In this document: in pieces, positions 1-37,837 of the stretch
How positions within the stretch are numbered: position 1 is the first letter of the stretch
Layout of the letters: each line of letters begins with the position of its first letter
DNA from: Methylobacterium sp.
GTDB lineage: Bacteria; Pseudomonadota; Alphaproteobacteria; Rhizobiales; Beijerinckiaceae
Assembly (NCBI RefSeq): GCF_019750675.1
Contig: NZ_JAIEOF010000117.1
Location: forward strand, 1 to 37,837
Direction of reading: 5' to 3'
DNA length: 37,837 bases
Position numbers and translations under genes: made by a program
Notes under the pieces: model-generated
Databases searched by the model: none
What the model saw: the letters and a program-made list of their open reading frames with translations, nothing else
What the model was told of the DNA's origin: nothing

Positions 1-371
1 GCCGCGAAGGTGAGGAACAGCAGGTTGCGTCCCGGCACGAAGGTGTTGGGCAGGCCGCCATCCGCGAAGGCGATGGCGGTGTCGCGGGTCAGCGCCGTCT
101 CGGAGACTTGGCCGAGGGCGTCGAGGGCGAGCGTATGGTCGTCCCCGAGCCGCGCCGCCCATTCGGGCTTCAGGGTCGCGATCCCCCGGCGCAGGGTGTC
201 CCGGCAATCGAGTTCGATGCGGTGGCGCTGGCCGTAATCGAAGCCGAGGGTCTCGACCCGGTCGAAGCGCGCGAGCGCCCAGGCGAGGCAGGTGGTGGAA
301 TCCTGCCCGCCCGAGAACAGGACCAGGGCGCCCCCGCCCATCGCCGGGTCCCTCATCGCCGGGTTCCTCAT
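1..371 (-). CDS. queC: 7-cyano-7-deazaguanine synthase QueC (3' part missing)
   Basis: QueC uses ATP and ammonia to convert 7-carboxy-7-deazaguanine to preQ0 in the cytoplasm, the last preQ0 step of queuosine synthesis. Only about 123 N-terminal residues are present (the family is usually ~220-240); the window edge removes the C-terminal part with the zinc-binding cysteines. The PP-loop ATP motif SGGQDSTTC is at residues ~20-28, followed by LGFDYGQRH and, near the edge, the family motif [12 protein letters not shown]. The first ATG (369-371) overlaps the queD stop as ATGA, so translation is probably coupled. Two more in-frame ATGs lie 15 and 30 bases downstream because the start region is tandemly duplicated, so the real start is uncertain by up to 10 residues. 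Identification is firm. Confidence 0.95.
342..371 (-). repeat. Tandem 15-bp duplication of the queC start region
   Basis: Read on the minus strand, two 15-base units (371-357 and 356-342) differ at one base: ATGAGGAACCCGGCG and ATGAGGGACCCGGCG. A third ATG follows at 341-339. Each unit contains a GAGG that could serve as a ribosome binding site for the ATG of the next unit, about 9-10 bases away. The protein would begin [11 protein letters not shown], and none of these residues belongs to the conserved QueC fold. Confidence 0.8.
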
Positions 372-733
372 CACAAGGCATCGCCCTCGTACTCGGCCCA
401 GGACATCGGCGTCTCGTAGACCTTTACGGAGGAGAGGGCCGGCAGCGCCGCCTTGGTGCGCTCCCAGATCCAGGCCGCGATGTGCTCGGCGGTGGGGTTC
501 TCCAGCCCCTCGATCTCGTTGAGGCAGTAATGGTCGAGGCGGGCCAGCACCGGCGCGAAGGCGTGCTCCACGTCGAAGAAATCCACCACCCAGCCGGTGG
601 CCGGGTCGACGGCGCCCGAGAGGGTGAGTTCGACCCGGTAGGAATGCCCGTGCATGCGGTGGCAGCGATGGGTCTCGGGCACGTTCGGCAGGCGGTGGGC
701 CGCCTCGAAGGTGAAGGCTTGCGTGATCTTCAT
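371..733 (-). CDS. queD: 6-carboxy-5,6,7,8-tetrahydropterin synthase QueD
   Basis: QueD converts dihydroneopterin triphosphate to 6-carboxytetrahydropterin, the second step towards preQ0. The protein has 120 residues, the usual length. Zinc ligands His13, His28 and His30 are visible in AAHRLP and HRMHGHSY, with nucleophile Cys24 between them. The Asp67-His68 pair in LDHYCLNE and the late Glu in VKVYETP complete the catalytic set, and [11 protein letters not shown] is typical of the family. It lies between queE (36 bases upstream) and queC, which it overlaps by ATGA, so the three minus-strand genes are probably one transcript. No unusual residues are seen. Confidence 0.97.
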
Positions 734-769
734 TGCGAAAACTTCATGCTGCGAGCGGAGTTAGGAGCC

Positions 770-1402
770 TCACGGGATCCCGATGATCTTGTGCGTCTGG
801 AGCGAGAGGCGCCAGCGCGCGTCGCGCCGGCAATAGGCGACCGCCTCGGCGGTGTTGGCGAGCCGCTCCGGCCCGTCCATCGGCTGGAGCCAGTGGTGGC
901 GGAAGTCGAGCTCCGCAAAGGCCTCCGGGAGGGCCTCGGCTTGCGGGAACACGAGCTTCAGCTCGTGTCCGCTGCGCTGCACGATCGGGTTGCCGGCCTT
1001 CGGGCTGACGCAGATCCAATCGATGCCCGCGGGCGCGGGAAGCGTGCCGTTGGTCTCCACCGCGACCTCGAACCCGCGCGCATGAACGGCGGCGATGAGG
1101 GCGGGATCAAGCTGCAGCAGGGGTTCGCCGCCGGTGAAGACCACGTAGCGGTGTCGCGGGCCACCCTCCCAGGTGCGCGCGATCGCGTCCGCGAGGTCGT
1201 CCGATGTCGGGAAGCGCCCGCCGCCCGTGCCATCCATGCCGATGAAATCGGTGTCGCAGAAGGTGCAGGCGGCGGTGGCGCGGTCCTCCTCGCGGCCGGA
1301 CCAGAGATTGCAGCCGGAGAACCGGCAGAACACCGCCGCCCGCCCCGCCTGCGCGCCCTCGCCCTGGAGGGTGTGGAAAAGTTCCTTGACTGCGTACGCC
1401 AT
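770..1402 (-). CDS. queE: 7-carboxy-7-deazaguanine synthase QueE (radical SAM)
   Basis: QueE is the radical SAM enzyme that contracts 6-carboxytetrahydropterin to 7-carboxy-7-deazaguanine. From the ATG at 1400-1402 it is 210 residues and begins MAYAVKELFHTLQGEGAQAG. The frame stays open another 63 codons upstream, but that stretch shows no family similarity, so I chose the ATG just before the conserved KELFxTLQGEG motif. The cluster-binding cysteines are C31-X14-C46-X2-C49, the long-spaced variant known from Burkholderia-type QueE, not the classical CX3CX2C. FTGGEPLLQ and VAVETNGT are the SAM-binding and substrate motifs. It is the first gene of the queE-queD-queC run. Confidence 0.95.
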   Translation of the reverse strand: MAYAVKELFHTLQGEGAQAGRAAVFCRFSGCNLWSGREEDRATAACTFCDTDFIGMDGTGGGRFPTSDDLADAIARTWEGGPRHRYVVFTGGEPLLQLDPALIAAVHARGFEVAVETNGTLPAPAGIDWICVSPKAGNPIVQRSGHELKLVFPQAEALPEAFAELDFRHHWLQPMDGPERLANTAEAVAYCRRDARWRLSLQTHKIIGIP

Positions 1403-1756
1403 CACGATCCCGCGCCGACCGGGCCCTGCCGGGCTGCGACGCTCCGAATTTCGAAATACCCTGACCGACGCATCGCACATAGGCGTGACGGCCATCCGGG
1501 GCCACGGACAGGCCGCGGACCGTACCCATGCGCCGAACGCGATCATACCATGAAACCGCCCGGATCTCGCATCCGCGAAGCGTTTTGCCATGCTCTCGCC
1601 ACGGAACGCCGGTTGTTAGGCGTTCAGTCACGGCCAAGTCGTACCACGCTTGACGACGAATTTCCGTCGGCCTGCCTCAAGCTTGGCCGTTGACCGGCCG
1701 ACCCGCGCGGGCCGATATTCGTCGGGCCGGGGGCATACCTTCTTGAGACGGGTCAG
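1403..1756. other. Divergent intergenic region between queE and the carboxypeptidase gene
   Basis: These 354 bases should carry the promoters for queE (leftward) and the carboxypeptidase gene (rightward). I see no convincing preQ1-type riboswitch. A small hairpin, CGACG-aatttc-CGTCG, lies near 1651-1666. On the minus strand, 1529-1446 reads as a short peptide resembling one blade of a beta-propeller (VRGLSVAPDGRHAYV), which may be a gene remnant or chance. Confidence 0.5.
1690..1719 (+). promoter_or_regulatory. Possible promoter of the carboxypeptidase gene
   Basis: TTGACC at 1690-1695 is followed 18 bases later by GATATT at 1714-1719, 38 bases before the start codon at 1757. The -35 box is good and the -10 box weak. 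This is a visual match only. Confidence 0.3.
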
Positions 1757-3310
1757 ATGTCGAACGGATTGTTGAGGCGCCTGGCCGCTTGCCTGGCGAT
1801 GGCGGCGAGTGTGCTGGCCGCCGCGCCGGCGGGTGCCGTGACATCGCCGATCCTCGTGGTGGAGGTCGATTCCGGCAAGGTGATCTACGGGCAGGCGGCC
1901 ACCGATCCGTGGTTCCCGGCCTCGATCACCAAGCTGATGACCACCTACGTCGCCCTCGACCTCGTGCGGCAGGGCCGGCTCTCCCTCGATTCGCTGATCA
2001 CGATCTCGGCCGCCGCCGCCGCCGAGCCGCCCTCGAAGATGGGCTTCCGGCCGGGCACCAAGCTCACCCTCGACAATGCCCTCAAGATCATCATGGTCAA
2101 GTCGGCCAACGATGTCGCGTGGGCGATCGGTGAGAATCTCGGTGGCTCCATCGAGGGCTTCGCCCAGATGATGAACGAGACCGCCCAGCGCATCGGCATG
2201 CGCGAGAGTCGCTGGACCAACCCCAACGGCCTGCCCGATGCCCGGCAATGGACGACGGCCCGCGACATGGCGATCCTCGGCCGCGCCCTCATCCGCGACT
2301 TTCCCGAAAGCCGCGCCCTGTTCTCCATCAGCGCCATCCAGTTCGGCCGCTCGGTGATGGCCAACCACAACGGCCTTCTGGGCCGCTATGCCGGCGCGGA
2401 CGGCATGAAGACCGGGTTCATCTGCTCGGGGGGCTTCAACGTGGTGGCGAGCGCCACCCGCAACGGGCGTCGCATCATCACCGTGGTGATGGGCCAGCCG
2501 AGCGCCCGCGAACGCGACCTCAAGGCCTTCGACCTGTTCGATTACGGATTCTCGCAGAGCGCCGGCTGGACCGCCCAGACCCTCGACGCGCTGCCGACCT
2601 CCAACCTCGGCGAGCCGCCGGACCTGCGGCCCTACATCTGCGACAAGCGCAAGGCCCTGCCCGTCGACGAGGGCCAGGGGGCCATCACGGCGAGCGCCGG
2701 AGCGGCCGGCGCCAGCGCCGACAACGCCAACGCCCAGCTGATGGCCGCCGCCGCGCCGCCCTCCGCCGCGCTCGCCTTCGCCACCATGAACAGCGCGGCC
2801 CTGCGCAACCGCGCCCTGCCGCCGCGCGCGCCGCTGCAGCCGATCCTGGTCTGGATCGGCCGCGATCCCGCCGAGGGTGCCATCGCGCTCAACGAGCAGG
2901 AGGAAGCCGAGAAGGCGGAGAAGGCCGCCAAGCTCGCCGAGGCGCGCAAGGCGAAGCTGGAGGCGATCGCGGCCAAGCGCGAGGCCGCCCAGGCGGCCCG
3001 GCAGGCCAAGGGACCGGCGGCCGCCCCCGCCAAGGCGGCCAAGCCGGAGGCGAAGAAGGCCCTGGCCCGCGGCAAGGGCGGCGTCCCCGCTACGGCGAGC
3101 GCCTTCGCCCCCGCGGAATCCACCCCCGTCATGGAGGGCGCGCCCAAGCTGAAGGTCGATACGGTCCGCAAGCCGGCCGCGAAAGCCGCGGTGAAGCCCC
3201 AGGCCAAGCCGGAGGCGAAGGCGAAGCCCGCCGCCAAAGCCTCGAGCGCGAAGCCCGCGACGGCGGGCAAATCCACCCGGTCGGCGAGCAAGACTCAGGC
3301 GGACGACTGA
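1757..3310 (+). CDS. D-alanyl-D-alanine carboxypeptidase (DacF/PBP5-type, serine peptidase S11) with long Lys/Ala/Pro tail
   Basis: A low-molecular-weight penicillin-binding protein that would trim the terminal D-Ala from peptidoglycan stem peptides in the periplasm. Residues 1-27 form a signal peptide ending APAGA. The three active-site motifs are all present: S56-I-T-K59 (nucleophile Ser56), S116-A-N118 and K218-T-G220. The catalytic domain ends around residue 300. The remaining ~215 residues are low-complexity, with an Ala-rich part and, from about residue 375, many KA, AK and KPA runs that give a strong positive charge. Such tails may bind anionic cell-wall polymers, but that is inference. 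The downstream gene has its own Zur-like operator, so the two are probably transcribed separately. The catalytic assignment is firm; the exact paralogue name is not. Confidence 0.92.
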   Translation: MSNGLLRRLAACLAMAASVLAAAPAGAVTSPILVVEVDSGKVIYGQAATDPWFPASITKLMTTYVALDLVRQGRLSLDSLITISAAAAAEPPSKMGFRPGTKLTLDNALKIIMVKSANDVAWAIGENLGGSIEGFAQMMNETAQRIGMRESRWTNPNGLPDARQWTTARDMAILGRALIRDFPESRALFSISAIQFGRSVMANHNGLLGRYAGADGMKTGFICSGGFNVVASATRNGRRIITVVMGQPSARERDLKAFDLFDYGFSQSAGWTAQTLDALPTSNLGEPPDLRPYICDKRKALPVDEGQGAITASAGAAGASADNANAQLMAAAAPPSAALAFATMNSAALRNRALPPRAPLQPILVWIGRDPAEGAIALNEQEEAEKAEKAAKLAEARKAKLEAIAAKREAAQAARQAKGPAAAPAKAAKPEAKKALARGKGGVPATASAFAPAESTPVMEGAPKLKVDTVRKPAAKAAVKPQAKPEAKAKPAAKASSAKPATAGKSTRSASKTQADD

Positions 3311-3340
3311 CCCACCCGTGCCCGGACGCACCCGGCGATT

Positions 3341-3365
3341 GGCGGTGTTATAATATTACATCGCC
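3341..3365 (+). promoter_or_regulatory. Zur-box-like palindrome
   Basis: The core TGTTATAATATTACA (3346-3360) is a near-perfect inverted repeat and matches the known proteobacterial Zur operator pattern, GTTATA followed by TATAAC-type halves. Outer GGCG and CGCC extend the dyad to 25 bases (3341-3365). It is an AT-rich island in very GC-rich DNA, 41 bases before the start of a CobW-type GTPase with a His-rich loop, a known Zur-regulated gene class. Zur control is inferred from sequence match and context. Confidence 0.75.
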
Positions 3366-3406
3366 GCAGGATTGAGCGGCGCGTCCCGGAAGGCTAGGTC
3401 AGGGAC

Positions 3407-4528
3407 ATGACCGACCTGTCAAAGCCCGATCCCCGCGCGCCCGAGCCGATTCCGCTCACCGTCCTCACCGGGTTTCTCGGCGCGGGCAAAACGACCCTGC
3501 TGAACCGGATGCTGCGCGATCCGGCGCTCACCGACACGGTGGTGATCGTCAACGAGTTCGGCGAGATCGGTCTCGACCACCTGCTCATCGAGACGATCGA
3601 CGAGGGCATGGTCCTGCTCGGCGCCGGCTGCCTCTGCTGCACCGTGCGCGGCGATCTCATCGCCACCCTCGAAGATCTGCTGCGCAAGCGCGACAACGGC
3701 CGCATCCAGCCCTTCCGCCGGGTAGTGATCGAGACGACGGGCCTCGCCGACCCCGCCCCGATCCTGCACGCGCTGATCTACCATCCCTATCTCGTCATCC
3801 GGTATCGCCTGCAGGGCGTCGTCACCGTGGTGGACGCGGTGAACGGGGCCTCGACCCTCGACGCCCACGCGGAGGCGGTGCGGCAGGTGGCCGTGGCCGA
3901 CCAGATCGTCGTCACGAAGCGCGATCTGGCGGGCGAGGACGGCGCCGCGCTGGAAGCACGGTTGCGGGCCCTGAACCCCTCGGCTCCGTTCCGGGACGCG
4001 TCCGTGCCGCCGCACGCCCTTCTCGGCGGCCTGTTCGGCCTCGACGGAAAGAGCGACGACGTGCGCGCCTGGCTCGGCGCCGAGGCCGAGCGGGCCGAGC
4101 ATGATCATCACGCCCATGGGCACCATCACGGCCACCACCATCACGACGTGAACCGGCACGATGCCGCGATCCGGGCCTTCAGCCTGACCAGCGACGCACC
4201 GGTGCCGCGCGCGGCCTTCGAGATGTTCCTGGACCTGCTGCGCTCCAGCCACGGCCCGAACCTCCTGCGCCTCAAGGGGTTGGTCGCCCTCGCGGACGCG
4301 CCGGAACGACCCCTCGTGGTGCACGGGGTCCAGCACGTCATCCATGCGCCCGTGCATCTCGCGGCCTGGCCGGACGCCGATCACCGCTCGCGCCTCGTGC
4401 TCATCGTGCGCGACCTCGACCCGGCCTTCGTCACCCGCCTGTGGGACGCCTTCCTCGGCCGCCCGCGCGTCGACGGCCCCGACGCCGCGGCGCTCACGCA
4501 AAATCCCCTCGCGATTCCCGGCGGCTGA
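3407..4528 (+). CDS. G3E-family zinc metallochaperone GTPase (CobW/COG0523, ZagA/YeiR-like)
   Basis: A cytoplasmic GTPase of the CobW/COG0523 group; Zur-linked members are thought to deliver zinc to target proteins when zinc is scarce. It has 373 residues. Walker A GFLGAGKTT is at ~22-30, the metal-binding CLCC motif characteristic of the family is at ~76-79 (GAGCLCCTVRGD), then ETTGLADP (Walker B region) and TKRDL (guanine specificity). A histidine-rich stretch around residues 226-246 (HDHHAHGHHHGHHHHD) probably binds metal. The CobW C-terminal domain follows, roughly residues 253-355. Start ATG 3407 follows the Zur-like operator at 3341-3365. The family call is firm; the zinc role rests on the operator and His-rich loop. 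Confidence 0.92.
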   Translation: MTDLSKPDPRAPEPIPLTVLTGFLGAGKTTLLNRMLRDPALTDTVVIVNEFGEIGLDHLLIETIDEGMVLLGAGCLCCTVRGDLIATLEDLLRKRDNGRIQPFRRVVIETTGLADPAPILHALIYHPYLVIRYRLQGVVTVVDAVNGASTLDAHAEAVRQVAVADQIVVTKRDLAGEDGAALEARLRALNPSAPFRDASVPPHALLGGLFGLDGKSDDVRAWLGAEAERAEHDHHAHGHHHGHHHHDVNRHDAAIRAFSLTSDAPVPRAAFEMFLDLLRSSHGPNLLRLKGLVALADAPERPLVVHGVQHVIHAPVHLAAWPDADHRSRLVLIVRDLDPAFVTRLWDAFLGRPRVDGPDAAALTQNPLAIPGG

Positions 4529-4606
4529 GACCGCGCTCGCTGTCCGGAATCGGGCGGTCCCGTTCTTGAAGCCTGAACCCCACAGGGCGCCTCACGGCGC
4601 GAGAGT

Positions 4607-4621
4607 GTCCCGCATCGGGAC
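4607..4621. other. Small perfect hairpin upstream of the CelD-like gene
   Basis: GTCCCG-cat-CGGGAC forms a 6-bp stem, 22 bases before the start at 4644, with another CGCATTCGGG nearby. It could be the end of the upstream transcript or chance. No T-run follows. Confidence 0.3.
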
Positions 4622-4643
4622 GCATTCGGGATCGGATCGAGAC

Positions 4644-5537
4644 ATGAGACACCGCTTCACGGTCATCGATGGCGGCGCATCGCCGATCGACGCGGTGGTC
4701 GAGGCCGTCGCGGACGAGGCGCCCGTGGCCTGGCGCGTCGACCTGCACCGGGCGGCTTCCATCGGCGCGGACGAGATCGCGGCGTGGCGGGCGCTGCTCG
4801 CGCGTGCCGCCGTCGCGGATCCCGTCCGGGCCGACCCGGACTACCTCCTCTCGGCGGCCCAGCATCAGGCGGGTGGGCGGGACCTCGTCTTCGCCCTGGC
4901 CTGGGCGGTGGGGAACGGTCCGGACCGGCTCGGTGCCGTGATTCCCCTGGCCATGCCGCATACGCTCTTCGGGCATGGCCGGATCGTGGTCTGGCAGCCC
5001 TATGGCAGCGCGCTCGCTCCGACCTTCGCGCCCGGCAACGTCGAGCCGGTCCGCACGGCGCTGGCGACCGCGCTGCAGGCGATCCGTCCCCGCGCGACCC
5101 TGGAGCTCGACACGCCGGCCGCTGCGGCGATCCCGGAGGCCGGGCCGGCGTCCCGTCTCCGGGCCGTGACCGCGCGCGGCACGATCCCGGCGCACAGCCT
5201 CGTCGGCGTGCGTCCCGTTCATGCGCCCGAGTTTGCTAACGTCGAGCCTGACCGCGTCGAGCGTGTGCGTGATCCGATTCAGGTGCGAGACGCGGTGGAG
5301 GCCTTTCTTCTGCTCGATGCCGAGGCGTCGTCCGCGCCCATCATCGGCGACCCCTCCGAGGCCGCGATGGTGCGGGTGGTGACGCGCCTGTTCGCCCGCC
5401 GCAATCAGGTCACGGTGACGCTGACCCGGCGCGCGGACAGGGTCGTCGCGGCCACGATCACCCTCGGCGCGGGTGCGTCCGCCTTGGTCTGGCGTCGGGC
5501 GGACGCCGTGCCGGAGCGTCTCGAGCGCTCGGCCTGA
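4644..5537 (+). CDS. Uncharacterised protein with weak resemblance to CelD/GNAT-like (BcsL) proteins
   Basis: I do not recognise this 297-residue protein with certainty. The first half resembles CelD-type proteins, which carry a GNAT fold: a W-x-x-L region (AAWRALLARAAVADPVRADP), a stretch where others carry hydrophobic beta strands (LVFALAWAVG, LGAVIPLAMP), then a conserved-looking WQPYGSALAP. The second half (FLLLDAEASSA, AAMVRVVTRLFARRNQV, VVAATITLG) looks like a shortened acetyl-transfer domain that stops soon after the strand where longer relatives continue. No signal peptide or membrane segment is seen. I chose ATG 4644 because the open frame upstream overlaps the CobW gene. It converges with ptsH, 6 bases away. 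The CelD comparison is inference from pattern only. Confidence 0.6.
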   Translation: MRHRFTVIDGGASPIDAVVEAVADEAPVAWRVDLHRAASIGADEIAAWRALLARAAVADPVRADPDYLLSAAQHQAGGRDLVFALAWAVGNGPDRLGAVIPLAMPHTLFGHGRIVVWQPYGSALAPTFAPGNVEPVRTALATALQAIRPRATLELDTPAAAAIPEAGPASRLRAVTARGTIPAHSLVGVRPVHAPEFANVEPDRVERVRDPIQVRDAVEAFLLLDAEASSAPIIGDPSEAAMVRVVTRLFARRNQVTVTLTRRADRVVAATITLGAGASALVWRRADAVPERLERSA

Positions 5538-5543
5538 ACGGGG

Positions 5544-5858
5544 CTACTCGTCCTCGCCGAACTTGTTGGCGAGGAGGTCGCTGATGGCCTGCATGCAGGC
5601 CTCGGCGTCGCTGCCCGAGGCCACCACCGCGATGGAGGTGCCCTGCGCCGCGCCCAGCGTCAGCAATCCCATGATGGAGCGTCCCCCCACCGTCTCGCCG
5701 GAGCGTGTCACGGTGACGGCGGCATCGAAGCGCTCCACCGTCTGCACGAACTTGGCGGAGGCCCGCGCGTGCAGGCCACGCCGGTTGATGATCGGGAGCA
5801 CCTGGATCAGACCACCCTCGGGCACGGTCGGCAGGTCGTCGATGTCGTCGTCGCTCAT
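5544..5858 (-). CDS. ptsH: HPr phosphocarrier (PTS-Ntr type)
   Basis: A 104-residue HPr, the small cytoplasmic phosphocarrier passing phosphate from enzyme I to EIIA proteins. Phospho-acceptor His30 sits in RRGLHARASAKF. Ser61 in GGRSIMGLLTL occupies the regulatory site phosphorylated by HPr kinase, which is encoded two genes upstream. An acidic extension of about 16 residues (MSDDDIDDLP) precedes the normal start, typical of alphaproteobacterial forms. It is the last gene of the chvI-chvG-hprK-EIIA-ptsH series, 115 bases after EIIA. No sugar permease is encoded nearby, so a regulatory function is more likely than transport. Confidence 0.95.
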   Translation of the reverse strand: MSDDDIDDLPTVPEGGLIQVLPIINRRGLHARASAKFVQTVERFDAAVTVTRSGETVGGRSIMGLLTLGAAQGTSIAVVASGSDAEACMQAISDLLANKFGEDE

Positions 5859-5886
5859 GGGCGTTGGCCGTCCCCTCCGTGGCGTC

Positions 5887-5904
5887 CCGCGCCGCTTGGC
5901 GCGG
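5887..5904 (-). other. Hairpin between the EIIA and HPr genes
   Basis: CCGCGCC-gctt-GGCGCGG forms a perfect 7-bp stem with a 4-base loop, 28 bases before the ptsH start codon in the direction of transcription. It has no T-run. It may stabilise or attenuate the mRNA between the two genes. Confidence 0.4.
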
Positions 5905-5973
5905 CTCCGGCGGGCCCGCTGGCGGAGCGGAGCCTTGGAATGGCTGTAAGCTGTGGCGCGAGGGGAAGGAAGG

Positions 5974-6375
5974 CTATTTGCCCGCGAGCACGCGGGACGC
6001 GACGTTGATGTACTTCCGGCCCGCTTCCTGTGCGTGCAGGACAGCCTCGCCGAGGGGCTCGGCGTCGCGCACGCTGGCGAGCTTGATCAGCATTGGCAGG
6101 TTGATGCCGGCCACCACCTCGACTTCGCCGCCGTTCATGCACGAGAGGGCGAGGTTCGAGGGCGTGCCGCCGAACATGTCCGTGAGCACCACGACACCCT
6201 TGCCGCTGTTGACGCGGCTGACCGCATTCATGATGTCCAGCCGGCGCAGCTCCATATCGTCCTCGGGACCGATGGTGATGGTCTCGATCTGTTTCTGCGG
6301 CCCGACGACGTGCTCAAGGGCAGCCTTGAACTCCGTTGCCAGCAGCCCGTGTGTGACGAGCACCATTCCAATCAT
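5974..6375 (-). CDS. PTS system EIIA component (mannose-family fold, regulatory)
   Basis: A 133-residue single-domain protein like EIIA-Man that accepts phosphate from HPr. It begins MIGMVLVTHGLLA, with phospho-acceptor His9 at the end of the first strand. DMFGGTPSNLAL (the conserved second active-site region) and GINLPMLIKLA are diagnostic. The open frame runs 207 codons further upstream through hprK; the ATG at 6373-6375 is the only start giving a family-like N-terminus. In alphaproteobacteria this stand-alone EIIA (often called ManX, EIIA-Man or PtsM) is regulatory, and no EIIB/C/D genes are present here. It lies 125 bases after hprK. Confidence 0.95.
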   Translation of the reverse strand: MIGMVLVTHGLLATEFKAALEHVVGPQKQIETITIGPEDDMELRRLDIMNAVSRVNSGKGVVVLTDMFGGTPSNLALSCMNGGEVEVVAGINLPMLIKLASVRDAEPLGEAVLHAQEAGRKYINVASRVLAGK

Positions 6376-6500
6376 CGACGCGGGTTCCAACGCCTTGTGA
6401 GCGGAGCCGCCATCTTGTGCAGCGCAAGGTCGAGCGCAAGGCGAATGCGGCATTTTGTGTGCTCGAACGTCATGATCATGCCACGGTGGTGGCCCCGGCG

Positions 6501-7013
6501 CTACGGTTCGGTGCCGGGCGACAGGATCAGAACGGGGGCCTGCGGCATGCGGGCCACGCCGGGGCACCCCGCGAGCGCGTCGAGCACGAGGCGTGGGCCC
6601 AGTCCGGCGCGCAGCATCGCATGGTCGAGTACGAGGCCCGGCCGGGTGAGGCCGAGCAGGGTTACCTCGCGCATCGGTGCCTCGGGGAGGCGCGGGCAGG
6701 CCTCCACGAGGTCGACCACGAGGTGGACCGGGACATCGGCCAAGGTTTTTGCGACCGGCACGAGGCCGAGGCCGCGCACCTCGATGCGGGAACCGAGCGC
6801 GGGGTGCGGTCGGGCCAGGATCCGTTCGTCCTCGCGCATGAGGCCGACCCGATCGTCGCCGACGAGACCGGCGCTTCCATGCGCTGCGTCGACACGGTCG
6901 AGGAGCAGCAGGGCGAGGCTCGACTTGCCGGCCCCCGACGCCCCCCGGATCAGGACGCCGGCGCCGTCGACGGCCACGCAACTCGCGTGAACCCACGCGA
7001 CGGCATCCGGCAT
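6501..7013 (-). CDS. hprK: HPr kinase/phosphorylase, short alphaproteobacterial form
   Basis: HprK phosphorylates HPr on the regulatory serine (Ser61 of the nearby HPr) and can reverse it. At 170 residues it is the short form: the kinase domain is present without the ~130-residue N-terminal domain found in Firmicutes. His9 in WVHASCVAV precedes the strand to the Walker A loop GASGAGKSS (24-32). LVGDDRV carries the catalytic acidic pair, and the HPrK signature is visible as RIEVRGLGLVPV. It starts 17 bases after the chvG stop, so the two are probably co-transcribed. Confidence 0.94.
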   Translation of the reverse strand: MPDAVAWVHASCVAVDGAGVLIRGASGAGKSSLALLLLDRVDAAHGSAGLVGDDRVGLMREDERILARPHPALGSRIEVRGLGLVPVAKTLADVPVHLVVDLVEACPRLPEAPMREVTLLGLTRPGLVLDHAMLRAGLGPRLVLDALAGCPGVARMPQAPVLILSPGTEP

Positions 7014-7030
7014 CGGGGGGCCGTCCGCGC

Positions 7031-8782
7031 TCAGCGGGCCGCCGCCGGAAGGCGCACGATGAAGCGGGCGCCCCGCACGGTGGGCTCGCCCTCCTCGTCG
7101 GCGGGGCCCGGCCGGTTCTCGGCCCGGATCGTGCCCCGGTGGGCCTGGACGATCTGGCGGGAGATGGAGAGGCCGAGGCCGGAATTCTGGCCGAAGCCCT
7201 GCTCGGGGCGATCCGTATAGAAGCGCTCGAAGATGCGTTCCAGGGCGTGCTCGGGGATGCCCGGCCCTTCGTCCTCGACGATCAGCTCCACGTCGTTGCG
7301 GACGCGGCGAAGGGCCACCCGCACCTTGGCGTCGGGGGGCGAGAACGAGCGGGCGTTGTCGAGGAGGTTGTTGACCACCTGGCCCAGCCGGCTGTCATGC
7401 CCGAAGATCGTCAGGGGCGATTCCCCTTCGCCGGCCGGCGCGTCGACGTCGAACTGAATCGGGGCGTCCTTCGGGCGCCGGCGCTCGTTGGCCACCGAGA
7501 CCACGGTGGTCATCAGCTTGCGCATGTCGACGCGGCGCGCCTCCGCGCGGGCAAGCTCGGCATCCAGGCGCGAGGCGTCCGAAATGTCGGAGATCAGCCG
7601 GTCGAGGCGCTTCACGTCGTGCTGGATGATCGCCAGCAGCCGGGTGCGCGAATCGTCGGATTTCGCCAGCGGCAGGGTCTCGACGGCGCTGCGCAGCGAG
7701 GTCAGCGGGTTCTTCAACTCGTGGCTGACGTCCGCCGCGAAGCTCTCGATGGCGTCGATGCGCCGGTAGAGCGCCTGGGTCATGTCGCGCAGGGCGCCCG
7801 AGAGGTGGCCGATCTCGTCGGTGCGGCTCGTGAAGTCGGGGATCTCCTCCCGCGACTTGATGCCGAGCCGCACCTTCTCGGCCGCATCCGCGAGGCGCCG
7901 CACCGGCCCCGCGATGGCGCCGGCGAGCAGGATGGACAGGACCAGCATCACGGCCGCCGCGATCAGGAACACCTGGAGCAGGCCGAAGCGCTCCGAGGCG
8001 ATGACCCGGTCGATGTCGCCCCCTTGCGTCGAGAGCATCAGGGCGCCGCGGACGGAATTCGCCCGTTGGATCGGCACCGCGACGGACACGATGGTCTCCC
8101 CGGCCGGATTGCGCCGCACGATGTTGCCGCGCGCGCCGCCGAGCGCCACCTGCACCTCCTTGAGGCTGCGCCCGCTGGCGGGGCCGACATCCTCGGTGAC
8201 ACCGGGGGACGGCGTGCTCCCGGCGAACTTCGACTGCACGGCCTCCCAGGCCTTCTCCAGCCACGTGCTCTTGCGCGGGCGGACATCCGGATCGCTGCGG
8301 CTCATCTCGCCCCGGGCCGAGAGGGTACGGGTATCGAACAGGAGGCCGCCTTCCTGGTCGTAGACCCGGGCGCGGTTGCCCGTCGGCGTGATCAGCCGGC
8401 GCAGCAGCGGGGCCACCCGCTCGGGGTTCAGGGAGAAGGTGAGGGGGGAGGAGGGCTCCTCGGCCTCACCGGCCTGGAGCTGGAGCAGCTTGTCGGGGTC
8501 GATCCGGATCGCGTCGGTCTCGACCGAGGCCGACGAGGCGATGGCGCCCGCGATGATCTCGCCCTGGATCAGCAGGCTCTGCACCCGGGCCTGAATCAGC
8601 CCCTGGCGGAACTGGTTCAGGTAGAGGAAGCCGAACAGCAGGGCGATCAGCCCGACGAGGTTGAGCACGACGATGCGTCGCGTCAGGCTCGACGAGGCCC
8701 GCTGACCGATCCCGTTCCAGATCTGGCGCGGCCATCCCAGCATGCCGCGCGACGGGGGTTCGGCTTGGTCGGTGGTGGCCAC
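7031..8782 (-). CDS. chvG: Sensor histidine kinase ChvG (ExoS)
   Basis: Membrane histidine kinase of the ChvG/ChvI pathway, which in rhizobia and Agrobacterium responds to acid and envelope stress. It has 583 residues and a GTG start. There is a first membrane segment at ~37-57, a periplasmic sensing region of ~200 residues and a second segment at ~265-290. HAMP follows, then the H-box FAADVSHELKNPLTSLRSAV with phospho-acceptor His354, the N-box VVNNLLDNARSFSP, DEGPGIP (G1), FERFY (F) and NSGLGLSIS (G2). All catalytic motifs are intact. It lies 62 bases after chvI and 17 before hprK. Confidence 0.95.
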   Translation of the reverse strand: MATTDQAEPPSRGMLGWPRQIWNGIGQRASSSLTRRIVVLNLVGLIALLFGFLYLNQFRQGLIQARVQSLLIQGEIIAGAIASSASVETDAIRIDPDKLLQLQAGEAEEPSSPLTFSLNPERVAPLLRRLITPTGNRARVYDQEGGLLFDTRTLSARGEMSRSDPDVRPRKSTWLEKAWEAVQSKFAGSTPSPGVTEDVGPASGRSLKEVQVALGGARGNIVRRNPAGETIVSVAVPIQRANSVRGALMLSTQGGDIDRVIASERFGLLQVFLIAAAVMLVLSILLAGAIAGPVRRLADAAEKVRLGIKSREEIPDFTSRTDEIGHLSGALRDMTQALYRRIDAIESFAADVSHELKNPLTSLRSAVETLPLAKSDDSRTRLLAIIQHDVKRLDRLISDISDASRLDAELARAEARRVDMRKLMTTVVSVANERRRPKDAPIQFDVDAPAGEGESPLTIFGHDSRLGQVVNNLLDNARSFSPPDAKVRVALRRVRNDVELIVEDEGPGIPEHALERIFERFYTDRPEQGFGQNSGLGLSISRQIVQAHRGTIRAENRPGPADEEGEPTVRGARFIVRLPAAAR

Positions 8783-8844
8783 GGGCGTCCGGTGGTGAGG
8801 GAACAGCGTTGCGGGGAGGGGGCGCCTGAGGCCCGGGCGGGCGC

Positions 8845-9555
8845 TCAGCTCTCCTTGAAGCGGTAGCCGACGCCGTAGAGCGTCTCGATCATGTCGAAGC
8901 TCGTGTCGGTCACCTTGAACTTCTTGCGCAGGCGCTTGATGTGGCTGTCGATGGTCCGGTCGTCCACGTAGACCTGATCGTCGTAGGCCGCGTCCATCAG
9001 GGCGTTGCGGCTCTTCACGACGCCGGGCCGGTGCGCCAGGGCCTGGAGAATCAGGAACTCCGTCACCGTCAGGGTGACGGGCTCGCCCTTCCAGGTGCAG
9101 GTGTGGCGCTCGGGGTCCATCATCAGGAGGCCGCGCTCCAGGGAGCGGGCGGCGGCATCGGCCTCGCGGGCGGCGGCGCCCGGGCCGTCCTTCGGGGCGA
9201 AGCGGCGCAGCACGGCCTTCACGCGCTCGACCAGCAGGCGCTGCGAGAACGGCTTATGGATGAAATCGTCGGCGCCCATCTTGAGGCCGAACAGCTCGTC
9301 GATCTCTTCGTCCTTCGAGGTCAAGAAGATCACAGGAAGGTCGGATTTCTGCCGCAGACGCCTGAGAAGCTCCATCCCGTCCATGCGCGGCATCTTGATG
9401 TCGAAGATCGCGAGGTCCGGCGGGGAATGCTTCAGGCCGTCCAGCGCCGAGGCGCCGTCGGTGTAGGTCTGGATGCGGTAGCCTTCGGTCTCGAGGGCGA
9501 TCGAGACGGAGGTGAGGATGTTTCGGTCGTCGTCCACGAGGGCGATGGTCGGCAT
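8845..9555 (-). CDS. chvI: Response regulator ChvI (OmpR family)
   Basis: A 236-residue DNA-binding response regulator, partner of ChvG. The receiver domain has the acidic pocket D8-D9-D10, phospho-acceptor Asp52 ([12 protein letters not shown]), the conserved Thr/Ser (IFLTSKDEE) and Lys (FIHKPFS). The C-terminal winged helix ([38 protein letters not shown]) is of OmpR type. The open frame continues 35 codons upstream, but the ATG at 9553-9555 gives the family start [10 protein letters not shown]. It heads the minus-strand block chvI-chvG-hprK-EIIA-ptsH. In many relatives pckA lies next to chvI; here a HugZ-like gene does. Confidence 0.96.
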
Positions 9556-9896
9556 GCGCGTGTCCTGTTGCTCGGATGCGGATCGGCGGACGTCTGATGG
9601 CGCCCACCCCTCCGCATCCCACCCCGTCCCCCGTCGCGGACGGTGGGCAGGGATCGGCAAAAACGCGGTGGCGACCGTGCCGGGGAGGCGGGCCGCGTTC
9701 GCGCGGAGAGTCAGGCTGTGTAATGACTCTGTGCGATAAAAGCGAGCGACCTCGGTCGTTTGTTCGTTTGCGGCTTGACTGATGCCAACGGGCCGCAGTC
9801 CGGCGCCCTCGTACGGAGCCCGAAACCCTGGCTATGATCGCCCGGCTGAACGCGGCCTGAGCGCCGGTTCGCGGGCATCGAATCGGGGGAGTATCC
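9556..9896. other. Divergent intergenic region chvI / hugZ-like gene
   Basis: This 341-base region should contain the promoters of chvI (leftward) and the hugZ-like gene (rightward). It has a 7-bp inverted repeat (9707-9730, listed separately) and a locally AT-rich stretch at 9715-9780. I see no convincing coding sequence, iron-regulatory box or small RNA. Confidence 0.5.
9707..9730. promoter_or_regulatory. Inverted repeat, candidate operator upstream of chvI
   Basis: AGAGTCA at 9707-9713 and TGACTCT at 9724-9730 are perfect 7-bp arms around GGCTGTGTAA. Half-site centres lie ~17 bases apart, a spacing possible for a dimeric regulator. The site is 152 bases upstream of the chvI start and 167 upstream of the hugZ-like start, so either gene could be the target. 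The regulator is unknown. Confidence 0.4.
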
Positions 9897-10733
9897 ATGG
9901 CCGAGGGCGAGACGAACACGGGGGGCGAGCGGCGCGGGCCGGCGGTGCCGCTGCCGGCGGCCGAGGCGCCCTTCGACGCGATCGGGCTGGCCCGCCATCT
10001 TCTGCGCTCGATCCGCTCGGGCGCGCTCGCCACCCTCGATCCGGAGGACGGGACGCCCTTCGTCTCCCTGGTGACCATCGCGACGGATGTCGACGGCACC
10101 CCCCTGATGCTGCTCTCGCGTCTCTCGGCGCACACCCGCAACCTGCTGGCCGACCCGCGCGCCTCGCTGCTGTTCAGTGCCGGCGGCAAGGGCGACCCGC
10201 TCGCGCATCCGCGCCTGACGGTGACGGGGCGCGTGACGCAGACGGCCGATCCGCGCGCCCGCGCCCGCTTCGTCGCGCGGCATCCGAAATCCAAGCTGTA
10301 CGCGGACTTTCCGGATTTCGGGTTCTTCGCCCTGGAGCCGGGCGCCGGGCATCTCAACGGGGGCTTTGCCAAGGCCGCCGTGCTGAGGGCGGATGAACTG
10401 CGCCTCGATCTCGCGGGCGCCGAAGGGCTCGTGGCCGGCGAGGCCGGCGCCGTCGAGCACATGAACGCGGACCACGCCGACGCCCTCGCGCTCTACGCCG
10501 TCGCCTCCGGTGCCGAGCCGGGCCCCTGGCGCCTCACCGGCCTCGATCCGGAGGGCATGGACCTCCTGGCCGCCGACCGGACCGCGCGGGTGCTCTACCC
10601 GGAGCCCGTCCGCGAGATGGGAGCCTTGCGCAAGGTGCTGGTGACGATGGCGGCACAAGCGCGGGAAACCGGTGCCGCCGGGGCGACTCGGCTCGAAGCG
10701 CAGGACCCGCAGGAGCCGTCCCCGAAGCCTTGA
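9897..10733 (+). CDS. HugZ-family protein (FMN-binding split barrel plus DUF2470)
   Basis: A 278-residue protein with a pyridoxamine-phosphate-oxidase-like split barrel (ATLDPEDGTPFVSLVTIATD, LMLLSRLSAHTRNL, RLTVTGRV) followed by a C-terminal DUF2470 domain with EHMNADHADALALYA. HugZ relatives bind FMN or haem, and some help take iron from haem, but many are uncharacterised. The DFGFFALEPGAGHLNGGFAKAA stretch joins the domains and is typical of the group. ATG 9897 is the first good start; the N-terminal 20 residues are not conserved. No haem uptake genes are nearby and no iron box is visible upstream, so a haem role is only possible. Confidence 0.85.
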   Translation: MAEGETNTGGERRGPAVPLPAAEAPFDAIGLARHLLRSIRSGALATLDPEDGTPFVSLVTIATDVDGTPLMLLSRLSAHTRNLLADPRASLLFSAGGKGDPLAHPRLTVTGRVTQTADPRARARFVARHPKSKLYADFPDFGFFALEPGAGHLNGGFAKAAVLRADELRLDLAGAEGLVAGEAGAVEHMNADHADALALYAVASGAEPGPWRLTGLDPEGMDLLAADRTARVLYPEPVREMGALRKVLVTMAAQARETGAAGATRLEAQDPQEPSPKP

Positions 10734-11034
10734 TATCAGCGCGGATCGCTCGCCGAACCAAAGGAGCCCGATCCGTCGTCTCGCCGGGGTATTTCGTCCG
10801 GCAGCGGCGGATTTTTGCTGCGCACATCGCCCGCCCTTACGTCATGCGGTCCCTTCGAAACCGAACATATCCTGCGTGACCCGTCGCGCCAACGTTCGCC
10901 TTCGCGGGTGATATCGTCGGAATACTGATGTTCGACGTCATCGAAGATGTTTGGCGTGTCGTCGAATATCTTAACCGGACAGAAGGAGATTGCTTACAAA
11001 TATAGCAGGAAGAATAATGACAGGACGGGGATGA
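10734..11034 (+). other. Intergenic region upstream of the chemoreceptor gene
   Basis: These 301 bases become AT-richer over about 10900-11020, suggesting a promoter. An imperfect dyad, TTCGACGTCATCGAA, lies at 10931-10945. No clear sigma-28 or sigma-54 promoter is visible. A tiny open frame ends directly at the chemoreceptor start (listed separately). Confidence 0.45.
11007..11034 (+). promoter_or_regulatory. Possible leader peptide (MTGRG) abutting the chemoreceptor start
   Basis: A Shine-Dalgarno-like AGGAAG at 11007-11012 precedes ATG 11017, which opens a five-codon frame (MTGRG) whose TGA (11032-11034) is followed at once by the receptor ATG (11035). An AGGA at 11022-11025 could serve the receptor start itself. 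This may be start-stop coupling or chance. Confidence 0.3.
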
Positions 11035-12714
11035 ATGGCCGGGTTGAGTTCGATTCGCGCGCGCCTGATCGCGCTGCTCACGGCCCTGGCCCTACTCGTC
11101 GCGGGCGGACTCGGCGGCGGCTGGTGGGGCATCATGTCGATGCACGATACGGTGGCGACGATCCACGACGATCGCGTGGTACCGCTGCGTGATCTGAAGG
11201 CTGTCTCCGACTTCTACGCCGTCCGCATCGTCGATACGTCGCACAAGGTCCGCGACGGTGGCGTGGCATGGTCCACGGGCCTGCGGGACGTGGAGACCGC
11301 TCTCGCGATGATCGAGAAGCGGTGGTCCGCCTTCAAGGCCACGGCGATGAGCGCGCATGAGACGGCTCTGTCACTCGAAGCCGAGCGTTTGATGCGACGG
11401 GCCACACCCACGGTCGAGGCGCTGGTCGACTTGCTCAGGAGTCAGGACGCGTCGGGCCTGAAGGCGTTCACGGCCAGGGATCTCTATCCCGCGATCGACC
11501 CGATCTCGGAGGCGATCAGCAAGCTCGTGGACCTGCAACTCGACATCGCGGATTCCGAGGCGAAGCGGTCGGACTGGATCTACGGGCTGCTGTCGGTCGG
11601 GTTCCTTACGGTGGCGGCCATCGGCTTCGTGGCAATCAGCATCGCGGCGCGCACCGTCTGGAGCGGCGTGTCCGTGCCGCTCGGCCGCATCGCCGATCAG
11701 ATGCAGAGGCTGGCGGGCGGCGACCTGACGCTCGTCGTCGGCGACATACACAAGCGCGACGAGATCGGGACGCTGGCCCGCGCGCTCCAAGTCTTCCAGG
11801 GATCGCTGATCGCCAAGCGCGACGCCGATGCCGCAATCGCCCGCGAAGCCGACGACAAGATGCGGCGCGTCCAGCGTCTCGACGCCCTGACCCGGAGCTT
11901 CGAGGCCGACGTATCCAGCCTGAGCGAGGGTGTCTCTTCGGCCGCCACCGAGATGGAGGCGACAGCCGCCGCGATGTCCGGCACCGCGAACGAGACCAAC
12001 CTGCAATCGGTCAGCGTCGCGAGTACCGCGCAGCAGACGTCGGCCAACGTGCAGACTGTGGCGGCGGCCACCGAGGAACTCGCAGCGTCCGTGCAGGAGA
12101 TCGCCGGGCAGGTGGCGCATTCCTCCAGCGCGGCGGCAGCGGCGGGGCGGGAAGCGGAGCGCACGGATGCGATCATGCGGACCCTGGCGGCGGGGACACG
12201 CCGGATCGGCGATGTCGTCGGCCTGATCTCCGGCATCGCCTCGCAGACGAACCTCCTGGCCCTCAATGCGACCATCGAGGCGGCACGCGCGGGCGAGGCG
12301 GGACGCGGCTTCGCGGTGGTGGCGACCGAGGTGAAGGCGCTCGCGGAGCAGACGACGCGCGCCACCGGGGAAATCGCTTCGCAGATCACGACCCTCCAGA
12401 CCGAGACGGAGGCAGCGGTGAGCGCGATCGCCGCGATCGGTCGGACGATCGGCGAAATGAACGCGATCGCGAGTGGGGTCGCCGCCGCGATGGAGGAGCA
12501 GGGCGCGGCCACGCGGGAGATCGCGCGCAACGTGCAGGAGGCCGCTCGGGGCACCCAGTCCGTCACGGAGACGATCATGTCGGTGCGGGACGGGGCGAGC
12601 GGAACGGGCGCGGCGGCGGCTCAGGTCCTGGGAGCGGCGCAGGAACTGTCGCGAACCTCCGAGCAGATGCGCCGGCAAGTGAACGCCTTCCTGTCGGAGG
12701 TTCGTGCGGCGTAA
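11035..12714 (+). CDS. Methyl-accepting chemotaxis protein
   Basis: A 559-residue transmembrane chemoreceptor. The first membrane helix is at ~13-34, followed by a helical periplasmic domain of about 145 residues that looks like a four-helix-bundle sensor. A second membrane helix (~181-205), a HAMP domain (~206-260) and the long signalling coiled coil follow. The kinase-contact tip is clear: [20 protein letters not shown] followed by [20 protein letters not shown] (residues ~395-440). There is no C-terminal NWETF-like tether for CheR/CheB. No che genes are nearby, so it is an orphan receptor, and its ligand cannot be read from sequence. ATG 11035 is the only in-frame start before the conserved region, because a TGA precedes it. 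Confidence 0.93.
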
Positions 12715-12725
12715 GGCCCCCGATC

Positions 12726-12759
12726 GGGCCCGCCCGGCCGAGGCATCGCCGGTGGGCCC
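12726..12759 (+). terminator. Strong hairpin after the chemoreceptor gene, candidate terminator
   Basis: GGGCCCGCC (12726-12734) pairs with GGTGGGCCC (12751-12759) with one G-T pair. After a bulged C, GGC pairs with GCC, leaving a 9-base loop. The stem starts 12 bases after the stop codon. There is no T-run, so it may act with Rho or stabilise the 3' end. Confidence 0.5.
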
Positions 12760-12878
12760 GCGCTTGGCGCAGGGGGCCGGCGCTGCTATCTGCGGCGTTC
12801 CAGTTTCCCATTCCCAAGAAACCGTGCGCCGGGTTCGTCTCAGACGGCGGGCCGCGCGCGCCGGAGATCGAATCCTCG

Positions 12879-14684
12879 ATGACCACGTCCCCCATCGACA
12901 ACATCCGCAACTTCTCCATCGTCGCGCATATCGACCACGGCAAGTCGACGCTGGCCGACCGGCTGATCCAGACCACCGGCACGGTGGCGCTGCGCGACAT
13001 GAGCGAACAGATGCTCGACTCGATGGACATCGAGAAGGAGCGCGGCATCACCATCAAGGCGCAGACCGTGCGCCTGGAATACCGGGCCGAAGACGGCAAG
13101 GACTACATCCTCAACCTGATGGACACGCCCGGCCACGTGGACTTCGCCTACGAGGTGTCGCGGAGCCTGGCCGCCTGCGAAGGCTCGTTGCTGGTGGTGG
13201 ATGCGAGCCAGGGCGTCGAGGCGCAGACGCTCGCCAACGTCTACCAGGCCCTCGATGCCAACCACGAGATCGTGCCCGTCCTCAACAAGATCGACCTGCC
13301 GGCGGCCGAGCCCGAGCGCATCCGCGCCCAGATCGAGGAGGTGATCGGCATCGACGCCTCCGAGGCCGTGGCGATTTCGGCCAAGAGCGGCCTCAACATC
13401 GAGGCGGTGCTGGAGGCCATCGTCACCCGCCTGCCGCCCCCGAAGGGCGACCGCGACGCGCCCCTGAAGGCGCTGCTGGTCGACAGCTGGTACGACGTCT
13501 ATCTCGGCGTCGTCGTGCTGGTGCGAATCGTCGACGGCGTTCTGAAGAAGGGCATGAACATCCGCATGATGCGGGCCGACGCCGTGCACGGCGTCGACAA
13601 GATCGGCGTGTTCCGACCCAAGATGGCCGATATCGGCGAACTCGGCCCCGGTGAGGTCGGCTTCTTCACCGGTTCGATCAAGGAGGTGGCCGACACCCGC
13701 GTCGGCGACACGCTCACGGAAGACAAGCGCCCCTGCAAGGAGATGCTGCCGGGCTTCAAGGACGTGCAGTCGGTGGTGTTCTGCGGGCTCTTCCCCGTGG
13801 ACGCGGCCGAGTTCGAGACCCTGCGCAGCGCGATGAGCAAGCTCCGGCTCAACGACGCCTCGTTCTCCTACGAGATGGAGACCAGCGCGGCGCTCGGCTT
13901 CGGCTTCCGCTGCGGCTTCCTCGGGCTGCTGCACCTCGAGATCATCCAGGAACGCCTGGAGCGCGAGTTCAACCTCGACCTGATCTCGACGGCGCCTTCC
14001 GTGGTCTACCGCCTGCAGATGACGGACGGCACGATCAAGGAGCTGCACAACCCGGCCGACATGCCGGACGTGATGAAGATCACGGCGATCGAGGAGCCCT
14101 GGATCCGCGCCACCATCCTCACGCCCGACGAGTATCTCGGCGGCGTGCTCAAGCTGTGCCAGGACCGGCGCGGCACGCAGGTCGACCTGAACTACGTCGG
14201 AAAACGCGCCATGGTCGTCTACGACCTGCCGCTGAACGAGGTGGTGTTCGACTTCTACGACCGCCTGAAGTCGATCTCGAAGGGCTACGCCAGCTTCGAC
14301 TACCACATCTCCGATTACCGCGAAGGCGACCTCGTGAAGATGTCGATCCTCGTGAACGCCGAGCCCGTGGACGCGCTCTCCATGCTCGTCCATCGCACCC
14401 GCGCCGAGCATCGCGGCCGGGCCATGTGCGAGAAGCTGAAGGACCTCATCCCCCGCCACCTGTTCCAGATCCCGGTCCAGGCGGCCTTGGGCGGCAAGAT
14501 CATCGCCCGCGAGACCATCAAGGCCCTTTCCAAGGACGTGACCGCCAAGTGCTACGGCGGCGACATCTCCCGCAAGCGCAAGCTCCTCGACAAGCAGAAG
14601 GAGGGCAAGAAGAAGATGCGCCAGTTCGGCAAGGTCGAGATCCCGCAGGAGGCGTTCATCGCCGCCCTGAAGATGGACGATTGA
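12879..14684 (+). CDS. lepA: Elongation factor 4 (LepA), back-translocating GTPase
   Basis: LepA is a translational GTPase that binds ribosomes and affects initiation and stalled or mistranslocated complexes. It has 601 residues, the family's normal length. G1 [14 protein letters not shown] is at ~14-27, then RGITIKAQ (G2), DTPGHVDF (G3), NKIDLP (G4) and SAKSG (G5). The LepA-specific C-terminal domain ends with [20 protein letters not shown] and [20 protein letters not shown] 12879 gives [20 protein letters not shown], the expected N-terminus. It converges with a minus-strand gene six bases downstream. No change in key residues is seen. Confidence 0.98.
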
Positions 14685-14690
14685 CCCGTT

Positions 14691-15098
14691 TCAGATCAGG
14701 CGCGGCTCGCCCGTCAGCAGCTTGAGCGGTCGGGCCAGCTTCTTCGAGAGGCGCCCGACCGGCTCGACCGTGACGTCCTCGCCGCTCGCCGCCTCGACGA
14801 TGGCCAGGGCCACCGCTTCCGAGGGCGTGAGCACCGCGTAGACGCGCAAGGCTTCGCGCCGACGCTTGACGCCGACGAGGAAGGCATGCGCCTTGGGGGA
14901 GGGCGCCTTGGCCGGCTTCAGCTTCAGGGATGGCGCCTTGGGTGGAGGGGCTTCTAATCCCGGCGCCTTCGCCTGTTGGAGTTTCGCGTCCTGGGTTTTC
15001 GCCTTCAGGGCTTTGGGTTCGGCCTTCGTCCGTGCGACCGTCCGCGGCGTGATCTTCTTCGGCGCCGCCTTGGCGCCTTTCGAGGATGAGGACGGCAC
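14691..15098 (-). CDS. Hypothetical protein with Lys/Ala/Pro-rich N-terminal half
   Basis: A 135-residue protein I do not recognise. Residues 1-70 are low complexity with repeated KAP, KAK and APSPKA motifs and look like a disordered, basic, histone-H1-like arm. The C-terminal half (AHAFLVGVKRRREALRVYAV, TPSEAVALAIVEAASGEDVTV, RLSKKLARPLKLLTGEPRLI) looks like a small folded domain. The start is GTG at 15096-15098, 15 bases after the pit stop, so it may be the third gene of the DUF47-pit transcript. It ends 6 bases from the lepA stop. Binding to nucleic acid is possible from charge alone, not shown. Confidence 0.7.
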   Translation of the reverse strand: MPSSSSKGAKAAPKKITPRTVARTKAEPKALKAKTQDAKLQQAKAPGLEAPPPKAPSLKLKPAKAPSPKAHAFLVGVKRRREALRVYAVLTPSEAVALAIVEAASGEDVTVEPVGRLSKKLARPLKLLTGEPRLI

Positions 15099-15113
15099 GG
15101 CGAACCCGATCGT

Positions 15114-16121
15114 TTAGCGGAACAGGGTGGTGACGGCGTAGCAGGCCGCCGAGACCAGTCCCGCCGCCGGCAGGGTCAACACCCAGGCGACGACGATGTT
15201 GCTGGCAATTCCCCAACGCACGGCGGAGGTCCGGCGTGCCGCGCCGACACCGACGATCGCTCCCGTGATCGTGTGGGTGGTCGAGACCGGCACCCCCGCG
15301 AAGGTCGCGGCGAAGAGCGTGATCGCACCGCCGGTCTCGGCGCAGAAGCCCTGCATCGGATTGAGCCGCGTCAGCTTCGAGCCCATCGTGTGAACGATGC
15401 GCCAGCCCCCGCTGAGGGTGCCGAGCGCGATGGCGCCGTGGCAGGAGAGCACGACCCAGAGGGGGACATGGAACTCGCCCCCGAGATACCCTTGCGAGTA
15501 GAGCAGGAGGGCGATGATCCCCATGGTCTTCTGTGCGTCGTTGCCGCCATGCCCCAGGGAGTAGAGGGAAGCGGAGGCGAATTGCAGGATGCGGAACGTG
15601 CGGTCGACCCCGAAGGGCGTCGCGCGCCGGCAGATCCAGGAGACGATCAGCACCAGCAGCAGCGCCAGCAGGAAACCCACGAGCGGCGAGAGCACGATGG
15701 CCGCCGCCGTCTTCAGGACCCCGCTCCAGACCACGGCGCTGAGCCCGACCTTCGCCAGGCCCGCCCCCAGGAGACCGCCCACGAGCGCGTGCGACGAACT
15801 CGACGGAATGCCGAAGATCCAGGTGACGACGTTCCAGACGATCGCGCCGACGAGAGCGCTGAAGATCACCTGCGGGGTCACGATTCCCGCGTCGATGATG
15901 CCTGTGCCGAGCGTCTGGGCGACGTGCAGGCCGAAGAACAGGAACGCGATGAAATTGAAGAACGCGGCCCAGAGCACCGCGTATTGCGGCCGCAGCACCC
16001 GCGTCGACACGATGGTGGCGATGGAATTGGCCGCGTCGTGCAGGCCGTTCAGAAAATCGAACAGCAGCGCGACCGCGATCAGGCCGACGAGGAGCGGGAA
16101 GGCGAGGGTGACTTCGGTCAT
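15114..16121 (-). CDS. pit: Inorganic phosphate permease (Pit family)
   Basis: A 335-residue inner-membrane permease of the PiT family that imports inorganic phosphate (often as a metal-phosphate complex) with protons. The two family signatures are visible: DFLNGLHDAANSIATIVSTR near the N-terminus and the inverted-copy motif with PVSTTHTITGAIVGVG towards the C-terminus, with GHGGNDAQKTMGI in the middle. About ten hydrophobic segments are seen. It follows the DUF47 gene with a 4-base gap, an arrangement widely conserved for Pit transporters, and is followed by a small basic protein. There are no oddities in sequence. Confidence 0.94.
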   Translation of the reverse strand: MTEVTLAFPLLVGLIAVALLFDFLNGLHDAANSIATIVSTRVLRPQYAVLWAAFFNFIAFLFFGLHVAQTLGTGIIDAGIVTPQVIFSALVGAIVWNVVTWIFGIPSSSSHALVGGLLGAGLAKVGLSAVVWSGVLKTAAAIVLSPLVGFLLALLLVLIVSWICRRATPFGVDRTFRILQFASASLYSLGHGGNDAQKTMGIIALLLYSQGYLGGEFHVPLWVVLSCHGAIALGTLSGGWRIVHTMGSKLTRLNPMQGFCAETGGAITLFAATFAGVPVSTTHTITGAIVGVGAARRTSAVRWGIASNIVVAWVLTLPAAGLVSAACYAVTTLFR

Positions 16122-16125
16122 CGCC

Positions 16126-16782
16126 TCAAACGTTCTCGATCACGATGCCGCTGATCTCGTTGGCGACGTCCTCGAAACGGTCGACGACATCCTCCAGGTG
16201 GCCGTAGATCTCGGCGCCGATCAGGTACGCCATGGTGTCGCCGTCGCCGCCATCCTTGCGGTGGGCCTGGTAGAGGGCCTTGAGACCGCGCTCCTGCATC
16301 TCGTCCGAGCGCCCCTCCACTCGGGTGATCTGCTCGGTCAAGGTGTTCAGGCGCACCGCGTGCTTGTCGATCGCGGTGAGCAAGGGGATCGCTTCGGCGG
16401 TGAGGCGCGCCGCCTCGATCACGGTGCCACCCATCTCGCGCATCAGGGGCTCGAAGCTGCGTACCTCGTAGAGCGCGATCGTCTTCACCGTCTTGTTCAT
16501 CTGGTCGATGGCATCGTCCATCGACTGGATCAGGTCTTTGATGTCGCCCCTGTCGAAGGGGGTGATGAAGCTGCGGCGCACCGCCAGGAGCACCTCGGCG
16601 GTGATCCCGTCGGCCTCGTGCTCGCGATCCACGATGACCTGGCAGTAGCGCGGCACGGACTCACCGCCCTCCAGCACGCCCTGGAGCGCTTCGGCCCCGG
16701 CGACCAGCGTCTGGGAATGCCGCGCGAACAGGTCGAAGAAGCGATCCTCCCTGGGCATCAGGGCCTTGAACCAGCCGAGCAT
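16126..16782 (-). CDS. DUF47-family protein, Pit accessory (PhoU-like)
   Basis: A 218-residue all-helical cytoplasmic protein of the DUF47 family, distantly PhoU-like, thought to regulate the adjacent Pit phosphate permease. The start MLGWFKALMPREDRFFDLF and the motifs DREHEAD, FITPFDRGDIKDLIQSMDDA, SDEMQERGLKALY and VVDRFEDVANEISGIVIE are typical; the acidic repeats (E/DxxxD/E) probably bind metals, as in PhoU. It is the first gene of the DUF47-pit run (gap 4 bases). A 646-base non-coding region with a duplicated element lies upstream. Confidence 0.93.
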   Translation of the reverse strand: MLGWFKALMPREDRFFDLFARHSQTLVAGAEALQGVLEGGESVPRYCQVIVDREHEADGITAEVLLAVRRSFITPFDRGDIKDLIQSMDDAIDQMNKTVKTIALYEVRSFEPLMREMGGTVIEAARLTAEAIPLLTAIDKHAVRLNTLTEQITRVEGRSDEMQERGLKALYQAHRKDGGDGDTMAYLIGAEIYGHLEDVVDRFEDVANEISGIVIENV

Positions 16783-16815
16783 TCACGAACTCCCATGACG
16801 GTCCGGATGCCGGAC

Positions 16816-16920
16816 GCCGCCGTCGCATCTCAAATTCGGGTGAAGGCGGACCGGCGGTCGCCGTACGCGGGACTAAACCCTTAACGGTGTTCGTGCGGTC
16901 TCGATATCGCCTCATGTGGT
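16816..16920. repeat. Direct repeat, copy A (near DUF47 start)
   Basis: Aligned with copy B at a fixed offset of 220 bases, positions 16821-16880 match at 50 of 60 bases and 16881-16920 at 28 of 40, without gaps. Best-kept blocks are CCGGCGGTCGCCG and ACGCGGGAC. A GGCG-g-ACC-ggc-GGT-CGCC hairpin can form within it. The right-hand edge fades after about 16920. Confidence 0.75.
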
Positions 16921-17035
16921 AATGCCCGTGCCTTTCGCGGGCCGTGTCTCCTGTGCGACAATTTTCGTGCGTCTTCGCGGCGACCCTTGGATTCGGTCGC
17001 GAACCACCGGCCGCCTGATTCTGCGAGACTGCCGA

Positions 17036-17140
17036 GCCGCCGTCGCATCGCGAATACGGGTGGATGCGGGCCGGCGGTCGCCGCACGCGGGACCGAATCC
17101 TTGATGGTGGTCTCGCCGTCCCGGTATCAACTTATGGGGT
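17036..17140. repeat. Direct repeat, copy B
   Basis: This is the second copy of the element at 16816-16920. In the hairpin region, the ACC arm of copy A is GCC here, still able to pair with GGT through a G-U pair. The repeat carries no start codon or coding frame shared with a flanking gene. It may be a duplicated promoter/operator, an RNA element or a relic. Confidence 0.75.
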
Positions 17141-17430
17141 GATATCCCGGGACTTCGCTGGCAGCACCCCGCTCGCGAAGACCCGCGCCCGCCAGTTGGC
17201 CCGGTCGAGGTCCCGGCGCGGGTCGCGCAGGCGCGCCGAACTCTCGTTCAGGACGTGCGAGAGGACCGAGCGCTTCGGCCGGGGTGTTGCACAGCGCGTC
17301 GAGGTGATCCGTGGCCCGCGCGAGAGCCGCGTGGGTACGCCGGTGCCCGCTACGATCCCGCAGAGCGCGGCCTCACGCGCGCGGCTCGCCGCTCCGATCT
17401 CGGCGGTGCTGTGTCGCCTGAGCGTCGGTC
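17127..17430 (-). pseudogene. Possible frameshifted gene remnant after the GGDEF gene
   Basis: An ATG overlaps the stop of the upstream GGDEF gene as ATGA (17430 down) and opens a 19-codon frame starting MTDAQATQ. The other two frames then read, in order, AEIGAASRAREAALCGIVAG and THAALARATDHLDALCNTPA, which look like pieces of one helical protein broken by frameshifts. The frame closes at 17127-17129. In DNA this GC-rich, chance frames often look protein-like, so this is a weak call. Confidence 0.25.
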
Positions 17431-18565
17431 ATCGGCCGCCGCAATTCGCGCCGATGCCGGCCCGTGAGATATCCGGGTCCGCGAATGCGATCCGGCCGCG
17501 CCCGGCGGCCTTGGCGGCGTAGAGTGCTTTGTCCGCTCGGGGGAACAGGTCCGCGGACAGGGAATGACCGGCGCGGGCGATCCCCACGGAGGCACCGAAG
17601 CCGAGATGCGCGGTTCCGTGTGGAAAGGGGTGGCGCATCGCATGGACGATCCGCGCGCCGAGCGTTTCCGCGACGCTGCCGGCGGGGTCGTTCGTCACCA
17701 GCACGGCGAACTCGTCTCCGCCGATCCGAGCCACGAGATCGGCGCCGCGACAGGCCTCGTCGAGGCGCGCTGCGGCTTCCTTGAGGCAGGCGTCACCCGC
17801 GGCATGGCCGTACACGTCGTTGATCGCCTTGAAGCCGTCGAGGTCGATGAGCAGAAGGGTCCCGGTCTCGGGCAAGGCCGCGAGGTGCCGTTCGAAGGAC
17901 GCCCGGTTGGCGAGGCCGGTGAGAAAGTCGAATTCCGCAAGGTGGCGGATTCGCTCGGAGCTGAGCCGCTCGTTCGTGATATCCTGCTTCAGGCCGAAGA
18001 TGCGCACCGGCACGTCGCCCCGGCATTCCACAGTGGCGGTGATGCGGATCCAGCGCCGTGCGCCGCGTCGGCCAACGATCTCCGTATCGAGACTGAAGCT
18101 GGAGCGGCGGGCGATGGCCTCGCTGCGGGCGGCGACGAGCCGACGACGTGCCTCGTCGGTATAGCACCCGAGGGCGGTCGTGCGATCCGGTGTCGAACCA
18201 CGCGGGAACTCGAACAGGTCGTAGACGGCGCCGCTCCAGCGAAGCGTCTCGCTCGGTAGATCGCATTCCCAGATGCCGATCCGCGCGGCGGTTGCGGCAC
18301 GATCGAAGGTGGTTTGAACCTGTGAGAGGTGATCGGCCTGGGCCCTGATCAATGCGGCTTGCGCATCGATTTCGGCACGCAACGCGGCGATGGTGGCCGC
18401 ATCGCGGGCATGCCGGGTCTCCGCCGCATCCATCACCCGATGCGCAAGATGGAGAGCGGCCGCGGAAAGCCCGAGCCCGGTACGGCCGAGAAATTCCGAT
18501 CCGGGCTGCAAGGTCTCCCGCTCCGTTGCGTGCAGCCCCTGCGTGGCCGAGGGTGTGGAGACCAT
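17429..18565 (-). CDS. Diguanylate cyclase with PAS domain
   Basis: A 378-residue protein likely to make cyclic di-GMP from two GTP. An N-terminal helical segment (~36-90, RHARDAATIAALRAEIDAQA) leads to a PAS domain (~92-205: AARIGIWECDLPSETLRWSG; ITATVECRGDVPVRIFGLKQ) and then GGDEF (~218-370). The active-site motif is intact, GGDEF at 282-286, and an inhibitory site RGAD (273-276) lies five residues before it, so product feedback is likely. FDFLTGLANRASFE and IDLDGFKAINDVYGH are the other family motifs. No EAL domain, signal peptide or clear membrane segment is present. The signal sensed is unknown. Confidence 0.92.
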   Translation of the reverse strand: MVSTPSATQGLHATERETLQPGSEFLGRTGLGLSAAALHLAHRVMDAAETRHARDAATIAALRAEIDAQAALIRAQADHLSQVQTTFDRAATAARIGIWECDLPSETLRWSGAVYDLFEFPRGSTPDRTTALGCYTDEARRRLVAARSEAIARRSSFSLDTEIVGRRGARRWIRITATVECRGDVPVRIFGLKQDITNERLSSERIRHLAEFDFLTGLANRASFERHLAALPETGTLLLIDLDGFKAINDVYGHAAGDACLKEAAARLDEACRGADLVARIGGDEFAVLVTNDPAGSVAETLGARIVHAMRHPFPHGTAHLGFGASVGIARAGHSLSADLFPRADKALYAAKAAGRGRIAFADPDISRAGIGANCGGR

Positions 18566-18642
18566 GCAGGATTGTTCCAGAGCCGCCAGGAACGCCTGCT
18601 TCGCTCAGGATCCCTGCGCGAAGACCATAGCAGAACCGAGGT

Positions 18643-18658
18643 TAAGACAATCGTCTTA
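18643..18658. other. Perfect palindromic hairpin TAAGAC-aatc-GTCTTA
   Basis: A 6-bp stem with a 4-base loop lies 78 bases upstream of the GGDEF gene and 14 bases after the stop of the exported-protein gene, both on the minus strand. It could terminate the upstream gene or be an operator for the cyclase. It lies in an AT-rich patch. Confidence 0.35.
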
Positions 18659-18671
18659 TCGGCACGCGATC

Positions 18672-19106
18672 CTACTCTGCCGGCTTGTCCGCCTCGGAGG
18701 CATCGCCCTTGTCGGCCGGAGGCTCGGCGCTGGCCATGGCCTTGCGCTCCAGCATGGGCTGCAGGCGCTCCGCGAGCTCCCGCCCGAGATGGCGGGTATA
18801 GGCATTCTGGAAGTAGCGCGTGCCGGTCCCGCGTCCGTAGAGCTGGTCATGCGCCCGGATCATCGCGTCGACTTCCGGACGGCAGAGGAAGCCCGTCACG
18901 CTCGCCGCCTCGTACCACCGGCCGGCGCGGGCATGGCGCGTGGCTGCGGGATTGGACAGCACCGTCTCGGCGAAGCAATCCGTCGCGGCCTTCTCCAGGG
19001 GCGACATCACCGCGTGGGGCTGCACGGGGTTGCGCCCGGCCGCGACCGCAACGCTGCCCAAACCGAACGTCATCGCCAACGCGCCGAACAGCAAAGCCTT
19101 CATCAT
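18672..19106 (-). CDS. Exported protein of unknown function
   Basis: A 144-residue protein with a clear signal peptide (MMKALLFGALAMTFGLGSVA, cleavage near residue 23). The mature part contains two cysteines (TDCFAETVL and GFLCRPEVDAM) that could form a disulphide, and the segment YGRGTGTRYFQNAYTRHLGR. It ends with an acidic Ala-rich tail (DKGDASEADKPAE). I do not recognise the family. The frame is open 29 codons further upstream, but the double ATG at 19101-19106 directly precedes the signal peptide. It may be transcribed with, or independently of, the small exported protein gene upstream (139-base gap). Confidence 0.75.
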   Translation of the reverse strand: MMKALLFGALAMTFGLGSVAVAAGRNPVQPHAVMSPLEKAATDCFAETVLSNPAATRHARAGRWYEAASVTGFLCRPEVDAMIRAHDQLYGRGTGTRYFQNAYTRHLGRELAERLQPMLERKAMASAEPPADKGDASEADKPAE

Positions 19107-19245
19107 GGGAAGCCCCGTGCCAAATCGATCTCGATTCGCCGCCAGTATTCCCTGCGGATTTGGTCCGGAGAAGGGCAGATCAGCGCGACGCATCCACTCG
19201 GAACGCGATGGCGCGGCGTTGTGGCCCGCTCACCACAAGCCCGGG

Positions 19246-19632
19246 TCAGCCCCGGCGCTCGGCGTTCCAGCGTCCGCTGCAGGCGATCAGGCCGGTGGTG
19301 GTCCAAGTACCGTTGCCGACGCCCTGCCGCCCCAGGCGACCCACCACGTCGGCGGCGTCGTTGCCGCGGGAGATCACGGCCCGCACCGCACCGTTCTGGG
19401 AGACCCGCCCGCTGATGTTGAACTCGCCGCCGGCATAGCTCGCCTCGCCGCGACGGATCTGGACGCCGTAGCGGTAGGCGCGATCGCAGGGGCCGTCGAG
19501 GGTGACCACCTCGATGCTCCAGGTGCCGTCGTAGCGATTCGGCACCTGGACCTTCTTCTTGGCGGCGTCCGCGACCCCGGCGGAGGCGGTCAGAAGGGCG
19601 AGGGTGGTCACCGCGAGGGCTGCGCGTCGCAT
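19246..19632 (-). CDS. Small exported protein, unknown function
   Basis: A 128-residue exported protein: signal peptide MRRALAVTT-like at 1-23 (ending GVADA), then a beta-rich domain, NRYDGTWSIEVVTLDGPCDR, YAGGEFNISGRVSQNGAVRA and CSGRWNAERRG. Two cysteines probably pair. Proteins of this pattern (YDGTWSVEV to CSGxWxAER) are common in Methylobacterium and Bradyrhizobium and have no known function; I recall the pattern only, without a family name. The gap to the mcmB stop upstream is 66 bases. Confidence 0.78.
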   Translation of the reverse strand: MRRAALAVTTLALLTASAGVADAAKKKVQVPNRYDGTWSIEVVTLDGPCDRAYRYGVQIRRGEASYAGGEFNISGRVSQNGAVRAVISRGNDAADVVGRLGRQGVGNGTWTTTGLIACSGRWNAERRG

Positions 19633-19698
19633 GGGATTCCGTTCGTGTTTCGACTCGACTGGGCCAGGAACGACCGCGACGGCGCGTCGGTTGCGCGC

Positions 19699-21558
19699 CT
19701 ACGCGTTCGTTGCGTGCGCCAGCGCTCCTTTCAGCAGCGCCAGAACGTCGCTGCCCGCGTTGAGATAGCCGTCGACGCCCGCCGCCGTTAAGGGTTCGGC
19801 GAGGTCGCCCGCCTTGCCGGCGAGGTAGAGCGTCGTCGCGCCCGCCGCTTTGAGGGCTTGGGCCGCCTCGACCGCGTGGGTGGCGTAGAGGGCGTCGGAC
19901 GAGCACAGGCAGGCGATTCGGGCCCCCGAGGCGCGGAAGGCCTCGCCCAGGGCCGACGGATCGGTGAAGCCCTCCTGGTTGACCGCCTCGATGCCGCCGG
20001 CCGCGAAGGCATTGGCGGCGAACGTCGAGCGGGCGTTGAAGACGGCCACGGGTCCGAGATTGGCCAGGAACACCGATGGGCGGCGCCCATGTGCGGCCAG
20101 GGCTGCGTCGGAGGCGTCGCGCAGGGCCTCGTAGGGCTCGGCGAGGCGAAGCGAGGGCAGGGGGGGCGCGGTGATGGCCGCCCCGCCGCCGAAGCCGCCG
20201 GCCGGGGGGGCGGCTGCGGGGGCGACATCCAGCACCGTGACGGGCTTCTCGGCGAGGTAGGGGAACTCGCTGGCGCCGGTCAGCGCCTCGCGCCGGGTGG
20301 CGACGTTCCGGGCCCGGATCGCCTGCGTGGCGGCGATCCGCCCCTGGATCGCGCCGGCCTGCAGGCTCGCGACGATGCCGCCCTCGCGCTCGATTTCCTG
20401 GAACGCGGCCCAGGCCGCCGTGGTCAACTCGCCCGTCAGCGTCTCGAAGCTGCCGGCGCCGGCGGCCGGATCGGCGACGCGGGCGAGGTTGGATTCCTCG
20501 ATGAGCACGATCTGGCTGTTGCGCACCACCCGGCGGGCGAAGGCGTCGCTCAGGCCCAGGGCGGCCGTGTAGGGCAGGGCGGTGATCGCGTCGGCGCCTC
20601 CGAGGCCCGCCGAGCAGGCGGCCATGGAGGTGCGCAGGATGTTCACGAAGGGGTCGCGACGGGTCATCATCCGCCAGGCGGTCTCGGCATGCAGGCGAAG
20701 CGGCTTGGGGGACAGGCCGCAAGCCGCTTCCACCCGGGCCCAGAGCCGGCGCATGGCCCGGAACTTGGCGATGGTGAGGAACTCGTCGGCATCGGCGGTG
20801 AGCAGGACCGCGACGGCATCCCGGGCGCGCTCCAGCGCGTGCCCGTTGGCCTCCAGGGCGCGCAGGTAGGCGACGGCGGTGGCGAGCACGGCGGCGAGCT
20901 CGGCGGCCTCGCTGGCCCCGGCCTCGTGGTAGGGCCGGCCGTCCGCGAGGCAGGCGCGGCCCGTGAAGCCCTCCGCATCGAAGGCCGCCAGGGTGCGGCC
21001 GAGTTCGGCCTCGTGATCCTCCGCCAGGGCGCCGCCGGCCGCCAGGGTGCCGATGGGGTCGAGGCCGAGGTCGAGGTCGAGGCCCTTCAGGGTCTCGCCG
21101 CGGGCCTTGACCATGTCCTTGATCAGGAGGGCGGCTTCGATCCCGCGCGCGCCTGCATCCAGGCGCGTGGCGATCAGGGGCAGCATCACGTTGCCGAGGG
21201 CCACGTCGAGGTCGGCGGCGTTCGTCGCGGTGAGGCCGTAGCCCCGCGCGGCGGGGGCGCCGGCGAAGACCAGTGTCAGGGCATCGGCGCCGCCCTCGAG
21301 ATCGGCGAGGGCGAGGGCGCTCGCCTGGGCGCCGTCCGGGTGGTCGACCCGCTGGGAGACCCGCCAGGGGCCGGGGGCCCGCACGGGCTGCGCCACGGGC
21401 GCGGCGGCGTCGTAGAGGGGTTCGATGCGGATGCCGTCGGCCGTCTTCGAGACGAGGCGCTTCTCGAAATCCGCTCCCTTCAGCACACCGTCGACGAGGC
21501 CGAGCCAGCGCTCGCGGGTCGCGGGCGGAAACAGGTCGGCGAGGGGACGGTCTTCCAT
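19699..21558 (-). CDS. mcmB: Methylmalonyl-CoA mutase, beta (small) subunit
   Basis: The 619-residue partner (McmB/MutA) of the catalytic methylmalonyl-CoA mutase subunit, used in propionyl-CoA/methylmalonyl-CoA metabolism. From residue 1 (MEDRPLADLFPPATRERWLG) it carries the mutase barrel (RVDHPDGAQA, GGADALTLVF, CGLSPKPLRLHAETAWRMMT, NILRTSMAACSAGLGGADAI, ADPAAGAGSFETLTGEL). The C-terminal cobalamin-like domain lacks the DxHxxG motif, as expected for the non-catalytic subunit. The ATG at 21556-21558 is chosen because the 37 codons of open frame before it run through a hairpin-rich leader. The alpha subunit is not in the window, a separation known from Methylobacterium. Confidence 0.93.
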   Translation of the reverse strand: MEDRPLADLFPPATRERWLGLVDGVLKGADFEKRLVSKTADGIRIEPLYDAAAPVAQPVRAPGPWRVSQRVDHPDGAQASALALADLEGGADALTLVFAGAPAARGYGLTATNAADLDVALGNVMLPLIATRLDAGARGIEAALLIKDMVKARGETLKGLDLDLGLDPIGTLAAGGALAEDHEAELGRTLAAFDAEGFTGRACLADGRPYHEAGASEAAELAAVLATAVAYLRALEANGHALERARDAVAVLLTADADEFLTIAKFRAMRRLWARVEAACGLSPKPLRLHAETAWRMMTRRDPFVNILRTSMAACSAGLGGADAITALPYTAALGLSDAFARRVVRNSQIVLIEESNLARVADPAAGAGSFETLTGELTTAAWAAFQEIEREGGIVASLQAGAIQGRIAATQAIRARNVATRREALTGASEFPYLAEKPVTVLDVAPAAAPPAGGFGGGAAITAPPLPSLRLAEPYEALRDASDAALAAHGRRPSVFLANLGPVAVFNARSTFAANAFAAGGIEAVNQEGFTDPSALGEAFRASGARIACLCSSDALYATHAVEAAQALKAAGATTLYLAGKAGDLAEPLTAAGVDGYLNAGSDVLALLKGALAHATNA

Positions 21559-21578
21559 CGGGGCTGGCCTCCGCAGGT

Positions 21579-21643
21579 GCTTGGCTCCGGCCAAGCAGAT
21601 TGGCTCCGGCCAAGCGCGGCCGGGCTGTCTTTCCGGACAGCCC
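21579..21643 (-). promoter_or_regulatory. Three-hairpin leader upstream of mcmB, with a 16-base tandem repeat
   Basis: The 16-base unit TTGGCTCCGGCCAAGC occurs twice exactly (21581-21596 and 21600-21615). Copy 1 forms GCTTGGC-tccg-GCCAAGC (7-bp stem) and copy 2 a 5-bp version. A third hairpin, GGGCTGTC-tttccg-GACAGCCC (8-bp perfect stem), lies at 21622-21643. All three fall between the mcmB start (21558) and the AT-rich likely promoter region near 21680-21705, so they would be in its 5' leader. Confidence 0.7.
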
Positions 21644-21736
21644 TTGCACGCCGTCGCGCGTGGACGCAATCGCCCTCGCGCCTTGTATTTTAAATCTCAA
21701 TTCGCCGGGGCGCCGGCCCCGGCGGTCCCGGGCCGG

Positions 21737-22543
21737 TCAGCCGAAGATGATCAGGCCCGCGAAGCCGAGCGAACCGACGATGATGCGCCACCAGGCGAAC
21801 AGCCGGAATCCGTGCGAGGCGACGTAGTCGAGCACCGTCCGCACCACGATGAAGGCCGAGATGAAGGCCACGATGAAGCCGATCACGATCAGGCCGGTGT
21901 CGTCGCGCGAGAGGTTCTTGTAGTTGTCGAGCAGGTCCTTGGCGAAGGCACCCGCCATGGTGGGGATCGCGAGGTAGAACGAGAACTCGGTGGCCGAGCG
22001 CTTGTCGGCGCCCATCAGCATGGCGCCCACGATGGTGGCGCCCGAGCGCGAGACGCCGGGAATCATCGCGAGGCACTGGAACAGGCCGATCTTCAGGTCC
22101 ATGGGCAGGGTGAAGTCGAACACGTCGCGCTTCTTCACCTCGAGGTCGGTGTCGTCGAGGACGAGGAGCACCAGACCGCCGGCCACCAGGGTCGCGCAGA
22201 CGATCCAGGGGTTGAAGAGGTAGAACTTGATGTATTTCGAGAAGATACCGCCGATGATGGCCGCCGGCAGGAACGCCAGCAGGATGCCGGCCACGAAGCG
22301 GCGCGCCCTGGGGTCGTTGGGCAGCGCCAGGGTGATGCCGAGCAGCCGCCGGAAATAGACCGCCAGGATCGCCAGGATGGCGCCGAGCTGGATCAGCACC
22401 TCGAAGGTATTGTTGGGAGACTGGAAGCCGATGAAGTGCCCCACCAGGAGCTGGTGCCCCGTGGACGAAACCGGAATGAACTCGGTCGCCCCCTCCACCA
22501 CGGCGAGCACGACCGCCTTCGCGATGCCCATCGCATCCATCAT
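21737..22543 (-). CDS. uppP: Undecaprenyl-diphosphatase UppP (BacA)
   Basis: An inner-membrane enzyme that converts undecaprenyl diphosphate to the monophosphate lipid carrier for peptidoglycan and surface polymers; extra copies give bacitracin resistance. It has 268 residues, normal length. The two active-site regions are clear: [19 protein letters not shown] near the N-terminus and [19 protein letters not shown] in the second half. Seven or eight hydrophobic helices are seen. Start ATG 22543; a possible promoter lies at 22666-22693. It is followed after 178 bases by mcmB on the same strand. Confidence 0.97.
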
Positions 22544-22665
22544 CTCATCGCCTCGAGGGTTGGGGTGTCTGGGAAGGCCCGGCCGGTGACACGCTCTGAG
22601 CCCGGTGGTTCATCCGGCGGCGCTTCCATCGCGGATCGAACGTGATCCATCAAGGTTGACGGACA

Positions 22666-22693
22666 GTTATCGCGTTCGCCACGGTCGTGTTAA
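22666..22693 (-). promoter_or_regulatory. Possible uppP promoter
   Basis: On the minus strand, TTAACA (22693-22688) is followed after 16 bases by GATAAC (22671-22666). The -10 element lies about 120 bases before the uppP start. This is a visual match only. Confidence 0.28.
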
Positions 22694-22799
22694 TGAGGCG
22701 GCAATGATCGGGCAATAAGTCTTACCCGGCCGACCATCCCCGCCGGGCACCGACGCGGTTCGTTCCTCCGGCAAACTTCCCCCGTGCGAAACGGCCTCG

Positions 22800-23492
22800 A
22801 TGGCGACGCTTTACCACTCCCCCTTCTGTCCGCATTCCCGGTTCATCCGCCTCGTCCTGTCCGAGATGGGGATGGAGCCGACCCTGATGGAGGAGCGTGC
22901 CTGGGACCGGCGCGAGGCCTTCCTGCTGATCAACCCGGCCGGGACCACGCCGGTGCTGGTGGAGCAGACCGGTCTGGCCGTGCCCGGCGCCGGCATCATC
23001 GCCGAGTATCTCGACGAGACCCGGGGCCTCGGCCTCAGCGGCCGGCGCCTCCTGCCCGAGACGACGGCGGCGCGGGTCGAGGTGCGCCGCCTGCTCGACT
23101 GGTTCCTGGTGAAGTTCAACGCCGAGGTCACCGAGTACCTTGTCACGGAAAAGATCTCGAAGCGCTTCATGAACAGCGCCAACGGCGGTGGCCCGCCGGA
23201 CATGAATGCCATTCGGGCGGCGCGCACGAATGTGCGCTACCACATGAAATACATCGGCTACCTCATGTCCCGCCGGAAGTGGATCGCGGGCGACCATCTG
23301 ACCTATGCGGATCTCGCGGCGGCGGCCCACCTCTCCTGCGTGGATTATCTCGGCGACGTGCCATGGGACGAGGACGAGACGGCGAGGGACTGGTACGCGC
23401 GGGTGAAGTCGCGTCCGTCCTTCCGCACCCTCCTGGCGGACCGGGTACCCGGCATGGCGCCGGCCGACCACTACGCGAACCTGGATTTTTGA
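22800..23492 (+). CDS. Glutathione S-transferase family protein
   Basis: A 230-residue cytoplasmic GST-like protein. The N-terminal thioredoxin fold has the [14 protein letters not shown] motif with Cys10 in a CPxS arrangement, followed by [10 protein letters not shown] (cis-proline loop) and the [11 protein letters not shown] Ser/Glu-Thr region. The C-terminal helical domain includes [20 protein letters not shown], the usual N-capping box. Its substrate is unknown. It is translationally linked to queG: the stop TGA overlaps the queG start as TTGA. In alphaproteobacteria a GST gene beside queG is, from memory, a recurring arrangement. Confidence 0.9.
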
Positions 23493-24706
23493 ACGCATCG
23501 CCACCGGCGCCGGCAGCGCGGTCGACGAAGGCGCCGCGCAAGGTCCTGGCGGGTGCCGACCTGCGCCGGGCGGTCGAGGCACGGGCGCGCCTGCTCGGGT
23601 TCGAGGCGGTCCGCGTCACGCGGCCCGACGCCGTCCCCGAACTCCGGGACAGGCTGCCCGCCTGGCTCGCGGAGGGCCACCACGGCGGGATGGAGTGGAT
23701 GGCGGAGCGTGCCGACCAGCGCGCCGACCCCGCCACCCTGTGGCCCGGCGTCCGCAGCGTCGTCGTGCTGGGCATGAATTACGGGCCCGAGGGCGACCCC
23801 CTCGCGCTCCTGGCGCGGCGGGAGCGAGGCGCCATCGCGGCCTATGCCCAGCGGCGCGACTACCACGAGGTGGTCAAGGGCAAGCTCAAGGAACTCGGCG
23901 GCTACCTCTCCGCCAAGGGCGATGTCCGCGTGAAGGTCTTCGTCGACACCGCGCCCGTGATGGAGAAGCCGCTCGCCGCCGCCGCCGGGCTCGGCTGGCA
24001 GGGCAAGCACACGGTGCTGGTCTCGCGCGACCTCGGCAACTGGCTGCTGCTCGGCGCGATCTACACTTCCGCCGAGCTGGAGCCGGACGCGCCGGAGCGC
24101 GACCATTGCGGCTCGTGCCGCCGCTGCCTCGACATCTGCCCGACGAACGCCTTTCCGTCCCCCTACCGGCTCGATGCGCGCCGCTGCATCAGCTACCTCA
24201 CCATCGAACATGCGGGGCCGATCCCGACCGAGTTCCGCGCCGCCATCGGCAACCGGATCTTCGGCTGCGACGATTGCCTGGCGGTCTGTCCCTGGAACAA
24301 GTTCGCCGCCGTGGCGGCGGAGGGGCGCATGGCCGCCCGCGCGGACCTCGCCGCGCCGCCGCTCGCCGACCTCGCCCGCCTCGACGACGCGGCCTTCCGC
24401 GCGCGCTTTGCCGGCACGCCGGTCAAGCGCACGGGGCGCGACCGCTTCCTGCGCAACGTCCTGGTCGCGATCGGTAATTCCGGCATGCCCAGCCTCGCGG
24501 ACGCGGCGGAGGCGAACCTGTCCGATCCCTCGCCCCTCGTACGCGGCATGGCGGTGTGGGCCCTCGGCCGCCTCGTCGCCCCGGCGCGGCTGCGGGACCT
24601 TTTCAACGCCCGGGGTTTGGGCGAAACCGACGGCGCCGTCCGGGACGAGTGGCGCCTCGCCCTCGATTCCGGCGGCTCCGGGATGCCAGGACACGCCGCC
24701 TCATGA
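23489..24706 (+). CDS. queG: Epoxyqueuosine reductase QueG
   Basis: QueG reduces epoxyqueuosine in tRNA to queuosine, using cobalamin and two [4Fe-4S] clusters. From a TTG start overlapping the GST stop (TTGA), it has 405 residues. The front domain has GMNYGPEGD and [39 protein letters not shown] carries the catalytic Asp and cobalamin-side residues, followed by GLGWQGKHT. The cluster motifs are [16 protein letters not shown] and [13 protein letters not shown] with an extra Cys in [16 protein letters not shown]-like tail ([16 protein letters not shown]) follows. I chose TTG because no ATG or GTG precedes the conserved region after the GST stop. The last base pairs overlap the next gene as ATGA. 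Confidence 0.95.
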
Positions 24707-25563
24707 ACCTTTTCGTCTTCGGTCTCGGCTTCACCGCCCGCCGCTTCGTCGAGCGTGCCCGTAGCCGCTTCGACACGGTGCGCGCCACGGTCACCGATCC
24801 GGCGCGGACCGGACCGGGCGACCTCGCCGAGATGCGGGCCTTCGGACCGGATTCCGACGATCCCCGCATCGCGGCCGATCTGGCCGACACGGACGTGCTC
24901 CTCGTCTCGGCGCCGCCGGGGCGCGACGGCGACACGGTTCTGAATCGCTACCGCGCGGCCATTGCCGGCAGCCGTATCGGCTGGATCGGCTACCTCTCGA
25001 CCATCGGGGTCTATGGCGACCACGGGGGCGCCTGGATCGACGAGGAGACGGCCCCGAGCCCGGTGAGCGGACGCTCGCGCGGACGTCTCTCCGTGGAGCA
25101 CGACTGGCTGGCGCTGGGCGCCGAGACGGGCAAGGCCGTGCAGGTGTTCCGCCTGTCTGGCATCTACGGACCAGGTCGCAATCCGATCGTGAAGCTGCGC
25201 GAGGGCAAGTCGCAGCGCATCATCAAGCCCGGTCAGGTCTTCAACCGCATCCACGTGGACGACATCGCCACGACGTTGCTGGCCTCGATCGACCGGCCGC
25301 GCAACGGCGCCGTCTACAACGTCACCGACGACGAGCCGACGCCGCCGCAGGTCGTCACCGAATACGCCGCCAAGCTCGCCGGGCTGCCGCTGCCCCCGGA
25401 GGTCGATTTCGAGACCGCCGACCTCAGCCCGATGGCGCGTAGCTTCTACGGCGAGAACAAGCGGGTGCGGAACCGTCGCATCCGGGAGGAGCTCGGGGTC
25501 GACCTCGCCTATCCGACCTACCGCGAGGGCTTGGCCGCCCTCGTGGCGGATGCCCGGGCCTGA
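24703..25563 (+). CDS. SDR/NAD-dependent epimerase-type protein (YeeZ-like)
   Basis: A 286-residue protein with a Rossmann fold starting [19 protein letters not shown], where GLGFTAR is the dinucleotide loop. [13 protein letters not shown] carries the Ser/Tyr region, [13 protein letters not shown] follows, and RIHVDDIA and YNVTDDEP are typical of extended SDRs of the YeeZ/nucleoside-diphosphate-sugar epimerase type. The substrate is unknown. It starts inside the queG stop (ATGA), so GST-queG-SDR is one translationally linked unit. ATG 24703 is chosen over open frame upstream. It converges with the next gene, 6 bases away. Confidence 0.88.
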
Positions 25564-25569
25564 GGTCGG

Positions 25570-26697
25570 TCAGGCTGCCTGCCGGTTCGCCGCCGGCCCG
25601 AAATGGTCGCGATAGCGCGCCGCGATCGCCGAGACGGGCAGCACGACGAAGACGTCGGTGGTGCCGAACTGGTGGTCGATGACGGCGCCGTCGCCGAAGG
25701 TGGCGCCGACCCGCAGGTAGCCCTTGATCAGGGGGGGCAGGGCCTGCAGCGCGGCCTTCGGGTCCACGGCCTCGCGGGCGAGGCGGTTCATGGCAACGTA
25801 GCGCTCGGGCAGGGCGCGGGCGCACCAGCCCTCGGCGGCCCGCGCGTGGTGATGGAGGAAGCTTAACGGCAGGGCGAGCCGCTCCGGGTCCGTCCCCTCC
25901 AGGCTGGCGCAGCCCAGCATGGCGTCGATGCGGTGGTGCTGGACATAGGCCCAGATACCGGCCCAGAGCAGTTCCACCGTCCGTTTCGTCCGGTAGGGCT
26001 TCAGCACGCAGGAGCGGCCGAGTTCGAGGAAGCGGGCACCTGGATTGGCCGCCATCACCGGAGCGATGTCGTATTCCCCCGCCGTGTAGAAACCGAAATG
26101 GCGGTCCGCCGCGTCCTGGCGCAGGAGCCGGTAGGTGCCGACCACCTTCGGCCGGGGCCGCCGGAACGGCTTGGCGGCGAAGGACGTCGTGTCCACGGCC
26201 GCGTGGTCGATGACGAGGAGATGGTCGCAGACCGCATCGTAATCGTCGATGTCCCGGCGCGACAGCATGGCGAGGCCACTCGGGACCGCCGACATCTCCT
26301 CGTAGAACACCCGGTAGCGCAGGCGCTGCGCCCGCCGGATCTCCGACACGGTGGTGGCGAGCCGCACCTCCAGGCTGCCGATGCGCCCCAGGGTCGGCGC
26401 GAGGCCGGGCGCGGCCAGGGGCTTCTTCAGGCGTGGCTTGAACCGGATCGGGGCGGCTCCCGGCGGGAGCAGCAGGCCGCGGGGATGGAAGCCCGGCAGG
26501 CCGGCTTCCGCGGTGCGCTGCTTGAGCCGGGCGAAGGGGGCGTGCACGTGCGCCTCCCAGCCATTGAGCCACGCCGTGGAGGCATCGCGCGCGAAGTTCG
26601 GGACCATCGTCCAATCCGCCCTGTCGGGACACCGAGGCGGCTCCGCGGGAGCCCATGGCCTCGTGCCTTCGGGAGGCCACAACATCACGAAGCGCAC
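25570..26697 (-). CDS. olsB: OlsB-like GNAT acyltransferase (ornithine lipid synthesis)
   Basis: Probable L-ornithine N-alpha-acyltransferase, which uses 3-hydroxyacyl-ACP to make lyso-ornithine lipid, an amino-acid-containing membrane lipid. The GNAT-type domain begins LGRIGSLEVRLATTVSEIRR and continues AQRLRYRVFYEEMSA, DYDAVCDHLLVID, VVGTYRLLRQ, FLELGRSCVLKPYR and AMLGCASLEGTDP, a pattern typical of the OlsB family. Length is 375 residues from a GTG at 26697; the first ~30 residues are Trp/Pro-rich and not conserved, so ATG 26685 or ATG 26607 (MVPNFARDAS) may be the real start. No olsA is seen nearby. An acyltransferase of this fold is certain; the exact substrate is inferred. Confidence 0.82.
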   Translation of the reverse strand: MRFVMLWPPEGTRPWAPAEPPRCPDRADWTMVPNFARDASTAWLNGWEAHVHAPFARLKQRTAEAGLPGFHPRGLLLPPGAAPIRFKPRLKKPLAAPGLAPTLGRIGSLEVRLATTVSEIRRAQRLRYRVFYEEMSAVPSGLAMLSRRDIDDYDAVCDHLLVIDHAAVDTTSFAAKPFRRPRPKVVGTYRLLRQDAADRHFGFYTAGEYDIAPVMAANPGARFLELGRSCVLKPYRTKRTVELLWAGIWAYVQHHRIDAMLGCASLEGTDPERLALPLSFLHHHARAAEGWCARALPERYVAMNRLAREAVDPKAALQALPPLIKGYLRVGATFGDGAVIDHQFGTTDVFVVLPVSAIAARYRDHFGPAANRQAA

Positions 26698-26750
26698 ACG
26701 CTTTTATGACACGGATTGCCGTTTTGCCAGAGGGGGTTGCGAAGTGAGGA

Positions 26751-26799
26751 GCCCGGTCCTCCGTCGATGCCGCGATGGGTAGTCGCCGAAGGACCGGGC
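26751..26799 (-). terminator. Inverted repeat between the DUF2267-like and olsB-like genes
   Basis: GCCCGGTCCT (26751-26760) and AGGACCGGGC (26790-26799) are perfect 10-bp arms around 29 bases. The repeat starts 8 bases after the stop of the DUF2267-like gene (minus strand), so it is likely a transcription end or 3'-stabilising hairpin. It has no T-run. Confidence 0.5.
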
Positions 26800-26807
26800 C
26801 TGGAATC

Positions 26808-27197
26808 TCAGACGAATTGGTTCAGGCCCGGGATCGAACCGACGATCGGTCCCATGACGTCCTCGCCGGCCTTCTCGCGCCCATAGGCGAACAGCTCCTG
26901 GCCGAGGGGCTGCATCTGGCCCATCGGCACGCCGGCCGACATCAGCTTCTGGCCCAGAGCCATCACGCCGCCCCCACCCATCATGCCGCCGAGCATGCCC
27001 ATCAGGCCCCCGCCGCCCTCGCCGGCGTTGGAATCGGCGATCGCGGTCTCGGATCCCGGCAGGGCGCCGAGGAGCTGGCTGACCTCGGTGGCCGGCCCCT
27101 CCTTCTGGAGGAAGGCCAGGATATGGCCGATGGCGGTCTGGGCCGTCGCGGCATCGAGGCCGGTCCGGTTCGTGACGCGGGCGATCAACTCTTCCAT
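26808..27197 (-). CDS. DUF2267/DUF2780-like protein
   Basis: A 129-residue protein starting [20 protein letters not shown], a helical N-terminal domain like those in DUF2267 and DUF2780 families, with [20 protein letters not shown]. It is followed by a Gly/Met-rich linker ([17 protein letters not shown]) and a second helical part ([20 protein letters not shown] and [16 protein letters not shown]). Its function is unknown. ATG 27197 has a GGAG 10 bases upstream and is preferred to the TTG two codons earlier. It is divergent from the HerA-like gene (156 bases). The Gly-rich linker has a similar flavour to the HerA-like protein's C-terminal linker, but no relation is shown. Confidence 0.75.
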
Positions 27198-27353
27198 CTT
27201 CAAACAGCTCCAGCACGGTCGGGACCTAGTCCTTCCGGCCTCGCCGCCGCGAAATCAAGGCCGGTCCGCGAAGCGCTGGAAAATGACGCGGGCGCGGCCC
27301 ATAACCGTCGCGGTCGATGCCGCGCCCCGGCCGGCGATGAGGAGCGGACGGTC

Positions 27354-28889
27354 ATGCAGGACGACGGCACGATCCTGGTCGGCAAGGCGCCGCTCAGGGA
27401 TGGCAGCCTGAAGGCCGAGGGTCTGACCCTGCGGCTCGCGAACCGCCACGGTCTGGTGGCGGGCGCCACCGGCACCGGCAAGACGGTGACCTTGCAGGTG
27501 CTGGCCGAGGGCTTCTCCAACGCCGGCGTTCCGGTCTTCGCCGCCGACATCAAGGGCGACCTGTCGGGGTTGGCGGCGGCGGGTGAAGCGAAGCCGGTCT
27601 TCGTCAAGCGGGCCGAGGAACTCGGAATCCCCTACGAGCCCGATCGCTTCCCGACGGTGTTCTGGGACCTGTTCGGCGATCAGGGCCACCCGATCCGCTG
27701 CACCGTGATCGAGATGGGGCCGCTGCTGCTGGCGCGCCTCCTGGAACTCAACGACACCCAGGAGGGCGTGCTGAACATCGCCTTCCGGGTGGCCGACGAC
27801 AACAAGTGGCCGGTCCTCGACCTCAAGGACCTGCGCGCGCTGCTTCTTCATCTCACCGAGAACCTGAAGGCGATTTCGGGCCAGTACGGCAACGTCTCGG
27901 CGGCCTCCGTGGGCGCCATCCAGCGCCAGCTCCTGATGCTGGAGAACCAGGGCGCCGACCGTTTCTTCGGCGAGCCGGCCCTCGACCTGAACGACTTCAT
28001 GCGGGTGGACCGCGAGGGACGGGGCATCGTCAACATCCTGGCCGCCGACAAGCTGATGCAGCGGCCCCGGCTCTACGCCTCGTTCCTGCTCTGGATGCTC
28101 TCCGAACTCTTCGAGCAGCTTCCGGAAATCGGCGACCTCGACAAGCCGAAACTCGTGTTCTTCTTCGACGAGGCGCACCTGCTGTTCGACGATGCCCCGA
28201 AGGCGCTCCTCGACGCGGTGGAGCAGGTGGTGCGCCTGATCCGCTCGAAGGGGGTCGGCGTCTATTTCGTGACGCAGAACCCCCTCGACGTGCCGGAATC
28301 GGTGTTGGGTCAGCTCGGCAACCGGGTGCAGCACGCCCTGCGCGCCTTCACGCCCCGCGACCAGCGCGCCGTGAAGGCCGCGGCCGAAACGTTCCGGCAG
28401 AATCCCGGCTTCGACGTCGCCAAGGCGATCACGGAACTCGGCGTCGGCGAGGCGCTGGTGTCGTTCCTCGAGGCGAAAGGCACGCCGTCGGTCGTCGAGC
28501 GCGCCCTGATCGCCCCGCCGCAGGGCCGCGTCGGACCGATCACTCCGGCCGAGCGCGCCGAGCTCATCGCGAAAAGCCCGGTCCGGGGCAAGTACGACCA
28601 GTCGGTCGACAACGAGAGCGCCTACGAGATGCTGGCCGCCCGCAAGGGCTTGGACGGCGGCGGAACCGATGGCGCGGAGTCCGGCGAGGGCGGGCTTGGC
28701 GGGATGCTCGGCGGGTGGCTCGGAGGCGTTCTGGGCGGCAAGCCCGCCGGCAAGGGCGGCCGCCGTCCGGCTCCGGGCCTCGCCGAGCAGGTGCTTGGCA
28801 ACGCCGCCCGCTCGATGGCCCGCAAGGTCGGTACGGAGGTCGGCAACGCGATCCTGCGGAACGTGCTCGGCGGGCTGACCAAGCGGTAG
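27354..28889 (+). CDS. HerA-like ATPase, DUF853 family (YjgR-like)
   Basis: A 511-residue ATPase of the HerA/FtsK-related DUF853 group; E. coli YjgR is the well-known relative and has no established function. Walker A is [10 protein letters not shown] (37-46); Walker B is [13 protein letters not shown] (~265-277); the sensor is [20 protein letters not shown]. The domain ends with [17 protein letters not shown], and a Gly-rich segment ([17 protein letters not shown]) leads to a basic helix. No NurA nuclease gene is nearby, so a HerA-NurA system is not indicated. ATG 27354 is preferred; the frame is open 193 codons upstream but covers the neighbouring antisense gene. Confidence 0.9.
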
Positions 28890-28918
28890 GCCGCCGGGCG
28901 CTGTACTTCGCGCCAGCA

Positions 28919-28947
28919 TTGACAAATCACCCCGTCCCCGCCTATCC
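28919..28947 (+). promoter_or_regulatory. Promoter of the rplU-rpmA operon
   Basis: TTGACA (28919-28924), a perfect -35 box, is followed after exactly 17 bases by CTATCC (28942-28947), a typical alphaproteobacterial -10 element. Transcription would start near 28955, leaving a ~155-base leader before rplU. Confidence 0.75.
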
Positions 28948-29056
28948 ACCGCCTCTCGCGCGGCTTCCTCGACGAAGTCCGCGCGTTTCGCGTTCGCGCT
29001 CGGCCCAGACCACAAGTCCCGATCCGGTGCCGCGGATGACCTGAACAAGAAGACGG

Positions 29057-29083
29057 TCCAGGCCCACCTCGCGGTGGGCTGGA
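29057..29083 (+). promoter_or_regulatory. Hairpin in the rplU leader
   Basis: GCCCACC-tcgc-GGTGGGC forms a perfect 7-bp stem (29062-29079), extended by a G-U pair and, past a bulged A, by TCC/GGA. It lies 28 bases before the rplU start. Ribosomal protein operon leaders often hold autoregulatory structures, so this is a candidate, not proof. Confidence 0.5.
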
Positions 29084-29111
29084 GGCCGGCAGAGAACACG
29101 AAGAGAGAACG

Positions 29112-29426
29112 ATGTTCGCAGTCATCAAGACGGGCGGCAAGCAGTATCGCGTCGCCGCCAACGACACCATCACGATCGCCACGCTCGCGGGCGAGGCCGG
29201 TTCGGCCGTCACCTTCGGTGACGTGCTCCTGTTCACGAACGGCGAAGGCGCCACCCAGGTCGGCGCGCCGCTGCTCTCGGGCATCAGCGTCACCGGCGAG
29301 ATCGTCAGCCACGGCCGCGACGCGAAGGTCATCGCCTTCAAGAAGCGCCGCCGTCAGAATTCCCGCCGCAAGCGGGGCCACCGCCAGCACCACACGGTGG
29401 TCCGCATCACCGGCATCAGCGCCTGA
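29112..29426 (+). CDS. rplU: Large ribosomal subunit protein bL21
   Basis: A 104-residue component of the 50S subunit that binds 23S rRNA. Starts MFAVIKTGGKQYRVAANDT, the universal L21 start, and has VLLFTNGEG and the basic stretch KKRRRQNSRRKRGHRQHHTV that contacts rRNA, followed by VRITGI. A GAGAGAA purine stretch precedes the ATG. It is 39 bases from rpmA and probably transcribed with it from the promoter at 28919-28947. Confidence 0.98.
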   Translation: MFAVIKTGGKQYRVAANDTITIATLAGEAGSAVTFGDVLLFTNGEGATQVGAPLLSGISVTGEIVSHGRDAKVIAFKKRRRQNSRRKRGHRQHHTVVRITGISA

Positions 29427-29465
29427 CGATCCGACCTGAGATTCAAGAATTCGGAGTAACTCCCC

Positions 29466-29732
29466 ATGGCCCATAAAAAAGCAGGCGGCTCGTCCCGCAA
29501 CGGCCGCGACTCGGCCGGTCAGCGCCTCGGCGTGAAGAAGTTCGGTTCCGAGGCCGTCATTCCGGGCAACATCATCGTGCGCCAGCGCGGCACCAAGTGG
29601 CATCCCGGCACAAACGTCGGCATGGGCACGGACCACACCCTGTTCGCCAAGGCCGCCGGCCGCGTGCTGTTCGAGACGAAGCGCGGTCGCGCCTTCGTCA
29701 CGGTCGTGCCGGTGCAGGAAGCCGCCGAGTAA
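29466..29732 (+). CDS. rpmA: Large ribosomal subunit protein bL27
   Basis: An 88-residue 50S protein with the N-terminus reaching the peptidyl-transferase centre. [20 protein letters not shown] is the standard start without the extra N-terminal peptide of Firmicutes. Motifs RLGVKKFG and [20 protein letters not shown] are conserved. GGAG about 9 bases upstream serves as the ribosome binding site. It follows rplU and precedes obgE by 134 bases, a common order. Confidence 0.98.
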
Positions 29733-29779
29733 GGCGCTTGGCCAGGGCCTTCCGCCAGGCGGGCCCCACCACCAGATAA

Positions 29780-30901
<1,122 letters not shown>

Positions 30902-30977
30902 GGAGAGGCCGCCAGCCCTTGTGTCGCGGGCAGCCGGTCGCCACAAGCGCACCATCGTCCTCCCGCCGACGCTGCCG

Positions 30978-32114
30978 ATGACCCTCGACGTCCAGATCCC
31001 CAACCTCCAAGATTTCCGCCGCATCGTCATCAAGGTCGGCTCGGCCCTCCTCGTCGACCGGGCGCGCGGGCGCCTGCGCCATGCCTGGCTCGCCGCGCTC
31101 GCCGAGGACATCGCCGACCTGCACGCCAGCGGGGCCGACGTGCTCGTGGTCTCCTCCGGCGCGATCGCGCTGGGGCGGACGGTGCTAGGGTACCCGCCCG
31201 GCACCCTGCGGCTTGAGGAGAGCCAGGCGGCCGCGGCCGTGGGGCAGATCGCCCTGGCCCGGCACTGGTCGGAGGCGTTGGGGCATCACGGCATCGCGGC
31301 CGGGCAGATCCTGGTCACGCCGCAGGATACCGAGGAGCGCCGGCGCTACCTCAACGCCCGCGCCACCGTGCTCAAGCTCCTCGAAGTGCGGGCCGTGCCG
31401 GTCGTCAACGAGAACGACACGGTGGCGACTTCCGAGATCCGCTACGGCGACAACGACCGCCTCGCCGCCCGCGTCGCCACGATGATCGGCGCCGACGTGC
31501 TGGTGCTGTTCTCGGATATCGACGGTCTCTACACCGCTCCGCCGCACACCGACCCGGAGGCGCGCCACCTGCCTCTGATCGAGCGAATCACCCCCGAGAT
31601 CGAGGCCATGGCCGGCGGCCCGGCTTCGGAGCTCTCACGCGGGGGCATGCGCACCAAGGTCGAGGCGGCCAAGATCGCCGCCAGCGGCGGCACCCACATG
31701 ATCATCGCCGACGGACGCGAGAAGAACCCGCTGCGCACCATCCTGCGGGGCGGCCGCTGCAGTTGGTTCCTGTCGGGCTCCAATCCGGTCACCGCCCGCA
31801 AGAGCTGGATCGCGGGTTCGCTCGAACCACGCGGCATCCTCACGGTGGATGCCGGCGCGGCGCGCGCCCTTCAGGGCGGCGCGAGCCTGCTGCCGGTGGG
31901 CGTCACCAAGGTTCAGGGCGGCTTCGGGCGCGGCGACGCCGTGGTGATCCGGGACGAGGCCGGACGCATTCTCGGGCGCGGCCTCGTGGCCTACGACAGC
32001 GACCAGGCCGTGCGCATCATCGGCCGGCCGAGCCGCGAGATCGCGGATCTCCTCACCCATCCGGGCCGCGCCGAGATGGTGCATCGCGATGACCTCGCCA
32101 TGGTGGGGGAATAG
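30978..32114 (+). CDS. proB: Glutamate 5-kinase
   Basis: ProB phosphorylates L-glutamate to gamma-glutamyl phosphate, the first step of proline synthesis. It has 378 residues from ATG 30978. The amino-acid kinase domain shows [44 protein letters not shown] and [16 protein letters not shown], and a C-terminal PUA domain of about 80 residues follows (~280-370). The start is chosen so that [13 protein letters not shown] precedes the fold; open frame upstream overlaps obgE. It stands beside proA, 46 bases away, so the two are probably one unit. Confidence 0.96.
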
Positions 32115-32160
32115 CTGATCTGTCAGCGGCAATGCTTGTTTTTACGGCACGCGACGTGGC

Positions 32161-33522
32161 ATGACGGATTCCGAACACATGGCGGCCGCGCCCTTTTCCG
32201 CGACGGTCGCGAGGATGAAGGCCGTGCCCGTTCTGAATCTGCGAAGCGATTTTGCGCCCCCCGGCGATCTCTCCGAGGAGATGAACGCCATCGGCCGGCG
32301 CGCCCGCGCCGCCGCTCGCCAGATCGCCCTCGCTCCGGCCCACACAAAGGACACGGCCCTGCGCCTCGTCTCCGAGCGCCTGCGGGCCGAGCGGGACGCG
32401 ATCCTGGCCGAGAACGCCCGCGACGTGGAGGCGGCCCGCGCCGCCGGCCAGACCCAGGCGCTCATCGATCGGCTCACCCTGGATGCGGGGCGCCTCAACG
32501 GCATCGCGGATGCTGTCGCCAAGATCGGCGCGCTGCCCGATCCCGTCGGCCGGCAGGTGGCCGCGTTCGAGCGGCCGAACGGCCTGCTCATCGAGCGCAT
32601 CGCCGTGCCCCTCGGCGTCATCGGCGTGATCTTCGAGAGCCGCCCCAACGTCACCGCCGATGCCGGCGCGCTCTGCCTCAAGGCCGGCAACGCCGCGATC
32701 CTGCGGGCGGGCTCCGACAGTCACCGCTCGGCCATGGCCATCGCCCGGGTCATGCGAGCCGGGCTGGAGGCCGCCGGCCTGCCCGGTGATGCCATCCAGA
32801 TCGTGCCGACCCGTGATCGCGCGGCCGTCGGCGCCATGCTGTCGGGCCTCGACGGCGGCATCGACGTCATCGTGCCCCGCGGGGGGCGCGGCCTCGTGGA
32901 GCGGGTGCAGGCGGAGGCCCGCGTGCCGGTCTTCGCCCATCTCGACGGCATCTGCCACGTCTACGTGGCGGCGGGCGCCGATCTCGACATGGCCCTCAAG
33001 GTCGTTCTCAACAGCAAGATGCGCCGGACCGGGATCTGTGGCGCCGCCGAGACGCTGCTCGTCGACCGGGCCTGCGCGGAGACCCACCTCGCCCCCCTGG
33101 TCAAGGCGCTGCTCGATTTCGGCTGTGCCGTGCGCGGCGATGCGGCCACCCAGGCCGTCGACGGCCGGGTGACGGCCGCGAGCGAGTCCGACTGGCGCAC
33201 CGAGTACCTCGACGCCATCATCTCGGTGCGGGTGGTCGACGGGCTCGACGCGGCCATCGAACACATCGAGACCAACGGCTCGCACCACACCGACGCGATC
33301 ATCACGGACGACATGGCGGAGGCGACGCGCTTCCTCGCGGAGGTCGATTCGGCCATCGTGACCCACAACGCCTCGACGCAGTTCGCCGATGGCGGCGAAT
33401 TCGGTTTCGGTGCGGAGATCGGCATCGCCACCGGGCGCATGCATGCGCGCGGGCCGGTGGGTGTCGAGCAACTCACGACCTTCAAGTATCGCGTCCACGG
33501 GAACGGGCAGACGCGCCCTTGA
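32161..33522 (+). CDS. proA: Glutamate-5-semialdehyde dehydrogenase (gamma-glutamyl phosphate reductase)
   Basis: ProA reduces gamma-glutamyl phosphate with NADPH to glutamate-5-semialdehyde, step two of proline synthesis. It has 453 residues from the first ATG; the family is usually ~420, so a later ATG at 32215 (MKAVPVLN) could be the true start. Conserved motifs: [42 protein letters not shown], catalytic Cys293 in [13 protein letters not shown], and [11 protein letters not shown] at the end. It follows proB, and its stop is 27 bases before the nadD start. Confidence 0.96.
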
Positions 33523-33544
33523 CGCTCGCCCGTCCGACCCGGGA

Positions 33545-33570
33545 CCCCGATGCGCCTTGACGCATCGGGG
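33545..33570 (+). promoter_or_regulatory. Perfect 10-bp hairpin containing the nadD start codon
   Basis: CCCCGATGCG (33545-33554) and CGCATCGGGG (33561-33570) pair perfectly around CCTTGA. The nadD ATG (33550-33552) is inside the 5' arm. As RNA it would hide the start codon. It is also where a terminator for proA could be, but no T-run follows. Confidence 0.75.
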
Positions 33571-34173
33571 CCGGCGCGCCTGCCTTCCGTCGCGCCGGGC
33601 CTGCGCATCGGCCTCTACGGCGGTTCCTTCAATCCGGCCCATCTCGGGCACCGGCATGTCAGCCTCGTCGCCCTGAAGCGGCTTCGCCTCGACCGGGTCT
33701 GGTGGATGGTCACCCCCGGCAATCCGCTGAAGGACCGGGGCGAACTCGCGGCCATCGACCGGCGGGTCGAGCGGGCGTCACAGATCGCCGATCATCCCCG
33801 GATCGCGGTGACGGATTTCGAATCACGGATCGGTGCGCGCTATACCCGCCAGACGCTTGGTTTCCTCACCCGCCGCCATCCGAATCTGCGCTTCGTCTGG
33901 ATCATGGGCGCCGATAGCCTCGCGACATTTCATCGCTGGCAGGGATTTTCCGAGATCGCCGGCCTGATGCCGATGGCGATCGTGGATCGGCCGGGCTTCA
34001 CCTTGACGGCACCGGCCGCGCGGGCAGCCCGGGCGCTCGCGCCCTGGCGCATCCCCGAGACGGAGGCGGCGAGCCTGCCCGACCGTGCGCCGCCCGCCTG
34101 GGTCTTCCTGCACGGGCCCCGTTCGACCCTCTCCTCGACGGCGCTTCGCGCCAAGCCGGGCGGCCCTGCATAG
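33550..34173 (+). CDS. nadD: Nicotinate-nucleotide adenylyltransferase
   Basis: NadD joins ATP and nicotinate mononucleotide to form deamido-NAD, in the de novo NAD pathway. It has 207 residues. The nucleotidyl-transferase motif GGSFNPAHLGH is at 24-34; WIMGADSLATFHRWQ and the late SSTALR motif are conserved. The first 17 residues are not conserved, and no ATG, GTG or TTG lies between ATG 33550 and the fold, so the ATG within the hairpin is probably the start. It is followed by rsfS, as in many bacteria. Confidence 0.95.
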   Translation: MRLDASGPARLPSVAPGLRIGLYGGSFNPAHLGHRHVSLVALKRLRLDRVWWMVTPGNPLKDRGELAAIDRRVERASQIADHPRIAVTDFESRIGARYTRQTLGFLTRRHPNLRFVWIMGADSLATFHRWQGFSEIAGLMPMAIVDRPGFTLTAPAARAARALAPWRIPETEAASLPDRAPPAWVFLHGPRSTLSSTALRAKPGGPA

Positions 34174-34236
34174 GCCGCACATGGAAAAGGCAAGCGCCAC
34201 GTTCCACTTTATCTCTATCCGGGGTACGATGACGGG

Positions 34237-34680
34237 ATGACGATGGCGATAGCAGGAACCCAGACGCTGAACGACGCGGCCCACACCGGAGTCCCGAGCT
34301 CCGAAGAAACCACCAACCGGAAGATCGACGATCTCCGGAGCCTCGCCCTCGAATGCCTCGAGGACATGAAGGCCGAGGAAACGATCGAGATCGACCTGAT
34401 GGGCCGAACCTCCCTGGCCGACACCATGATCATCACCTCGGGCCGCTCGCAGCGCCATGTCGGCGCGATCGCGGATCGTGTCCTTCAGGAGATGAAGACC
34501 AAGGGCCTCGGCACCGCCCGGGTCGAGGGTCTGCCCGCCTGCGACTGGGTGCTGATCGATGCCGGCGACGTCATCGTGCACATCTTCCGCCCCGAGGTAC
34601 GGGGTTTCTACAACCTCGAGAAGATGTGGGGCGCCGACCGTCCCGCCGCCGCGCTTCCCTCCGCCGCCTTGGCCGAGTGA
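34237..34680 (+). CDS. rsfS: Ribosomal silencing factor RsfS
   Basis: RsfS binds L14 of the 50S subunit and prevents subunit joining when nutrients are short. It has 147 residues; the conserved core begins after ~28 variable residues and includes DLMGRTSLADTMIITSGRSQ, VEGLPACDWVLIDAGDVIVH and FRPEVRGFYNLEKMWGAD. An alternative start at MAIAG is two codons in. It follows nadD (63 bases) and precedes rlmH (16 bases). Confidence 0.96.
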   Translation: MTMAIAGTQTLNDAAHTGVPSSEETTNRKIDDLRSLALECLEDMKAEETIEIDLMGRTSLADTMIITSGRSQRHVGAIADRVLQEMKTKGLGTARVEGLPACDWVLIDAGDVIVHIFRPEVRGFYNLEKMWGADRPAAALPSAALAE

Positions 34681-34696
34681 GAGCCGGCGCCGCCTC

Positions 34697-35197
34697 GTGC
34701 GCTTGCTCGTGGCGGCGGTCGGCCGCCTGAAGCCCGGTCCCGAGCGCGATCTCGCCGCGCGCTACCGCGAGCGTGCCGCGCAGGTCGGGCGCGGGCTCGG
34801 CTTCACCGCCTGCGATATCGCCGAGATTCCGGAGAGCCGAGCGCGCCGCGCGCCGGATCGGGCCTCCGAGGAGGGCGCGGCCATCCTGGCGCAGGTCGCC
34901 ACCGGCGCGGTCCTGGCAGTCTACGACGAGCGGGGACGCTCGGACCTCGCCAGCGAGACCATCGCGGCGCGAGTCGGCGACTGGCGCGATGCGGGCCGTG
35001 CCGCCCTCGTGCTGGCCATCGGCGGCGCCGACGGCCTCGACCCGGCGGTACGGGCGCGGGCCGAACTGAGCCTCTCCTTCGGAGCCGCGACCTTGCCGCA
35101 CGGGCTTGTGCGCGTCCTGGCCCTGGAGCAGGTGTATCGCACGCTGACGATCCTGGCAGGCCACCCGTACCACCGCGGAAACCTCGACGAGCGATGA
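34697..35197 (+). CDS. rlmH: 23S rRNA pseudouridine-1915 N3-methyltransferase RlmH
   Basis: RlmH methylates pseudouridine 1915 of helix 69 in 23S rRNA using SAM. It has 166 residues from a GTG (34697). The SPOUT knot shows AIGGADGLD (107-115), LSLSFGAATLPHGLVRVLAL (124-143), then LEQVYRTLTILAGHPYHRG (143-161). The family is ~155 residues. The open frame upstream of the GTG overlaps rsfS, so I rejected it. The stop overlaps the next start as ATGA. Confidence 0.95.
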   Translation: MRLLVAAVGRLKPGPERDLAARYRERAAQVGRGLGFTACDIAEIPESRARRAPDRASEEGAAILAQVATGAVLAVYDERGRSDLASETIAARVGDWRDAGRAALVLAIGGADGLDPAVRARAELSLSFGAATLPHGLVRVLALEQVYRTLTILAGHPYHRGNLDER

Positions 35198-36537
35198 CTC
35201 CGGCGATCCGATTCGGACGAGATTGGGCAAAGCGCGGGCTGCTGCTGCTGGCGGCCTGCCTCGTCGCGTCGGGTACGCCCCGCGCCGAGGCCCCGGCGAC
35301 GCCGGACGCCGTTCAGAAGGCCCTGGACGAGAAGACCCGCCGGGCCGAGAACCTGAAGCGCATCGAGGAGGCCCTGGCCGCCAGTACGGGTGCGCGGGCG
35401 AAATACGAGGCCGAGATCGCGGCGATCGGCGGCGACCGGGCGAAGCTGAATACGGCGCTCCTCGATGCCACCCGTCAGGCGCAGGCCACCGAGGTGCGCA
35501 TGAGCCGTCTCGAGGAGCGCCTGAAGACGCTCGGCGCCAGCGAGACCGCCCTGCGGCGCTCCCTCGATTCCCGGCGCGGGGTGATCGCCGAGATCCTGGC
35601 CGCGCTCCAGCGCATGGGGCGCCGACCGCCGCCGGCCGTGCTGGTACGGCCCGAGGACGTGCTGGCGGTGATCCGCACCTCCATGCTCCTCGGCGCGGTG
35701 GTGCCGGAATTGCGTGGCGAGGCTGAGACCCTAGCCGGGGACCTCTCCGAACTCGTGCGCCTCAGGGGCCTGATCGCGGCGGATCGCGAAGGTTTGACCA
35801 GCGATCTCGCGGGCTGGGCGCGGGAGCAGCAGCGCCTGAATGCCCTCATCGCCACGCGCCGTACCCGGCAGGCCGAGGTCGAGAGCGGATTGGCGGCCGA
35901 GCGCACACGCACGGCCGAACTCGCCGTGCAGGCCCGCAGCCTCAAGGACCTTCTCGACCGGATGGAGGGCGAGGTCGCCTCCGCCCGGCGTGCGGCCGAG
36001 GAGGCGCGGGCCGCCGAGACCCGCGAGGCCCGCGCGACGCAGGAGCGCTTCGCGGCGGCCGGCGCACGCGACCCGGCCCGGCTGGCGCCCAAGGTGCGTT
36101 TCGTGGATACCCGTGGCGACCTGCCCCGTCCGGTCAGTGGAGCCACCCTGCGCAGCTTCAATCAGCCCGATGGAAACGGCGGCACGACCCGCGGCATATC
36201 GCTCGCGACCCGGCCGAAAGCCGTCGTTTCGTCACCGGCCGATGGTTGGGTGTCCTTCGCCGGGCAGTTTCGCTCGTACGGGCGACTCTTGATCATCAAC
36301 GCCGGCGATGGCTACTATCTCTTGTTGGCGGGGATGGACCAGATCAACGTCGAGGTCGGCCAGTTCGTGCTCGCGGGCGAGCCGGTGGCGGCGATGGGGG
36401 AGGGCGGCGCCAGCCCCGACCCGGCGGGCGGTGATCGCGGCGATCCGGTCTTATACGTCGAGTTCAGAAAAGACGGCGGCTCCATCGACCCGGAGCCTTG
36501 GTGGGCGAAAAGCCCCAGCGAGAAGGTTCGCGGATAA
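35194..36537 (+). CDS. EnvC-like murein hydrolase activator with coiled coil and LytM-type domain
   Basis: A 447-residue exported protein: a hydrophobic export segment at ~14-31, long coiled coils at ~33-115 and ~175-285 rich in Ala, Glu and Arg, then a C-terminal LytM/M23-like domain (~320-440: PVSGATLRSFNQPDG, VVSSPADGWVSFAGQFRSYG, LLIINAGDGYYLLLAG). The zinc-binding histidines of active M23 peptidases are not seen (GISLAT and YYLLLAG where relatives have HxxxD and HxH), which fits EnvC, an activator of amidases rather than an enzyme. It sits between rlmH (ATGA overlap) and ctpA (TAATG overlap), an arrangement found in many alphaproteobacteria. Confidence 0.9.
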   Translation: MTPAIRFGRDWAKRGLLLLAACLVASGTPRAEAPATPDAVQKALDEKTRRAENLKRIEEALAASTGARAKYEAEIAAIGGDRAKLNTALLDATRQAQATEVRMSRLEERLKTLGASETALRRSLDSRRGVIAEILAALQRMGRRPPPAVLVRPEDVLAVIRTSMLLGAVVPELRGEAETLAGDLSELVRLRGLIAADREGLTSDLAGWAREQQRLNALIATRRTRQAEVESGLAAERTRTAELAVQARSLKDLLDRMEGEVASARRAAEEARAAETREARATQERFAAAGARDPARLAPKVRFVDTRGDLPRPVSGATLRSFNQPDGNGGTTRGISLATRPKAVVSSPADGWVSFAGQFRSYGRLLIINAGDGYYLLLAGMDQINVEVGQFVLAGEPVAAMGEGGASPDPAGGDRGDPVLYVEFRKDGGSIDPEPWWAKSPSEKVRG

Positions 36538-37837
36538 TGCGCAAGGTTTCCCTGGTTTTGCTCGGCGCGTTCCTCGGCGTCGGATCCTCGGTGGTGACCA
36601 CCCAGACCCACCTGCTCTCGGGAACGAGCGCCGTGGCGGCCTCCGCGGAAACCTACCGTCAGCTCAGCCTGTTCGGCGACGTGTTCGAGAAGGTCCGTAC
36701 CGACTACGTCGAGAAGCCCGACGAGGCGAAGCTGATCGAGGCCGCCGTGAACGGCATGCTGACCTCCCTCGATCCGCATTCGAGCTACATGGATTCCAAG
36801 AGCTTCCGCGACATGCAGGTGCAGACCCGCGGCGAGTTCGGCGGCCTCGGCATCGAGGTCACGATGGAGGATGGCCTGATCAAGGTCGTGACCCCGATCG
36901 ACGATACGCCCGCCTCCAAGGCCGGCATCCTCACCAACGACGTCATCACCCAGATCGACGAGGACCAGGTCCAGGGTCTCACCCTGAACCAGGCGGTCGA
37001 CAAGATGCGCGGCCCGGTGAACTCGCCCGTGAAGCTGAAGATCAGCCGCAAGGAGTCGAAGGACCCGATCGAGGTCACGCTCAATCGCGACGTGATCAAG
37101 ATCAAGCCGGTGCGCTCGCGCGCCGAGGGTGGCGACGTCGGCTATATCCGCCTGACCCAGTTCAACGAGCAGACCTTCGACGGCCTGCGCGCGGCGATCG
37201 ACAAGCTGAACACCGACATCGGCGCCGACAAGCTCAAGGGCTACGTGCTGGATCTGCGCAACAACCCGGGCGGCCTCCTCGACCAGGCCGTGATGGTGTC
37301 GGACGCCTTCCTCGACCGGGGTGAGATCGTCTCGACGCGCGGCCGCAACCCCGACGAGACGCAGCGCTTCTCGGCGAAATCCGGTGACCTGACCAAGGGC
37401 AAGCCGATCGTGGTGCTGGTGAACGGCGGCTCCGCCTCGGCCTCCGAGATCGTGGCCGGCGCCCTGCAGGACCACAAGCGCGCCACGGTGCTGGGCACGC
37501 GCTCCTTCGGCAAGGGCTCGGTGCAGTCGATCATCCCCCTCGGCGGCTCGGGCGCCCTGCGCCTGACGACGGCGCGCTACTACACGCCATCGGGCCGCTC
37601 GATCCAGGCCAAGGGCATCGAGCCGGATCAGGAGGTCCTGCAGGAGGTGCCGGACGAGCTGAAGGGCAAGGACGAGACCAAGGGCGAGGCCGGCCTGAAG
37701 GGCCACCTCAAGCAGAAGGACGTCGAGGAGCGCGGCGGTTCGTCGGCCTACGTCCCGCCGGATCCGGCCAAGGACAAGCAGCTCATCGCGGCCTTCGACT
37801 ACCTGCGCGGCATCCAGAAGGGCGCGGCCAACACGCC
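36537..37837 (+). CDS. ctpA: C-terminal processing serine peptidase CtpA (S41), truncated by the window edge
   Basis: A periplasmic or membrane-anchored carboxyl-terminal processing protease. 433 residues are visible; the C-terminus is missing. An N-terminal signal or membrane helix (1-34) leads to a helical region and then PDZ (~95-175: RGEFGGLGIEVTMEDGLIKV, TPASKAGILTNDVITQIDED). The S41 domain follows with YIRLTQFNE and LDLRNNPGGLLDQAV. The Ser-Lys dyad is Ser301 (in NGGSASASEIVAG) and Lys326 (in RSFGKGSVQ), 25 residues apart, as in the family. TPSGRSIQAKGIEPDQ follows. The start codon overlaps the EnvC-like stop (TAATG), so the two are translationally coupled. Confidence 0.96.
   Translation, partial: MRKVSLVLLGAFLGVGSSVVTTQTHLLSGTSAVAASAETYRQLSLFGDVFEKVRTDYVEKPDEAKLIEAAVNGMLTSLDPHSSYMDSKSFRDMQVQTRGEFGGLGIEVTMEDGLIKVVTPIDDTPASKAGILTNDVITQIDEDQVQGLTLNQAVDKMRGPVNSPVKLKISRKESKDPIEVTLNRDVIKIKPVRSRAEGGDVGYIRLTQFNEQTFDGLRAAIDKLNTDIGADKLKGYVLDLRNNPGGLLDQAVMVSDAFLDRGEIVSTRGRNPDETQRFSAKSGDLTKGKPIVVLVNGGSASASEIVAGALQDHKRATVLGTRSFGKGSVQSIIPLGGSGALRLTTARYYTPSGRSIQAKGIEPDQEVLQEVPDELKGKDETKGEAGLKGHLKQKDVEERGGSSAYVPPDPAKDKQLIAAFDYLRGIQKGAANT

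Follow-up and report, generated by a model that had tools for sequence, protein, structure and literature searches.

In tap-repA of plasmid R1, a short ORF is translated through the stem that hides the next start, at which ribosomes then reinitiate. This resembles the arrangement that we propose here between proA and nadD of Methylobacterium, and differs from it in that it serves plasmid copy control with an antisense RNA and in that tap is not known to be joined to an upstream gene. The mgtC-mgtQ-mgtB system of Salmonella, as described in passages of PMC8092293, is similar in that a tiny intercistronic ORF controls a second gene whose ribosome-binding site is hidden by structure; mgtQ lies 51 nt past mgtC, has a strong Shine-Dalgarno sequence of its own and acts through alternative stem-loops in a 219-nt spacer, whereas the mini-ORF before nadD has its start on the proA stop codon and its end within nadD. 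As with mgtQ, a small ORF recurs between the two genes in relatives (55 of 111 genus genomes, in two clades); by direct reading, there is no AGGAGG-like stretch just upstream of its TTG at 33519, and hence no Shine-Dalgarno sequence of its own at that place. Gene pairs with NTGA (-4 nt) overlaps that are coupled by termination-reinitiation (passages of PMC12548453 and PMC10666635) are comparable in that both joints of the relay proposed below are likewise short overlaps, but here the second partner is a 13-codon delivery ORF rather than a gene, and the second joint is an 11-nt overlap within a hairpin. Engineered short leader ORFs (passages of PMC12548453) likewise deliver ribosomes and remove the effect of structure over the next start; the ORF here occurs in nature and would, under the relay, receive its ribosomes from proA. 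In its working the relay would be a form of the known coupling by termination and reinitiation, with a leader ORF as the intermediate. None of the papers listed in literature searches treats, by title or abstract, a proA-nadD mini-ORF or proA-nadD coupling in Methylobacterium.

The window (the whole 37,837-nt stretch of DNA that was analysed) belongs to a 4.92-Mb Methylobacterium assembly and contains the gene order proA, nadD, rsfS (Table 1; rsfS by a profile match of 6e-33). Among the matches listed, the top named records are a Methylobacterium MAG (RYN_510), M. gossipiicola and sp. Leaf112, and the nearest relative may be absent from them. nadD is present in 111/111 genus genomes, in all of which we read its start region, and in 193 of 199 members of the family sample. 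Its start codon in the window lies within the hairpin CCCCGATGCG-CCTTGA-CGCATCGGGG. The initial annotation had described this as a perfect 10-bp hairpin with a 6-base loop at 33545-33570, holding the sole plausible nadD start in its 5' arm, with the proA stop 27 bases upstream; each of these points is correct to the base, and the hairpin at the nadD start is real. From the in-frame stop to the conserved GGSFNP motif, the ATG at 33550 is the single ATG, GTG or TTG.

Table 1. Coordinates of features at the proA-nadD junction, and the species with CTG 57 nt before GGSFNP
Feature	Position	Strand	Remarks
proA (glutamate-5-semialdehyde dehydrogenase)	32161..33522	+	NCBIfam 3.2e-170; stop TGA 33520-33522; upstream gene of the proposed relay
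TTGA, with proposed mini-ORF start TTG	33519..33522	+	4-nt overlap with the proA stop
Candidate mini-ORF, 13 codons plus stop	33519..33560	+	TTG ACG CTC GCC CGT CCG ACC CGG GAC CCC GAT GCG CCT TGA
Outer two stem pairs	33542..33572	+	33542-33543 with 33571-33572, past bulged A33544; longer in some relatives
Hairpin	33545..33570	+	arms 33545-33554 and 33561-33570, loop 33555-33560, 0 mismatches; nadD start codon inside
nadD start codon ATG	33550..33552	+	in the 5' arm; sole in-frame ATG/GTG/TTG before the conserved fold
Mini-ORF stop TGA	33558..33560	+	in the hairpin loop, nadD +9..+11
nadD (nicotinate-nucleotide adenylyltransferase), 207 aa	33550..34173	+	NCBIfam NF000843, 2e-78, above cut-off
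CTG-at-57 species (i)			L068, L069, L071, L076, L079, L080, L083, L084
CTG-at-57 species (ii)			L085, L088, L092, L093, L095, L104, L128, L132

The stem alone has a folding energy of -19.4 kcal/mol, which none of 200 shuffles equalled. No other perfect stem of 10 bp or more with a loop of 3-8 nt occurs in the window, five mononucleotide shuffles of which gave 2, 0, 0, 0 and 0. A related chromosome contains 51 such stems in 400 kb, about 4.8 per window length (stems longer than 10 bp are possibly counted more than once), so that a stem per se is unremarkable. Judged by predicted folds, what is rare is its placement over a start codon. The nadD start has a minimum free energy (MFE; -15..+36) of -28.1, at about the 1st percentile of 314 background starts (mean -13.5), which were called by a simple heuristic in the 400 kb of the related chromosome with a selection biased toward Shine-Dalgarno-like sites. 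Relative to synonymous recoding its z is -2.3 (1.6th percentile of background), and its start codon has an unpaired probability of about 0 against a background median of 0.46; no background start combined an MFE of -30 or lower (-25..+40) with an unpaired probability below 0.01. Synonymous recodings fold equally well in 1.7% of cases for the window (P <0.05 in 11 of the 23 species of its start class, defined below), and shufflings of the 15 upstream bases do so in 13.5% (P <0.05 in 7 of the 23); the wider 141-nt region is weakly special (z -1.5). By prediction, then, the downstream start codon is hidden without coupling, being paired in a fold at the 1st percentile of MFE.

The candidate mini-ORF that runs from the proA stop into this hairpin recurs in two clades. 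Twenty-three species share the window's start position, 72 nt before GGSFNP (L078 was moved out of the class, hence 23), and all of them have ATG (17) or GTG (6) at the nadD start. A T stands at nadD +9 in all 23 although CTT is a rare leucine codon (6%), and a third base without variation occurs in just 1 of 54 comparable fourfold-degenerate columns; we attribute the invariance to the TGA of the mini-ORF, which occupies another frame there. The TTGA of the loop is likewise invariant, in 15/15 rows of the stem alignment. Eighteen of the 23 have a mini-ORF that ends at +9, across spacers of 21, 27, 30, 33, 36, 39 or 45 nt (L044 has CTG on the proA stop, but an adjoining ATG in the same frame). 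In the other five an imperfect tandem repeat adds 14 nt to the spacer, and two mini-ORFs are chained there by TGATG, the second ending at +9. This 14-bp repeat, observed in L043, L047, L006, L050 and L051, runs from the proA stop (TGATGCGGCCTGCC in L043) and doubles the mini-ORF start as TGATG. The second clade, 30 species with nadD starts of the form GTG CGG CTG A.., has spacers of 19, 25, 34, 40 and 43 nt and a mini-ORF that ends at nadD +8. With L053 and L054, where the end lies at +21 of the assumed start and at the same distance from the fold, endings thus stand at +8 in 30 species, +9 in 23 and +21 in 2, over spacers of 19-45 nt in clades of 25 and 30 species; the peptide sequence is not conserved. 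The 25-species set was defined by start position and the 30-species set by the +8 ending, and each is one clade, with no other members, of a 111-species tree that rests on 187 columns; species counts are linked by descent.

An open mini-frame is uninformative as evidence, because base-shuffled spacers are open in 83-88% of cases, and openness is the rule in the other frames as well. In a single species the geometry is likewise near chance, since 6 of 27 background pairs with similar gaps show a like ending, nadD itself included. The clades were compared instead for phase, meaning the frame of the spacer, with spacer counts drawn from 107 of the 111 species (L007, L014, L018 and L114, with spacers >140 nt, were omitted) and the proA stop set by hand for L086, L087, L100, L116 and L123 and inferred for L046, whose locus begins 52 nt upstream of the match. 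The two clades together show at least 14 changes of spacer length (10 + 4) and two of phase (2 + 0), giving a binomial P of 8e-5 for phase keeping on the assumption that two thirds of indels shift phase. Both phase shifts fall in the repeat-bearing subclade, where chained mini-ORFs bridge the repeat. The nadD-rsfS spacer served as a control: over 18 of the 25 species it had 8 length and 6 phase changes (Fisher P 0.008), and over 28 genus loci it had 17 and 9, a proportion nearer half than two thirds (7 of 35 long loci were without an rsfS anchor). The proA-nadD spacer in the rest of the genus had, by subtraction, 29 length and 18 phase changes (Fisher P 0.004). The TGA of the 30-species clade (+8..+10) is fixed, and +11, which follows the A of this TGA as second base of a nadD codon, changed at least nine times through all four bases; since +4..+10 are all invariant, nothing marks the TGA off on its left and the right border alone is informative.

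These patterns are best read, in our view, as a termination-reinitiation relay in two steps in which the hairpin prevents independent nadD initiation, a reading that we hold with moderate confidence. The hairpin would hide the nadD start from free 30S subunits; ribosomes finishing proA would reinitiate at the overlapping TTG, translate 13 codons across the 5' arm, stop at the loop TGA, step back 8 nt and start nadD, making NadD synthesis dependent on proA translation. Judging by footprint size, a ribosome at the loop TGA would cover about -9 to +21 of nadD. The span of the hairpin (-5..+21) is close to this, and the hairpin would thus prevent free initiation while lying open beneath the ribosome that makes the delivery. 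Short overlaps are present between proA and the mini-ORF (TTGA) and between the mini-ORF and nadD (stop at +9..+11), and not between proA and nadD directly (27 nt); through the NTGA overlap and the 11-nt overlap the relay would remove the gap. Both translation of the mini-ORF and the arrival of its ribosomes at nadD are steps that we infer from comparative sequence analysis. If this is correct, coupling of two genes has been kept by a tiny ORF across a gap too wide for reinitiation, and the features of the ORF that are kept are its start, phase and stop only. Such ORFs would escape annotation and tests of peptide conservation, and phase-preserving spacer indels could detect them in any operon.

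An unlikely but coherent alternative is that the hairpin is a plain throttle, setting a fixed low level of nadD initiation while the mini-ORF goes untranslated. Stem conservation does not need the mini-ORF, and nadD starts are unusually structured across the genus and often GTG or CTG: mean start MFE is -25.0 (z -1.75) in the 23 species of the window's start class and -21.4 (z -0.88) in 63 species of the 54-nt class, compared with -13.5 (z +0.61) for background. NTGA, moreover, is also retained in species whose ORF stops well short of nadD. In a count that excludes L083 (TAG stop), the base before the proA TGA is C in 148 of 227 background genes and in 8/8 species whose spacers measure 5-7 nt. 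Where the spacer has 10-75 nt, the base is C in just 6 of 98 species and G, T or A in the other 92. An ATG, GTG or TTG accordingly stands on the proA stop in 92/98 species with spacers of at least 10 nt, 0/8 with short spacers and 0/4 with long insertions, a pattern that we count in favour of the relay. NTGA is nonetheless not specific to it: outside the two clades, 38 of 43 species with spacers of at least 10 nt carry it, and the ORF ends within the first ten bases of nadD in 4 of the 38 resolved among those 43. It ends 14-15 nt before the nadD start in 15/16 CTG species, and in nine other species outside the two clades it has 3 codons and ends 30-57 nt before the start. The throttle leaves unexplained both the phase-preserving indels of the spacer and the fixed TGA with its rare codon. 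Among the four species with more than 140 nt between proA and nadD, which represent about two independent events, three have C before the TGA and one a TAG stop. Structure at their nadD starts is weaker (-14.5 to -18.3, where 91 others average -22.2), a contrast that also favours the relay, although start structure in the CTG group is weak too (-18.2). Two of the four, L007 and L014, have a gap of about 145 nt with a common stretch, TTGCTTCGCTGCGCTCGCAATGACGG, that looks like an inserted repeat and may have uncoupled the pair.

The stem itself was compared over the 16 ATG-start species of the window's start class, window included, as 15 distinct rows (the identical L033 was omitted); L044 also has ATG but groups with the six GTG-start species and was kept outside the 16. 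In these rows 92% of the cells of the 10-bp stem are paired, against 27-46% in slid controls. Both sides have changed at two pairs, with wobbles kept: -5/+21 is CG in nine rows, UG in two, GC in one, UA in one and broken in two, and -4/+20 is CG in ten, GC in one, UG in one and broken in three. Shuffles matched the observed paired percentage in 7/500 cases, the covariation score in 2/500 and the number of pairs with both-side changes in 39/500; given this last figure and a small RNAalifold covariation term (-0.31), the covariation is modest. The compensatory changes that the initial annotation had proposed as a check are thus present at two pairs in a stem that is largely kept, without amounting to strong covariation. 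Rare GCA or GTA (usage 3% and 2%) occupies codon 5 in 7 of the 16 species, its A facing the U of the start codon, and the stem of L049 extends to 16 pairs. The start codon is hidden (unpaired <0.1) in 11 of the 16 in the -25..+40 fold; L040, L042 and L046 keep the stem in part, and wider folds of L038 and L041 leave the start codon open. Conservation, which the initial annotation had made a condition of its idea, therefore extends to most of the 16 and not to the Methylobacteriaceae as a whole: 7 of the 23 start-class species, the subclade of L044 and the six GTG-start species, are without the window's stem, and other clades show other folds. Two species without it, L043 and L044, have the start codon predicted in another hairpin on its 5' side, a possible replacement.

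That an ancestral coincidence was simply inherited, with no function, is decidedly improbable. The abundance of perfect 10-bp stems in a relative (up to 4.8 per window length) and the modest outcome of the shuffle control speak for it, as does the sensitivity of a neutral simulation, run on the clade tree from a perfect ancestor, to the rate assumed. At the rate best reproducing spacer divergence, the simulation reached the 63 of 70 paired cells of the non-coding arm (-5..-1) in 0/4000 runs (P <0.001), but P rises to 0.022 at a third of this rate and to 0.17 at a sixth. Against mere descent, divergence elsewhere in the spacer is close to saturation (identity 0.38 at -25..-13, with 14 representatives) compared with an identity of 0.69 at -5..-1, and two-sided changes have occurred. 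The stem over the start codon thus appears to be under selection in related species. The 30-species clade has a different predicted fold that also holds the start codon, with the TGA of the mini-ORF in its loop and 97.5% of cells paired over 27 distinct rows. In the register tested it shows no covariation, and RNAalifold prefers another register, again with the TGA in the loop and with one two-sided pair (3/27 rows, 6 broken); selection on this second fold is therefore not demonstrated.

Ribosomes at the proA stop might also scan to or open the hairpin and start nadD directly, with no part for the mini-ORF. The adjacency of the genes suits such direct coupling, which is likely in the eight species with 5-7 nt between them, and studies cited in the review PMC12548453, to go by passages of it, found coupling over wider gaps; the review notes exceptions and that rules of spacing vary. 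At this junction the stem begins 22 nt past the proA stop, and according to passages of PMC10666635, six E. coli and Haloferax pairs lose nearly all reinitiation once the gap is about 20 nt; relatives' spacers reach 39-45 nt, and phase conservation would have no explanation. We give direct coupling only a slim chance here. Coupling to proA, as the initial annotation had proposed, is still the most likely use of the structured start; what finds no support is direct arrival of ribosomes from the proA stop.

Programmed frameshifting from the mini-ORF frame into nadD, which would give NadD a longer N-terminus, is very improbable. The mini-ORF ends NCT-TGA or CTT-TGA beside the nadD frame, recalling the prfB site CTT-TGA-C, and L039 has CTTTGAC; the shift required would nevertheless be +1 in one clade and -1 in the other, the codon before the TGA may be CCT, GCT, ACT, CTT or GGC, so that the pattern of a prfB-type +1 site was not found, and all 23 start-class species retain ATG or GTG where nadD begins. 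Species with GCT-TGA, moreover, are expected from tRNA logic to re-pair poorly. A ProA-NadD read-through fusion was rejected: the frame is common to most of the 25-species clade, but 3/25 have further in-frame stops and the other clade has a different phase.

Least credible of all is a DNA or transcription element (a regulator palindrome, or the terminator overlapping the start that the initial annotation had offered as its alternative), for which the recurrence of the arms between convergent ORFs might speak, and against which stand the lack of a U tract after the stem (CCGGCGCGCC follows on its 3' side), the lack of any intrinsic terminator call on the + strand of 31800-35800, and the many kept pairs that are G-U wobbles (9/15 rows at +2/+15) and break DNA dyad symmetry. 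No Rfam family matched at its gathering score; the one sub-threshold match, on the other strand, scored 20.8 bits against 95. The second copy of the arms CCCCGATGCG/CGCATCGGGG, with another loop, lies at G000:C325:9566-9591 (L001 1501-1526), a terminator-like place between two ORFs. With two occurrences in the assembly, the arms were rejected as a genome repeat and judged a coincidence.

A coupled nadD start (NTGA) like that of Microvirga is the probable ancestor of the mini-ORF start in the proposed relay. In 7/7 named Microvirga loci, an NTG on the proA stop lies in the nadD reading frame and begins the entire gene. Arrangements vary in other genera, for which 41 of 56 loci were resolved and 15/56 gave no proA-nadD pair. 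A fuller reading, which we offer tentatively and would not yet back over its alternatives taken together, is that the ancestral nadD start on the proA stop was cut off by a frameshift, and that its first dozen codons became a delivery ORF whose stop lies in the loop of the hairpin with the new start, kept in phase across some 55 Methylobacterium species. NAD synthesis would then depend on translation of a proline-pathway gene, and unannotated relay ORFs might bridge other operon gaps too wide for direct coupling. With proA and nadD close, relayed or widely separated, the genus offers a natural experiment on whether coupling acts by RNA unfolding or by ribosome reinitiation.

Sixteen species have no ATG, GTG or TTG at 72, 57 or 54 nt before GGSFNP, the usual start positions of nadD in the others, and all have CTG at 57 (Table 1); L095 has none of the three codons anywhere from the in-frame stop to the fold, and L128 has a TTG at 21 only. 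A CTG start for nadD is possible in these 16. Finally, in a 400-kb stretch (G211:C1:1000001-1400000; L218-L237), five further co-directed gene pairs with gaps of 15-60 nt have an ORF that begins at the NTG on the upstream stop (CTG in two) and ends at the next start, four exactly overlapping it; these are candidate relays, at a rate that may be chance.
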